A stretch of 64,000 bases of DNA from Avibacterium volantium (lineage in GTDB: Bacteria; Pseudomonadota; Gammaproteobacteria; Enterobacterales; Pasteurellaceae), in NCBI RefSeq assembly GCF_900635775.1, contig NZ_LR134167.1:405001-469000 (forward strand), given 5' to 3'. Of this stretch, positions 1-64,000 are shown piece after piece (positions within the stretch are counted from its first letter, which is position 1; every line of letters starts with the position of its first letter). Position numbers and translations under genes: made by a program. The notes under the pieces are model-generated. The model was not told the origin of the DNA. It did no database searches and worked only from the letters and a program-made list of their open reading frames with translations.

Positions 1-537
<537 letters not shown>

Positions 538-673
538 ATACAACGCTCAAGGGTTTTGGCTTGTTTTTGATTGGAAAGAAAGAGTAAGAATAAAGACACT
601 TAGTCGGATAATGGCATAGAAATAAGAGAAGTTATCGACTAAGAGAAATAAAGTAAAGAATCTAAAGAATTAT

Positions 674-789
674 CTTGGCGGCGCTAGTGCAGTGGACCCA
701 CCTAAATCCATGCCGAACTTAGAAGTGAAACGCTGTAACGCCGATGGTAGTGTGGGGAATCCCCATGTGAGAGTAGGACACCGCCAGGT
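674..789 (+). rRNA. 5S ribosomal RNA
   Basis: This is a 5S rRNA of about 116 nt, the last gene of the rRNA operon. The internal CCATGCCGAACTT and AGAAGTGAAACGC blocks are conserved. The termini pair (CTTGGCGG near 676 with CCGCCAGG near 781-788). Ends are estimated to within 2-3 nt by comparison with the remembered E. coli and H. influenzae 5S sequences. Confidence 0.95.
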
Positions 790-804
790 TTTGAATGAGA
801 GAAG

Positions 805-838
805 AACGCCATTGAGGAAACTCCGTGGCGTTTTTTTA
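805..838 (+). terminator. rrn operon terminator
   Basis: Stem AACGCCA / TGGCGTT with a short loop, followed by a run of seven T, 16 nt after the 5S gene. This is a standard intrinsic terminator for the rRNA operon. Confidence 0.85.
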
Positions 839-1055
839 TTTGTTTTATTTTATATCTCCTATTTTGGGTTTTAATTACACCGCACTTTGGTTTTATGTTT
901 TTCCAGTACAAGCTGATAACTGGCTGGCTTGAAATTAATTTTTGAAAAGTTAAAGTAAAATCTCTATTTTTCTTAATAAGAAGAAAAAGATTTTATCAGA
1001 GCGATTTCGTTATTTTTTAGCAGTCGTGTCTTTATAGATTGATATAACGATTACA

Positions 1056-1784
1056 TTATCCCTTATACCCATTCAAAACCTCATTCCAATCCTGTTCTGT
1101 AAATTTTATTGCTAGCTTATTTACTTCTTTACTAAAAGAGCGGTGTAATCTGGCGAGATTTTGGGCTTTCCAGTTATTGCCTGATTTTTCGGTGCATTTG
1201 TCAAAATCAATCAGCCAGTATTTTTGTTCTGGTGTGGCGAAATGTTGGACTAAAATATTATGGGCGTTAAGGTCGGTGTGGCAGATTTGTCGGTCATGTA
1301 ATTGGCGGATTAAGCGGCCGATTTGCTGCCAATTTTCAGCGGATAAAGAATGGTGTTGTAAAAGTGCGGTGAGATCTTGCGCATTTTCGATTTTTTCACT
1401 CAGTAAATCTGCTTGATAGCAAATGCCCGCTTTACCTTTAATCACTCTTGCTCCAATGGGTTTTGGCACGGGGAGTCCGTCTTGATGTAATTTATTTAAC
1501 AAATGAAATTCGGCGAAACTGCGCGTGTGCTGAAGATCGTGGAACCAATAACGATCTTTATTCAACTTACCAAATAAACCACCGCGATAATAATGGCGCA
1601 AGGCACAATTTACACCAAAAAGATCCGCACTTTGCACAAACCAAGTTGTCCCCCGCCCTTTGGCTGAACCAAGAATACGCTGCTGTTGCTGCCAAAATTG
1701 CGGATCAAAATAAGCGCTGGGATCAACAGGTTGTGTTTCCAGATTAAAAATAAAATATTGGTTTTGCTGTTGCAGTTCAAGCAT
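1056..1784 (-). CDS. kdkA: 3-deoxy-D-manno-octulosonic acid (Kdo) kinase
   Basis: KdkA phosphorylates the 4-OH of the single Kdo on lipid IVA in Haemophilus-type LPS, on the cytoplasmic face of the inner membrane. The fold is a small protein-kinase/RIO-like domain. The catalytic-loop motif HTDLNAHN is at about residues 169-176 and a DFD metal-binding motif at about 193-195. I chose the ATG at 1784, giving 242 aa, about the length I recall for H. influenzae KdkA; a TTG ten codons upstream would also be in frame. It is divergent from opsX, whose product acts on phosphorylated Kdo, and this pairing is conserved in Haemophilus. Confident call; the exact start is less sure. Confidence 0.93.
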   Translation of the reverse strand: MLELQQQNQYFIFNLETQPVDPSAYFDPQFWQQQQRILGSAKGRGTTWFVQSADLFGVNCALRHYYRGGLFGKLNKDRYWFHDLQHTRSFAEFHLLNKLHQDGLPVPKPIGARVIKGKAGICYQADLLSEKIENAQDLTALLQHHSLSAENWQQIGRLIRQLHDRQICHTDLNAHNILVQHFATPEQKYWLIDFDKCTEKSGNNWKAQNLARLHRSFSKEVNKLAIKFTEQDWNEVLNGYKG

Positions 1785-1877
1785 ATTGGGCAGATTTCTT
1801 ATAGAATAGATCAATGAAAATATTCTACTGAAAATAAAAAAGAATGCTACATTAAGCAGAAAAAGTAAGGTAAATCT

Positions 1878-2924
1878 ATGGCACTTTTTTCCACGCCCCC
1901 TAAATCTATTTGTATTTTACGCCTTTCCGCGATTGGTGATGTGTGTAATGCGCTGTCAGCGGTACAACAAATTCAGCGTTATTGGAAAGATACTCAAATC
2001 ACTTGGATTGTGGGCAAAACCGAAATGCAGTTATTGCAAAATGTGAAAGGGATTCGCTTTATTCCGTATGACAAAAAAACCGGCTGGAAAGGCATTTTAG
2101 CTTTGTGGAAAACCTTGCGTGGCGAGCATTTTGATGTGCTATTAAATATGCAAACGGCTTTGCGTGCCTCAATGATTTCCTTAGGCATCAAAGCCACTTA
2201 TAAAGTGGGTTTTAGCAAAAACCGTGCGCGAGAAGGGCAATGGTTATTTACCAATCGTAAAATTAATGAATCAACTAATCCGCACGTTTTAGCGGGATTT
2301 TGGGCATTCGTGGAATGTTTAGGCTTGCCCGTGGAAGCCCCAAAATGGGATTTAGCCATTGGTGAAAAAGAAATTTCCGCCGTTCGGCAATTTATTGATC
2401 CGACAAGAAAAAATCTGCTCATTTCCCCTTGTTCAAGCAAATCAGAAAAAGATTGGTTGGCTGAACGCTATGCAGAAATTGCCAATATCGCCCATCGTCA
2501 AAATATTAATGTGATTTTATGTGGCTCGCCTGCGCCAAGAGAGCAAGCAATGATCGAAAAAATCATCGCATTGTGTGATTTTCAGCCTGTGAATGCGAGC
2601 GGCAAAACCTCATTATTGGAATTAAGTGCTTTAATCGGAATGGCGGATTTACTGCTCGCTCCCGACAGCGGCCCTGCGCATATTGCCACCGCTCAAGGCA
2701 CACCTGTGCTCGGTTTGTATGCCTATCATAATCCGCTACGCACAGGCCCTTATAACAATTTGCCCGAAGTGGTTTCCGTGTATGAACAAAATGCCCTGCA
2801 AGAATTTGGCAAGCCTTCTAGCCAATTACCTTGGGCAACCAAATTGAAAGGCAAAGATTTAATGGTACAAATTTCTGTGGCAGACGTATCAGAGAAAATG
2901 CGCCAGATGGGCTTTATTCAATAA
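1878..2924 (+). CDS. opsX: ADP-heptose:LPS heptosyltransferase I (OpsX/HptA type)
   Basis: This is a GT9-family heptosyltransferase (348 aa, GT-B fold) that adds the first heptose to the Kdo of the LPS inner core. The N-terminus carries the family pattern ILRLSAIGDVCNAL. The C-terminal half has the donor-binding APDSGPAHIATAQGTP segment near residues 258-273. Adjacency to kdkA points to the OpsX/HptA subtype, which prefers phosphorylated Kdo. A second heptosyltransferase I (waaC) lies at 15378, so this organism carries both kinds. The start ATG has an AAGGTA ribosome-binding site. It is not WaaF, whose gene is identified separately. Confidence 0.88.
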   Translation: MALFSTPPKSICILRLSAIGDVCNALSAVQQIQRYWKDTQITWIVGKTEMQLLQNVKGIRFIPYDKKTGWKGILALWKTLRGEHFDVLLNMQTALRASMISLGIKATYKVGFSKNRAREGQWLFTNRKINESTNPHVLAGFWAFVECLGLPVEAPKWDLAIGEKEISAVRQFIDPTRKNLLISPCSSKSEKDWLAERYAEIANIAHRQNINVILCGSPAPREQAMIEKIIALCDFQPVNASGKTSLLELSALIGMADLLLAPDSGPAHIATAQGTPVLGLYAYHNPLRTGPYNNLPEVVSVYEQNALQEFGKPSSQLPWATKLKGKDLMVQISVADVSEKMRQMGFIQ

Positions 2925-2993
2925 AACTGTTAAAAAATAGCCAAGCATTCGCTATAATACGCCGATTTTTGTGTTCGCGAATCGACAAAAATA

Positions 2994-3031
2994 AAGTGCG
3001 GTGGAAAATTCTGTAATTTTTCACCGCACTT
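2994..3031 (+). terminator. inverted USS pair, terminator-like hairpin after opsX
   Basis: Two uptake signal sequences face each other (AAGTGCGGT at 2994-3002, ACCGCACTT at 3023-3031). Their A/T-rich extensions also pair, so the RNA would form a long hairpin between opsX and the ABC exporter gene. Inverted USS pairs acting as terminators are known in H. influenzae. The T-run after the stem is weak, so termination here is inferred. Confidence 0.6.
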
Positions 3032-3081
3032 ATCCTTTTATTTTACCTTGCGAACCTTTCTTTTTATTTCTAGGAAAAACA

Positions 3082-4920
3082 ATGTTTAACAAAATTTTTG
3101 AATGGTTTGAAAGCCGCCTAAACGCCTATCCAGAGCAATCACCGAAAACGCCCGAAAAAGGTTTAATCCGCTTTATTTGGTCGAATATGGAAGGAATGCG
3201 TGGCTGGATTTTGCTACTTGCGTTGCTCACCGTGGGAACGGGGGTGATGGAGGCCGTGTTGTTCCAGTTTATGGGGATCGTGGTGGATTGGCTTGGTAAG
3301 TACACGCCAGCCACCTTATGGCAAGAAAAAGGCCATTGGCTTTTGGCGATGGCAGCTTTGCTGGTGTTTAGCATATTTTGGTCATTCACGGCGTCTGCGG
3401 TGCGTTTGCAAACCTTGCAAGGTGTATTTCCAATGCGCTTGCGTTGGAATTTCCATCGTTTAATGCTGGGACAAAGCCTGAGTTTCTATCAAGATGAATT
3501 TGCTGGACGCGTGTCGGCGAAAGTTATGCAAACTGCCCTTGCGGTGCGTGATACCGTGCTGACCATTGCGGATATTATGGTCTATGTCGTGGTGTATTTC
3601 ATCACCTCAGGCATTGTGCTTGCTGCGTTAGATGCGTGGTTCTTGCTACCTTTTGCCTTGTGGATTGTGGCATTTATCACGATTTTACGCATTATCATTC
3701 CTAAATTAGCTAAAACGGCAGAACGCCAAGCAGATGCGCGTTCTTTAATGACGGGGCGAATTACCGATTCTTACGCCAATATCGCCACCGTGAAATTATT
3801 TTCCCACGGTTCAAGAGAAGCCAGTTACGCCAAGCGTTCAATGGAAGAATTTATGGTTACCGTACACGCGCAAATGCGTTTGGCGACCTCTCTAGATACC
3901 ATCACTTACGCCACTAACATCACCTTAACACTCAGCACGGCAATCCTTGGCATTGTGCTATGGAAGCAAGGCAGCGTTGGAGTGGGGGCAATTGCTACCG
4001 CCATTGCAATGGCATTACGGGTGAATTTTATTTCCCGTTGGATTATGTGGGAATCCGCACGTTTATTTGAAAACATCGGTACGGTAAATGACGGAATGAA
4101 CACGCTTACTAAACCCCATACTATTGTGGATAAACCGCAAGCCTTGCCATTAAAAGTGAGCAAAGGGGAAATTCGCTTCAATGATGTCAGTTTCTCTTAC
4201 GATCCACAAAAACCATTGCTAAACCACTTTAATCTCACCATTAAACCGGGGGAAAAAGTGGGCTTGATCGGTCGTTCAGGGGCGGGGAAATCCACCATTG
4301 TAAATTTGCTCTTGCGTTTTTATGAAGCCAATCAGGGTGAGATCACTATTGATGGGCAAAATGTGTGTGATGTTACGCAAGAAAGTTTACGCAGCCAAAT
4401 TGGCTTAGTGACACAAGATACCTCATTGCTACACCGTTCTGTGCGTGAAAACATCATTTATGGTCGCCCAACTGCCAGTGATGAAGAAATGATCTCCGCC
4501 GCACAGCGTGCTGAAGCATCAGAATTTATTCCTTATTTGAGTGATTCAGAAGGCCGAACAGGCTATGATGCTCACGTTGGTGAGCGCGGTGTGAAACTTT
4601 CTGGAGGACAACGCCAGCGTATCGCCATTGCCCGCGTAATGCTAAAAGATGCACCAATTCTGTTGTTAGATGAAGCCACTAGTGCGTTAGATTCCGAAGT
4701 GGAAGTGGCGATTCAAGAAAGCCTCGATAAAATGATGGAAGGCAAAACCGTGATTGCGATTGCCCACCGCCTTTCTACCATTGCCGCAATGGATCGCTTA
4801 ATTGTGCTAGATAAAGGCCATATCGTAGAACAAGGCACGCACAACGAATTGCTTGCCCAAAATGGACTTTACGCCAAACTCTGGCACCACCAAAGCGGTG
4901 GTTTTTTGAGTGAAGAATAG
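3082..4920 (+). CDS. ABC exporter, fused permease and ATPase
   Basis: A 612-aa half-transporter: an ABC type-1 exporter membrane domain (about residues 35-330, with several hydrophobic helices) followed by a nucleotide-binding domain. The NBD shows Walker A GRSGAGKST, a Q-loop TQDTSL, the signature LSGGQRQR, Walker B ILLLDEATSALD and the H-loop AHRLST. Such proteins dimerise in the inner membrane and export drugs, lipids or peptides; the substrate is not readable here. The ATG at 3082 with AGGAAA upstream is preferred over an in-frame GTG at 3001 that lies inside a USS hairpin. It follows opsX, but an envelope-lipid role is only a guess. Confidence 0.88.
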   Translation: MFNKIFEWFESRLNAYPEQSPKTPEKGLIRFIWSNMEGMRGWILLLALLTVGTGVMEAVLFQFMGIVVDWLGKYTPATLWQEKGHWLLAMAALLVFSIFWSFTASAVRLQTLQGVFPMRLRWNFHRLMLGQSLSFYQDEFAGRVSAKVMQTALAVRDTVLTIADIMVYVVVYFITSGIVLAALDAWFLLPFALWIVAFITILRIIIPKLAKTAERQADARSLMTGRITDSYANIATVKLFSHGSREASYAKRSMEEFMVTVHAQMRLATSLDTITYATNITLTLSTAILGIVLWKQGSVGVGAIATAIAMALRVNFISRWIMWESARLFENIGTVNDGMNTLTKPHTIVDKPQALPLKVSKGEIRFNDVSFSYDPQKPLLNHFNLTIKPGEKVGLIGRSGAGKSTIVNLLLRFYEANQGEITIDGQNVCDVTQESLRSQIGLVTQDTSLLHRSVRENIIYGRPTASDEEMISAAQRAEASEFIPYLSDSEGRTGYDAHVGERGVKLSGGQRQRIAIARVMLKDAPILLLDEATSALDSEVEVAIQESLDKMMEGKTVIAIAHRLSTIAAMDRLIVLDKGHIVEQGTHNELLAQNGLYAKLWHHQSGGFLSEE

Positions 4921-4935
4921 ATAACACTAAATATC

Positions 4936-4968
4936 AAAGCAAGATTGCCCAACAATCTTGCTTTTTTT
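4936..4968. terminator. bidirectional terminator between ABC exporter and fucP
   Basis: Perfect stem GCAAGATTG / CAATCTTGC with a CCCAA loop. T-runs lie on the plus side and an A-run precedes the stem, so it can serve the converging ABC exporter gene and fuc operon. Confidence 0.85.
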
Positions 4969-4977
4969 GTGTTTATA

Positions 4978-6264
4978 TTATTTCAACACTTTCCAAGCAC
5001 GATAGCCGTAAATTGCAATAGCGACAAAGCAGATAAGTGGTAGTACGAAAGAAACATTGACTGCTGGCATTCCAAAAATTTCGCCTTGGTCAATAAGAAT
5101 ACCTTGCAATGGTGGCATTAACGCGCCGCCGACAATTGCCATTACTAAACCAGCTGCCCCCAAGGTAGCTTCTTCTTTTAAGCCATAAAGTGCGATGCCG
5201 TAAATGGTTGGGAACATTAGAGACATAAAGGCTGAAGTGAGAATTAAGCAATATAAACCGCCCACGCCGTCAATAAAGATAACACCAAGGATACTGAAGA
5301 AGCCGCCTAATGCGAAAAGGTATAGCATTAGTTCTGCTTTGAGATATTTCATAATGCTGGTGCTAATAAAGCGACTTACGATAAAAATACCCATTGCGAT
5401 AATGTTATAGTTTTGTGCTTCTGCTTTGGTGAAGCCCAAACGTTCTGCATATTGAATAATGAAAGTCCAACACATAATTTGCACACCAACATAGAACACT
5501 TGCGCAATCACCCCTTCGCGATATTTTGCTTTTGCAATTAAGCGGTTAAAGGCTTCACGGAAAGACAGTTTTGTGCCTTGTTCAATTTTAGTTGCAGGCA
5601 TTTTGTATAAACCAATCACTAACATAATCACGACCACCACAAGTCCCACTACTAAATAAGGATTGCGGATAATTTCTAAATCGTGAGTACGCACGGCGGC
5701 TTTTTCTGCTGTGGATAAGGTGTTGAAAATCAGATTGCCTGCAGCATCACGTTTGTCAGATTCCAAATTCACTAACACGATTTGTGAGGCAACAAACATC
5801 CCTGTAATTGAACCAAGCGGATTAAAAGATTGCGCTAAATTCAAACGGCGAGTTGCAGTTTGTGGATCACCCATTGAAAGGATATAAGGATTCGCTGTGG
5901 TTTCCAAAAATGCTAAGCCAAAAGTTAAAATGTAAAGCGAGAATAAAAAGAAGGTAAATTGTTCATAGCGTGCCGCAGGATAGAACAAAAATGCGCCCAC
6001 AGCATAAAGAGCTAAACCCAGTAATACCCCCGATTTATAGTTATAACGGCTAACAAATAATGCGGCAGGAATGGCCATTGTGCCGTAACCACCATAGAAA
6101 GCAAATTGCACTAATGCAGCTTCTGAGGCGGGAATTTCCATTACAGTTTGGAATACCGCAACCATTGGATTGGTAATATCATTGGCAAATCCCCATAGCG
6201 CAAATAGCGTGGTAATGAGGATAAATGGAACAACAAATTGCTTTTCAAGAATTTTTGCACTCAT
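4978..6264 (-). CDS. fucP: L-fucose:H+ symporter
   Basis: This is an inner-membrane major facilitator superfamily permease that imports L-fucose with protons (428 aa; E. coli FucP is 438). About 12 hydrophobic segments are visible. The N-terminal LWGFANDITNPMV and the ETTANPYILSMGDP segment near residues 121-134 are typical of the FucP/FHS family. It is the last gene of the fucIKUAP operon, 108 nt after fucA. The ATG is preceded by a strong AAGGAG ribosome-binding site. Confidence 0.95.
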   Translation of the reverse strand: MSAKILEKQFVVPFILITTLFALWGFANDITNPMVAVFQTVMEIPASEAALVQFAFYGGYGTMAIPAALFVSRYNYKSGVLLGLALYAVGAFLFYPAARYEQFTFFLFSLYILTFGLAFLETTANPYILSMGDPQTATRRLNLAQSFNPLGSITGMFVASQIVLVNLESDKRDAAGNLIFNTLSTAEKAAVRTHDLEIIRNPYLVVGLVVVVIMLVIGLYKMPATKIEQGTKLSFREAFNRLIAKAKYREGVIAQVFYVGVQIMCWTFIIQYAERLGFTKAEAQNYNIIAMGIFIVSRFISTSIMKYLKAELMLYLFALGGFFSILGVIFIDGVGGLYCLILTSAFMSLMFPTIYGIALYGLKEEATLGAAGLVMAIVGGALMPPLQGILIDQGEIFGMPAVNVSFVLPLICFVAIAIYGYRAWKVLK

Positions 6265-6372
6265 AATGTTTCTCCTTGTTTGAGAGCAAACTCACCGCGA
6301 CTTCTCTTTGCGGTTATGAAATGAGTTTGCTTAATCATCAACTTTTTGTGAAGCAACTGCGCGATAAACTCG

Positions 6373-7020
6373 CTACTCCTCAATGCGTAATCCATAGGAT
6401 TTGAATTTTTCTAACACCACTGCCATATCTTGTTCTGATAACAATGGGATAGGTTGTTGGGTTGAGAGTAATTGGATATACCATTTCGCTAACACCTCCA
6501 CTTCCTGTGCTAACCATAAGGCTTTATCTAAATTTTCTTCAGCCGCGATTAAACCGTGGTGAGCAAGTAAAATCGCCTTGCTTTGCTTAATGCCTTCCCC
6601 CACATATTGGGCTAATTTTGCTGTGCCGAAGGTGGCATAAGGGACACAAGGAATATGATCCGTGCCACCTACCGCAATCATATAGTGAATGGGTGGAATG
6701 GGTTTTTCCAAGATTGACACTGCGGCGCAATAAGTCGCGTGGTTATGCACCACCGCATTCACATCAGGGCGTGCTTGATAAACGGCTAAATGGAAATGCC
6801 ACTCGCTCGAAGGCAATTTACCTTCTTCGTGCTGCCCTTGATTGCTGACAAACACAATATCTTGTTCTGTCATTTGCTCATAAGGCATTCCTGTTGGGGT
6901 AATCAACATTCCATCTTGGTAACGCACACTGATATTGCCCGCAGTGCCTTGATTTAAACCTAATCTTGTCATTTCAAGGCAAGTATCAATAATCTTGCGG
7001 GAAAGTTGTTGTCTGTTCAT
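6373..7020 (-). CDS. fucA: L-fuculose-1-phosphate aldolase
   Basis: Class II aldolase that cleaves L-fuculose 1-phosphate to dihydroxyacetone phosphate and L-lactaldehyde. The four zinc ligands of E. coli FucA are present at the same positions: Glu73, His92, His94 and His155. Length is 215 aa, equal to the E. coli enzyme. The ATG at 7020 (ribosome-binding site AAGGAG) is chosen; the reading frame stays open 28 codons further into the end of fucU, but that extension has no homology. It sits in the fuc operon between fucU and fucP. Confidence 0.96.
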   Translation of the reverse strand: MNRQQLSRKIIDTCLEMTRLGLNQGTAGNISVRYQDGMLITPTGMPYEQMTEQDIVFVSNQGQHEEGKLPSSEWHFHLAVYQARPDVNAVVHNHATYCAAVSILEKPIPPIHYMIAVGGTDHIPCVPYATFGTAKLAQYVGEGIKQSKAILLAHHGLIAAEENLDKALWLAQEVEVLAKWYIQLLSTQQPIPLLSEQDMAVVLEKFKSYGLRIEE

Positions 7021-7046
7021 TTTATTCTTCTCCTTACTACAATTTT

Positions 7047-7514
7047 TTAGGGAAATACTGGGGTTACCCCTTTTTTCAAAATAATATTGCCGTATTTTGC
7101 ACATTCGCCTGTAACCACCACGGCATAGGCTTGTTTGGCCCGATCGTAAAAATCAAAACGGTCAATACGGGCTAATTTCGGCAAATTTTGCACCGCACTT
7201 TGAGTTTGTGCAGATTTCTGTAATGCCGTTTCAATCGCGTTGAGATAACGGGCTTCCACGCTAGGGTCAAGGCTATCCCCTTGCACGGCTTGCATCATAA
7301 TCAGTGGCGCATCTACATAGCTGTCAAATTCAAATAACGGCGTGATCCCCGTTAATAACGTATCAATGCCAAGGCCATCAGCACGCAAAATACGATGGTG
7401 GACTTGGTGTGCGGGGAAATGCGCATCAGCAAGCACAATTTCATCTCCGTGTCCCATTTCAGCAAGCACCTTCAATAATTCAGGGGAAAGGGCTGGGTGA
7501 ATACCTTTTAACAT
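7047..7514 (-). CDS. fucU: L-fucose mutarotase
   Basis: FucU interconverts the alpha and beta anomers of L-fucose so that FucI receives the right form. The N-terminal [22 protein letters not shown] segment and the C-terminal [17 protein letters not shown] are family hallmarks. At 155 aa it is about 15 residues longer than E. coli FucU. Most of the extra length lies around residues 95-112, and part of that insert (QSAVQ) is encoded by a USS at about 7191-7199. The start overlaps the fucK stop by 7 nt, which implies translational coupling. Confidence 0.94.
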
Positions 7515-8971
7515 GATTTGTTCTCCATCAGTTGTTGATAAAGTGCGGTGTGATTTGAAGGGAAAATACGTTGTTTGTTTGGCTTCATTTCGCCTTGCGC
7601 TTGTTGTACATTGTCATACACACCAACACCCGCTAGGGTAAACATTGCCGCACCTAACACTGTGCTTTCTGCCACGTCCACAATATCAATAGGTAAATTC
7701 AGCACATCAGCACGAATTTGATTCCATAAACGATTTTTAGAACCTCCGCCCACGCAAATTAAGCTCTCTGCTTTGAAATGGCTAACTTGCTGCAGAATAT
7801 CTAAGCCTGCTTTAAGTTGATAAGCCATATATTCCAACGCCGCACGATAAATTTGCCCACGCGAGCTGTGCATTGAAAGCCCGACAATTTGCCCGAAACC
7901 TTGTCCGTTATCCGCAGGATTAAACTTGCCACTAAAGCGAATGCCCTGTGATCCCACGGTTGCTGCTGCACCCTCTGCGATCATTGTTGGGTAATATTCC
8001 TCAGTACCTTTTACATCGGCAAAGAAAGTTTTGCCCACCCATTCCATCACGCCAGATCCAATCCATTGCACTGCAGGATTAAAGCAACGAGATAGTGCGT
8101 CAAATTCCGTGGTTAAGCCTTGTGGTACAAATTCAATGTGTGGCTCGGCTTTTTCGGTGCGCGCCATTAAAATCTCCCAAGTGCCTGAACTTAGCACCGG
8201 TTGATTTAGCCCTGCGCCTGAGCCAAAAACCGCAAATTGGGTATCGTGTCCGCAAGAAATAACCGGAATAGGATTTAACCCTAGCTGCTGACAAAGTGCG
8301 GTAGATAACACGCCAATTTTTTCACCTGCATTCACCATTGGTGGAAAATGCGTTTCTTGTAGCCCTAATACATTTAGCACCGCCGTATCCCAAGTTTGGC
8401 TTTGCAAATCGGTCATCATTGAGGTACCAGCCATTGTGCGATCGGTGCTAAAAACACCTGTTAAACGTTGGTTAAGCATTGATGAAATGAACACAAATTT
8501 ATCCATTTTTTGCAAAATTTCAGGTTCATTTTCTTTTAGCCATAACAGTTTAAATAGGGTGTTAAAACTGTATTGCCCAATCCCGTTCCGTTGATAAAGT
8601 GCGTTCACATCAAGGTATTGTGCAAGATTTTCCATAATGGAAATAGTGCGTGGACATTGCCAAGAAATAATCGGGTAAAGCTGATTTCCAGCCTTATCGA
8701 AAGGTGCGCCATCTACCCCAAAGGTGGTGACGCCAATCCCCACAATATCTTGCAAAGAATGGGATTGTTTGAGCTGAGTTAAGGTTTTTTCGGCACAAAT
8801 TAACAACTTCTGCCAGATTTCTTCAATATCCCAAATATAAAAATGCGGATACTGCGGATCAGGTTGAGCACGATTTGGCTGATGATGAGAAGCCAAAATC
8901 TTGCCCTTTTGATCAATAGCAATAGTGCGTAAATTGGTTGCGCCACAATCAAAAATCAGTGCGATTGCCAT
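7508..8971 (-). CDS. fucK: L-fuculokinase
   Basis: FGGY-family sugar kinase (487 aa; E. coli 482) that phosphorylates L-fuculose with ATP. The N-terminal ribonuclease H-like fold motif [12 protein letters not shown] is at residues 3-14. The C-terminal ATP-binding motif [13 protein letters not shown] is at about 422-434. The ATG has a GGAGG ribosome-binding site. It is separated from fucI by 63 nt that contain an inverted USS hairpin. fucK is one of the H. influenzae MLST loci, so the gene is well characterised in this family. Confidence 0.95.
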
Positions 8972-8994
8972 AAAACCTCCGAGAGTTCTACTTT

Positions 8995-9024
8995 AAAAGT
9001 GCGGTCAAAAAACACCGCACTTTT
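8995..9024 (-). terminator. inverted USS pair in the fucI-fucK spacer
   Basis: AAAAGTGCGGT at 8995-9005 pairs with ACCGCACTTTT at 9014-9024 around an 8-nt loop. In the transcribed (minus) direction the stem ends in UUUU, so it could terminate part of the transcription after fucI or protect the upstream mRNA 3' end. That function is inferred. Confidence 0.5.
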
Positions 9025-9034
9025 CCTTTAGCGA

Positions 9035-10801
9035 TTATTTATAAAGTGGCCCAAAGTTTGCGCAAGCACGGTAATCTTGCCCTTCTTTGTCTTGACCAAA
9101 GCCATTCCACGCACTTGGGCGGAAAATATCTTGTTCAGCCACATTGTGCATACATACAGGAATGCGCAACATTGATGCAAGGGTAATAAGATCCGCACCA
9201 ATATGGCCATAAGTGGCAACGCAGTGATTTGCGCCCCAGTTCGCCATAACAGAATACACATCAGTGAATGCACCTGTGCCTGTTAAGCGCGGTACGAACC
9301 AAGTGCAAGGCCAAGTTTCGTTGGTGCGTTTCATTAGGGTGTCGTGAACCTCAGCAGGTAAATCAATTGACCAACCTTCCGCAATTTGTAGTACAGGGCC
9401 AATGCCTCGAATAATATTTAAACGGTGCATCGTAAATGGCATTCCGCCTTTAGTGAGATATTGTGATGAGTAACCGCCGCCACGGAAATATTCATACACC
9501 GCAGGACACCAACGGGTGTTTTCCACACAGCGTTTGCCATCTTCTTCCGTTACTTCCCAAGCTGGCTTAATGACAGGATTGCCTTTGTCATCTGTATGCT
9601 GACCTGTGCCGTCTAAGGCGGCAGAACCGGAGTTAATCAAATGGATAAAACCACTTTCTGGGCGGAAGCCAGTGGCACGTTCCACCGCATCAGGACTCCA
9701 ATAGGTGCGTACATCGGCAAAGATTTGTGCTTGCCCAGTAAGCTGATTACCAAACAGCATACATACGCCATTGAGGGAGTCATTTTCCGTAGCAAGAATG
9801 TAAGGTGGGCGAACACCGTTCCAGTCGTAGGTGGAGTTAAGAATAGCTTCCATAAAATCACCATTTGGCATATGGTCTGTCCAATGACGTTGTCCTTGGA
9901 AACCTGCCGCAATCGCGTTATGTCCAAGAGCTTCTTCGCCATAATTGAGCTGCGCTAATTTTTCATTGCCCGCCATCAGATCACGTGTGATGATTGCCAT
10001 TTTCACCACGTTTTCCCAAAGCTTCGCTTTTTGTTCTGGGCTATCTTGATGATCTGGGTGATTGACATCAACACCTTCTTTGCAATAGGTTTTCACCCAT
10101 TGAAGTGCCAGTTCCACTTCTTCCTCATCATAAATTTTGCGGTCAAGACGGCGTTTAATTTCGCTCATATCCACATATTCATTGCGCATTCCTAAATATT
10201 CTTGGAAGAATTTTTGATCCACGATAGAGCCCGCAATTCCCATAGAAACAGAACCGATAGAAAGATAGGATTTGCCGCGAATGGTTGCCACAGTCAGTGC
10301 AGCGCGAGCAAAGCGTAGGAGTTTTTCTTTAACGTCTTCCGGAATACTGGTATCAGAGGCTTCTTGCACTTCTGTGCCATAAATAGAAAAGGCAGGTAAG
10401 CCCATTTGTGAATGGCCGGCTAATGCGGCAGCTAAATAAACAGCACCGGGGCGTTCTGTACCATTGAATCCCCAAATGGCTTTGGGCATATGCGGATCCA
10501 TATCAATGGTTTCTGAACCATAGCACCAGCAAGGGGTGACGGTAATCACTGCGCCTACATTGGCAAGTTTAAATTTTTCTGCACAAGCAGCGGCTTCGGC
10601 CACGCCACCAATACAAGTATCTGCGATAACACATTCCACAAATGAACCGTCCGTATGGCGAATATGGCTTTCTAATAAATTGGCAACGGATTTTGCCATA
10701 TTCATCGTTTGATCTTCGAGCGATTCACGCACGCCCATACGGCGGCCATCAATGGTTGGACGAATACCAATTCTAATTGGGGCTGATTTTAATACTGTCA
10801 T
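9035..10801 (-). CDS. fucI: L-fucose isomerase
   Basis: Mn2+-dependent ketol isomerase converting L-fucose to L-fuculose (588 aa; E. coli 591). The N-terminal [21 protein letters not shown] and the central [14 protein letters not shown] segment are strongly conserved in FucI. The protein is cytoplasmic and hexameric in the family. It is the first structural gene of the operon, preceded by a GAGGG ribosome-binding site and a long regulatory region shared with the end of fucR. Confidence 0.97.
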
Positions 10802-10975
10802 TGTGTTTTCCCTCTATACTAAGCCGAGCTTTATTCCGCTATGGGTATTGTGTTGAATAAAGTCAGCAAGATTTATTGAAAAAGTACGACTTGGGTAAAA
10901 ATGAATTGCTTTCATCGCGCATACGGCAAGAATGGAACGGTGGAGCAATATCGTTATGCAATGTGCTGCATCAAC

Positions 10976-10991
10976 TTTATTGTTCAATAAA
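10976..10991. promoter_or_regulatory. candidate FucR operator
   Basis: TTTATTGTTCAATAAA is a perfect 7-bp inverted repeat with a 2-bp centre. A similar half-site pair recurs at 10853-10880. Position and repetition suggest an operator for the adjacent DeoR-family regulator. This is inference; the FucR target motif is not something I can confirm. Confidence 0.35.
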
Positions 10992-11030
10992 TCAGAAAAA
11001 GAGAATAGTTTTTTAGCAAGTTTGTGTGAT

Positions 11031-11052
11031 TTTTGCGGAATAGATCACAAAA
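11031..11052. promoter_or_regulatory. candidate CRP site, half canonical and half CRP-S-like
   Basis: The core reads TGCGG-N6-TCACA inside matching A/T flanks. One half equals the canonical CRP half-site. The other begins TGCG, as in Pasteurellaceae CRP-S (Sxy-dependent) sites. The position, about 230 bp upstream of the fucI start, fits catabolite control of fucose use. Confidence 0.45.
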
Positions 11053-11074
11053 AATGACCGTTTATAGCAAAATA

Positions 11075-11117
11075 AAATGCCCGATTTAACATTTGATTAT
11101 TAAATCGGGCATTTTTT
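11075..11117 (-). terminator. fucR terminator
   Basis: Long stem AATGCCCGATTTAA / TTAAATCGGGCATT, A/T-rich on both sides, lying just after the fucR stop in the minus direction. It should separate fucR transcription from the fucI promoter. Confidence 0.75.
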
Positions 11118-11131
11118 ACTTTAAAGAGCGG

Positions 11132-11881
11132 TCAAAAAGCGAGATGAATTTCTTGTTCTTTACAATAATTTTGTAAACTTTCATTCGGTGCTTGATCGGT
11201 GAATAAAATGTCTAACTGAGAAAGCTCACCTAATTTTATAAGATTTTTACGCTCAAATTTAGAGCTATCCAATAATAAGAATTTCTGCGCAGACGCATCA
11301 ATTAATTTGCGTTTGATGGACGCATTTAGTTCATTAGACTCCCAAATTGCCCCACTGCTGTCCACCCCAGTACAAGAAAAAACACATAAATCAATATGCA
11401 AACGAAGCAAAAGCTGCTCCGAAAGTGGGCCATAAAAAGCGGCATATTTTGCTGAATAAACACCGCCTGTGGCAATGGTTGTAACATTAGGTTTATTAAC
11501 TAACGCATTGATATTATGCATAGAATTGGTAACAACGGTGCAAGGAATATCAGGAATCAGCTGCGCAAAGTGCCAGCTACTGGAACTCGCATCTAAGCCG
11601 ATTACCGCACCCTCAAACACATAATCCACCACCTGCTGCGCTATATACTTTTTCGCTTCAGAATTTAAACGTTGTCTTGCTTGAAATGAGCGGCCAATAT
11701 CCTTTGATTGGCTACTCATTGCACCTCCGTGTACTCGATGTAATAAGCCTTTTTGATTTAATGCTCGCAAATCTCGGCGAATGGTTTCCACCGACACACC
11801 AAACTGCTGAGCAAGCTCATTAACATTCACTTTCCCTACTGAATTGACAAGCTGTAAAATTTGCGACGTTCTTGTTGGCAT
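11132..11881 (-). CDS. fucR: L-fucose operon regulator, DeoR family
   Basis: 249-aa transcriptional regulator. An N-terminal DeoR helix-turn-helix (about residues 5-57, with VNELAQQFGVSVETIRRDLR) is followed by a sugar-phosphate sensor domain typical of DeoR C-terminal domains (GLDASSSSWHFAQ, LDSSKF). The position directly upstream of fucI, as in H. influenzae, identifies the target operon; the effector is probably fuculose 1-phosphate by analogy with E. coli FucR. It starts 42 nt after deoC and may share a transcript with it. Confidence 0.88.
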   Translation of the reverse strand: MPTRTSQILQLVNSVGKVNVNELAQQFGVSVETIRRDLRALNQKGLLHRVHGGAMSSQSKDIGRSFQARQRLNSEAKKYIAQQVVDYVFEGAVIGLDASSSSWHFAQLIPDIPCTVVTNSMHNINALVNKPNVTTIATGGVYSAKYAAFYGPLSEQLLLRLHIDLCVFSCTGVDSSGAIWESNELNASIKRKLIDASAQKFLLLDSSKFERKNLIKLGELSQLDILFTDQAPNESLQNYCKEQEIHLAF

Positions 11882-11923
11882 TATTCCTCCAAACGGTCAA
11901 AACAGTCATTCGGGCATTATAAA

Positions 11924-12613
11924 TTAATACCCATTCCCCTGCGCATTCGTTCCTTTCACAATAGCAACGCCAGCGCTTACGCCTAGACGGGTTGCGCCAG
12001 CATTGAGCATTGCTAGTGCGGTGGCGGTGTCGCGGATGCCGCCTGAGGCTTTTACTTCCACCTTGTCGCCGACGGTTTGCTTCATCAATGCAACGTCTTC
12101 AACCGTTGCGCCGCCGGTGCTAAAACCTGTGGAAGTTTTAACAAATGCCACCTTGAGCGCTTTGCAGATTTCGCAAGCCTTGACGATTTCTTCTTTGGTT
12201 AGTAGGCAGGTTTCTAAAATCACTTTTAAGGTTTTGCCTTGGCAAGCCGCAAGCACGGTGGCAATATCTTGTTCCACCGCTTGCCATTGATGGGCTTTGG
12301 CAAGGCCAATGTTGATCACCATATCAATTTCATCAGCCCCCGCATTAATGGCTTGCTCCGCTTCAAAGGCTTTCACTTGGCTTAAATTTGCCCCTAAGGG
12401 AAAGCCAACAACGGTGCAAATTTTCACCGCACTTTTCTCTTTGCCATTTTGTGTGAGTGCCTGCTTAGCCAGTGGAATATAGGCGGAGTTTATGCACACG
12501 GAACAAAATTGGTGTTCAATCGCTTCTTGGCATAAGTTAAGAATATCTTGTGGGGTTTTATCTGCGCCAAGGGCGGTGTGGTCAATGTATTTGGCAATAT
12601 CTTGTGGTTGCAT
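11924..12613 (-). CDS. deoC: deoxyribose-phosphate aldolase
   Basis: Class I aldolase splitting 2-deoxyribose 5-phosphate into glyceraldehyde 3-phosphate and acetaldehyde during deoxynucleoside catabolism. The Schiff-base lysine lies in FVKTSTGF at about residue 159. The second catalytic lysine is in [11 protein letters not shown]. The 229-aa length fits the short bacterial DeoC subfamily. The ATG has an AAGGA ribosome-binding site. It is upstream of fucR; no other deo genes are in the window. Confidence 0.95.
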
Positions 12614-12749
12614 TGTTTGTCCTTAATCTTGTCTGGATTTGTGCTATATCATAACCTAAAAGCGGTGGTGAGCGCGAAATTTCTTTAGCCCTTATGCGTA
12701 AAATCCTTTAGAATAAACAGCAATATTGAAATCAAATGAGGATTGAAAA

Positions 12750-13673
12750 ATGATTATTGTAACTGGCGGCGCAGGCTTTATTGGCAGTAACATCGTAAAA
12801 GCGTTAAACGAGATTGGACGCACAGATATTTTAGTGGTGGACGATTTAAAAGACGGCACAAAATTCGTCAATTTAGTGGATTTGGATATTGCGGATTATT
12901 GCGATAAAGACGACTTTATTGCCTCCATTATGGCAGGCGATGATTTAGGCGAGATTGATGTGATCTTCCACGAGGGGGCGTGTTCCGCCACCACGGAATG
13001 GGACGGTAAATTTGTAATGGAAAACAATTATGAATATTCCAAAGAGTTATTACATTATTGTTTAGATCGCCAAATTCCTTTCTATTACGCCTCCAGCGCT
13101 GCCACCTACGGCGACAGCGATACCTTTGTAGAAGCGCGTGAGTTTGAAAAACCGTTGAACGTGTATGGCTACTCAAAATTCTTGTTCGATGAATATGTGC
13201 GTAAAATTTTACCTGAGGCACAATCGCCCGTCTGCGGTTTCAAATATTTCAATGTGTATGGGCCAAGAGAGCAGCACAAAGGTAGTATGGCGAGCGTGGC
13301 ATTCCACCTCAACAATCAAATTTTGAAAGGGGAAAACCCAAAACTGTTCGCAGGTAGCGAGCATTTCTTGCGTGATTTCGTTTATGTCGGCGATGTGGCA
13401 GCGGTAAATATCTGGTGCTGGCAACAGGGCATTTCGGGCATTTACAACTGCGGAACGGGCAAAGCGGAAAGTTTTGAAGCCGTGGCTCAAGCTGTCCTAA
13501 AATTCCACGGCAAAGGGCAAATTGAAACGATCCCCTTCCCAGAACATTTAAAAAGCCGTTACCAAGAATACACCCAAGCGGATTTAACCAAACTGCGCGC
13601 CACGGGCTATGACAAGCCATTTAAAAGCGTTGCCGAAGGTGTCAGCGAATATATGGCGTGGTTGAATAAATAA
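12750..13673 (+). CDS. hldD: ADP-L-glycero-D-manno-heptose 6-epimerase
   Basis: Converts ADP-D-glycero-D-manno-heptose to the L-glycero form used by heptosyltransferases for the LPS inner core. This is an extended short-chain dehydrogenase: the NADP-binding GGAGFIGSN is at 6-14 and the catalytic YxxxK as YGYSK at 139-143. Length is 307 aa (E. coli 310). A GAGGA ribosome-binding site precedes the ATG. In enterics hldD, waaF and waaC are adjacent; here the same order is kept but a repeat array of about 575 bp separates hldD from waaF. Confidence 0.97.
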
Positions 13674-13698
13674 CATAACTACGCAATTAAATCAGATG

Positions 13699-13843
13699 TA
13701 GGGGCGAACCTATGTGTTCGCCCAAAATAACAGGATTAGTCGTAAAAATTAGCAAAATTTTCACCGCACTTTTATTTTTAGCCAAATAAGTGTGGTGGGA
13801 AAAGCATGATTTTGATTGGGCGGACACATAGGTCCGCCCCTAC
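13699..13843 (+). mobile_element. USS-carrying MITE-like element, copy 1
   Basis: A 145-bp element bounded by roughly 25-bp inverted repeats, each itself a hairpin (GGGCGAAC ... GTTCGCCC at the left, GGGCGGAC ... GTCCGCCC at the right). Both ends read TA. The core holds an inverted USS pair: ACCGCACTT at 13763-13771 is intact and the partner reads AAGTGTGGT. It has no coding capacity. Copies lie at 13911, 14123 and (inverted) 17363. Confidence 0.7.
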
Positions 13844-13910
13844 GATATGAAATTATTTCGTGATTAAACAAATAATTTTGACTATTTTTGTAGATAAATA
13901 TAGCAAATTG

Positions 13911-14054
13911 TAGGGGCGAACCTGCGTGTTTGCCCAAAATAACAGGATTAGTCGTAAAAAATTAGCAAAATTTCCACCGCACTTTTATTTTTAGCCAAAT
14001 AAGTGTGGGGAAAAGCGTAATTTTTGATTGGGCGGACACATAGGTCCGCCCCTA
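13911..14054 (+). mobile_element. USS-carrying MITE-like element, copy 2
   Basis: Second copy, 144 bp. The left hairpin differs slightly (CCTGCGTGTTTGCCC). The left USS arm ACCGCACTT at 13976-13984 is intact and the right arm is mutated to AAGTGTGGG. The terminal TA is kept at both ends. Confidence 0.7.
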
Positions 14055-14122
14055 CGATATGAAATTATTTCGTGATTAAACAAATAATTTTGACCATTTT
14101 TGCAGATAAACATAGCAAATTG

Positions 14123-14272
14123 TAGGGGCGAACCTATGTGTTCGCCCGAAATAACAGGATTAGTCGTAAAAATTAGCAAAAACTTCACCGTACTTTTCTT
14201 TTTAGCTAAATATAAGTGCGGTTGGAAATTGGCGATTTTTGAGTGAGTGAGCGAACATAGCGTTCCCCCGAC
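14123..14272 (+). mobile_element. USS-carrying MITE-like element, copy 3 (degenerate)
   Basis: Third copy. The left terminal hairpin is intact; the right terminal hairpin has decayed (GCGAACATAGCGTTCCCCC at 14250-14268). Here the left USS arm is mutated (ACCGTACTT) and the right arm is intact (AAGTGCGGT at 14214-14222), the reverse of copies 1 and 2. A TATAAT at 14279-14284, just outside, may serve as -10 for waaF. Confidence 0.6.
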
Positions 14273-14308
14273 AATTGATATAATTCACACATTAATGAGA
14301 ACCGCAGA

Positions 14309-15364
14309 ATGAACATCTTAGTAATTGGCCCATCTTGGGTTGGCGATATGATGATGTCGCACAGTTTATATCAATGCTTAAAACAGCAATATCCTGATTG
14401 CCAAATTGATGTGCTTGCGCCAAATTGGTGTAAACCCTTGTTGGAAAGAATGCCGGAAGTTAGAGGGGCGCTCACAATGCCCATCGGACACGGCACCTTT
14501 GGCTTGAAACAGCGCTATGAAATTGGGAAAAGCCTAAGACATCAATATGATATGGCGATTGTATTGCCAAACTCGCTCAAATCTGCGTTTATTCCTGTGT
14601 TTGCCAAAATTGCCCGCCGCCGTGGTTGGAAAGGGGAAAGCCGTTATTTCTTTTTGAATGATTTACGCACCAATAAAAATGATTACCCAATGATGGTGCA
14701 GCGCTATGTGGCATTGGCTTATGAAAAAAACGCTGTGCCAACGGCAGCACAAATGACCTTTCCTTACCCTTATTTACAGGTGAGTAGCCAACAAATCGAG
14801 CAAACCAAAAACCATTTCCACGCACAACTTGCACAGGCAGAAAATCGCTCTGCGATTGGTTTTTGTCCGGGCGCGGAGTTTGGCCCTGCCAAGCGCTGGC
14901 CGCATTATCATTATGCTGCGCTTGCTCAAATGCTGATTGAAAAAGGTTACAGCATTCGCCTGTTTGGTTCAGCAAAAGATGAACAAGTGGGTGATGAAAT
15001 TCGTGCCAGTCTGCCAGAAAATTTACAGCCGTACTGCTTAAATTTAGCGGGGCAAACCAGCCTTAATCAAGCGGTAGATTTAATCGCAGATTGCCAAGGC
15101 GTGGTTACCAACGATAGCGGATTAATGCACGTTGCGGCGGCGGTGCAGCGTCCGCTTGTAGCGCTTTATGGCCCAACTAGCCCGCAATACACGCCACCAT
15201 TATCCCATCACGCGGTGATTATTCGCCTACAAAAAGGCGGATTAGAAAAAATTCGTCATGGCAAAGACAGCGCCGAAGGCTATCATCAAAGTCTTATCGA
15301 CATCACGCCTGCGATGGTAATGGAAAAATTAAGCGAAATTTTACCGCACTTTGATCTGGCATAA
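14309..15364 (+). CDS. waaF: ADP-heptose:LPS heptosyltransferase II
   Basis: GT9 enzyme (351 aa) that adds the second heptose to the LPS inner core at the inner membrane. The N-terminus ILVIGPSWVGDMMMSHSLY is diagnostic for WaaF, as is VTNDSGLMHVAAAVQRP near residues 268-284 for donor binding. Length and order (hldD, waaF, waaC) match the enteric cluster. waaC begins 13 nt downstream, so they are co-transcribed. A USS (ACCGCACTT) is embedded near the 3' end. Confidence 0.95.
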   Translation: MNILVIGPSWVGDMMMSHSLYQCLKQQYPDCQIDVLAPNWCKPLLERMPEVRGALTMPIGHGTFGLKQRYEIGKSLRHQYDMAIVLPNSLKSAFIPVFAKIARRRGWKGESRYFFLNDLRTNKNDYPMMVQRYVALAYEKNAVPTAAQMTFPYPYLQVSSQQIEQTKNHFHAQLAQAENRSAIGFCPGAEFGPAKRWPHYHYAALAQMLIEKGYSIRLFGSAKDEQVGDEIRASLPENLQPYCLNLAGQTSLNQAVDLIADCQGVVTNDSGLMHVAAAVQRPLVALYGPTSPQYTPPLSHHAVIIRLQKGGLEKIRHGKDSAEGYHQSLIDITPAMVMEKLSEILPHFDLA

Positions 15365-15377
15365 ATAAGGCAGCACG

Positions 15378-17339
<1,962 letters not shown>

Positions 17340-17362
17340 TACTGTATTGGCGTATTATCTCG

Positions 17363-17496
17363 TAGGGGCGGACTGATGTGTCCGCCCATTTAAAATCGCG
17401 GTTTATTTTATTAAAAATAAAAGTGCGGTGAAATTTTGCCAGTTTTTCCTGCGATTAATTCTGTCCATTTTGGGCGAACACATAGGTTCGCCCCTA
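17363..17496 (-). mobile_element. USS-carrying MITE-like element, copy 4 (inverted)
   Basis: A 134-bp copy in the opposite orientation to the array at 13699. Read on the minus strand it aligns end to end with copy 1: same terminal hairpins (GGGCGAAC ... GTTCGCCC), same CAGGATT-like and A/T core, same TA ends. It retains one USS (AAGTGCGGT at 17421-17429). It lies in the anmK-murQ spacer. Confidence 0.7.
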
Positions 17497-17560
17497 AGAA
17501 AATTATTCTTTATAAAATAATATGTTACAGTTATTTTTGGGTTCTAACCCTATTTATTAT

Positions 17561-18682
17561 TCAACAATCCTTAGGATAAATCACCCCTAAACTCACCGCC
17601 TTTGTTGCGCCGGTAACGCTAGGTTCGTTGGAGGGTAAATTTTCCATTCGGCGGTAAGCTAACCACGCGAAGGCGGCGGCTTCTAAATAATCTGTGTCTA
17701 AGCCGTAATCTGTGGTGGTGGCGATTTGCCAATCGGGCAGTAAACGTTGCAAGTGAGCCATAATAACAGGGTTTTTCGCGCCGCCGCCGCAGACTAATAA
17801 TAAACAAGGAAGCGTGTTGTGTTGGCTTAAATGTTGCAGATCTTGCGCAGTGCATTGTGCGGTAAATTCTGCTAGCGTTGCTTGCACATCTTGAGGGGAA
17901 AGTGCGGTGTGTTTTTGCAGAATTTTTTCTAGCCACGCCAAGTTAAATAATTCTCGCCCAGTGCTTTTCGGGGCAGGCAAGGAAAAATAAGGATCTGCCA
18001 GCAAATCTTGCAACAACGCAGGATTACTTCGCCCAGACGCTGCCCATTTGCCATTTTTATCATAGCTTTTCCCTTGATGTTTGGCGATCCAACTATCTAG
18101 CAACGCATTGCCCACGCCGGTGTCGTAACCTAGCACGGGCTGGTTTGGGATCAGCACAGAAATATTGCTAATCCCACCAATATTCAGCACCACGGTATTT
18201 CGCGTAGGATCAGCAAACACATTGTGGTGGAATGCAGGCACGAGTGGCGCGCCCTGTCCGCCATAAGCCATATCTTTACGGCGAAAATCAGCCACGGTAG
18301 TAATACCTGTGCGGGCAGCAATAATATTGGCATCGCCTAATTGCCAAGTAAAGGGCGATTGCCCTTGCGGTGCGTGCCAAATGGTTTGTCCGTGGCAGCC
18401 TACTGCCTGAATTTGTTCCGTTTTAAGAGAATGTTTCGCCAAAAATTGGTTGATGCTTTCTGTATAAAGTACGCCAAGTTGATGATCTAGTTCGCCAATT
18501 TGCTGTAACGAGCCTTGCCCTTGCTGGCAAAGTGCGGTGATATTTTGGCGCAAATTTTGTGGCATTGGCACAAAATCCGTGGCGACCACTTGCGCAGGCT
18601 GAGTGGAAAAATCCATTAGCGCGAGATCCACGCCGTCAAGGCTCGTGCCAGACATCACGCCAAGGTAATAATGGGATTGCAT
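17561..18682 (-). CDS. anmK: anhydro-N-acetylmuramic acid kinase
   Basis: Phosphorylates and hydrolyses 1,6-anhydro-MurNAc to MurNAc 6-phosphate, feeding MurQ. The N-terminal [15 protein letters not shown] at about residues 8-22 is the ATP-binding signature, and the C-terminal [11 protein letters not shown] is the second nucleotide-binding loop. At 373 aa it is close to E. coli AnmK (369). The ATG at 18682 has GGAA at a good distance; an in-frame ATG at 18694 is possible. anmK followed by murQ makes a two-gene recycling unit. Confidence 0.95.
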
Positions 18683-18770
18683 AAACATTTCCATAGAAAA
18701 TTTGAATTGGCGATATTCTATTATAAAATAGCGCAGATTTTTATCTTAAACCGACAGAACAAGGATTTTT

Positions 18771-20141
18771 ATGAAAAATTTAAGCGTAGTGATTTTGGCT
18801 GCAGGCAAAGGCACAAGAATGTATTCCGATTTGCCAAAAGTGTTACATAAAGTTGCAGGCAAGCCAATGGTGAAGCACGTTATTGATACAGCAAAACAGC
18901 TCAATGCCGATAATATTCATTTAATTTATGGCCACGGCGCAGAATTATTACAACAACACCTTGCCGATGAAAATGTAAACTGGGTGCTACAACCTGTGCA
19001 ACTTGGTACAGGACACGCAATGCAACAGGCCGCGCCATTTTTCGCTGATGATGAAAATATCGTAATGCTTTATGGTGATGCTCCACTTATCACCGCGCAA
19101 ACCTTGCAAAAACTGATTGATGCTAAACCAGAAAACGGTATTGCCTTATTGACTGCGCATTTGGACGATCCAACAGGCTACGGACGGATTATTCGTCAAG
19201 ATGGCAATGTGGTTGCCATTGTCGAGCAAAAAGATGCCACGCCAGAACAATTAGCCATTCAAGAAGTGAATACAGGCGTAATGGTTTCCAGTGGTGCGAG
19301 TTTTAGAAAATGGCTAGCAAAATTGGATAACAACAATGCGCAAGGCGAATATTATATGACCGATGTGATTAAATTTGCCAACCAAGACGGCTGCAAAGTG
19401 GCTGCTGTGCAAGCGCAAGATTTAATGGAAGTGGAAGGCGCAAATAACCGCTTACAACTGGCTGAGCTTGAGCGTTATTATCAACGTAAACAAGCGGAAA
19501 AATTATTGCTAGCGGGCGTGAGTTTGCGTGATCCCAGCCGCTTCGATCTGCGTGGCGAAATCCTTCACGGTAAAGATGTGGAAATTGATGTGAATGTGAT
19601 TATTGAAGGCAACGTGAAGCTGGGCGATCGAGTTAAAATTGGTGCAGGTTGCATTATCAAAGATTGCGTGATTGGCGATGATGTGGAAATCAAACCTTAT
19701 TCCGTGTTTGAAGATGCCGTGATTGGCGAACAAGCTCAAATCGGGCCTTTCTCACGCCTTCGCCCAGGTACAGAACTTGCCGCACAAACCCATATCGGCA
19801 ACTTCGTTGAAGTGAAGAAATCACACATCGGCAAAGGCTCGAAAGTGAACCACCTCAGCTATGTGGGCGATAGCGAAATTGGCGCAAATTGTAATATCGG
19901 CGCAGGTACTATCACTTGTAACTATGACGGCGTAAACAAATTCAAAACCGTGATTGGTGATGATGTGTTCGTGGGTTCAGACAGCCAACTGGTAGCCCCA
20001 GTAACCATCGCCAAAGGCGCAACCATCGGCGCTGGCACAACCGTTACCAAAGATATTGCAGAAAACGAACTAGTGATCTCACGCGTTCCACAACGTAATA
20101 TCCAAGGCTGGAAACGCCCAGAAAAACTCGAGAAAAAATAA
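18771..20141 (+). CDS. glmU: bifunctional UDP-GlcNAc pyrophosphorylase / GlcN-1-P acetyltransferase
   Basis: Makes UDP-GlcNAc for peptidoglycan and LPS in two steps. The N-terminal uridyltransferase domain (about 1-228) has [18 protein letters not shown]. The C-terminal left-handed beta-helix (about 250-440) is full of hexapeptide repeats and carries the acetyltransferase site. Length is 456 aa, equal to E. coli GlmU. An AAGGA ribosome-binding site lies upstream. It is divergent from anmK by 88 nt. Confidence 0.98.
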
Positions 20142-20335
20142 CATGGTTACTATCATTGCTGGCTGTGATGATTTTTTAGCCAAAAGTGAAGATGAACGGA
20201 ACATCTTGCCAATCTTTTTGACTAAGTAGCGATGCCGTTATTCAATGTGCATCAATAATAAGCAATGATGCCCTGCGATAAAGTGCGGTGCATTTTGTCG
20301 CAGTTTTTTATTTTTAATGATCTAAAGGAAAGTTT

Positions 20336-21247
20336 ATGACAACTGAAAATGCTCAAGCCGCTGAAAATACAGTGGATATTCAAGCGCAAACTTCAGCGTT
20401 GATTGAGAAAGTTCACTCAATGGATATGAACACGCTCTTGAATGATTATGTGATCCCTTATGGCACAAAAATTCTGCTTGCGATTGCCATTTATGTGATT
20501 GGTAAAAGTATTGCGCGCTTGCTTAGTCGCCTGCTTGGCAAAGCCGTGTTGCATTCCAGCAAAGATGAAATGCTACAAAGTTTCGTTTCCTCGATCAGCT
20601 ATTTTTTATTTCTCTTAATGGTGATTATTGCCTCGCTGTCCCAACTTGGCATTAATACTTCTTCACTGGTCGCCCTAATCGGTGCGGCGGGTTTAGCGAT
20701 CGGCTTGGCATTACAAAATTCATTACAAAATTTTGCTGGGGGGGTGATGATTTTGATTTTTAAACCTTTCCGTAAAGATGATGTAATTGAATCTAGCGGA
20801 ATAGTGGGAAAAGTAGAGAAAATCGGGATATTATTTTTGGAATTACGCACTGGTGATAACAAAACCATCTTAATCCCAAACGGCAAAGTGTTTGGCGACA
20901 GCATTACCAACTATTCCAGCAACGCCACACGCCGAATCGACTTTATTTTCGATATCGCCTACAAATCTAACATTGAACAAGCGAAAGCCATTGTAGCCGA
21001 CATCTTGGCGCAAGATCCACGCGTATTGAAAGACCCAGAACCCACCATTGCAGTGGGCGCACTTGCCGCAAACAGCGTACAGCTAGTGGTTCGCCCTTGG
21101 GTAAACACCGCGGATTATTGGGCAGTGCATTTTGATGTCACGGAAAAAGTCAAACTCGCCTTTGACCAAGCCGGCATCGAAATCCCATTCCCACAAATGG
21201 ATATTCATTTGCCTGAAAATGCTGAATTAAAAGTGGGGCAGAAGTAA
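20336..21247 (+). CDS. mscS: small-conductance mechanosensitive channel, MscS family
   Basis: 303-aa inner-membrane channel that opens on membrane tension during hypo-osmotic shock. Three N-terminal transmembrane helices are visible. The pore helix ALIGAAGLAIGLALQNSLQ at about 115-133 has the Gly/Ala packing of MscS TM3. The beta domain (FKPFRKDDVIE) and the C-terminal alpha/beta domain follow. It is slightly longer than E. coli MscS (286) owing to a polar N-terminal extension of about 30 residues. It is preceded by a USS and followed by a terminator. Confidence 0.9.
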   Translation: MTTENAQAAENTVDIQAQTSALIEKVHSMDMNTLLNDYVIPYGTKILLAIAIYVIGKSIARLLSRLLGKAVLHSSKDEMLQSFVSSISYFLFLLMVIIASLSQLGINTSSLVALIGAAGLAIGLALQNSLQNFAGGVMILIFKPFRKDDVIESSGIVGKVEKIGILFLELRTGDNKTILIPNGKVFGDSITNYSSNATRRIDFIFDIAYKSNIEQAKAIVADILAQDPRVLKDPEPTIAVGALAANSVQLVVRPWVNTADYWAVHFDVTEKVKLAFDQAGIEIPFPQMDIHLPENAELKVGQK

Positions 21248-21271
21248 TTTCCTTATATTCCGTACATAAAG

Positions 21272-21308
21272 AAAAAACGTATTTGGGGTTTGCTCAAATA
21301 CGTTTTTT
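21272..21308. terminator. terminator after mscS
   Basis: Stem AAAAAACGTATTT / AAATACGTTTTTT with a 10-nt loop. It is A-rich before and T-rich after, so it can stop transcription from both mscS and the convergent operon ending at 21328. Confidence 0.85.
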
Positions 21309-21327
21309 ATTTCGTTGATATTCTACA

Positions 21328-21720
21328 TTAGCATTCCACATTTTTTGCCAGCGTAAATCTCGCCAATTTAGGCATTCTTAATTGAATACGTTCGCGGTTG
21401 AGTGTTAAGGCGTTTTTTGTGGGCTGGTAATCTTGCCATAGGCTAGGATTTTGTGGTAAATCTTCTGGCCAGAAATATTGCACCTTAAAGCCGCGCGCTT
21501 TGCATTCTTGGTGGAGGAGATCGTAGCGGTTTTTGAGAAATTGCAGTTTGTTGAAAAAGAATCGGACGTGTCCTTCGCCTAATTTGTAATCCGCAGGCTG
21601 CCCAGTAAGATTGTATTTTCCTTTCGCAACCGCGTTGGGAATGCGAGTGAGTTCGCGATGTTCGGCGAGCAGGTGTTGATCGCAAAGTTCTTGTGGCGGG
21701 ACAACATTAATCCTTGTCAT
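21328..21720 (-). CDS. pyrimidine dimer DNA glycosylase, T4 endonuclease V family
   Basis: 130-aa protein homologous to phage T4 DenV, which nicks DNA at UV-induced cyclobutane pyrimidine dimers by combined glycosylase and AP-lyase action. The catalytic N-terminus TRINVV gives Thr2, whose amino group attacks the sugar after Met removal, plus Arg3. Glu23 and the flanking Arg22 and Arg26 of T4 DenV are matched (HRELTRIPNAV). The GEGHVRFFFNKLQFLKNRYD block matches DenV GAGHVTFFYDKLEFL. It follows ppx by 13 nt with an AAGGAA ribosome-binding site, as the last gene of the murJ-tamAB-ppx run. The family is rare in bacteria but known in Pasteurellaceae. Confidence 0.9.
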   Translation of the reverse strand: MTRINVVPPQELCDQHLLAEHRELTRIPNAVAKGKYNLTGQPADYKLGEGHVRFFFNKLQFLKNRYDLLHQECKARGFKVQYFWPEDLPQNPSLWQDYQPTKNALTLNRERIQLRMPKLARFTLAKNVEC

Positions 21721-21733
21721 TATTTTTCCTTAT

Positions 21734-23288
21734 TTATGAAAAGTTTAGTCCTAAATCTAATTCTTTTAATAATTTGTTTTCTGCGATGAGATCATTTCGC
21801 ACTAAGGGATTCTGCGCTAAATAACTTGGCTCAAATTGAATTGTCCATTGCGCTAAAGTGCGGTCGATTTTTAATGAAATTTTTTCACTCCATACGGTGG
21901 CTTGGCGCGATTTATTCAGCAAAATGGCTAAGCGCAGCAAACGCACAACGCACAAGGGCGAGAATATCTTGCTCGGCATAACGAGAAAACTTCGTAAAAT
22001 CAGTCTGTTTAATATTGTTGATTTGGTAACGTACCAAGGTGGTGAGCAGGCGTTGTTGCTCTTTATCAAAGCCCGGTAGCTCCATATTTTGCAGAATGTA
22101 GGCGGAGTGCTTTTGCAAGCCTTTATGATTGATCACAATGCCCACTTCGTGCAGCCGTGCCGCCCAAAGGAGAATGTCCACCATTTCATCTTGTAGTTGG
22201 CTGTTTTGCCAAGCGCTGTATTGCGCAGCAAGGCGTTGAGCGCTTTGATAGACTCGCTCAGATTGTGCCATATCAAGGTTAAATTGTTCGGCAAGGGCAA
22301 GGGCGGTGCGTTGGCGGATATTGCTCACTTGGAAGTTTTTTTCTAGGCTGTACATCACCCCTTCACGTAATGCCCCATCAGAATATCGCATTTCCTCAAT
22401 GCCGAAAACCTCAAACACGGCACTTAAAATAGCAAGCCCCGGCACGAAAACATCAGCTCTGTCTTCATTTAATCCTTCTAGCTGAAGTTGGTCAAAATGC
22501 GTGGCTTGTAGCACTTTTTCGCGTAGCTGGGCTAAGCGTTGTGGTGTGATAATGCCGTTGGGATCAAGATTGGCGGCAATCACTTGATAAACGGTTTTAA
22601 TCGTACCTGATGAGCCGAGTACCGATTGCCAGCCCAATTTTCGATATTCAAAGGCTAAATCTTCAATTTTATTCACCGCACTTTGTTCCGTGCGCTGAAA
22701 ATTTTCGGCGGAAATTTCCCCATTGGGAAAAAATTTCTTTGCAAAGCTTACGCAGCCCATATGGCGACTTTCAGCAATCAGTGGGTGGAAATCTTCGCCG
22801 ATGATCATTTCTGTTGAGCCACCACCAATGTCCACCACAAATTTTCGTCCTGTTTCAGGCTGAGTGTGAGAAACGCCAGCGTAAATGGTTTTGGCTTCCA
22901 TTTGCCCGCTGATAATGTTAATCGGGTAAGGGAAAACCTGTTCCGCTTGGCGTAAAAATGCTTCATTGTTTACCGCGGTGCGTAGGGTAAATGTTCCTAC
23001 CACATTGACATTTTGGGCAGGAAATCCTTGTAGCCGTTCCGCAAATAAGGCTAAACAATTTACCCCTCGTTGAATGGCTTCTTGGCTTAATACATTATTT
23101 TCATCTAGCCCTTCGGCAAGCTGTACTTTCTGTTTTAAGCGCGACAGTACTTGGATTGAGCCATTGATAATACGGGCGATGATCATATGAAAGCTGTTTG
23201 AGCCTAAATCAATGGCGGCAATTTCTCGCACTTCGCCACGGTGATGGAGATAAGCAGAGGCTTTAGCCAACAGATTTTCGTTATTCAT
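21734..23288 (-). pseudogene. ppx: exopolyphosphatase, frameshifted near the C-terminus
   Basis: Ppx/GppA family enzyme that removes terminal phosphate from polyphosphate. Residues 1 to about 445 read normally: the N-terminal EIAAIDLGSNSFHMIIAR ATP/phosphate loop, VVDIGGGSTEMI near 149-160, then the HD-like domain. At 21942-21955 the heptamer CGCACAA occurs twice in tandem, shifting the frame. The first frame stops at 21912 (458 aa). The missing 68-residue tail, starting LLRLAILLNKSRQA, continues in another frame to 21734. Removing one heptamer restores about 515 aa, close to E. coli Ppx (513). It starts 8 nt after tamB. Both catalytic domains remain, so partial function is possible. Confidence 0.88.
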
Positions 23289-23296
23289 AATGTTCC

Positions 23297-26200
23297 CTAA
23301 AAGTCAAAGTGATAAAGCAGATCCACGGCTTGGTTTACCCCCGAAACGGATTGTAAATAAAGCTGTGGCAATAATTTATAGCGGACGGTAAATTCTGCCA
23401 ATCCATCAAATAAACCGACTCCATATTTGAGCTGTAAGCGTGGTGTAATGTTGCCGCTCACCGTAACTTTGGAACTGTCGCCCACCCCTTGCGTGCCTAG
23501 ACTGAGATCTTGCACACCAAAGGCCTCACCAATGCCTCCAACTAATTTTCCACTCTTGGCTAAGCCCATTCCAAGCAGTGCCGCCCCGATTGAACCGCCT
23601 GATCCTGCTTCACCGCTATTTTCCAGCGAACGCCCTGTTAGCAAGTAGGAGAGGGCTTCATCTTGCGAGCTAGCAGGATCGGAGAACACCGTAACTTGCG
23701 GGGCTGTGGCAATGCCGATTACTTTTACCCCAGCGGTAATATTGCTGTTTTCCATTGCCGTTGGGTTGCGAATGGCTTCAATATTTAGCATTGGTTGAGA
23801 TGGCAAGCCAGAAAAACTGATTTGCCCTTTGCGAATTAGTAAGTCTTGCCCATAAGCGGCATAGCGCCCATTTTTCAAGTAAATTTGCCCAAATAAACCC
23901 AGTTTGCCTTTGTCTTGTTTGACTGAAAGCAAGCCGTTTAAGCTGGTGTTTAAGCCGTAAGCGTTGAGGGTAACATCATCACCGATATTAATTTTCAGAT
24001 CGGAGCGAATTTCCATACCGCTTTTCGTACGCGCTTTAATTTCACCGTTTTTTAACCCCACTTTGGTTTTGTCTGGGCCGTCTAAAATCACTTCATCACC
24101 GCTTACGGCAACGGCGCTGTCTGGCAATTCTTCAATGGCAATTCTTGCCCAAGGAATATCTACTGTACCAGAAATATCAAGCAGTTTTGGATTGGCCGTG
24201 AGTTCCACATTTGGGCTAATTTTTAATTTTGCCATTGACGGAATATTCACATTAAAGCGATCTGCTTTGGCTTGCACACGCGTGTTCCAGTGTTCCACAT
24301 CTTTCCAATCCGCTTCGCCAGTAATATCTAAACGGCTTTCAGGGCTTTGCACATAGCCTTGCAAGGTGGAACGATTGCCGGCAAAACGCATCGATAAATT
24401 GCCGTCTTTAATGGTGAATGGCAGGGATTTCATTGTGGCACTTAAACGATTGACATCAAAATTACCGTGAATAAGCGGTGCATTGAGATTGCCGCCTAAG
24501 GTGAGGTTGGCAGCAATTTCGCCATTAATTTTTTCGCCACTTGAAAGCAGTTGTTTGGCTAAATTGAGATTTAAGCGCTGAATGCTAATGTTGCCCCCTA
24601 AGGTGCGAGATTTTGCCAAGTCTTGCAATTTAAGTGCGGTGGTAATTCGGCCATTTTCCATTAAATCAATGGCGGAATCCAAATTCAGATTGTTGTTTTC
24701 CATTTGGGCTTTAATGTCCACTTTCGGAATAGCCAGGTTGAAGGTGCGATAATCAATTTTCTGCGCCACTGATAAATGATTGCCCGCCACTTGCACATTG
24801 AGTTTCAGCGGTTTATCGCTAAACCACGCCACCGTTCCCTGACTTTGTAATTGCCCTTTGATTTGCGTTTGGTTTTGTTCTTTATCCAATAGTTTGTTGA
24901 TTAAGGCTAAATCCAATTTACGCACTTGGAATGGTACTTCGCCGTTTTTCCCTGCGGTGAAATTTTTGGGGAAACATAGCTCAATATCGCTGTTTAACCA
25001 ACAATGTGAGGAAATGGCGGCTTCGATTTTGTTTTGATTATAAGTTACTGCAACGCCTTGATTGGTTTGCCATTTTCCCACTGGAGATTGAATATCCACA
25101 CCGCTAATTTGCCCTTTCCAGATTTGCGAAGTGCGGTCGAAATTTCCTGCAATTTTTAAATTAGCCGCCACAGGTTTACCCTGTGATTGCAGCTGTAATT
25201 GGTGATTTTTTTCATCACCCGATAACGCAAGGGTCGCTTGGTTAATTTCTACATCAGCATATTTCAAGCCCGTTACATTGGCATTTAAATCACCGCTAAT
25301 CACGTTCTGCGAACGGATATCCCCTTTAACGGCGAATTTATTCAGCTGTAATTGTTGGAAGCGAATATTGTTACCTGTTAAATCCACGTTTAAATTTGGC
25401 TCGCGAATGTCCCCTTTCAATTTTGCATAGCCAAACAGGGTGGCGGAAAGTTCAGGCAGCAAACCACGTAAATTGGGCGCGTGAATATCAAGAGATAAAT
25501 CGGATTGCTGGCTGATTTCCCCTTGCATTGCAATGCGGTTTTCACCGTAATTGAGCAACAGATTTGGCACTTGCAGCCATTTGTTGTTATCTGCGCTGAG
25601 CTTGCCTTTGAGGCTTAATGGCTGGCGAGAAAGCGTACCGTTAATGTCTAAATCGGGGACGTTAATTGTCCAATTTTGCCCATCAACTTGCCCTTGCGAG
25701 CTGAAATGACCAGACAGCACCGCAGGCATTGACGGCAAATATTGAGTGATATTTAATTGTGAAAAATCCACCGCACTTTGCCATTGTACGCCTTTTTGCC
25801 AGTTTACTTCACCGCTTAAATTCGCCTTGCCTTGTAAGGTGTTAAGCGCAAATTGTGCAATGTTGGCCTGCCAAAGTTTACCGTTAATTTGGCTGGTAAT
25901 TTGTGTTTTTGGCGTACTCATTCCAGAAACATCGGCATTCAGTTGCGCTTGGTAAGCCAGCAAATCGCCAGTTAGATTGAGCGTTAAATTTTGTACTTTT
26001 AGCGGATCTTTTTCTTTTTTATCAAAAGGATATTGCAAGCTTTTACTGGTTAGCTTGAGATCAAAAGGCGTTTTTTCTTGGTTAAGCGCCACATTGCCCA
26101 CCAGCTCCGCATTAATATCCCCTTTGCTTTGCAAATGAAGCTGCGTTTGCCCACGCAGTTGGCCTGAAAGTTGTAGGCTGAGATCGCCCTGTGGGATATT

Positions 26201-27319
26201 CAATGGCGCATAGCCTTTCAGTTGGCTGTTAAGCTGAAAATCAAGGGGGAAATCTTCGTCCAGCTGCATTGTGCCTTGCCCTGCCAGCGTTCCCACTGAA
26301 CTGGCGATATTCAGGTTGTGCAGTTGCACTTGATTGCCTGTGGCATCAGCATTGATTTGCAAAGAGGACACCTCAATTTGCTGTGCAGGGGCAGGCTCGG
26401 TTTCAGTTTTTGGTGCCTTATTTTGTGCATTATCTTGCGCCTTATTTGCGCTGTCGAAATGCTGTTGATATTGCCAATTTTTACCTTGAATATCGGTAAT
26501 ATGGAGATCAAAAGGCAGCTCGATTTTATTTAAATTGCCGAGCAAAGCTGGGGTAAGACGTTGTTCTAACTGTTGCCAATCAATGGCTTGCTCTGTTGGT
26601 TGAGTGGCTTTGCTTTCCGTTTTTTGTGCGGTTTTTTCTTCTTCTGGAGAGCTGTAAGTTTGTATTAACAAATCATTAATCTGCGTTGGCGCAAGGGTAA
26701 AACCGCTTTCATTGTTTAGGCTAAGTGCGGTGGAAAAGTGGGCCAAATTAATCTGCGTTTGATCGATAGTTAAAGCTAAATCCTGCACTTGTACATTGTC
26801 TGCTAGCACTGCTACAGGCAGATGAATTTTTTTCATTGGGCTAGGATCTTTGTCCTTTTCTTCGGACGGCGGCAGCTTTGTCGTGTCAATATGAATTTGT
26901 GGTTGTTGAATGCTGAGATCTTGCAGGCAAACTTTGGCTTTCAGCAAGCAAGACAAATCCAGTTGCAAATGGGCCTGCTGAATTTGCGTATCCACACCCT
27001 CTGACTGAAATTTGACATTATGCAGGGTTAGCCCATTTTGCAAGCCGCCTTCCACCTGCTCAATAGAAAGGCTATCCATTAGCTTATCCACCAGCTGAAT
27101 CAAACCACGCTGCCCTTGATTGGTGGCAAGGGTGGCGAGCAAGGCAAAAATCGGCAAAAAAATCACCGCACTTATGCACAGCAGTTTTTTCCATAATGGA
27201 CGTTTTTTCTTCACGGCAGGGGAGTGTTCCGCCTGATTTTCTGTACCTTGGTTTTCAGTGCTTTCGTTTGCCATATTTTGCTTTTCAGTATTTGGGGTGG
27301 ATTGCGCTTCTTTTGTCAT
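23297..27319 (-). CDS. tamB: translocation and assembly module subunit TamB
   Basis: Very large inner-membrane-anchored protein (1340 aa) that spans the periplasm, works with TamA, and takes part in outer-membrane protein assembly and phospholipid transport. A basic N-terminus and one transmembrane helix (LLCISAVIFLPIFALLATLA, about 47-66) are followed by a long beta-rich repeat region and the C-terminal TamB/DUF490 domain ending in a beta-strand with FDF. The first 35 residues are an extra polar stretch, so a later ATG (residue 16) is possible. The start is 9 nt after the tamA stop. Confidence 0.93.
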   Translation of the reverse strand: MTKEAQSTPNTEKQNMANESTENQGTENQAEHSPAVKKKRPLWKKLLCISAVIFLPIFALLATLATNQGQRGLIQLVDKLMDSLSIEQVEGGLQNGLTLHNVKFQSEGVDTQIQQAHLQLDLSCLLKAKVCLQDLSIQQPQIHIDTTKLPPSEEKDKDPSPMKKIHLPVAVLADNVQVQDLALTIDQTQINLAHFSTALSLNNESGFTLAPTQINDLLIQTYSSPEEEKTAQKTESKATQPTEQAIDWQQLEQRLTPALLGNLNKIELPFDLHITDIQGKNWQYQQHFDSANKAQDNAQNKAPKTETEPAPAQQIEVSSLQINADATGNQVQLHNLNIASSVGTLAGQGTMQLDEDFPLDFQLNSQLKGYAPLNIPQGDLSLQLSGQLRGQTQLHLQSKGDINAELVGNVALNQEKTPFDLKLTSKSLQYPFDKKEKDPLKVQNLTLNLTGDLLAYQAQLNADVSGMSTPKTQITSQINGKLWQANIAQFALNTLQGKANLSGEVNWQKGVQWQSAVDFSQLNITQYLPSMPAVLSGHFSSQGQVDGQNWTINVPDLDINGTLSRQPLSLKGKLSADNNKWLQVPNLLLNYGENRIAMQGEISQQSDLSLDIHAPNLRGLLPELSATLFGYAKLKGDIREPNLNVDLTGNNIRFQQLQLNKFAVKGDIRSQNVISGDLNANVTGLKYADVEINQATLALSGDEKNHQLQLQSQGKPVAANLKIAGNFDRTSQIWKGQISGVDIQSPVGKWQTNQGVAVTYNQNKIEAAISSHCWLNSDIELCFPKNFTAGKNGEVPFQVRKLDLALINKLLDKEQNQTQIKGQLQSQGTVAWFSDKPLKLNVQVAGNHLSVAQKIDYRTFNLAIPKVDIKAQMENNNLNLDSAIDLMENGRITTALKLQDLAKSRTLGGNISIQRLNLNLAKQLLSSGEKINGEIAANLTLGGNLNAPLIHGNFDVNRLSATMKSLPFTIKDGNLSMRFAGNRSTLQGYVQSPESRLDITGEADWKDVEHWNTRVQAKADRFNVNIPSMAKLKISPNVELTANPKLLDISGTVDIPWARIAIEELPDSAVAVSGDEVILDGPDKTKVGLKNGEIKARTKSGMEIRSDLKINIGDDVTLNAYGLNTSLNGLLSVKQDKGKLGLFGQIYLKNGRYAAYGQDLLIRKGQISFSGLPSQPMLNIEAIRNPTAMENSNITAGVKVIGIATAPQVTVFSDPASSQDEALSYLLTGRSLENSGEAGSGGSIGAALLGMGLAKSGKLVGGIGEAFGVQDLSLGTQGVGDSSKVTVSGNITPRLQLKYGVGLFDGLAEFTVRYKLLPQLYLQSVSGVNQAVDLLYHFDF

Positions 27320-27328
27320 TTTTGTTGC

Positions 27329-29092
27329 CTATAATTCCGAACCTAAACCAATGTAAAATTGCACGTTTTTGCTGTTGTCTTTGTCACGAATTGGGGTGGC
27401 AATATCCAGTTTTACTGCGCCGATAGGTGATGCCCAGCGCACGCCCATTCCCGCGCCATAGCGCAGTTCTTCTAAATCGAAACTGTTCGCCGCAAGCCCT
27501 GTGTCGGCAAAGGTGGCGAGCCACCAGTTTTCATAAACTTGGTATTGATATTCCAATGTTCCCGTGGCAAGACGGGTTGCCCCCACCAATTTGCCATCGG
27601 CATTTTTTGGTGAGATTTTTTTATAGCCGTAACCGCGCACGCTACGATCGCCCCCAGCAAAGAAACGAAGTGCGGGCGGAATTTTCTCTAAATTTTTGGT
27701 CTGTAACCAACCGATCTCACCACGCACTAAGAAACGGTGATTATCGGCAAAGGTGCGAATCCACGCACTGGACGCTTGTACTTTGAAGAAATTCGCATCA
27801 GAAAGCCAGATTTTATGCCCAAAATCCACGGTTAAACGCTGTGCATCGCCCCAAGTTGGGAATAAACCGCCCCTTAAGCGGGTACGGCTAATGGACGCAG
27901 TGGGGTAAACCAACCAAGTGCGATCAGAATGATTGGCTTGGGTGAAAGAATCATAACGCACACGCAACCCAAGGGCGTGCTGCCAGCCTGATATGCGATT
28001 CCAATAACGCAACGCCGCAAAGGTGCCTGATGAGGTTTCTGTGTCGTTAGTTTTTTCCCGTTCGTAACCAGTGGAAAATTCATAATAATAACGCAGCGGA
28101 TTTTTCAACAATGGCATTTTATACACCGCTTCCACCGTTTGTTTTGGCGCAGAAGCATAAAGATTAAAACGGAAACTATGCCCACGGCTGTTGATCCAAG
28201 GCTTTGTCCAGCCCCATTGAAAGCGCGGGCCGACATCAGTGGAATAACCTATCCCCACGTCCATGGCATTTTTTTTACGCGGCGTGAGTAGCACATCAAC
28301 ATTAACAATTTTATTTTCTTCATCAAGGTTAGGCTGCACTAACACCGAGCTAAACCAGTTGGTGGAGGTGTAATCGTTGGTAAAACTGGAAAGGTCATTG
28401 ATGAGATAAGGTTGCCCTTTTTCAATTTCCATCATATTACGCAAATAATCTTCACGAATTTGCGAGCGTTGAAAGGTGAATTTGCCGAAGCGATAGCGTT
28501 CGCCGCTATCAAAGGTGATTTTCCACCAGCCTTGATAAGTGGAAGGGCGCACTAATAATTGGGAAACATCAAAATCGGCATCAAAATAACCGCGTGCCAG
28601 AGCAAGGGATTGCAGATCGCTTTTGTAATCTTCGTATTTGGAGTGATAAAGCAATTCGCCAAGTTTAGGCAGTTTTTTATCTAGCGCTTTGAAGGCTTCA
28701 TCGTCTTTTGCTTGGCCCAAAATTTGAATATCCATTCCGGTGAGCAAAACAGGTTTGCCAGCATTTACATCAGCGATGAGTACAGGGCGTTTGCCTCCTT
28801 TGGCAGGTTGCAGGCGAAAATCAATTTTAATGTTGTAGTAGCCATAAACGCGCAAGGCTTTTTTGATGGCTTCACTCACAATATATTGATAGCGATCTGA
28901 GCCGTCCGCTTCTTCAGGATCGATCATCTTGGTGTAAATATCCACGTTTTCAATGGCTTTTACCCCTTTTACCCCAATGACTTTGAGATCCACGGTATGT
29001 TCGGCATAACTATTGATACTGCTTAAACTCCAAGCGGTAAGTAGGCTTGCATAAAGCCATAAATGGCGTTTTTTTTGTTGCAATAATTTCAT
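27329..29092 (-). CDS. tamA: translocation and assembly module subunit TamA
   Basis: Omp85-family outer-membrane protein (587 aa; E. coli 577). A signal peptide of about 30 residues ends near SINSYA. Three POTRA domains follow (to about 270), then a 16-strand barrel. The barrel carries the [10 protein letters not shown] lid-loop motif and ends in [10 protein letters not shown] like E. coli TamA. It is encoded directly upstream of tamB, with which it forms the TAM complex. A GGGAA ribosome-binding site precedes the ATG. Confidence 0.94.
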
Positions 29093-29151
29093 ACTGTTCC
29101 CATTTCGCTGAACCTTGGTTCAAATAAAGTGCGGTGCTTTTTTCGTTATTT

Positions 29152-30723
29152 TTATGAATGTAATAAATGGCGTTTGCGAATGCCTAAAAGCAATAATGTG
29201 CCGCCATAAATCAATGCTGCAAGGGCAATAAGCCAAGCCAGCCAGTGAATGCGAGTGATAAATGTCATTTGTTGCCAGCTTTCTAATGTTGGACAATAGT
29301 GCCAAATTACGCTGCCCATTGCCAGCCCTGCAAGTAAAACTTTGGTAAAAAACACCGCACTTTGTTTACTAAAATGATAAATATTTGCCCGAGCCAAGCC
29401 ACGATAGAGCAAATAGGCGTTTAAGGTGGCAGACATCGCCGAAGCAATGGCAAGCCCCACATAGCTAAACGGAATGGCAAGCAGGTTAAATGCCATATTG
29501 CTCACCATTGCGATAATGCCGATTTTCACGGGAGTTTTGGTGTCTTGGCGGGCATAGTAACCATTGGCGAGAATTTTAATCAGCATAAAGCTCAACAGCC
29601 CCGCATTAAAGGCAAGCAGGGAATAGGAAGCAGCTTGCACATCAGAAAAGAGGAATTGACCCCGCATAAATAGCACTAGCAACATCGGCTGTGCCAACAC
29701 GCCAATGCCGATCATCGCAGGCACGCCAAGCAACAAAATCATTCGCACGCCCCAATCCATTGTGTTGCGAAAATCCACCGCACTTTGTTCGGCATTATCC
29801 GAACGATTAACGTGGTGGCGGGCGAGGGTTGGCAAGATCACAGTGGAAATGGCGATACCAAAAAGCCCAAGAGGAAATTCGAGCAAACGGTCAGAATAAT
29901 AAAGCCAGCTGATCGAGCCTGTCATCAAGAAACTGGCAATAAAGGTATCCAGCAGTAAATTGATTTGGCTCACGGAAACCCCGAATAAGGCAGGGATCAT
30001 CAGCGTGCGGATTTTTTTTACCCCTGCATCATTCCACGCCCATTTTGGTTTCACTAATAAGCCTGCTTGCTTTAAGAAAGGCAACTGAAATAAAAATTGC
30101 AACAAACCGCCAATAAAGATCCCAATAGCAAGGGCAAGATCAGGGCTCGATGTGTAGGGCGCAAGGAAAAGTGCGGTGCAAATCATCGCAATATTGAGTA
30201 ACACGGGCGAAAATGCCATCACGCCAAATTTGCCGAGCGTGTTTAAAATTGCCCCTGATAACGCAACAAAGGTAATAAACCATAAATAGGGAAAGGTGAT
30301 TTTGAGTAACAGCGAGGCTTGTTCAAACTTCACGCCGTTTACCCCATCATTGAGCCAATCAATAAACCAGCCTGTACCAAAAATGGCGGCGACCACGGGC
30401 GAGCCGACCATCGCAAAAAGGGTAACAAGGGTAACCAATCCCCCCAAAGTGCCAGACACTTTGCTGATAAATTGCTGAGTTTTGCTGAGATCGCCGGCTT
30501 TTTGGTATTCCGCCAACACAGGCACAAAGGCTTGAGAAAATGCCCCTTCAGCAAATAAACGGCGTAAAAAATTAGGAATACGGTTGGCAAACAAGAACAC
30601 ATCAGCACTTAACCCCGCACCGATGATTTGTGCGATAATCACATCACGCACCAGTCCAAGCACGCGCGATAATAAAGTCATTGCACTGACAATAATGCCA
30701 GATTTTAATAATCGTTTACTCAA
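29152..30723 (-). CDS. murJ: lipid II flippase MurJ
   Basis: MOP-superfamily inner-membrane protein (523 aa, about 14 hydrophobic helices) that flips lipid II to the periplasm for peptidoglycan synthesis. The N-terminal LLSRVLGLVRDVIIA and the ANRIPNFLRRLFAEGAFSQAFVPV block at 46-67 are MurJ/MviN hallmarks. The start codon appears to be TTG at 30723 (SKRLLKSGIIV follows), as no ATG lies near and the sequence matches Haemophilus MviN from this point. It is upstream of tamA by 59 nt, which include a USS. Confidence 0.94.
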   Translation of the reverse strand: MSKRLLKSGIIVSAMTLLSRVLGLVRDVIIAQIIGAGLSADVFLFANRIPNFLRRLFAEGAFSQAFVPVLAEYQKAGDLSKTQQFISKVSGTLGGLVTLVTLFAMVGSPVVAAIFGTGWFIDWLNDGVNGVKFEQASLLLKITFPYLWFITFVALSGAILNTLGKFGVMAFSPVLLNIAMICTALFLAPYTSSPDLALAIGIFIGGLLQFLFQLPFLKQAGLLVKPKWAWNDAGVKKIRTLMIPALFGVSVSQINLLLDTFIASFLMTGSISWLYYSDRLLEFPLGLFGIAISTVILPTLARHHVNRSDNAEQSAVDFRNTMDWGVRMILLLGVPAMIGIGVLAQPMLLVLFMRGQFLFSDVQAASYSLLAFNAGLLSFMLIKILANGYYARQDTKTPVKIGIIAMVSNMAFNLLAIPFSYVGLAIASAMSATLNAYLLYRGLARANIYHFSKQSAVFFTKVLLAGLAMGSVIWHYCPTLESWQQMTFITRIHWLAWLIALAALIYGGTLLLLGIRKRHLLHS

Positions 30724-31000
30724 AATAGCTTTCTCATCAAGAAAAATTTGGCTTAATTGTATAGAAATTTTGTTTTTAAGCTATATTCTAGGCAAAAAAA
30801 CTGATAAAATTCGCCCACATCGTTTGGGTGGGCTACATTGAAAGCCGCATTTTCAGCGAACGATGCAGACTTTCGGTTGTGTCTCACCGAGTAATCAAGC
30901 TAAATTTTGCTAATTGTTTATTGACAATTATGGAACGGAAAGGCATAGTTTACGCCTTTATTTATCTCATAAACTAACAGAAATTTTTAGGAGTTTGACC

Positions 31001-31264
31001 TTGGCTAATATCAAGTCAGCTAAAAAACGCGCGGTTCAATCAGAAAAACGCCGCCAACACAATGCAAGCCAACGCTCTATGATGCGTACTTACATTAAAA
31101 AAGTTTACGCCGCTGTAGCAGCAGGTGAAAAAGCTGTGGCTGAAGCCGCTTTCGTAGAAATGCAAAAAGTTGTGGATCGTATGGCATCTAAAGGCTTAAT
31201 CCACAAAAACAAAGCAGCGAACCACAAATCTAAATTATCTGCTCAAATCAAAAAATTAGCGTAA
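31001..31264 (+). CDS. rpsT: 30S ribosomal protein S20
   Basis: 87-aa primary 16S rRNA-binding protein of the small subunit. The sequence (M)[17 protein letters not shown] to AQIKKLA matches S20 throughout. The start is TTG at 31001 with AGGAG at 30990-30994. E. coli rpsT also uses UUG, and the weak start is part of S20 autoregulation. The reading frame is open for 29 codons upstream, but that is leader. It is divergent from murJ. Confidence 0.97.
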
Positions 31265-31290
31265 TTTCAGATTAAAAAATTCAGAAAAAT

Positions 31291-31321
31291 AAAACCGCAC
31301 TTTAAAAGTGCGGTTTTTTTA
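31291..31321 (+). terminator. rpsT terminator made of an inverted USS pair
   Basis: AAACCGCACTTT pairs with AAAGTGCGGTTT around a 2-nt loop and runs into seven or more T. It is a textbook intrinsic terminator whose stem consists of two facing uptake signals. It slightly overlaps the 3' end of the convergent ytjB gene (stop at 31319). Confidence 0.85.
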
Positions 31322-32008
31322 TGATTTATTTTTTAATCGTCTGCGTCTGCTGTGATAGGTGAAACGACTGGCTGTTTGAGGTTGTTTCTTTTTAGCAGGC
31401 TGGGAAAGCTCAAGTTGTTTGCGTTTCACTCGGCGATAACGGCTTAAAAAATAATGAATGGAGCTGGCAAATAATATTCCCGTAAGAAACACGATAATGA
31501 TCTCACCGTAAAGACGGTTAAAAATCAGATTGATTTTGCTTTGCGTGGTTTGTCCATACTTATTATTAAAGGTTACGCGCAAAAAACCTTCCACGCCGTC
31601 AGAAGAATAAATTGGTTCAACAATTTGTTGATTGATGATTTCTTTTGCCACGGGCTGATCAAGCCCTAATTGCAGACGTAATAATGAAGCATTGGAACTC
31701 TGCGCTAACAGCTCACCCCGATTAGAATAAATTGAAGCATCAAGGATAAAATCCTCTTTCACAAAATTATCTAAGTTTTCTGTCAGCTGTTCTGATTTTG
31801 TATTATTAATCAATAACATTGAAAATAAATTGGCTTGCTGACGCACTAATAAATGGGAAAGATTCGTTACTTGATTGACACTAGCTAATTGTGATCCCAG
31901 TTTAAATTGTTGCACACCGAATAAAATCACGCCCATTATGCCAAGGCAAAATAAGATTATGATAACAATCATCGTGATTTTCAGTGCTTTTTCTTTGATG
32001 AGTTGCAC
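31319..32008 (-). CDS. ytjB: YtjB/Smp family membrane protein
   Basis: 229-aa inner-membrane protein of the Smp (YtjB) family, function not established. Two transmembrane helices (about 12-34 and about 168-190) flank a periplasmic domain of roughly 130 residues. The tail is short, basic and cytoplasmic (RRVKRKQ, KKKQPQ, RRRRLKNKS). I chose the GTG at 32008 because GGGGA lies 7 nt upstream; a TTG at 32032 is in frame. It is divergent from serB, as in E. coli. Confidence 0.78.
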   Translation of the reverse strand: MQLIKEKALKITMIVIIILFCLGIMGVILFGVQQFKLGSQLASVNQVTNLSHLLVRQQANLFSMLLINNTKSEQLTENLDNFVKEDFILDASIYSNRGELLAQSSNASLLRLQLGLDQPVAKEIINQQIVEPIYSSDGVEGFLRVTFNNKYGQTTQSKINLIFNRLYGEIIIVFLTGILFASSIHYFLSRYRRVKRKQLELSQPAKKKQPQTASRFTYHSRRRRLKNKS

Positions 32009-32121
32009 GTTATTTTCCCCAAGATTTCGCAAAATAGGCTAGAATAAGGCGTTATTTTAGTCTATTTATGTGTTCACGGCACAATAAATCGTAAAAATGC
32101 CGATAATTTACAGGATTTTCT

Positions 32122-33081
32122 ATGCAAACACAAAATCTCAACCAATTACAACACCAGTATCCAAATCTGCCTTGCCCAGTGCAACAGACGCAATCCCTTG
32201 CCGCAGGACAGAATTATTTTTTGCTTTATGGCGAAACCTTAGATTTGGCTAAATTGCAGAAATTTCAGCAAAAGTGCGGTGAAAATTTCACGCTTTTTGA
32301 CTATTGGATTGAAGCGCATAACCTTGCGGTGCTGTTGCAAGGCAATTGGCAAGCGCAGTGGCAAGAATATGCTCATCAATTAGAAGTGGATATTGCGCGG
32401 CTCAATTTTTCCGCTCGTTTGCAGAAAAAAGGCTTGTTAGTGATGGATATGGATTCTACCGCCATTCAAATTGAGTGTATTGATGAAATTGCGAAATTGG
32501 CTGGCACAGGTGAGTTGGTATCTGAAATCACCGAGCAAGCCATGCGCGGAGAGTTAGATTTTGAGCAAAGCCTGCGCCGCCGCGTGGCAACCCTAAAAGG
32601 CGCACCTGAAAACATTTTACAACAAGTGCGAGAAAAATTGCCGCTAACTTCAGGATTAGTGGAAACCATTCAAGGCTTGCAGAAATACGGTTGGCGAACT
32701 GCCATTGCGTCAGGTGGGTTTACTTATTTTGCGGATTATTTAAAAGCAGAATTAGGGCTTGATGCGGCGGTTTCCAATCAATTCGAGATTGTGGACGGCA
32801 TTTTGACTGGCGAAGTGCAAGGTGCGGTGGTGGACGCGCAATATAAAGCGGATACCTTGCGTCAATTGAGCGAACAATATCATATTCCAATGGAAAACAC
32901 CGTTGCCATTGGTGATGGTGCGAATGATTTGCCAATGATGAAAGTCGCCAATCTCGGTGTGGCATTCCACGCCAAGCCGAAAGTGCAACAAGAGGCGCAA
33001 ATTGTGGTAAACTTTGCCGACTTAACTGCACTATTATGTATTTTAGGTGCAAATGACCGAATAATGAAAAACGAGGAGTAA
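32122..33081 (+). CDS. serB: phosphoserine phosphatase
   Basis: Last step of serine synthesis: hydrolyses O-phospho-L-serine. HAD-family enzyme with the nucleophile motif DMDST at 109-113 (Asp109) and motif [15 protein letters not shown] near 263-274. The N-terminal 100 residues form the regulatory/ACT-like region seen in enteric SerB. Length is 319 aa (E. coli 322). A USS in the coding sequence encodes KCGEN. yajQ follows after 2 nt, so the genes are coupled. Confidence 0.96.
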
Positions 33082-33083
33082 TT

Positions 33084-33575
33084 ATGCCTTCATTTGATAT
33101 TGTTTCTGAATTAGACGCGCACGAAGTGCGTAATGCGGTGGAAAATGCCAACCGTGATTTAGCTAACCGTTGGGATTTCCGCAACGTGCCTTCTTCTATC
33201 GAGTTAAACGAAAAAAACGAAACCATTAAAGTGGCCAGTGAGTCCGATTTCCAAGTGGAGCAGCTGGTGGATATTTTGCGTAATGCCTGCATTAAGCGTG
33301 GCATTGATTCTGCGTCATTGGATATTCCAACAGAATATGAACACAGCGGTAAAACCTTTAGCAAAGAAATTAAGCTGAAACAAGGTATCGAAACGGATAT
33401 GGCGAAAAAACTCACTAAGCTTATCAAAGAATCCAAGCTCAAAGTGCAAACTCAAATTCAAGGGGAGCAAGTGCGCGTAACAGGGAAATCCCGTGATGAC
33501 TTGCAAGCGGTGATCCAACTGGTGAAAAATGCGGAATTAGGACAGCCATTCCAGTTTAATAATTTTAGAGATTAA
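33084..33575 (+). CDS. yajQ: YajQ family nucleotide-binding protein
   Basis: 163-aa protein made of two ferredoxin-like domains. The N-terminus [21 protein letters not shown] is the family signature. YajQ proteins bind nucleic acid or cyclic-di-GMP in other species; the role here is not known. A GAGGAG ribosome-binding site precedes the ATG. It lies in the serB-yajQ-def run. Confidence 0.94.
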
Positions 33576-33593
33576 AAAAGGAATAATGAATTT

Positions 33594-34103
33594 ATGGCAT
33601 TACTTGATGTGTTGATTTACCCCGATGAGCGCCTTAAAACGGTGGCGCAGCCGGTGGAAAAATTTGATGAAGAATTACACACTTTGATTGATAATATGTT
33701 TGAAACAATGTATCACGAGCAGGGTATTGGCTTGGCGGCAACCCAAGTTGATGTGCATCGCCGTTTGATTGTGATCGACATTGAAGGCACGAAAGAAAAT
33801 CAAATTGTGTTAATTAACCCTGAAATTATCGAAAGTTCTGGCGAAACGGGCATTGAAGAAGGCTGTTTGTCTTTGCCGGGAATGAATGGCTTTGTACCGC
33901 GTAAAGAAAAGCTGACTGTGCGTGCCTTGGACAAAAATGGTAAAGATTTTTTACTGAATGCTGATGGTTTATTGGCGATCTGTATCCAGCACGAAATTGA
34001 TCATTTAAATGGTATTGTTTTTGCGGATTATCTTTCTCCGCTTAAGCGTCAGCGGATGAAAGACAAACTCACTAAGCTGAAAAAACAGCTACAAAAAGCC
34101 TAA
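33594..34103 (+). CDS. def: peptide deformylase
   Basis: Removes the formyl group from nascent protein N-termini. Metalloenzyme with all three family motifs: GIGLAAT at 44-50, EGCLS at 89-93 (metal ligand Cys91) and QHEIDHLNG at 132-140 (His133, Glu134, His137). 169 aa, as in E. coli. In many bacteria def is next to fmt; here it follows yajQ and is closed by a terminator. Confidence 0.97.
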
Positions 34104-34120
34104 TTTTTACCATTAGAAAG

Positions 34121-34146
34121 AAAACCTGCGTTTAAGCAGGTTTTTT
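34121..34146 (+). terminator. def terminator
   Basis: Stem AAAACCTGC / GCAGGTTTT with a GTTTA loop and six T, 18 nt after def. Confidence 0.88.
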
Positions 34147-34178
34147 ATGAGAAAAATTTACGAAAAAAGCACCGCACT

Positions 34179-34799
34179 TTATTTTAGGGGCTTTTCCTTT
34201 TGGGCGGCGTAGGCAGCCCCTTTGGCGAGCATACGCAGTTGTAAAATCACCCGTTCTTTGAGCAACTCACGTTCTTCCTTATTCATATCCAAGGCATTCG
34301 CACCAGCGGTGAACACCAGTGTAACGATGCCCTCTGCTTGAATATAAGCAATGTGGCGCGAATAGCCATTGCGTTCGGCAATATATTCTGCCAGTTCGTC
34401 AATAAAATGCTTAATTTCCCGTGCTGCGGCGGTGCGGAACGCGTGCGATGTGCCTGAACTTTCACGCAGCAATAAGCGGAAAACATTGGTGCTGTGGGTG
34501 ATAAATTCAAAAAACGTATTCACCGAAATCACGATAACGCTACCGCCATTTTCCAACCGTTTTCGTGCTTGGCGCATTAATTGGCGCAGCATTAGGCCTG
34601 CTTCGTCCACCATTTCTAAGCCGAGTTCGTCCATATCACGAAAATGGCGATAAAAAGAGGTAGGCGCAATGCCTGCTTCTCTTGCCACTTCACGCAGACT
34701 GAGATTAGAAAAACTTTTCTCTGCACTGAGCTGATTAAACGCGGCGCTGATCAACGCGCGTCTAGTTTTTTCTTTTTGAATTGCACGAACGCCTGCCAT
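34179..34799 (-). CDS. fabR: unsaturated fatty acid biosynthesis repressor, TetR family
   Basis: 206-aa TetR regulator. The DNA-binding domain (about 8-58) includes [21 protein letters not shown], almost identical to E. coli FabR. FabR represses fabA/fabB in response to the ratio of unsaturated to saturated acyl thioesters. It starts 9 nt after the oxyR stop, so oxyR and fabR form one transcript; in E. coli they are neighbours with sthA between. A GAGGG ribosome-binding site is present. Confidence 0.92.
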
Positions 34800-34808
34800 T
34801 TTGCCCTC

Positions 34809-35708
34809 TTATTTTTGTTGAAGGATCGGGGTGATGATATTGCTAATGGTATTTGCCACCCGTTCATAACGCATTCTTAGTGGTGAACCGGGGCGATAAA
34901 TTAATGCTACGGTACGTGAGGGTTCTGGCACACAAGGGAGATATTTTACTCCTGTGCGATTGCCTTCGTTTAACACCGCAAGCTCTGGCATTAAGGTTAT
35001 TCCTGCGTTGGCGGAAACCATATTGCGTAAGGTTTCAAGACTGGTGGCTTGGAAATGGGGATTTTCCTTTGCCCCAGCGGTGAAACAATAGCCCAGAGCT
35101 TGATCTCGCAAGCAATGGCCGTCATCAAGCATTAGCATTTCACAGCCTTTGAGTTTGTCCATTGGGATACTCTTCTCTTTTGCCCAAGGATGCTCTTGGG
35201 AAATCGCAAGCAACATTTTTTCTTTAAATAATGGCACTTCAATAAAGGCTTCGGTTTCTGGCACGGTGGCAAGAATGGCACAGTCTAAACGTCCACTTTC
35301 CAGTTGTTCTAACAACTGGTGAGTTTGCGCTTCATATAAAAATAGCTCTAAATCAGGAAAGGCTTGTTTCAGTGCAGGCATAATATAAGGCAGCAGATAA
35401 GGCCCAAGGGTTGGGATCATTCCTATATGCAATGGCCCAGTCATTTCTTTGCCTTGATTGCTTGCCATTTCTTTCAGCACTTTGACTTCGCGCAACACGG
35501 TGCGAGCTTGTTCCACAAGGAGCAAGCCCGATTGGGTAAATAGCACTTTACGGCTGGTGCGCTCTAGTAAAATAATGCCCAGTTCGTCTTCCAATTTGCG
35601 GATTTGTCCGCTTAAGGTTGGTTGGCTAACGTGGCAGGCATCTGCGGCTCGGCGAAAATGTTTGTGTTCGGCGAGCGCCACTAAGTATTCTAAATCACGG
35701 ATATTCAT
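34809..35708 (-). CDS. oxyR: hydrogen peroxide-sensing regulator OxyR
   Basis: LysR-type regulator (299 aa) with an N-terminal winged helix-turn-helix (about 1-60). The redox pair Cys199 and Cys208 sits at the same positions as in E. coli OxyR, within GHCLRDQALGYC, so the disulfide switch is intact. It activates peroxide-defence genes and probably the divergent hybrid peroxiredoxin gene at 35847. It is co-transcribed with fabR. Confidence 0.96.
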   Translation of the reverse strand: MNIRDLEYLVALAEHKHFRRAADACHVSQPTLSGQIRKLEDELGIILLERTSRKVLFTQSGLLLVEQARTVLREVKVLKEMASNQGKEMTGPLHIGMIPTLGPYLLPYIMPALKQAFPDLELFLYEAQTHQLLEQLESGRLDCAILATVPETEAFIEVPLFKEKMLLAISQEHPWAKEKSIPMDKLKGCEMLMLDDGHCLRDQALGYCFTAGAKENPHFQATSLETLRNMVSANAGITLMPELAVLNEGNRTGVKYLPCVPEPSRTVALIYRPGSPLRMRYERVANTISNIITPILQQK

Positions 35709-35766
35709 ATTTTCTCTGCTTCCTCCATCATAGAAAGGAACAATTAAAAGGATAGGTATTAATCGT

Positions 35767-35796
35767 TTGTAACTATATCACGATTTTCACTATAAT
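35767..35796 (+). promoter_or_regulatory. promoter of the hybrid peroxiredoxin gene
   Basis: TTGTAA at 35767-35772 and TATAAT at 35791-35796, with 18-bp spacing, 51 bp upstream of the start codon. The adjacent A/T-rich stretch has partial ATAG/CTAT elements (35752, 35773, 35790), as expected near OxyR sites, but the spacing does not fit the E. coli consensus well. Confidence 0.55.
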
Positions 35797-35846
35797 TCAC
35801 CCCGTCAATAAGAAATCATTATTTTAATCGCAATAGGAGAAAGATT

Positions 35847-36584
35847 ATGACAGCAACAATGGAAGGAAAAAAAGTTCCTCAAGTAACATTCCATACTCGT
35901 CAAGGTGATCAATGGGTTGATGTAACCACTTCAGAATTATTTGATAACAAAACCGTCGTGTTATTTTCATTACCAGGTGCATTTACCCCAACTTGTTCAT
36001 CAACACACTTACCACGTTATAACGAATTAGCGTGCGAATTCAAAGCCTTAGGTGTGGACGATATTATCTGTTTATCTGTAAACGACACTTTCGTAATGAA
36101 CGCGTGGAAAGCGGATCAAGAAGCAGAAAACATTACCGTAATCCCAGATGGTAACGGTGAATTTACTGAAGGTATGGGTATGCTTGTGGATAAAGATGAC
36201 CTTGGCTTTGGTAAACGTTCTTGGCGTTATTCAATGCTTGTGCGCAATGGCGTGGTGGAAAAAATGTTCATCGAGCCAAACGAGCCGGGCGATCCGTTCA
36301 AAGTGTCTGATGCAGATACAATGATCAAATACTTAAAACCTGATTGGCAAGCAAAACCTTCAGTGTCTATCTTCACTAAACCAGGCTGCCCATTCTGTGC
36401 AAAAGCAAAAGGTTTGTTAAAAGTGAAAGGTTACACCTTTGAAGAAATCGTATTAGGCCGCGATGCAAGCACCATCTCTGTGCGTGCGATCACAGGTAAA
36501 ACCAGCGTGCCACAAGTATTCATCGGTGGGGAGTACATCGGTGGAAGCGAAGATTTAGAAAAATACTTCGCGAACCAAAACTAA
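35847..36584 (+). CDS. hybrid peroxiredoxin 5-glutaredoxin
   Basis: 245-aa fusion: an N-terminal Prx5 domain (about 1-165) with the peroxidatic cysteine at Cys50 in [13 protein letters not shown], and a C-terminal glutaredoxin domain (about 172-245) with CPFC at 181-184. The glutaredoxin part passes glutathione electrons to the peroxidase part, reducing H2O2 and alkyl peroxides. The H. influenzae hybrid enzyme (hyPrx5, PGdx) is the characterised homologue. It is divergent from oxyR, implying peroxide induction. Strong AGGAG ribosome-binding site. Confidence 0.95.
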
Positions 36585-36621
36585 CTCCATAGCATAATTA
36601 GAACTTCCTATAAAAACCTTT

Positions 36622-36649
36622 GGCTAATCCTTGTGATTAGCCTTTTTTA
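36622..36649 (+). terminator. terminator after the hybrid peroxiredoxin gene
   Basis: Stem GGCTAATC / GATTAGCC with a CTTGT loop and a run of T on the plus strand. Confidence 0.82.
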
Positions 36650-36654
36650 TGCCG

Positions 36655-36876
36655 TTAATAATGCGGTGGCGGGGTTTCTTCTGCTTGGCTTGCAATATTA
36701 GAGGGTTGTAAATCTTTTAACTTCGCCGCTAAATGACGCAGTTGCAACTGCATTTTCTCTAGCATAAATTGTTGTTCCACCAAGGCTTGGTTTAATTCTT
36801 CAATGGCGTGTTCCTGAAACGCCACTTTTGTTTCTAATTCGGCAATTTGTTTTGCTTGCTCAAGTTGAATTTGCAT
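36655..36876 (-). CDS. slyX: SlyX family protein
   Basis: 73-aa cytoplasmic coiled-coil protein of unknown function. Nearly the whole length (about 1-55) forms heptads ([20 protein letters not shown]), and the tail ends in PPHY, the SlyX hallmark. It is divergent from fkpA, as slyX and fkpA are in enteric bacteria. Confidence 0.92.
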
Positions 36877-37004
36877 AAATAATCCTTAGCGTTATGTTTA
36901 AAATGTATAATGAATTATCAATAGACCCTAAATAATGGTTGTTAAATTGCTCAATACAATTTAACCTATCAAACATTCCGACTCATTATAAAGGATGATA
37001 AACA

Positions 37005-37709
37005 ATGTTAAAAATTCAAAAATTCTCTCTTATCACACTCGCATTAAGTGCGGTGGTTTCTGGCTCAGTTTTTGCTGATCAAGCAGCGGACAAAAAATTC
37101 AATGATGAAGCCTCTTATGTGGTGGGGTATGCCACAGGAAAACAATTCCTTGAAACCTTAATCAACGATCAAAAAGATGTGATCAGTTACGACAAAGCTC
37201 GCGTATTACAAGGCGTGAACGATGCCTTAGAGGGCAAAGGCGATTTAACGGATCAACAAATCCAAGAAAAATTAAAAGCCATTGGCGACAAAGTGTATGA
37301 AGCGCGCCAAGCGAAAGTACAAGCTGAAAACGAAAAATTCACTGCGGACTTTATGAAAAAAGACGGTGCGAAAAAAACTGCGTCTGGCTTAATGTACCGC
37401 ATTGAAAAAGCAGGTGAAGGTGCGGCAATCAAACCTGATGATATGGTCAAAGTGCATTACACAGGAAAATTAGCCGATGGCACGGTGTTTGACAGCTCCG
37501 TAGAACGTGGTCAGCCAGCAGAATTCAAATTAAATCAAGTGATTAAGGGCTGGACAGAAGGGCTTCAGTTAGTCAAAAAAGGCGGCAAAATTGCCCTGCT
37601 TATCCCAGCAGATTTAGCCTATGGAAAACAAGGCGCAGGCCCAATTCCACCTAACTCAACCCTTTATTTTGATGTGGAAGTATTAGACGTTACCCCTGAG
37701 AAAAAATAA
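37005..37709 (+). CDS. fkpA: periplasmic FKBP-type peptidyl-prolyl isomerase FkpA
   Basis: Periplasmic folding catalyst and chaperone (234 aa). The signal peptide (about 1-24) cleaves after SVFA. An N-terminal helical dimerisation domain (about 25-115) is followed by the FKBP domain (about 125-232) with VKVHYTGKLADGTVFDSS and IPPNSTLYFDVEV. A USS (AAGTGCGGT) lies inside the signal-peptide codons and encodes part of LSAVVSG. It is divergent from slyX. Confidence 0.94.
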   Translation: MLKIQKFSLITLALSAVVSGSVFADQAADKKFNDEASYVVGYATGKQFLETLINDQKDVISYDKARVLQGVNDALEGKGDLTDQQIQEKLKAIGDKVYEARQAKVQAENEKFTADFMKKDGAKKTASGLMYRIEKAGEGAAIKPDDMVKVHYTGKLADGTVFDSSVERGQPAEFKLNQVIKGWTEGLQLVKKGGKIALLIPADLAYGKQGAGPIPPNSTLYFDVEVLDVTPEKK

Positions 37710-37712
37710 GAA

Positions 37713-37760
37713 AAAACCACCGCACTTTATATCCATTGAAAGAAAAGTGCGGTGGATTTT
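37713..37760 (+). terminator. inverted USS pair after fkpA
   Basis: AAAACCACCGCACTTT and AAAGTGCGGTGGATTTT form a long stem around about 16 nt, ending in TTTTT-like sequence before the next gene. This is probably the fkpA terminator, again built from two facing uptake signals. Confidence 0.7.
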
Positions 37761-37783
37761 TCCATCATTTTGAGATAAACCCA

Positions 37784-38449
37784 ATGCTAACGGATAGACG
37801 CCCTTTTACTGATGAAGATCGTGCGATTTTAAATTCCTATGTGGCGGTGGTGGACGGCGTGAGTGCCTTAATCGGCAGTCATTGCGAAATCGTACTGCAT
37901 TCTCTCGAAGATTTTGAACATTCTGCCATTTGCATTGCCAACGGGCATAACACCCACCGCAAAGTGGGATCGCCAATCACCGATTTTGCCTTGAAATCGC
38001 TCAAAACAATGCAAACGGAGAATGTTTCCAAGCCTTATTTTACCCGCGCAAAAGGCACGGCGTTGATGAAATCCGTCACCATCGCCATTCGCAATCAAGA
38101 AAAACGCATTATTGGTTTGCTGTGCATTAATATTAATTTAGATGTGCCGGTAACCCAATTTATCCAAGCCCTTATGCCGCCTGCGGAGCAACAATCTGCT
38201 TCTGAAGTGAATTTTGCCAGCTCGGTGGAAGAACTGGTTAGCCAAACCATCGAACAAACGGTGCAAGAGATCACCGCCGATCGCTTGGTGGCAAACAATA
38301 ATAAAAATCGCCAAATTGTGCTTTCGCTCTATGAAAAAGGCATTTTTGACATCAAAGATGCCATCAACCTAGTGGCTGAGCGGCTGGATATTTCACGCCA
38401 TACGGTGTATTTGTATATTCGCCAAATCAAGCAAGACGAGATGAAATAA
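37784..38449 (+). CDS. YheO-type transcriptional regulator (PAS-like plus HTH)
   Basis: 221-aa protein. An N-terminal YheO PAS-like domain (about 15-125, with HCEIVLHSLEDFEHSAICIANGH) is followed by a C-terminal HTH_22 domain (about 165-215, ending LDISRHTVYLYIRQIK). Homologues sit just before tusDCB in E. coli (yheO) and Haemophilus, so regulation of tRNA thiolation or sulfur use is plausible but not shown. The ATG at 37784 is chosen; an earlier in-frame start would lie in the USS hairpin. The stop overlaps the tusD start. Confidence 0.85.
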   Translation: MLTDRRPFTDEDRAILNSYVAVVDGVSALIGSHCEIVLHSLEDFEHSAICIANGHNTHRKVGSPITDFALKSLKTMQTENVSKPYFTRAKGTALMKSVTIAIRNQEKRIIGLLCININLDVPVTQFIQALMPPAEQQSASEVNFASSVEELVSQTIEQTVQEITADRLVANNNKNRQIVLSLYEKGIFDIKDAINLVAERLDISRHTVYLYIRQIKQDEMK

Positions 38450-38829
38450 TGCGCTATGTGATTACAGTAAAACAGCCTGTTTATGGCTCGCAAGGGGCAT
38501 TTTTAGCCTATCAACTTGCCCACGCCTTGCTTGAAAAGGGGCATCAAATTAGCCAAGTTTTTTTTATGCAAAATGGCGTAAGTAACGGCAACGGTTTTGT
38601 GTGTCCTGCTAATGACGAGTTTAATTTGCAACAACATTGGCAAGCCTTGAGTGAGCAGCACCATATCCCTTTGCATCTTTGCATCGCAGCTTCGCAACGC
38701 CGTGGCGTGGTGGACGCTTTAACGAGCAAAGATAAACAGCAAAATAATCTGGCAAAAGGCTTTGTGTTAGCAGGATTGGGCGAATTTAGCCAAGCCGTGT
38801 TGCAAGCAGATCGAGTGATAACCCTATGA
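38449..38829 (+). CDS. tusD: sulfur relay protein TusD
   Basis: Subunit of the TusBCD complex, which relays persulfide sulfur from TusA to TusE for 2-thiolation of U34 in tRNA. 126 aa with the DsrE-like fold. The catalytic cysteine is expected in the LHLCIAASQRRG segment (around residue 77). The ATG overlaps the stop of the upstream regulator gene by 1 nt and the end overlaps tusC (ATGA). Confidence 0.93.
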   Translation: MRYVITVKQPVYGSQGAFLAYQLAHALLEKGHQISQVFFMQNGVSNGNGFVCPANDEFNLQQHWQALSEQHHIPLHLCIAASQRRGVVDALTSKDKQQNNLAKGFVLAGLGEFSQAVLQADRVITL

Positions 38830-39188
38830 TTAAACTGGCTTTTGTGTTTACCCAACCGCCTTATGGCACGGCCGCTAGCCGTGAGGGCTTAGATGCACTC
38901 CTTGCTGCCACCGCCTTTTGTGATGAAAGCGAAATTGCGGTCTTTTTTCTTGATGACGGGGTTTTCAATCTCATCGCCAGTCAACAAAGCGAAAAAATCT
39001 TACAGAAAAATGTTAGCCAGCCTTTCAAATTACTGGAATTATACGACATCGAACAGCGTTACCTGTGCCAACAATCCGTACAAGCCTTACACCTTGAAAA
39101 AGCAAATTGGCTATTGGATTGCGAAATATTGCCCCGCGCGGCGTTAATGGAAAAATTACAACAAGCAGAAAAAGTGCTGACTTTTTAG
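38826..39188 (+). CDS. tusC: sulfur relay protein TusC
   Basis: 120-aa DsrF-like subunit of TusBCD. The N-terminus KLAFVFTQPPYGTAASREGLDALLA is typical. It overlaps tusD by 4 nt (ATGA) and is followed by tusB after about 30 nt. Confidence 0.93.
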   Translation: MIKLAFVFTQPPYGTAASREGLDALLAATAFCDESEIAVFFLDDGVFNLIASQQSEKILQKNVSQPFKLLELYDIEQRYLCQQSVQALHLEKANWLLDCEILPRAALMEKLQQAEKVLTF

Positions 39189-39221
39189 CGCACTTTTTCA
39201 TTCTTTTTGCAGGAAATGATG

Positions 39222-39533
39222 ATGCTTTATACCTTTGCCAAAGCCGATTACGACAGCCAAACCCTCGCTCGCTATTTTGAGAATTTTACTGAACAAGATT
39301 GCCTTGTGCTATGGCAAGACGGCGTGCTACTTCCCTTCAAACACCAAGAACTTTTCACCCAACTCGCCGTGCCTTGCTATGCGCTAGAAAACGACATCTA
39401 CGCCAGAAATCTACAAGAAATTGCACCGCACTTTGTTAATTGCGATGAAAATAATAAAAGCAAAGTGCGGTTGATTTCTCTGCAAGATTTTGTGGTGTTG
39501 ACCGAGCGGTATTTCCCGCAGGTGGGGTTGTAA
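39222..39533 (+). CDS. tusB: sulfur relay protein TusB
   Basis: About 103-aa DsrH-like subunit of TusBCD. Several starts are in frame (TTG 39207; ATG 39216, 39219, 39222). I chose 39222 because AGGAA lies 6 nt upstream and TusB proteins begin MLYT/MLHT. Two USS copies facing each other lie at the 3' end (about 39424-39470, inside the coding sequence). The gene is last in the tus set before the str operon promoter. Confidence 0.88.
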   Translation: MLYTFAKADYDSQTLARYFENFTEQDCLVLWQDGVLLPFKHQELFTQLAVPCYALENDIYARNLQEIAPHFVNCDENNKSKVRLISLQDFVVLTERYFPQVGL

Positions 39534-39581
39534 GCAAATTAATAATCAGACAAAGACTTTGTCCTTTGCCTGTTCTATGAC

Positions 39582-39610
39582 TTGACATTCTTAGTGCCCA
39601 AGATTAAAAT
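39582..39610 (+). promoter_or_regulatory. str operon promoter
   Basis: TTGACA at 39582-39587 and TAAAAT at 39605-39610 with 17-bp spacing, about 80 bp before rpsL. It matches sigma-70 consensus well and fits a strongly expressed ribosomal operon. Confidence 0.7.
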
Positions 39611-39675
39611 TCGGCGTCTATCTATTCTAAGGTAGAACAAAAAGTAAACATTCTTTTATGAATAACAACTATTAA

Positions 39676-40065
<390 letters not shown>

Positions 40066-40168
40066 TGGTTCTCCGTTAAGTAAGGCCAAACGCTAATTAA
40101 ATTAAATAATTATCATAAACTCCAGTAAACGTAAGATCTCTTACACAAAGAGTTTTGGATAATCCTGA

Positions 40169-40663
<495 letters not shown>

Positions 40664-40768
40664 TCAGTTAATCAAACGATTTTTAGGCTTCATCACATTT
40701 TGCTATGCGGTGAAGCCTTATCCATATTTAAAATTTTAATTTATTGAATTCCAAACAAGGAAATAATA

Positions 40769-42871
40769 ATGGCTCGTGTAACTCCTATTGAGCGCTATCG
40801 TAATATCGGTATTAGTGCTCACATTGATGCTGGTAAAACAACAACCACAGAGCGTATTCTATTCTATACAGGTGTTAGTCACAAAATTGGTGAGGTGCAT
40901 GATGGTGCAGCTACCATGGACTGGATGGAACAAGAACAAGAGCGTGGTATTACCATTACTTCTGCGGCAACAACGGCTTTCTGGTCTGGTATGTCTCAGC
41001 AATATCCACAACACCGTATCAACGTTATCGATACTCCGGGACACGTTGACTTTACTATCGAAGTAGAACGTTCAATGCGTGTTCTTGATGGTGCGGTAAT
41101 GGTTTACTGTGCAGTAGGTGGGGTTCAACCTCAGTCTGAAACTGTATGGCGTCAAGCAAATAAATATAAAGTACCTCGTATCGCGTTCGTAAATAAAATG
41201 GACCGTACTGGTGCAAACTTCCTACGCGTTGTTGAGCAAATAAAAACTCGTTTAGGTGGTAATGCTGTTCCTTTACAACTTCCAATCGGCGCAGAAGAAA
41301 ACTTCAAAGGTGTTGTTGACTTAATCAAAATGAAAGCAATCAACTGGAATGAAGCGGATCAAGGTATGACATTTACCTATGACGATATTCCTGCAGATAT
41401 GGTTGAATTATGTGAAGAATGGCACCAAAACCTTGTTGAAGCAGCTGCAGAAGCTTCAGAAGAGTTAATGGAAAAATACCTTGGTGGTGAAGATTTAACT
41501 GAAGAAGAAATCAAAGGTGCGTTACGTCAACGTGCGTTAGATACTGAGATCATTCTTGTAACTTGTGGCTCAGCGTTCAAAAATAAAGGTGTTCAAGCAA
41601 TGCTTGATGCGGTAATTGATTACTTACCAGCACCAACAGACATCGCTTCAATCAAAGGGATCAACCCTGATGAAACTGAAGGTGAGCGTCACGCAGATGA
41701 TAATGAACCATTTGCAGCACTTGCATTCAAAATTGCAACTGACCCATTTGTAGGTAACTTAACCTTCTTCCGTGTATATTCTGGTGTGGTTGAGTCTGGT
41801 GCGACAGTATTGAACTCGGTAAAAGATAAACGTGAGCGTTTTGGTCGTATCGTTCAAATGCATGCAAACAAACGTGAAGAGATCAAAGAAGTTCGTGCGG
41901 GAGACATCGCAGCAGCAATCGGCTTAAAAGATGTTGGTACAGGTGATACATTATGTGCTATCGATGCGCCAATTATCCTTGAGCGTATGGAATTCCCTGA
42001 GCCAGTAATCTCTGTTGCGGTAGAACCAAAAACCAAAGCAGACCAAGAGAAAATGGGCTTGGCATTAGGTCGTCTTGCACAAGAAGACCCTTCATTCCGT
42101 GTTCACACTGATGAAGAATCAGGTGAAACCATTATTTCAGGTATGGGTGAGTTACACTTAGACATTATCGTTGACCGTATGAAACGTGAGTTTAAAGTGG
42201 AAGCGAATATCGGTAAACCACAAGTGTCTTACCGTGAAACTATCCGTACTCGTGTGAACGATGTTGAAGGTAAACACGCAAAACAATCTGGTGGTCGCGG
42301 TCAATATGGTCACGTTGTTATCGACTTGTACCCATTAGATCCAGAAGGTCCAGGTTACGAATTTATCAACGAAATCAAAGGTGGTGTAATTCCTGGTGAA
42401 TATATCCCTGCGGTTGATAAAGGTATCCAAGAACAACTTAAATCTGGTCCATTAGCGGGTTACCCAGTGGTTGATATCGGTGTTCGTTTACACTTCGGTT
42501 CATACCACGATGTGGACTCATCTGAGTTAGCATTTAAACTTGCTGCATCATTAGCATTTAAAGCAGCGTTTAGCAAAGCAAACCCAGTATTACTTGAGCC
42601 AATTATGAAAGTGGAAGTTGAAACTCCACCAGAGTATGTGGGTGATGTAATTGGTGATTTAAGCCGTCGTCGTGCTATGGTAAATGGCCAAGAAGCAAGC
42701 GAATTTGTTGTTAAAATCAATGCAGAAGTTCCACTTTCTGAAATGTTTGGTTATGCAACAGATCTTCGTTCACAAACTCAAGGTCGTGCATCATACTCAA
42801 TGGAACCATTGAAATATGCTGAAGCACCTTCAAGTGTTGCAGCTGCAGTAATTGAAGCACGTAAAAAATAA
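40769..42871 (+). CDS. fusA: elongation factor G
   Basis: 700-aa translocation GTPase. G1 AHIDAGKT at about 17-24, G3 DTPGHVDF, G4 NKMD, then domains II-V. A hairpin without a T-run (AGGCTTCA / TGAAGCCT, 40685-40718) lies in the spacer before it, perhaps a processing or weak attenuation element. Confidence 0.98.
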
Positions 42872-42886
42872 TTTTTGATTCAATAA

Positions 42887-44125
<1,239 letters not shown>

Positions 44126-44163
44126 TGATGATTGCTAGGTAACACTAGAAAGCTAAAAGCTAA

Positions 44164-44193
44164 GAGAGGGCATCGAAAGATGCCCTTTTGTTT
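44164..44193 (+). terminator. str operon terminator
   Basis: Stem GGGCATC / GATGCCC with a GAAA tetraloop followed by TTTTGTTTT. It closes the rpsL-rpsG-fusA-tuf transcript. The rest of the gap to secE (about 44194-44423) holds one USS (near 44258) and a possible -10 TACAAT at 44369-44374, but no gene or tRNA. Confidence 0.88.
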
Positions 44194-44423
44194 TACTTGG
44201 ATTTTTGAATGAAAAATCTGGAAAAAATGCCCGCACTTTTGTTATAAAAGAATAAATAAAGTGCGGTATAAATTTTAGGGATTTTTTCTTCGTGTAGATT
44301 TCTGTCCTTATTGTATGAAATCACGAAAATTTCTCTTATTTTTAATAGGCAACAAAATAAGAAAATGCTACAATTCCCCGTTCAAAACAGCATCCCGATT
44401 TTAATTGAATAATGGATACAATT

Positions 44424-44837
44424 ATGGCGTCAAATATTGATAAAAAGAAACACGCTGAACAAGCGGAACATCTTCAAAAATCGAAAGGACTAAATACCTT
44501 TTTATGGCTACTCGGCATTGTTATTATTGCCGTTGCAGCAGTGGGAAATATTTATTTTGCAGATCAATTTTCTACTCCAATCCGTGTGGTTGCGGTAGTG
44601 ATCTTATTACTTGTTGCTTTGGGAATTTTAGCAATTACTAACCAAGGAACAAAAGCACGAGCCTTTTTAAAAGACTCTAGAACAGAATTAAGAAAAATTG
44701 TATGGCCAACACGTTCTGAGGCGATGCAAACAACCTTGATTGTAATGGCTGTTACAATGATTGTTTCCCTAATTTTGTGGGGGCTTGATTCTATTATTGT
44801 TTCTGTAATTAATTTCTTAACAAATTTGAGGTTCTAA
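44424..44837 (+). CDS. secE: preprotein translocase subunit SecE
   Basis: 137-aa three-helix SecE of gammaproteobacterial type, part of the SecYEG channel. The conserved amphipathic segment [20 protein letters not shown] precedes the last transmembrane helix. The start is taken as ATG 44424 (GGA 7 nt upstream); ATG 44412 is also in frame. nusG begins 1 nt after the stop. Confidence 0.95.
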
Positions 44838-44838
44838 G

Positions 44839-45390
44839 ATGACAGAGAATACTCCAAAAAAACGCTGGTATGTGTTACAAGCATTTTCTGGCTTTGAAGG
44901 CCGTGTAGCAGCAACATTACGCGAATATATTAAATTGCACCAAATGGAAGAGCAATTTGGTGAAGTGCTTGTGCCGACAGAAGAAGTGGTTGAGAATGTT
45001 GGTGGTAAACGCCGTAAAAGTGAACGTAAATATTTCCCAGGCTATGTATTAGTACAAATGGAAATGAATGATTACACTTGGCAGTTGGTGCGCAGTGTGC
45101 CACGTGTAATGGGCTTTATCGGCGGTACGCCAGATAAACCTGCTCCGATCAGCAATCGCGAAGCAGATATTATCTTAAATCGCCTTGAGCAAAATTCTGA
45201 TAAGCCGAAACCAAGAACCGTATTCCAACCGGGTGAAGATGTACGCGTTAAAGAAGGTCCATTTGCTGACTTTAACGGAATAGTGGAAGAGGTCGATTAC
45301 GATAAAGGTCGCCTAAAAGTTTCTGTTTCAATCTTTGGTCGTGCAACACCTGTTGAGTTAGAGTTTGGACAAGTAGAGAAAAATAATTAG
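44839..45390 (+). CDS. nusG: transcription termination/antitermination factor NusG
   Basis: 183-aa RNA polymerase-binding factor linking transcription to translation and Rho. The NGN domain (about 5-120) begins [17 protein letters not shown]. The KOW domain (about 130-180) has [16 protein letters not shown]. Its transcript is closed by a strong terminator at 45397, so rplK is not in the same transcript. Confidence 0.98.
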
Positions 45391-45396
45391 TGTACA

Positions 45397-45424
45397 AAAA
45401 GGTAAGCAATGCTTACCTTTTTTA
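45397..45424 (+). terminator. nusG terminator
   Basis: Perfect stem AAAGGTAAGC / GCTTACCTTT with a three-base loop and six or more T, directly after nusG. Confidence 0.9.
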
Positions 45425-45548
45425 TTTGGTTTTTATCATTTTGAACAGAATAAAAATATTTGAAACTATTTTTTGTGGAAGCTGTCCTTCTTCTTTCTTG
45501 ATAAAAGATGACATTCTGAAAAATGGAATAGTGTGAGGAGGAAGATTT

Positions 45549-45704
45549 ATAATCTCTAAAAGACAATATTGTTATGTTTTGTTTGAAGCAGAAAACTGTT
45601 CAGGTGGTGATTATGAGCTTAGCAAAAGAGTACCACCTCTAAAAGTAATAAAGAAATCTAGTCTCTTGGGAATGTTTTTTAAAGAAAAAATGACCGTATT
45701 TTAA
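45549..45704 (+). CDS. possible 51-aa protein with ATA in the start position
   Basis: A perfect AGGAGG (45536-45541) is followed 7 nt later by ATA, then an open frame of 51 codons ending TAA at 45702-45704. The product would begin (M)ISKRQYCYVLFEAENC and end FFKEKMTVF. No ATG, GTG or TTG lies at a suitable place near the Shine-Dalgarno sequence. Either ATA is a rare start, a former ATG has mutated, or the match is chance. I do not recognise the protein. It converges on the XRE gene. The rest of 45425-45722 shows no gene. Confidence 0.3.
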   Translation: MISKRQYCYVLFEAENCSGGDYELSKRVPPLKVIKKSSLLGMFFKEKMTVF

Positions 45705-45722
45705 AGAAATAAAGGTATTGTT

Positions 45723-46109
45723 TTATTCTTTTTTCAATAATAGGATAATTTCTTCTAATTGTTTAATCTCTTTCTCTTTTTGTTTTAGCAGTTCTTCCTT
45801 GTGTGTGATGATAAGCTTGAGTTTTTCATTTTCTTGTGCAACGGCATCGCTGTTTGCATAATATACAGAATTATTTTGGCTATTTTCGCTGAATAAACAA
45901 AAAAATCCTTTTTCTGTTGCAGAGTATAATTCAGAAACGTTAATGTGAAAAATTTCAGCAATCTTTTCTAATTTTTCTAGGCTTAATTTTGAAATGCCGC
46001 GTTCCAGTTTCGAATATCCATTCAGTGAAATTCCCAACTTCTCAGCCATTTCTTCTTGGGTGAATTGGTTGATTTCTCGCATTGTCCTTACTGTTTCGTG
46101 GATTTTCAT
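45723..46109 (-). CDS. XRE-family regulator with C-terminal coiled coil
   Basis: 128-aa protein. The Cro/C1-type helix-turn-helix covers about 4-62 (MREINQFTQEEMAEKLGISL ... LEKLEKIAEIFHINVSELY). A Lys/Glu/Leu-rich coiled coil at about 88-128 probably mediates dimerisation. It is divergent from the 126-aa hypothetical gene, an arrangement usual for a regulator that controls its neighbour. The gene is AT-rich and has no USS, unlike the flanking ribosomal genes. AGAGA ribosome-binding site before the ATG. Target and role are unknown; a phage- or plasmid-derived origin is plausible. Confidence 0.85.
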   Translation of the reverse strand: MKIHETVRTMREINQFTQEEMAEKLGISLNGYSKLERGISKLSLEKLEKIAEIFHINVSELYSATEKGFFCLFSENSQNNSVYYANSDAVAQENEKLKLIITHKEELLKQKEKEIKQLEEIILLLKKE

Positions 46110-46236
46110 ATTTATCTCTCTTAAGTTGAATTTTTCTTACTAATACGGTCAAATTTAATACTTTGAGTTGGTGTTGTCTATGGTTATAAGAGTATATCAT
46201 ATAATCTCATTAATCATGTATTACATAGAGGTCATT
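46110..46236. promoter_or_regulatory. divergent promoter region of the XRE/hypothetical pair
   Basis: 127-nt A/T-rich spacer between the two divergent starts. For the plus-strand gene, TTGAGT (46163-46168) and TATAAG (46185-46190) are spaced by 16 bp; a second TATAAT is at 46200-46205. No clear operator palindrome was found by eye. Confidence 0.4.
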
Positions 46237-46617
46237 ATGGGATTTTTAGGGACAATTTTTTCTACGATAACTAATAAATGGACTGACACAGCCACTTATC
46301 TTGAAGCCACAGATTGTAGAGGTGAAGGGCACAGAGTTAGAATTATGAAAGAGGATGGTAAGTTTAGGATTTATCCTAATTACCAGCTTTTGAATTTATT
46401 GAAAAAAGATCCAGAGATAATTATGCAATTCTCAGTTAATGGTAGTATATTAAATGCAATGAATTTTAATATGGTAATTAAAGGCGATTATCTTGAGTCT
46501 AAATTTGCAAGTGCATTATTATTTGATTTTGAGAGAGTATTATATAAGCATGGGGTGATTCAAATTGGGTTAAATGGAATTAGTGCTGGAATGTATAATA
46601 GCAAAGGTTATTTCTAA
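46237..46617 (+). CDS. hypothetical protein
   Basis: 126-aa protein that I do not recognise. It begins MGFLGTIFSTITNKWTDTATY and contains alternating basic/acidic and hydrophobic segments (FRIYPNYQLLNLLKKD, VIKGDYLESKFASALLFDF). There is no signal peptide and no clear transmembrane helix. I chose the ATG at 46237 because AGAGG lies 5 nt upstream; the frame is open 23 codons further upstream with hydrophobic sequence, so a longer form with a membrane segment cannot be excluded. It is divergent from the XRE gene and AT-rich. Confidence 0.7.
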   Translation: MGFLGTIFSTITNKWTDTATYLEATDCRGEGHRVRIMKEDGKFRIYPNYQLLNLLKKDPEIIMQFSVNGSILNAMNFNMVIKGDYLESKFASALLFDFERVLYKHGVIQIGLNGISAGMYNSKGYF

Positions 46618-46625
46618 TATTTTTG

Positions 46626-46655
46626 TTGTAACTCTGCTTAAAGTTATTGTATAAT
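46626..46655 (+). promoter_or_regulatory. candidate rplK promoter
   Basis: TTGTAA (46626-46631) and TATAAT (46650-46655) with 18-bp spacing. The expected transcription start near 46662 lies only about 5 nt before the hairpin at 46667, so a transcript from here would begin with a terminator-like stem. Confidence 0.5.
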
Positions 46656-46666
46656 TCGCAGTCTAT

Positions 46667-46697
46667 CACGAGCAAGTCATCTTGCTCGTGGTTTTTT
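46667..46697 (+). terminator. terminator-like hairpin before rplK
   Basis: Perfect stem CACGAGCAAG / CTTGCTCGTG with a TCAT loop, then GTTTTTT. It may end transcription of the hypothetical gene at 46237. It may also act as a leader element for rplK, because a promoter lies just upstream. Confidence 0.75.
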
Positions 46698-46769
46698 GTA
46701 AAGCATCTTTGATGTGTTTCAATTAACGGGGAGCTGAAAAGCGTTATCACCCATAACGAGGAAATTAAA

Positions 46770-47198
46770 ATGGCAAAGAAAGTTCAAGCCTATATTAAGT
46801 TGCAAGTTGCAGCAGGTATGGCTAACCCTTCACCACCAGTTGGTCCAGCATTAGGTCAACAAGGTGTGAACATTATGGAATTCTGTAAAGCATTCAACGC
46901 ACGTACTGAGAGCTTAGAAAAAGGTTTACCGATTCCAGTAGTGATCACTGTATATGCAGACCGTTCATTCACTTTTGTTACTAAAACTCCACCAGCAGCG
47001 GTATTATTGAAAAAAGCAGCTGGCATTAAATCTGGTTCTGGTAAACCGAACAAAGATAAAGTAGGTAAAGTAACTCAAGCACAAATCCGTGAAATCGCAG
47101 AAACTAAAGCAGCGGATATGACTGGTGCAACAATCGAAACTAAGATGAAATCTATTGAAGGTACTGCGCGTTCAATGGGTTTGGTAGTGGAGGACTAA
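46770..47198 (+). CDS. rplK: 50S ribosomal protein L11
   Basis: 142-aa protein of the GTPase-associated centre. [24 protein letters not shown] and the C-terminal rRNA-binding domain are canonical. The leader just before it (GGGGAGCTGAAAAGCG, about 46730) resembles the region where L1 represses this operon in E. coli; that is inference. rplA follows after 3 nt. Confidence 0.98.
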
Positions 47199-47201
47199 TC
47201 A

Positions 47202-47891
47202 ATGGCTAAACTAACCAAACGTATGAAAGCAATCAAAGCGGGTGTTGATTCAACCAAAGCTTATGAAATCAATGATGCGATCGCAGTATTAAAACAATTT
47301 ACTAGCCCTAAATTCGTAGAAAGCGTTGATGTGGCAGTAAATTTAGGTATTGATGCACGTAAATCTGACCAAAACGTTCGTGGTGCGACTGTGTTACCAA
47401 ACGGTACAGGTCGTAACGTTCGCGTTGCTGTGTTCACTCAAGGTGCTAACGCAGAAGCTGCGAAAGAAGCGGGTGCAGATTTAGTGGGTATGGAAGATTT
47501 AGCAGAGCAAATCAAGAAAGGCGAAATGGACTTTGATGTTGTTATCGCTTCTCCTGATGCAATGCGTGTTGTAGGTCAGTTAGGTCAAATCTTAGGGCCA
47601 CGTGGCTTAATGCCAAACCCGAAAGTGGGTACTGTAACTCCAAACGTTGCTGAAGCAGTGAAAAATGCAAAATCTGGTCAGGTTCGTTACCGCAATGATA
47701 AAAACGGTATCATTCACACCACAATCGGTAAAGCAGACTTCACCCCTGAGCAATTAAAAGAAAACTTACAAGCATTACTAGCCGCCTTAACAAAAGCAAA
47801 ACCTGCTTCTGCGAAAGGTGTATTTATTAAGAAAGTAAGTCTTTCTACCACTCAAGGTGCAGGCGTTGCAGTAGATCAAAGCAGCCTATAA
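47202..47891 (+). CDS. rplA: 50S ribosomal protein L1
   Basis: 229-aa L1-stalk protein and translational repressor of its own operon. The sequence is typical throughout ([35 protein letters not shown]). It is closed by its own terminator, so rplJ starts a new transcript. Confidence 0.98.
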
Positions 47892-47904
47892 TTTGAGTTT
47901 TGAA

Positions 47905-47937
47905 AACGGCTTATCAAATGGAATAAGCCGTTTTTTA
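47905..47937 (+). terminator. rplKA terminator
   Basis: Stem AACGGCTTAT / ATAAGCCGTT with an 8- to 9-nt loop and six T, directly after rplA. Confidence 0.88.
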
Positions 47938-47980
47938 TGATTGGCATTTAGATATAAAAATTAATGGTTAGAACTTTTTG

Positions 47981-48009
47981 TTTACATTGATTATAAATAT
48001 ATCTATAAT
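47981..48009 (+). promoter_or_regulatory. rplJ promoter
   Basis: TTTACA (47981-47986) and TATAAT (48004-48009) with 17-bp spacing. This gives a leader of roughly 240 nt before rplJ. Confidence 0.7.
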
Positions 48010-48014
48010 GCCCG

Positions 48015-48225
48015 ACCTAAATCTGCTTAGGTAGATTTTTGATGGTGCTTACTATCAAGCCCCATCCAAGACCGTAGGCGAAATGATGCGAATCATTTCT
48101 TAATTTTAACGCCTGCGTAGATGGTGGACAGACAGAATTTTCTGCTTCTGGACACCTTAGCCTCAAAAAAGAAATTGCCTTGCAGTAAAAGCGCGGTGGA
48201 TTTTTTGAGATTTTTTAGAAGTTCC
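48015..48225 (+). ncRNA. L10 leader (ribosomal protein autoregulatory mRNA leader)
   Basis: The 5' leader of rplJ holds CCAAGACCGTAGGCG (about 48078) and CCTGCGTAGATGGTGGACAG (about 48112-48131), which I recognise as the conserved L10/L7-L12 binding region with a kink-turn. Paired arms such as GAAATGATGCG / CGAATCATTTC lie between. The family allows L10(L12)4 to repress translation of rplJL. Ends are approximate. Confidence 0.7.
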
Positions 48226-48258
48226 GCTTAGGCGGAGTGTATCAGGAGCTAACAGCCA

Positions 48259-48750
48259 ATGGCATTAAATCTTCAAGACAAACAAGCAATTGTTGCTGAA
48301 GTAAATGAAGCAGCCAAAGGTGCCCTATCAGCAGTTATCGCAGATTCTCGTGGTGTAACCGTTGATAAAATGACTGAATTACGTAAAGCAGCTCGTGAAG
48401 CTGGTGTTTCAATGCGTGTTGTGCGTAACACTTTATTACGCCGTGCAGTTGAAGGCACTGATTACGAATGCTTGAAAGATGCGTTTGTAGGTCCAACACT
48501 TATCGCATTCTCTACTGAACACCCAGGTGCAGCAGCACGTTTGTTCAAAGATTTTGCAAAAGCAAATGATAAGTTTGAAATTAAAGGTGCAGCCTTTGAA
48601 GGTAAGATCCAAGATGTTGAATTCTTAGCAACATTACCGACTTACGAAGAAGCAATTGCACGTTTAATGGGTACAATGAAAGAAGCTGCGGCAGGCAAAC
48701 TTGTTCGCACTCTTGCAGCATTACGCGACAAATTACAAGAAGCAGCTTAA
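48259..48750 (+). CDS. rplJ: 50S ribosomal protein L10
   Basis: 163-aa base of the L7/L12 stalk. The N-terminus [16 protein letters not shown] and the C-terminal helix binding L7/L12 dimers are typical. Translation is controlled through the upstream leader. AGGAG ribosome-binding site. Confidence 0.98.
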
Positions 48751-48801
48751 TCCAAGCGTTTCTTACCAGGTTTAACTTATTTACTTTAGGAATTGATTGT
48801 T

Positions 48802-49173
48802 ATGTCATTAACTAACGAACAAATTATTGAAGCGATCGCTTCTAAATCAGTAACTGAAATCGTAGAATTAATCTCTGCGATGGAAGAAAAATTCGGTGTT
48901 TCAGCAGCAGCGGCTGCAGTAGCAGTAGCAGCTGGCGGCGACGCTGGTGCAGCAGAAGAAAAAACTGAATTCGATGTAGTTCTTGCAGCAGCAGGTGCTA
49001 ACAAAGTAGCAGTTATCAAAGCAGTACGTGGTGCAACTGGCTTAGGCTTAAAAGAAGCTAAAGACTTAGTTGAATCTGCTCCAGCAACCTTAAAAGAAGG
49101 TGTAGCGAAAGCTGAAGCTGAAGCACTTAAGAAAGAATTAGAAGAAGCTGGCGCACAAGTAGAAATCAAATAA
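48802..49173 (+). CDS. rplL: 50S ribosomal protein L7/L12
   Basis: 123-aa stalk protein: an N-terminal dimerisation domain, an Ala-rich hinge ([13 protein letters not shown], about 37-49) and a C-terminal factor-binding domain ([20 protein letters not shown]). The ATG at 48802 matches the family; a TTG three codons upstream is in frame but unlikely. Confidence 0.98.
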
Positions 49174-49206
49174 TTTTGATTTTTCCGCGACCAATTCTGG
49201 TTCTAA

Positions 49207-49236
49207 AAACCCCGATAGGAATATCGGGGTTTTTGT
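49207..49236 (+). terminator. terminator/attenuator between rplL and rpoB
   Basis: Stem AACCCCGATA / TATCGGGGTT with a GGAA loop and a T-run. In E. coli an attenuator in the same place lets only part of the transcription continue into rpoBC. Confidence 0.88.
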
Positions 49237-49255
49237 TTATATGATTTTTAGTTGC

Positions 49256-49285
49256 TTGACTTTTATTTATTTATTCTTATATAAT
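49256..49285 (+). promoter_or_regulatory. rpoBC promoter
   Basis: TTGACT (49256-49261) and TATAAT (49280-49285) with 18-bp spacing, directly after the rplL terminator. It implies that rpoB and rpoC have their own strong promoter. A leader of about 235 nt (49292-49527) contains short complementary stretches and a near-USS (AGAGTGCGGT) plus one perfect USS (ACCGCACTT near 49472-49480), but no gene. Confidence 0.68.
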
Positions 49286-49527
49286 ATCCAGCCATTTTTA
49301 ATTCACAAACCTTTTTGGATTAAAAATATACTGAATAATCACCGTTTTGTTGCGTGAATCAGGCTAGTTTTCTGGTAGTTTGATGGCAACCCGCTCATCA
49401 GAAGTAAGGTTCAGAGTGCGGTATCTGAAAACGGATTCATCATTGATATGATAAAAATGCGTGAAAAAATCACCGCACTTTTCTTTTATATCAACTCGGT
49501 CTCACTAAAATTTACTGAGGAAAACCA

Positions 49528-52500
49528 ATGGGTTACTCCTATACTGAGAAAAAACGTATTCGTAAAGACTTCGGCAAACGTCCGCAAGTTTTAAATGTAC
49601 CTTATTTATTAACTATTCAACTTGATTCTTTCGATAAATTTATCCAAAGAGATCCAGATGGTCAGCAAGGCTTAGAAGCCGCATTCCGTTCTGTATTTCC
49701 AATTGTCAGCAACAATGGCAATACGGAATTACAATATGTGAGCTATCGCTTAGGCGAGCCAGTATTTGATGTGCGTGAATGTCAAATTCGCGGCACCACT
49801 TATGCTGCGCCATTGCGTGTGAAATTACGTCTTGTTAGCTATGACAAAGATGCCGCGCCAGGCACAATTAAAGATATTAAAGAACAAGAAGTTTATATGG
49901 GTGAAATCCCATTAATGACAGATAACGGAACATTTGTGATTAATGGTACTGAGCGTGTAATCGTTTCGCAATTACACCGTAGCCCAGGCGTATTCTTTGA
50001 TAGCGACAAAGGTAAAACGCACTCATCAGGAAAAGTGCTTTATAACGCACGTATTATTCCTTACCGTGGTTCTTGGTTAGATTTTGAGTTTGATCCAAAA
50101 GATAACTTATATGCGCGTATTGACCGCCGCCGTAAATTGCCGGCAACCATTATTTTGCGTGCATTAAACTATACAACAGAAGAAATTTTAGACTTATTCT
50201 TCGATAAAGTCGTTTTCCAAATTGAAGATAACAAATTATTAATGACCTTAGTGCCAGAAAGATTGCGTGGTGAAACGGCAACTTTCGATATTGTGGCAAA
50301 TGGAAAAACTTATGTTGAAGTCGGTCGCCGTATTACAGCTCGTCATATCCGCGCCCTTGAAAAAGACAATGTGACTCAGGTTGAAGTGCCAACAGAATAC
50401 ATTGTGGGTAAAGTGGCAGCGAAAGATTATGTTGATCTTGAAACTGGCGAAGTGATTTGCCCTGCCAATGGCGAAATTACGCTAGAGATTTTAGCGAAAC
50501 TCGCTCAAGCAGGTTACAAAACGATCGAAACCCTATTTACTAACGATTTAGACTACGGCCCATATATTTCAGATACCTTACGCGTTGATCCAACTACTGA
50601 TCGCTTAAGTGCATTGGTTGAAATCTATCGTATGATGCGTCCAGGTGAGCCGCCAACAAAAGAAGCGGCAGAAGGTTTATTTGATAACCTGTTCTTCTCA
50701 CCAGATCGCTATGATTTATCTGCGGTAGGTCGTATGAAATTCAACCGCTCTTTAGGCATTGAAGAAACCACTGGCAGCGGCATTTTAAGCAAAGAAGATA
50801 TCGTTAATGTAATGCGTAAATTAATCGATATCCGTAACGGTCGTGGCGAAGTAGATGATATTGACCACTTAGGTAACCGCCGTATTCGTTCAGTAGGTGA
50901 AATGGCAGAAAACCAATTCCGTATTGGTTTAGTGCGTGTTGAGCGTGCGGTGAAAGAGCGTCTTTCTTTAGGCGATCTTGAAGCAGTTACACCACAAGAT
51001 TTAATCAATGCCAAACCAATTTCGGCAGCGGTGAAAGAATTCTTTGGTTCATCACAACTTTCCCAGTTTATGGATCAAAATAACCCGCTTTCAGAAGTAA
51101 CCCATAAACGCCGTATTTCAGCCTTAGGGCCAGGTGGTTTAACCCGTGAACGTGCAGGCTTTGAGGTGCGAGATGTTCAAGCAACTCACTATGGTCGCGT
51201 GTGTCCAATCGAAACCCCTGAAGGTCCAAACATCGGTTTGATCAACTCTTTAGCGGTGTATGCGCGTACTAACGATTATGGTTTCTTAGAAACACCATAT
51301 CGTAAAGTGGTAAATGGCCAAGTTACTGAAGAAATTGAATATTTATCGGCCATTGAAGAAGGCAAATATATTATCGCGCAGGCGAACTCAAACTTAGATG
51401 ATGAGTTACGTTTTACCGATACTTTCGTAACCTGTCGTGGTGAACACGGTGAGTCTGGTTTATACCGTCCAGAAGAAATTCACTATATGGACGTATCGAC
51501 CCAACAAATCGTTTCTGTGGCAGCCGCACTTATCCCGTTCCTTGAACACGATGATGCGAACCGTGCCTTGATGGGGGCGAACATGCAACGCCAAGCGGTA
51601 CCAACCTTGCGTGCGGATAAACCATTAGTCGGTACAGGTATGGAAAAACCGGTGGCGTTAGACTCTGGTGTTGCGGTTGTAGCAAAACGTGGTGGAACAA
51701 TCCAATACGTTGATGCTTCACGTATCGTGGTGAAAGTTAATGAAGATGAAACCGTAGCAGGTGAAGCAGGTATTGATATTTACAATCTTGTGAAATATAC
51801 CCGCTCTAACCAAAACACCTGTATTAACCAAATTCCTTGCGTGAAATTAGGTGAGCCAATTGAACGTGGTGAAATCCTTGCGGACGGGCCATCAACGGAT
51901 CTTGGTGAACTTGCCCTCGGTCAAAATATGCGTGTGGCATTTATGCCTTGGAATGGTTATAACTTTGAAGACTCAATGTTAGTGTCTGAGCGTGTGGTGC
52001 AAGAAGATCGTTTCACTACCATTCACATTCAAGAGCTTTCTTGTGTGGCACGCGATACTAAATTAGGTTCTGAAGAAATCACTGCAGATATTCCAAACGT
52101 AGGTGAAGCGGCATTAAGCAAACTTGATGAATCAGGGATTGTGTATATCGGTGCGGAAGTAAAAGGCGGCGATATTCTTGTGGGTAAAGTGACACCAAAA
52201 GGTGAAACGCAATTAACCCCAGAAGAAAAATTATTACGCGCAATCTTTGGTGAAAAAGCGTCTGATGTAAAAGATTCTTCATTACGTGTACCAAACAGCG
52301 TATCTGGTACAGTTATTGACGTTCAAGTGTTCACTCGTGACGGCGTAGAAAAAGATAAACGCGCCTTAGAAATCGAAGAAATGCAGTTAAAACAAGCGAA
52401 GAAAGATCTTGTGGAAGAATTAGAGATCTTAGAAGCAGGCTTGTTTGCTCGTGTTCGCAACTTATTGATTTCAGGCGGAATTGACGCTGCGCAATTAGAT

Positions 52501-53556
52501 CAATTAGAACGCACCAAATGGTTAGAACAAACCCTTTCAGACGAAGAAAAACAAAGCCAGTTAGAGCAACTTGCGGAGCAATATGAAGAGCTTCGTAAAG
52601 ACTTTGAGCATAAACTCGAAGTGAAACGTGGCAAAATCATTCAAGGTGATGATCTTGCACCGGGCGTGTTGAAAGTGGTGAAAGTGTACCTCGCGGTGAA
52701 ACGCCAAATCCAACCGGGTGATAAAATGGCAGGTCGCCACGGTAACAAAGGGGTTATCTCAAAAATCAACCCAGTTGAAGATATGCCGTATGACGAAAAT
52801 GGTCAGCCAGTAGATATCGTATTGAACCCACTGGGCGTACCTTCGCGTATGAACATCGGTCAGATCCTTGAAACGCACTTAGGTTTAGCGGCGAAAGGAA
52901 TTGGTGATCAAATCAATGCAATGATTAAACAAAAACAAGATGTTGAGAAATTGCGTGGTTATATCCAAAAAGCCTATGACTTAGGTGGTGGTTCACAAAA
53001 AGTGGATCTTTCAACCTTTACCGATGAAGAAGTGATGCGTTTAGCGCAAAACTTACGCAAAGGTTTACCATTGGCAACGCCAGTATTTGATGGTGCGCAC
53101 GAAGAAGAAATTAAAGGCTTATTAGAGCTAGGTGGATTGCCAACTTCAGGTCAAATCACCTTATACGATGGTCGCACAGGTGAGAAATTTGAACGTCCAG
53201 TAACCGTAGGTTATATGTATATGCTCAAATTGAACCACTTAGTTGATGACAAAATGCACGCGCGTTCAACAGGTTCTTATAGTCTTGTTACGCAGCAACC
53301 ATTGGGTGGTAAAGCACAGTTCGGTGGTCAGCGTTTCGGTGAGATGGAGGTTTGGGCGCTTGAAGCTTATGGTGCCGCTTACACCTTACAAGAAATGCTT
53401 ACCGTTAAATCCGATGATGTGAACGGCCGTACGAAGATGTACAAAAACATCGTGAGCGGTAACCAACAAATGGATCCGGGTACACCAGAATCTTTCAACG
53501 TAATTATGAAAGAAATTCGTTCACTCGGTATCAATATCGACTTAGACGAAGAATAA
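49528..53556 (+). CDS. rpoB: RNA polymerase beta subunit
   Basis: 1342-aa core polymerase subunit, the E. coli length. The rifampicin region reads [20 protein letters not shown] and [10 protein letters not shown], with the usual Asp, His and Ser at E. coli positions 516, 526 and 531, so no common resistance change is seen. rpoC follows after 98 nt that include a USS hairpin. Confidence 0.99.
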
Positions 53557-53584
53557 TCTGATAAGCGAAAGCTAAAGTACGCTC

Positions 53585-53622
53585 AAGTGCGGTGAAAAAA
53601 TTCAAAATTTTACACCGCACTT
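53585..53622 (+). repeat. inverted USS pair in the rpoB-rpoC spacer
   Basis: AAGTGCGGTG (53585-53594) faces CACCGCACTT (53613-53622), with A/T arms that also pair. The RNA would form a strong hairpin between rpoB and rpoC. No T-run follows on the plus strand, so full termination is unlikely; mRNA processing or 3'-end protection is possible. Confidence 0.6.
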
Positions 53623-53654
53623 GGATAAGTTTAACTCCGACAGGAGCAAAATCT

Positions 53655-56600
53655 GTGAAAGACTTAGTTAAGTTTTTAAAAGCACAATCTAAATCCAGCG
53701 AAGATTTTGATGTGATCAAAATTGGTTTAGCCTCACCGGATATGATCCGTTCTTGGTCATTTGGTGAAGTTAAGAAACCTGAAACCATCAACTACCGTAC
53801 GTTTAAACCAGAGCGTGACGGACTTTTCTGTGCGCGTATTTTCGGGCCAGTAAAAGACTACGAATGTTTATGCGGAAAATATAAACGCTTAAAACACCGT
53901 GGGGTAATTTGTGAAAAATGTGGCGTAGAAGTGACACAAGCAAAAGTTCGCCGTGAACGTATGGGTCATATTGAGCTTGCTTCACCTGTTGCTCATATCT
54001 GGTTCTTAAAATCTTTACCGTCCCGTATCGGCTTATTATTAGATATGCCGTTGCGTGATATTGAACGTGTACTTTATTTTGAATCTTACATTGTTACTGA
54101 GCCAGGAATGACTGATCTTGAAAAAGGTCAATTATTAACGGAAGAACAATATATAGACGCAGAAGACCGTTGGGGCGATGAATTTGAAGCTAAAATGGGT
54201 GCAGAAGCGATCCAAGCGTTATTGCGTGATATGGATCTAGAAGTGGAATGTGAAACCTTGCGTGAAGAGTTGCAAGAAACCAATTCAGAAACCAAACGCA
54301 AAAAAATCACTAAGCGCTTAAAATTATTAGAATCTTTCATTCAATCAGGTAATAAACCTGAATGGATGGTGATGACCGTATTGCCAGTGTTACCACCAGA
54401 TTTACGTCCATTAGTTCCACTTGATGGCGGACGTTTTGCCACTTCAGATTTGAACGATTTATATCGCCGTGTGATCAACCGTAATAACCGTTTAAAACGC
54501 TTATTAGACTTGATTGCGCCAGATATTATCGTGCGTAACGAAAAACGTATGTTACAAGAATCTGTTGATGCATTATTGGATAATGGTCGCCGTGGCCGTG
54601 CAATTACCGGTTCTAACCGCCGTCCATTGAAATCACTTGCGGATATGATCAAAGGTAAACAAGGTCGTTTCCGTCAAAACTTATTGGGTAAACGTGTAGA
54701 TTACTCAGGCCGTTCTGTAATCACCGTAGGGCCATACTTACATCTACATCAATGTGGTTTACCGAAAAAAATGGCGTTGGAATTATTCCGTCCATTTATT
54801 TATGCCAAATTAGAAAGCCGTGGCTTTGCAACTACAATCAAAGCAGCGAAGAAAATGGTTGAGCGTGAAGACGCAATCGTATGGGATATTTTGGCAGAAG
54901 TAATTCGTGAACACCCAATCCTATTGAACCGTGCGCCGACCTTGCACCGTTTGGGTATTCAAGCCTTTGAGCCGATTTTAATTGAAGGTAAAGCGATTCA
55001 ATTGCACCCTTTAGTGTGTGCGGCGTTCAACGCGGACTTCGATGGTGACCAAATGGCGGTTCACGTGCCATTAACCCTTGAAGCACAGCTTGAAGCACGT
55101 GCCTTGATGATGTCAACCAACAACATTCTTTCACCAGCAAATGGTGAGCCGATTATCGTACCATCACAGGACGTTGTATTAGGTCTTTACTATATGACTC
55201 GTGATAAAGTGAACGGTAAAGGCGAAGGAATGTTATTGCAAGATCCACGCGAAGCGGAGAAAGCTTACCGTACAGGTCAAGCGGAATTACATTCTCGTGT
55301 GAAAGTGCGTATCACAGAATATGTGAAAGATGCCTCTAACGAATTTGTGCCGCAAACCAGCCTTGTGGATACCACAATTGGTCGTGCCATTTTATGGATG
55401 ATCGCACCAAAAGGTATGCCATTTAGCTTGTTCAACCAAACCTTAGGCAAAAAAGCGATTTCAAAATTAATTAACGAAAGCTATCGCCGTTTAGGGTTGA
55501 AAGCGAGCGTATTGTTTGCTGACCAAATTATGTACACTGGTTTCGCTTACGCTGCACGTTCAGGTTCATCAGTAGGTATTGACGATATGGTGATCCCAGC
55601 GAAGAAATATGAAATTATTTCAGCCGCAGAACAAGAAGTTGCAGAAATCCAAGAGCAATTCCAATCAGGTTTGGTAACAGCAGGTGAGCGTTATAACAAA
55701 GTAATCGATATTTGGGCAGCAGCGAATGAACGTGTTGCCAAAGCGATGATGGAAAACCTTTCTCAAGAAGAAGTAATGAACCGTGAAGGGGAGTTAGAAA
55801 AACAAGCTTCATTTAACAGCATCTTTATGATGGCTGACTCAGGGGCGCGTGGTTCTGCGGCTCAGATTCGTCAGCTTGCAGGTATGCGTGGTTTGATGGC
55901 GCGTCCAGACGGCTCAATCATCGAAACGCCAATTACCGCGAACTTCCGTGAAGGTTTGAACGTACTTCAGTACTTTATTTCAACCCACGGTGCGCGTAAA
56001 GGTTTGGCGGATACCGCATTAAAAACTGCGAACTCTGGTTACTTAACCCGCCGTTTAGTAGATGTGGCACAAGATTTAGTAATCATCGAAGATGACTGTG
56101 GCACTTACGAAGGTATCGTAATGACCCCATTAATCGAGGGGGGAGATGTAAAAGAACCTCTGCGTGATCGTGTGTTAGGTCGTGTGGCGGCAGAAGACAT
56201 CTTAAAACCGGGTACAGACGAAGTTTTAATTCCGCGTAATACTTTATTAGATGAAAAACTTTGTGATCTGATTGATGAAAATTCCGTAGATAGCATTAAA
56301 GTACGCTCTGTTGTAACCTGTGACACCAACTTTGGTGTGTGTGCGAAATGTTACGGACGCGATCTTGCACGCGGACACCTTATCAACCAAGGTGAAGCCG
56401 TGGGGGTTATCGCTGCGCAATCAATCGGTGAGCCGGGTACACAGCTAACGATGCGTACGTTCCATATCGGTGGTGCGGCATCTGCGGCAGCGAAAGAATC
56501 AAGCATTCAAGTTAAGAATAACGGTACTTTACGTTTAGCCAACGTGAAATTCGTGACGAATAAAGAAGGCAAATTGGTCTTAACTTCGCGTAACACGGAA

Positions 56601-57917
56601 TTAACCATTATTGACGCATTTGGTCGTACCAAAGAGCATTATAAAGTGCCTTACGGTGCAGTGTTAAACAAAGCAGATGGCGATGAAGTGAACGCAGGCG
56701 AAATCGTAGCGAACTGGGATCCACATACAATGCCAGTGGTTTCTGAAGTATCAGGTTTCGTGAAATTCGTAGATATTACTGACGGTGTAACTGTAACTCG
56801 TCAAACTGATGAATTAACTGGTTTATCTTCAATCGTAGTACAAGATGTGGGTGAACGTGCAACAGCAGGTAAGGATTTACGTCCAACCATTAAACTTGTT
56901 GATGCGCAAGGCAACGACATTCTTGTTGCAGGTTCAGATATACCAGCACAGTACACCTTGCCAGGTAAAGCGATTGTAACCCTTGAAGATGGTGCGGAAG
57001 TTCACGTGGGGGATTCTCTTGCGCGTATTCCACAAGAATCAGCGGGAACAAAAGATATTACCGGTGGTCTTCCACGCGTAGCGGATCTCTTTGAAGCACG
57101 TAAACCGAAAGAGCCAGCAATTCTAGCAGAAATTTCGGGTATTGTTTCTTTCGGTAAAGAAACCAAAGGTAAACGCCGCTTACTCATCACGCCAACTGAG
57201 GGCGAAGTGTACGAAGAAATGATTCCAAAATGGCGTCAGCTCAACGTATTTGAAGGTGAAATGGTAGAACGTGGGGATCTCATTTCTGATGGTGCAGAAA
57301 CGCCACACGATATTCTACGCTTGCGCGGTGTACACGCAGTAACTGATTACATCGTAAACGAAGTGCAAGAAGTTTACCGCTTACAAGGGGTAAAAATTAA
57401 CGATAAACATATCGAAGTGATCGTTCGCCAAATGTTGCGTAAAGCCATCATCACTAAGGCTTATGACTCTGAGTTCTTAGAGGGTGAGCAAGTGGAAGTG
57501 GCACGCGTGAAAATGGTTAACCAAAAACGCGAAGCGGAAGGAAAACCATTAGTGGAATTTGAGCGTGAATTATTGGGTATCACCAAAGCCTCATTGGCGA
57601 CAGAATCCTTTATCTCAGCGGCCTCATTCCAAGAAACCACCCGCGTGCTTACAGAAGCCGCAGTGGCAGGTAAACGCGATGAATTGCGTGGCTTGAAAGA
57701 GAACGTTATCGTTGGTCGTTTGATTCCAGCAGGTACAGGTTTTGCGTATCACCAACAACGCCAGAAAAACCGTGCTGCAGGTATCATTGAACCTGAACAG
57801 CCAACCAAAGCATCAACCATTTCTGATGAAGAAATTGCATCAGAATTTACCTTCACCGCAGACGATGCAACCGCAAGTCTTGCTGAAATGTTAAATATGG
57901 CAGAAGATGCAGAATAA
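53655..57917 (+). CDS. rpoC: RNA polymerase beta' subunit
   Basis: 1420-aa catalytic subunit. Active-site [15 protein letters not shown] near residue 460; N-terminal zinc ribbon (CLCGKYK ... CEKCG) near 70-88; second zinc site ([15 protein letters not shown]) near 895. The start is GTG at 53655 ([10 protein letters not shown] follows, as in E. coli) with AGGAG at 53642-53646. The frame is open upstream, but only through the USS hairpin. Confidence 0.98.
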
Positions 57918-57932
57918 TCGCTAAAAGCAACC

Positions 57933-57962
57933 AAAAGCCCGAACATCGTGTCGGGCTTTTTT
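57933..57962 (+). terminator. rpoBC terminator
   Basis: Stem AAAAGCCCGA / TCGGGCTTTT with an 8- to 10-nt loop and T-run, 16 nt after rpoC. Confidence 0.9.
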
Positions 57963-57978
57963 ATTTGTGCGAATAAAT

Positions 57979-58016
57979 AAGTGCGGTGAAAAATTTGTAA
58001 ATTTTCTACCGTACTT
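57979..58016 (+). repeat. inverted USS pair, one arm mutated, before satP
   Basis: AAGTGCGGTG (57979-57988) pairs with TACCGTACTT (58007-58016); the second arm carries one substitution in the USS core. It lies just after the rpoC terminator, in the leader of satP. Confidence 0.5.
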
Positions 58017-58128
58017 AAAAATCACCTTATCCAAAGTTTTCCACTTGATTTCTATAAAATTGCTTTATTTTCAAAGCAATATCAAGCATAATCCGCCCTT
58101 TGATTTTATTAACAAACTAGGAAAACAA

Positions 58129-58686
58129 ATGACAACTCAAACAACAGAAAAATTGGCAAACCCGGGCCCATTAGGGTTATGCGGTTTTGCTTTAACTACT
58201 TGGCTATTAAGTTTAATTAACGCCGGCATTTTTGATAAACAAGATGGCATTTCTATTGTGCTTGCCATGGCATTCGCTTTTGGCGGAACGGCACAATTAA
58301 TCGCAGGCATTATGGAATACCGCAAAGGCAACACCTTTGGTTTCACTGCCTTTATCAGCTACGGATCATTTTGGTGGTCTTGGGCATTGTTGGTACAATT
58401 TATGCCAACAGCCAGCCCTGCATTTTTAGGCTGCTATTTAGCCGCGTGGGGAACATTCACCTTAATGATGTTCATCGCCTCTTTCAGCAAGCCAAAAGCA
58501 TTGCGTGTAGTGTTCTTTTTCTTAGTATTAACCTTCTACGCACTAGCAATCGGTGATGGTTTTGGCTATCACGGCTTAGTACAAATCGGCGGCTGCCTAG
58601 GCCTAATCACCGCACTCAGCGCTTTCTACCTCGCTGCAGCAGAAATGATTAACGAAAATTTCGGTAGAGAGGTTTTACCGATTTAG
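58129..58686 (+). CDS. satP: acetate/succinate transporter, GPR1/FUN34/YaaH family
   Basis: 185-aa inner-membrane protein with six hydrophobic helices. The N-terminal NPGPLGLCGFALTTWLLSL carries the NPxPLGL family signature, which lines the substrate path. E. coli SatP (188 aa) takes up acetate and succinate with protons. The ATG at 58129 with CTAGGA upstream is chosen; the frame is open 54 codons earlier without homology. Succinate handling fits Pasteurellaceae fermentation, but the direction of transport is not readable. Confidence 0.9.
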   Translation: MTTQTTEKLANPGPLGLCGFALTTWLLSLINAGIFDKQDGISIVLAMAFAFGGTAQLIAGIMEYRKGNTFGFTAFISYGSFWWSWALLVQFMPTASPAFLGCYLAAWGTFTLMMFIASFSKPKALRVVFFFLVLTFYALAIGDGFGYHGLVQIGGCLGLITALSAFYLAAAEMINENFGREVLPI

Positions 58687-58719
58687 TTTATTGTATGGAA
58701 TAAATAATGTTTATTTGCA

Positions 58720-59646
58720 TTATTTATTCCAGTATTGCTTATGCATACTGAAGAGTCGAATAAACGTTTTCGGTAATATACCGTAATAAGTACCCAATTT
58801 ATATCCAATAAATTTGAATAAGGTTGTGAATATTGCTCTAGGAATCCAAAAAGGAGCATTTTTTGTTAGATATTTCATTTCAGATAGTACAAATCGCCGC
58901 CCTTCACCTGTTGGCTTGCCAAATTTTTCTTGTATCCAATTTTCTTGTTTTTGAAAGACTCCCGTATCAAAATAACGTTTAAATTCCTGCCAAGGAGTGT
59001 AGTTATGGGAGTGATGTACTGTGGCTTCAGTAGAATAAGCAATCTTATATCCAGCTCCAATAATTCTTGCGGCTAAATGCATATCTTCTGCCATAATTAC
59101 ATTATCGGGAAATCCTCCTAGTTCTCTAAATAAAGAAGCTCGATATGCAGCAAAAGAATTAGAGATAAATACTGTTTTTATCCCTAGCCTAGCAATATCT
59201 TCTTGGCTTTTTATTATTGTCTTGTCTGGGTAGTTGAATAAGCGAGCGTGTGTAGCTAATGGATTTGCATCTTTATGTGGAAGTTGACGTCCATACACCG
59301 CACCTACTTGAGAATCTGAAAATGGTTCAATAATTTTTTGCAGGCTAAAGGGAGATGAGAGCAGTGCATCTTGTGTCAGAAAAACGAAAATATCAGCATC
59401 TTTGGACAAGGAGGCTGATAAATTTCTCGTACCACCATGATTAAACTCACGAGTAGGAATAACAGTTACCTCAAAATTAGCCTGCTCAGATAATTCAACT
59501 GTTTTATCGCGAGAAGATGAGTCGATAATAATAACTTTATCTGCTTTTAATTTCTGCTGCTGATAAGTTTGAATCCAAGATTTCCACAGTTCACCAGCAT
59601 TATAAGTGGGAACAAATAGAGCTATTTTCATAGCAATCCATGTCAT
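58720..59646 (-). CDS. family 2 glycosyltransferase, rhamnosyltransferase-like
   Basis: 308-aa GT2 enzyme with a GT-A fold. The N-terminus KIALFVPTYNAGELWKSWI and nucleotide-sugar segment IIIDSSSRDKT are followed by FNHGGTRNLSASLS and FLTQDALL (the DxD-like position) and AEDMHLAARIIGAGY. FNHGGTRN and SSSxDxT patterns are typical of RfbF-like rhamnosyltransferases, but the donor is not proven. The start codon overlaps the manC stop (ATGA), suggesting coupling; an internal ATG at 59631 is the other candidate. It is last in the minus-strand polysaccharide operon. Confidence 0.85.
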   Translation of the reverse strand: MTWIAMKIALFVPTYNAGELWKSWIQTYQQQKLKADKVIIIDSSSRDKTVELSEQANFEVTVIPTREFNHGGTRNLSASLSKDADIFVFLTQDALLSSPFSLQKIIEPFSDSQVGAVYGRQLPHKDANPLATHARLFNYPDKTIIKSQEDIARLGIKTVFISNSFAAYRASLFRELGGFPDNVIMAEDMHLAARIIGAGYKIAYSTEATVHHSHNYTPWQEFKRYFDTGVFQKQENWIQEKFGKPTGEGRRFVLSEMKYLTKNAPFWIPRAIFTTLFKFIGYKLGTYYGILPKTFIRLFSMHKQYWNK

Positions 59647-60755
59647 TTATATTTGCATTTTCCTAGACTATCCAAGCGTTCTACTACTTGTTTTATTTTT
59701 TGAGTACTATCTTTTTCTGCAATTAGTAAAACATCTTTCGTTTGTATGATGATTAGATCTTTAATACCTATCGTTGAAATTACTCCATGTTCTGAAAATA
59801 TATAATTATTATTGCTTTCTAATGTGATTATATCTCCTTGTAAAACATTACCATCATTATTTTTTTCAGAAATATCCCATAATGAACTCCATGACCCTAC
59901 ATCATTCCATCCAATATCTATTGGTATCACAATTGATTTTTTTGTTCTTTCCATTACAGCATAATCGATAGAGTCCTGAGGACAGTTTTCATATGAACTA
60001 TCTTTTATTCGTATAAATTTATCATCCTGTATTGCGTCATTAATAGAAAGTTTACAAACATCATAAATATCAGGTCTATATTTTTTTAATTCATCAAGAT
60101 AAGTCTGAGCTGTAAACATAAAAATTCCACTGTTCCATAAATATCGACCACTATTTATATATTCTTGTGCTATTTGATAATTAGGTTTTTCAACAAACTT
60201 CTCCACTAAAAAACTATTTTTATAAAAATAATCTCCTTTCTTAATATATCCATATCCAGTTTCAGGCTTATTAGGTTTAATTCCAAAAGTTAGCAAGATA
60301 TTTTTTTCTGTATAGTTTTTATATGTGTTAATAGTATCGCAGAAAGTATCCATATCTTGGATAAAATGATCAGCTGCTAATATTAAAATTATTGCTGATT
60401 TATTCTTGCTGGTTAAATAAAACGAAGCGAGGGCGGCTGCTGGAGCCGTATTTTTTCCAAATGGTTCTAATATTATACTAGACTCTGTTTCACCTATTTC
60501 TCTAAGCTGCTCTTTAACAATAAAGCGATGAGCATCATTACAGATTACTAAAGGAGGTTGGCAATTTTTTATTTTTTCTAATCTTTTTATCGTTGTTTGT
60601 AGCATGGATAGTTCGTTATTTCCAAATTTTAAGAATTGTTTCGGATATGACTCCCTAGACAGCGGCCATAGTCTAGACCCCGTCCCTCCTGCTAATATCA
60701 CTGGGTATATTGGAACAGAAAAATCTTCATTTTCCATATTATTATATTCAAGCAT
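59643..60755 (-). CDS. manC: mannose-1-phosphate guanylyltransferase
   Basis: Makes GDP-mannose from mannose 1-phosphate and GTP. The nucleotidyltransferase signature GGTGSRLWPLSRESYPKQF is at about 19-37. FVEKP near residue 174 and IDIGWNDVGSW near 272 complete the domain. At 370 aa it lacks the C-terminal cupin isomerase domain of the bifunctional ManC/AlgA enzymes (about 470 aa), so mannose 6-phosphate must come from a separate ManA. The presence of manC suggests mannose, or a GDP-mannose-derived sugar, in the surface glycan. AT-rich, no USS. Confidence 0.92.
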   Translation of the reverse strand: MLEYNNMENEDFSVPIYPVILAGGTGSRLWPLSRESYPKQFLKFGNNELSMLQTTIKRLEKIKNCQPPLVICNDAHRFIVKEQLREIGETESSIILEPFGKNTAPAAALASFYLTSKNKSAIILILAADHFIQDMDTFCDTINTYKNYTEKNILLTFGIKPNKPETGYGYIKKGDYFYKNSFLVEKFVEKPNYQIAQEYINSGRYLWNSGIFMFTAQTYLDELKKYRPDIYDVCKLSINDAIQDDKFIRIKDSSYENCPQDSIDYAVMERTKKSIVIPIDIGWNDVGSWSSLWDISEKNNDGNVLQGDIITLESNNNYIFSEHGVISTIGIKDLIIIQTKDVLLIAEKDSTQKIKQVVERLDSLGKCKYK

Positions 60756-60776
60756 ATTATTTCATTTCCTTATTGG

Positions 60777-62984
60777 TTAATTAGGTTGAGTGGAGTTTAG
60801 TGACTCTTTCAATAAAGATAGTAATTTTTTCTCAGTGTTTTTATATGATAAAACATTTTTAACGGTCAGGTATCCCTCTCTTCCATATTTCTTCCTGAGA
60901 TTAGTATCATAATAAAGTTTTAATAAATAATTCGTAGCCTCTGAGATATTAGGGTCGGCCCACAGCCATCCTTTTTCATATGGTCCCCAATTATCTGGAA
61001 TTTGTATCATTGAAAAATCTACTTTTAATATTGAGTTTCCTATATAATCTTGAACTCCAGAATAGTTAGTGCAGATTACTGGGGTATGGCTAACCATGGC
61101 TTCGGCGATAGTTAATCCAAATCCTTCTGAACGGAATAGAGCTAAGTATACATCAATTATTTCATAGAAATAGTTTATTTCAGCATTTTCCCAAAATGAA
61201 GTAAAAACTTTTATCCTAGAGTCGTTGCCAATAATATCCAAAATCTTATTATAATCTTTTATATTGTTATTTATACCAGATATTTTTAATATTAGGCATG
61301 CATCATCTTTATCTTTAAAGGCCTCTTTAAAACACTTTATAACACCTTCAGGATTTTTTCGGAAATAATAACTATTTAGATCAAAAATATATCCAGCAAT
61401 AAATTCATATTCTTCTCTTATTTTTTTTAAGTCTCTTTGTATGGTTTTTGATTCCACTTCAGTTTCATCCACAATATGTTGAAGAACTCCTTTGTGGCAT
61501 TGCACATCTTTTAATGCTTTCATCATATAGTTACTGATACCCCACACTGAATGCAAGTTTTTTGATGCTTTCCTGAAAGCTAAAATAGGATTATCAGATT
61601 CCCAAGCCCAGATCCCAATTACGCAGCTAAAATATTTACATATTTCAAAGAATTCTTTTTCTATAAAAAGAGTCTCAGGAGCATTATAGTGATTGATAAT
61701 AAATAGTGGAGGATTAGAAAGTAAATTATTTATAACCTGGTTTTTCCAAGAATGATCATTTAAATCAAATTTAATTACATTAAATCCCATTTCTTCCAAT
61801 AAATGTATGTATCCTCTAGATGCTCTTCCAACTCCAATAGTAGAGCTTAAATAGCCGATATAGTAGATGTTTATATGACGGTAATATCCGTTTAGAAAAT
61901 TTTCTTTATCTTTTGATAAAGTAATTCTGGCTTCGAGCATTTTGCGGAGATTGGATAACTCATTTCTTTCAATAAGTAAATTCACATCATTAGGATAGTT
62001 TATATATCTTTCTATAAGAATATTGTAATTTCTCTCTTGCAACTTCTGTTTTTCTAAGGATGGAAAAGAGCCTCCGTGTTTGTGAAAAACAAATAAGTTA
62101 GTTACATGGATATTTTTATATCCTGCAACTATTGCTCTTTGTGACCAGTCATTCTCTTCGCAGTAGCCTTTTCCATATATTTCATCAAACATACCAATTT
62201 TCTTTACTAGTTTCTTATTTACTCCCATACAAAAACCTACAGCTGTGGGAATTTCTATATATGTATTCTCAAAGTTTACTGTTCTGAAATATGAATCTAT
62301 TTGATTGACATCAAGGTCTAAAAGCATTTTATTATCTTTTAGGTATTTAGGAAAACTGCAGATAGTTCCAGCATTTGTGAATGGCGTTGTACTAGCAATA
62401 TTTTCCATGGTGAAGATAGGATACATCAAACGTTCTAACCAATAAGGAGGAACTTCTACATCTGTATTGAGTAAAACAAAATGATTATCTGTTAATTCTA
62501 CCAATTTGTTTACTGTTTTTATAAATCCAAGGTTCTCATTATTTTCAATTAGTAAAAAATTTATACCGTAGCTTTCTTTTATACTTTTTAAAAAAGGACT
62601 GACTCTCTTATCTGTACTTTTATCATTGCAAACTAATAATCTATAAGGAATACTTGTATTATTTTTAATGCTATTGAATAATGGTAATAAATAATCGAAT
62701 CCATTATATACAGGAATAATAATGTCAATGGGCTTTTCAGTTGTTAATTTTGGTATTTTTTCTTCATCTAATAAGAAGTATTTTCTGATATCATTTAGTT
62801 CTATATTTTCTTTAGTGCTATTATGAGGGATTGCACTATTAAATTTTTTTCTTATCTTATCTATGGTAATTCTAAGTCCGCTGTATCTTACTTCATAGAT
62901 AACCCTTTTAACTAGATCGGGGTTATTATTTATAGCCTTTATGATACTTTTAATTATCAAATATACTTTGAATATTTTTTTCAT
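60777..62984 (-). CDS. two-domain glycosyltransferase (GT2 + GT4 fusion)
   Basis: 735-aa protein. After a basic helical N-terminus of about 85 residues comes a GT2 domain (about 86-310): IDIIIPVYNGFDYL, NDKSTDKRVSPFL, LLNTDVEVPPYWL with the DxD-type NTDVE, and EENDWSQRAIVAGY. A GT4/GT-B domain follows (about 375-725): IGYLSSTIGVGRASRG, then FRSEGFGLTIAEAMV, the E-x7-E nucleotide-sugar motif. Such fusions add two linkages in succession in O-antigen or capsule synthesis. There is no signal peptide. It starts a 3-gene run with manC and the GT2 gene. Very AT-rich; probably horizontally acquired. Sugar specificities are unknown. Confidence 0.88.
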   Translation of the reverse strand: MKKIFKVYLIIKSIIKAINNNPDLVKRVIYEVRYSGLRITIDKIRKKFNSAIPHNSTKENIELNDIRKYFLLDEEKIPKLTTEKPIDIIIPVYNGFDYLLPLFNSIKNNTSIPYRLLVCNDKSTDKRVSPFLKSIKESYGINFLLIENNENLGFIKTVNKLVELTDNHFVLLNTDVEVPPYWLERLMYPIFTMENIASTTPFTNAGTICSFPKYLKDNKMLLDLDVNQIDSYFRTVNFENTYIEIPTAVGFCMGVNKKLVKKIGMFDEIYGKGYCEENDWSQRAIVAGYKNIHVTNLFVFHKHGGSFPSLEKQKLQERNYNILIERYINYPNDVNLLIERNELSNLRKMLEARITLSKDKENFLNGYYRHINIYYIGYLSSTIGVGRASRGYIHLLEEMGFNVIKFDLNDHSWKNQVINNLLSNPPLFIINHYNAPETLFIEKEFFEICKYFSCVIGIWAWESDNPILAFRKASKNLHSVWGISNYMMKALKDVQCHKGVLQHIVDETEVESKTIQRDLKKIREEYEFIAGYIFDLNSYYFRKNPEGVIKCFKEAFKDKDDACLILKISGINNNIKDYNKILDIIGNDSRIKVFTSFWENAEINYFYEIIDVYLALFRSEGFGLTIAEAMVSHTPVICTNYSGVQDYIGNSILKVDFSMIQIPDNWGPYEKGWLWADPNISEATNYLLKLYYDTNLRKKYGREGYLTVKNVLSYKNTEKKLLSLLKESLNSTQPN

Positions 62985-63076
62985 TTATAAGGAATCCTTT
63001 TATATTATGATTAAATGGATATATAATAATTTAATTACTTTATATAATATAAGTTTAAATTGACTTTTGAATAGTC

Positions 63077-63793
63077 CTAATCTAGTACGTCAGAAATTTT
63101 CCCCGTCATTTTTACAGTTCCTTTTTCTATAAAAGCTATATTGCTACATACTTCTTTTACCTGTACCATAGAATGAGAAACAAATAATAGTGTGGTACCC
63201 CCTTTTAATAATTCTGCCATTCTTACTTTACATTTTTCTTGGAAAGCCTGATCTCCCACGGATAAAATTTCATCTATAACCAAAATATCTGCTTTTACCA
63301 TTGTAGCAATTGCAAAGCCAAGTCTTGCAGACATTCCAGAAGAATAGTTTTTTATAGGAACATCAACAAAATCTGATAATTCGGAAAACTCAATAATCTC
63401 ATCAAATTTTGATTGCATAAATTTTTTATTATGGCCAAGTAATGCACCGTTTAAAAAGATATTCTCCCTTGCAGTAAGTTCGTAATCAAAGCCAGCACCA
63501 AGTTCAATTAAAGGAGCTATTGTTCCTGATACTGATACTGTTCCTGTATAAGGTTGAAGAATACCGCAAATCAATTTAAGCAGGGTTGATTTACCAGAAC
63601 CATTATTTCCAATAAGTCCCCATGATTCTCCCCTTCTAATCTGTAGATTAATGTCTTTTAGAGCAAAAAACTCTTCAAACATTAGCTGACCTTTAAGAAG
63701 TTTTATAACGTATTCTTTTAGGCCAGTTATATTTTCAGTCGCTTTGTTAAATCTAACAGATGCATCTTGTATATCTATAATAATATCATTCAT
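63077..63793 (-). CDS. polysaccharide ABC exporter ATPase (Wzt/KpsT type)
   Basis: 238-aa ATPase. Walker A GNNGSGKST at 62-70, the degenerate signature YSSGM at 150-154 (typical of polysaccharide and teichoic acid exporters instead of LSGGQ), and Walker B ILVIDE at 170-175. It lacks the C-terminal carbohydrate-binding domain of E. coli O8/O9a Wzt, so it belongs to the short form. It energises export of a lipid-linked glycan or capsule through the permease encoded 2 nt upstream. The 92-nt gap to the next gene is A/T-rich and may hold a promoter. Confidence 0.92.
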   Translation of the reverse strand: MNDIIIDIQDASVRFNKATENITGLKEYVIKLLKGQLMFEEFFALKDINLQIRRGESWGLIGNNGSGKSTLLKLICGILQPYTGTVSVSGTIAPLIELGAGFDYELTARENIFLNGALLGHNKKFMQSKFDEIIEFSELSDFVDVPIKNYSSGMSARLGFAIATMVKADILVIDEILSVGDQAFQEKCKVRMAELLKGGTTLLFVSHSMVQVKEVCSNIAFIEKGTVKMTGKISDVLD

Positions 63794-63795
63794 AG

Positions 63796-64000
63796 TTATA
63801 TATATAAAATAAATTGATTTTGTTTACGGTTAAAGACCCATAGTCCGATTGCTAACATTACAATAGCAGTAATAGAACCTTGATATAACCAATCCATTGG
63901 TAGCGGTTTGGCATAGAGAACAAGATCTCTAAATTGTAATAAATAGCCATACATAGGATTTAGGTTTTGGTAAATTACCTGGTACTCATCGGAAATAATT
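63796..64000 (-). CDS. polysaccharide ABC exporter permease, C-terminal end (partial)
   Basis: The last 67 codons of an ABC-2 type membrane protein, cut by the right edge. The readable part (NLNPMYGYLLQFRDLVLYAK, then a transmembrane helix SITAIVMLAIGLWVFNRKQ) matches the C-terminus of Wzm/KpsM/TagG permeases, where NPM(Y) before the last helices is conserved. Its stop is 2 nt before the ATPase start, so they form the usual permease-ATPase pair. Confidence 0.85.
   Translation of the reverse strand, partial: IISDEYQVIYQNLNPMYGYLLQFRDLVLYAKPLPMDWLYQGSITAIVMLAIGLWVFNRKQNQFILYI

Follow-up and report, generated by a model that had tools for sequence, protein, structure and literature searches.

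A probable tandem REPIN cluster with uptake signal sequences in its cores, located between hldD and waaF of Avibacterium volantium

The short repeat that fills the gap between hldD and waaF in Avibacterium volantium is, with high confidence, an ordered cluster of REPINs, whose REPs are probably RAYT substrates and whose core uptake signal sequences (USSs) are passengers. The window, i.e., the whole 64,000-nucleotide stretch that was analysed (G000:C1:405001-469000), belongs to a single-contig genome of 2.23 Mb, termed G000 here and compared with six others of the genus (G001 to G006). The three units of the array and a fourth, more distant copy all lie outside the ORFs listed for the window, and a search of the whole window with Rfam at the gathering threshold returned two matches, both to rRNA, and none in the array. 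A repeat that carried no label is now assigned to a REP/RAYT pair, and tandem REPIN clusters are shown in a naturally competent genus.

Architecture of the array and of the fourth copy

The array is preceded by hldD (12750-13673) and followed by waaF (14309-15364) and waaC (15378-16328). The initial annotation described three copies at a 212-bp spacing, and this is precisely what is seen: the units start at 13697, 13909 and 14121 (212 + 212 bp), the unit being made up of a 26-bp REP, a core of 94 bp (approximately 95), a second, inverted 26-bp REP and a 66-bp spacer, with TGTAG at its start and CTACG at its end. In the REP itself, GTAG stands at the foot of a hairpin whose stem has 8 bp and whose loop has 6 bases (GTAG-GGGCGAACCTATGTGTTCGCCC); this REP defines what is called here family B (GTAGGGGCGnACC...). 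In unit 1, the left-arm REP (13698..13723, + strand), with its GTAG and 8-bp stem hairpin, is followed by the core (13724..13817, +), which contains a strong extended USS at 13763-13771, read on the - strand, and a weak half-site AAGTGTGGT at 13788-13796, and then by the right-arm REP (13818..13843, -); spacer 1 (13844..13909, +) repeats along with the unit and is missing in species with a single copy. Unit 2 has the same layout, comprising the left REP (13910..13935, +), the core (13936..14029, +) with a USS at 13976-13984 and a decayed partner, the right REP (14030..14055, -) and spacer 2 (14056..14121, +). Unit 3 begins with a left REP (14122..14147, +) and continues into a core with a decayed right end (14148..14272, +), in which the left USS is mutated (14187-14195) and the right one, AAGTGCGGT, is intact (14214-14222). 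No right REP is recognisable in unit 3 at 5 mismatches, and this unit is therefore not full length.

Copy 4 (17362-17497) lies 3.1 kb beyond the array, in the gap between murQ (16325-17242, - strand) and anmK (17561-18694, -), which is followed by glmU (18771-20141). It was initially annotated as a fourth, full-length copy in inverted orientation, and stands as an inverted relative of the same kind with two REPs and 77% identity to unit 1. Its first REP (17362..17387, +) is followed by a core (17388..17471, -) with one extended USS (17421-17429) and by a second REP (17472..17497, -), in which the first base of GTAG is changed. A REPIN of a different family, A (GTAGGGTGGGCTTTAGCCCACC), adjoins it at 17277..17339.

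When folded as single-stranded DNA, copies 1, 2 and 4 surpass all 200 dinucleotide shuffles (z -8.8, -5.8 and -5.4), and copy 3 folds weakly (z -2.2, with 5 of 200 shuffles as good). An inverted REP pair that can fold as one hairpin, the hallmark of a REPIN, is thus present in units 1 and 2 and in copy 4 and absent from unit 3, and a GTAG-type tetranucleotide stands at the foot of the palindrome. The hairpin-forming terminal inverted repeats ending in TA of the initial annotation are hairpins indeed, although each end is a complete GTAG-footed hairpin in its own right, the right one of unit 3 being decayed.

This architecture has close parallels. As in the REPINs of Pseudomonas fluorescens SBW25, an inverted REP doublet forms a long hairpin, and the ordered tandem clusters including flanking DNA that are described there (Bertels and Rainey 2011, PMC3116915) comprise one that adjoins a RAYT gene, as REP arrays do here in G001; the Avibacterium elements differ from those SBW25 REPINs in their REP sequence, a longer core with an extended USS, a far lower copy number and the lack of a detectable cognate RAYT in G000. 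The GTAG REP superfamily (Di Nocera et al. 2013, PMC3733652) likewise combines a GTAG foot with a stem-loop, forms head-head dimers, and has singletons and dimers clustered in tandem with flanking DNA; the main text of that paper contains none of the terms Pasteurell, Haemophilus, Avibacterium and Aggregatibacter. REPINs carrying uptake signals appeared in none of the titles or abstract beginnings among the matches listed in our literature searches.

REP family B and its RAYT partners

In G000, the REP pattern yields 30 matches at up to 3 mismatches, compared with 2 for the reversed control; they are dispersed over the genome, and many form inverted pairs. With no more than 1 mismatch allowed, the REP was found in 24 of the 140 Pasteurellaceae genomes, representing 10 of 43 genera, the control giving 0 in every row listed. 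Among 20 stretches from other genera, picked on REP matches, 18 contain inverted pairs (19 pairs in total) with cores of 16-44 bp. For the genus itself, 57 REPINs were collected from 59 loci, chosen among the matches listed for REP or RAYT matches or for the hldD region, and thus do not represent whole genomes; REP calling allowed up to 5 mismatches and the core types were grouped at 60% identity, so that a few of the pairs kept in the counts (e.g., L134, L138 and L158) may be due to chance or nesting. The cores with a USS measure 83-101 bp, compared with 40 bp for the commonest core of the genus (18 copies). In the genus loci examined, 18 tandem REP arrays with periods of 62-249 bp were reported, a count that excludes two L179 rows from another genus and in which the finder missed the two-copy hldD gap of G001 and L159.

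With a 149-bp query at E <= 1e-9, the hldD-type composite was retrieved from 7 of 140 family genomes, all of one genus, one G005 match spanning the USS stretch only; a single neighbourhood of about 8 kb accounts for every hldD-type core detected. A search of a contig collection with the exact pattern REP-(28-58 bp)-ACCGCACTT gave 3 stretches in 2 genomes, both Avibacterium; this pattern overlooks changed copies and the other USS orientation, and near relatives of the window were perhaps left out of the collection. In L062 (about 1490-1535) and L063 (about 1700-2115), inverted pairs of a USS-like variant, AAAGAGCGGT / ACCGCTCTTT, adjoin or separate REPINs; this variant is one base off the USS core and occurs alone or opposite a true USS.

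A gene flanked by REP B was found in two genomes, and in both it is a RAYT (REP-associated tyrosine transposase, with single-strand Y1/HUH chemistry, whose studied relatives cut REP hairpins in single-stranded DNA), of which the family B REPs are probably substrates. The G001 protein (165 aa, Pfam Y1_Tnp) scores 81.7 bits against NCBIfam NF047646, with a cut-off of 80, and its gene has arrays of REP B on both sides; the protein of G099, which belongs to another genus, is 60% identical, has the same flanking REP and, at 68.1 bits, remains under that cut-off. Within the seven genus genomes, the cognate RAYT is restricted to G001: at 1e-10 there was no match in G000, G002, G003, G004 or G006, and the G005 match is 44% identical and neighbours a hairpin different from REP B. 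Relatives of the G001 RAYT were detected in 50 of 140 family genomes and 23 of 43 genera; at least one GTAG- or GGAG-footed hairpin lies within approximately 600 bp of 22 of the 25 relatives examined (GTAGGG type in 21), and most of these hairpins diverge from REP B along with the divergence of the protein. At the Pasteurellaceae loci L101-L125, the RAYT and its flanking REP hairpin vary together between genera, and these loci offer a ready data set on REP/RAYT co-evolution in the family.

The one RAYT of G000 (P0001, 178.9 bits, G000:C1:1731734-1732084, L061) is flanked by the family A REP. Its frame is open, one REPIN of two REPs stands on each side in L061, and the same layout recurs in G005 (L083) and, close to a contig end, in G004 (L084). 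REP/RAYT pairs from the same bacterial family are already in print for H. influenzae Rd and H. parasuis (PMC2817692), the H. influenzae Rd REP, GTAGGGTGGGCTT(c/t)AGCCCACC, being identical to the family A REP of the window; unlike these, the family B REP is absent from the passage of that paper on the Haemophilus pairs. A RayT is also reported in Lonepinella (PMC7583611), and the TnpA-REP proteins of E. coli, S. maltophilia and Marinomonas have been shown to cut REPs (PMC8266576).

Uptake signals in the REPIN cores

The USS of A. paragallinarum, ACCGCACTT, is reported at 1,537-1,641 copies per genome and boosts plasmid transformation in that species (PMC10269479). The window contains 46 exact USSs, and its four copies show the states initially read from them: ACCGCACTT is kept in copies 1 and 2, with AAGTGTGGT and AAGTGTGGG on the opposite sides; copy 3 has ACCGTACTT on the left and an intact AAGTGCGGT on the right; and copy 4 has one intact USS. 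The further proposal that every copy retains exactly one USS applies to all four copies of the window and not to the congeners, since the 22 copies of the hldD/murQ/glmU type have one USS in 17 cases, two in 3 and none in 2. The 17 copies with exactly one compare with 16.1 expected from independence (Fisher p 0.47), a test that is only indicative, since the copies are related by descent and the events not independent; non-random retention of one USS per copy is not apparent.

What does stand out is an asymmetry between the two sides, the left USS being intact in 19 of the 22 copies and the right half-site in 4. This asymmetry is readily explained by the A/T-rich flanks of a full USS, which surround the left motif and are lacking around the right one: against a reference of 42 other USSs of the window (mean 12.5, sd 3.8), which is also the set used to build the matrix, the flank scores of copies 1-4 are 15.9, 18.2, 11.9 and 12.1 on the left and -4.0, -13.0, 5.0 and -1.8 on the right, the left site of copy 3 (11.9) having one core mismatch. 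Conservation of the left USS is 0.985, a value reached by 3 of 84 nine-column windows (8 of 86 among hldD copies alone), and that of the right motif is 0.803, compared with 0.801 for the rest of the core. The core USS is best regarded as a passenger, an extended signal of the sort scattered in the intergenic DNA of the genus, of which the left one would be kept by whatever uptake bias or drive maintains USSs elsewhere and the weak opposite half-site would drift. The array provides a natural comparison on USS maintenance, since each of 22 related copies sets a strong USS, which is retained, beside a weak one, which drifts.

The intergenic DNA outside REPINs contains 14 USSs in 5,526 bp (2.53/kb), a rough background estimated from this window alone after crude masking of ORFs. 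An exact USS is present in the core of 18 of the 57 genus REPINs, a figure tilted towards USSs because the hldD region was fetched deliberately, and in none of the 19 from other genera; within G000, 3 of 8 REPINs have one. By location, a USS is found in 14 of the 15 REPINs of the hldD-glmU neighbourhood and in 4 of the 42 from other places in the genus. When counted by core type, 2 of 12 types have a USS, compared with 1.8 expected from the intergenic density (Poisson P 0.54), as do 2 of the 5 long types, compared with 1.2 (P 0.34). On these small numbers, there is no demonstrable excess of USSs in REPIN cores. One of the two types is that of hldD/murQ/glmU; the other, unrelated to it, has a 99-bp core and occurs as a tandem REPIN array in G005 and G004 (L142 1-830, L159), 4 of its 5 cores having a USS. 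A role for the USS as driver of tandem amplification was considered and rejected, since only 7 of the 18 tandem REP arrays have a USS and 11 do not, so that tandem amplification needs none.

A stronger claim, namely that the long-core REPINs of Avibacterium captured extended USSs twice independently and that these stayed the best-conserved stretch of the core while the elements dispersed and amplified in tandem, is unlikely; if it were true, USS-bearing REPIN arrays would be dense uptake and recombination islands that aid their own exchange between species. Equally open to doubt, and slightly less probable, is the initial proposal of a self-tagged mobile element, in which the core USS is an adaptation that lets the element pass from cell to cell by natural transformation. 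In its favour, a full extended USS occupies one side of the core, its flanks scoring around the window mean or above, this USS is among the most conserved nine columns of the core, the 99-bp type supplies a second, unrelated case, and the USS raises plasmid transformation in A. paragallinarum. The conservation of the left USS leans in this direction, yet genome-wide maintenance of USSs would give the same result. The proposal had itself been tied to a USS in most copies, and it does not hold on that measure, given that 39 of the 57 genus REPINs and all 19 from other genera lack an exact one; moreover, USS-bearing core types are as frequent as the intergenic density predicts, the hldD-type core was seen only in its neighbourhood of about 8 kb, and the neighbouring DNA, at 2.5 USSs per kb, already provides uptake signals.

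There is very little probability that the core is mainly a USS-pair transcription terminator that REPs bracket by chance. USS pairs are reported to function as part of terminators and to favour the +/- order, less markedly so in Pasteurellaceae (PMC1852404), and in each of units 1-3 two USS-like motifs face each other and could pair in the same way. Unlike the terminators described there, however, the array has the -/+ order, its + strand stem is followed by GGAAAAGC or similar without a T-run, and one arm is usually decayed, 19 of the 22 copies having at least one arm that departs from an exact USS. A terminator scan of 13600-14400 gave 0 sites, with loops restricted to 3-8 bases and hence blind to the longer-looped hairpin of the array; it is from the pair order and the missing T-run that a terminator is judged unlikely.

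Filled and empty sites and the mode of movement

Turning back to the REPIN cluster as such, its copy number between hldD and waaF varies across seven species from 1 (G002, G003, G004 and G006) through 2 (G001) and 3 (G000) to 4 (G005), and might serve as a typing marker ahead of waaF; no empty site was found there among the seven genus genomes, each of which has at least one copy. At most of the genes compared, the two genomes farthest from the window are G001 and G006. G001 has its two-copy arrangement and spacer in common with G000 and G005, and G006 has a single copy; either loss from a multi-copy ancestor or repeated gain may therefore explain the history of the site.

Differences between filled and empty sites, expected by the initial annotation for a non-autonomous miniature element, do exist between species at two other places. 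The murQ/anmK gap has one copy in G000, G004 and G005, three in G001 and none in G002 and G003; a different insertion occupies the G003 gap, and the empty site is too diverged to define a junction. In G006, no REP B is present in the 3.9 kb beyond the start of murQ and anmK was not found there either, so that its gap is not comparable. On the 3' side of glmU, in a comparison of five genomes, three units are present in G001, the site is empty in G000 and G005, and the flanks differ in G002 and G003. The G001 block (L077:2800-3600) consists of three 244-bp units with AAAAGCGA at both edges, and the empty site of G000 and G005 has AAAAGTGA once. Because the edges fall in the spacer at AAAAGCGA, away from the REP foot, this block was probably not moved by RAYT cutting; its junctions suggest that a circular or tandem intermediate, perhaps, was inserted through microhomology. 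A further REPIN locus is shorter in G003, where 199 bp between two direct REPs are absent and the two matches share 31 bp at the junction, as expected from REP-REP recombination; the stretch missing from G002 at this locus is somewhat different. At L064, the flanks are too rearranged in relatives for a filled/empty comparison.

That the unit is a MITE moved by a DDE transposase inserting at TA has a negligible probability, since the TA at both unit ends (TGTAG...CTACG) is part of the GTAG foot and is seen also in partnerless REPs and one-way REP arrays, which a two-ended MITE does not predict, since the clearest empty site (glmU) gives no sign of insertion at TA, its filled/empty comparison revealing no duplicated TA around the element with a single TA at the empty site, and since the gene flanked by REP B is a RAYT. 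The TA-targeting transposase of the initial annotation thus gives way to GTAG-tagged REPs at the ends and, in G001 and G099, a RAYT as the flanked gene. The element is still mobile or once was, and a RAYT is the most likely agent; movement is deduced from genome comparison alone, with no excision or insertion event seen. RAYT-driven movement would accordingly lie in the past, and in present-day G000, where no cognate RAYT is detectable, whole units would most likely be gained or lost when direct REP copies recombine or slip against one another.

A recombination breakpoint at the array was also considered and rejected, because sliding identity reveals mosaicism nearby with breakpoints elsewhere. 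Within window positions 11000-13500, G004 and G006 share two genes upstream of hldD (97% and 92% mutual identity, compared with 76-86% to the rest), and in hldD itself, at about 13000-13500, G000 groups with G003 and G006 against G002, G004 and G005.
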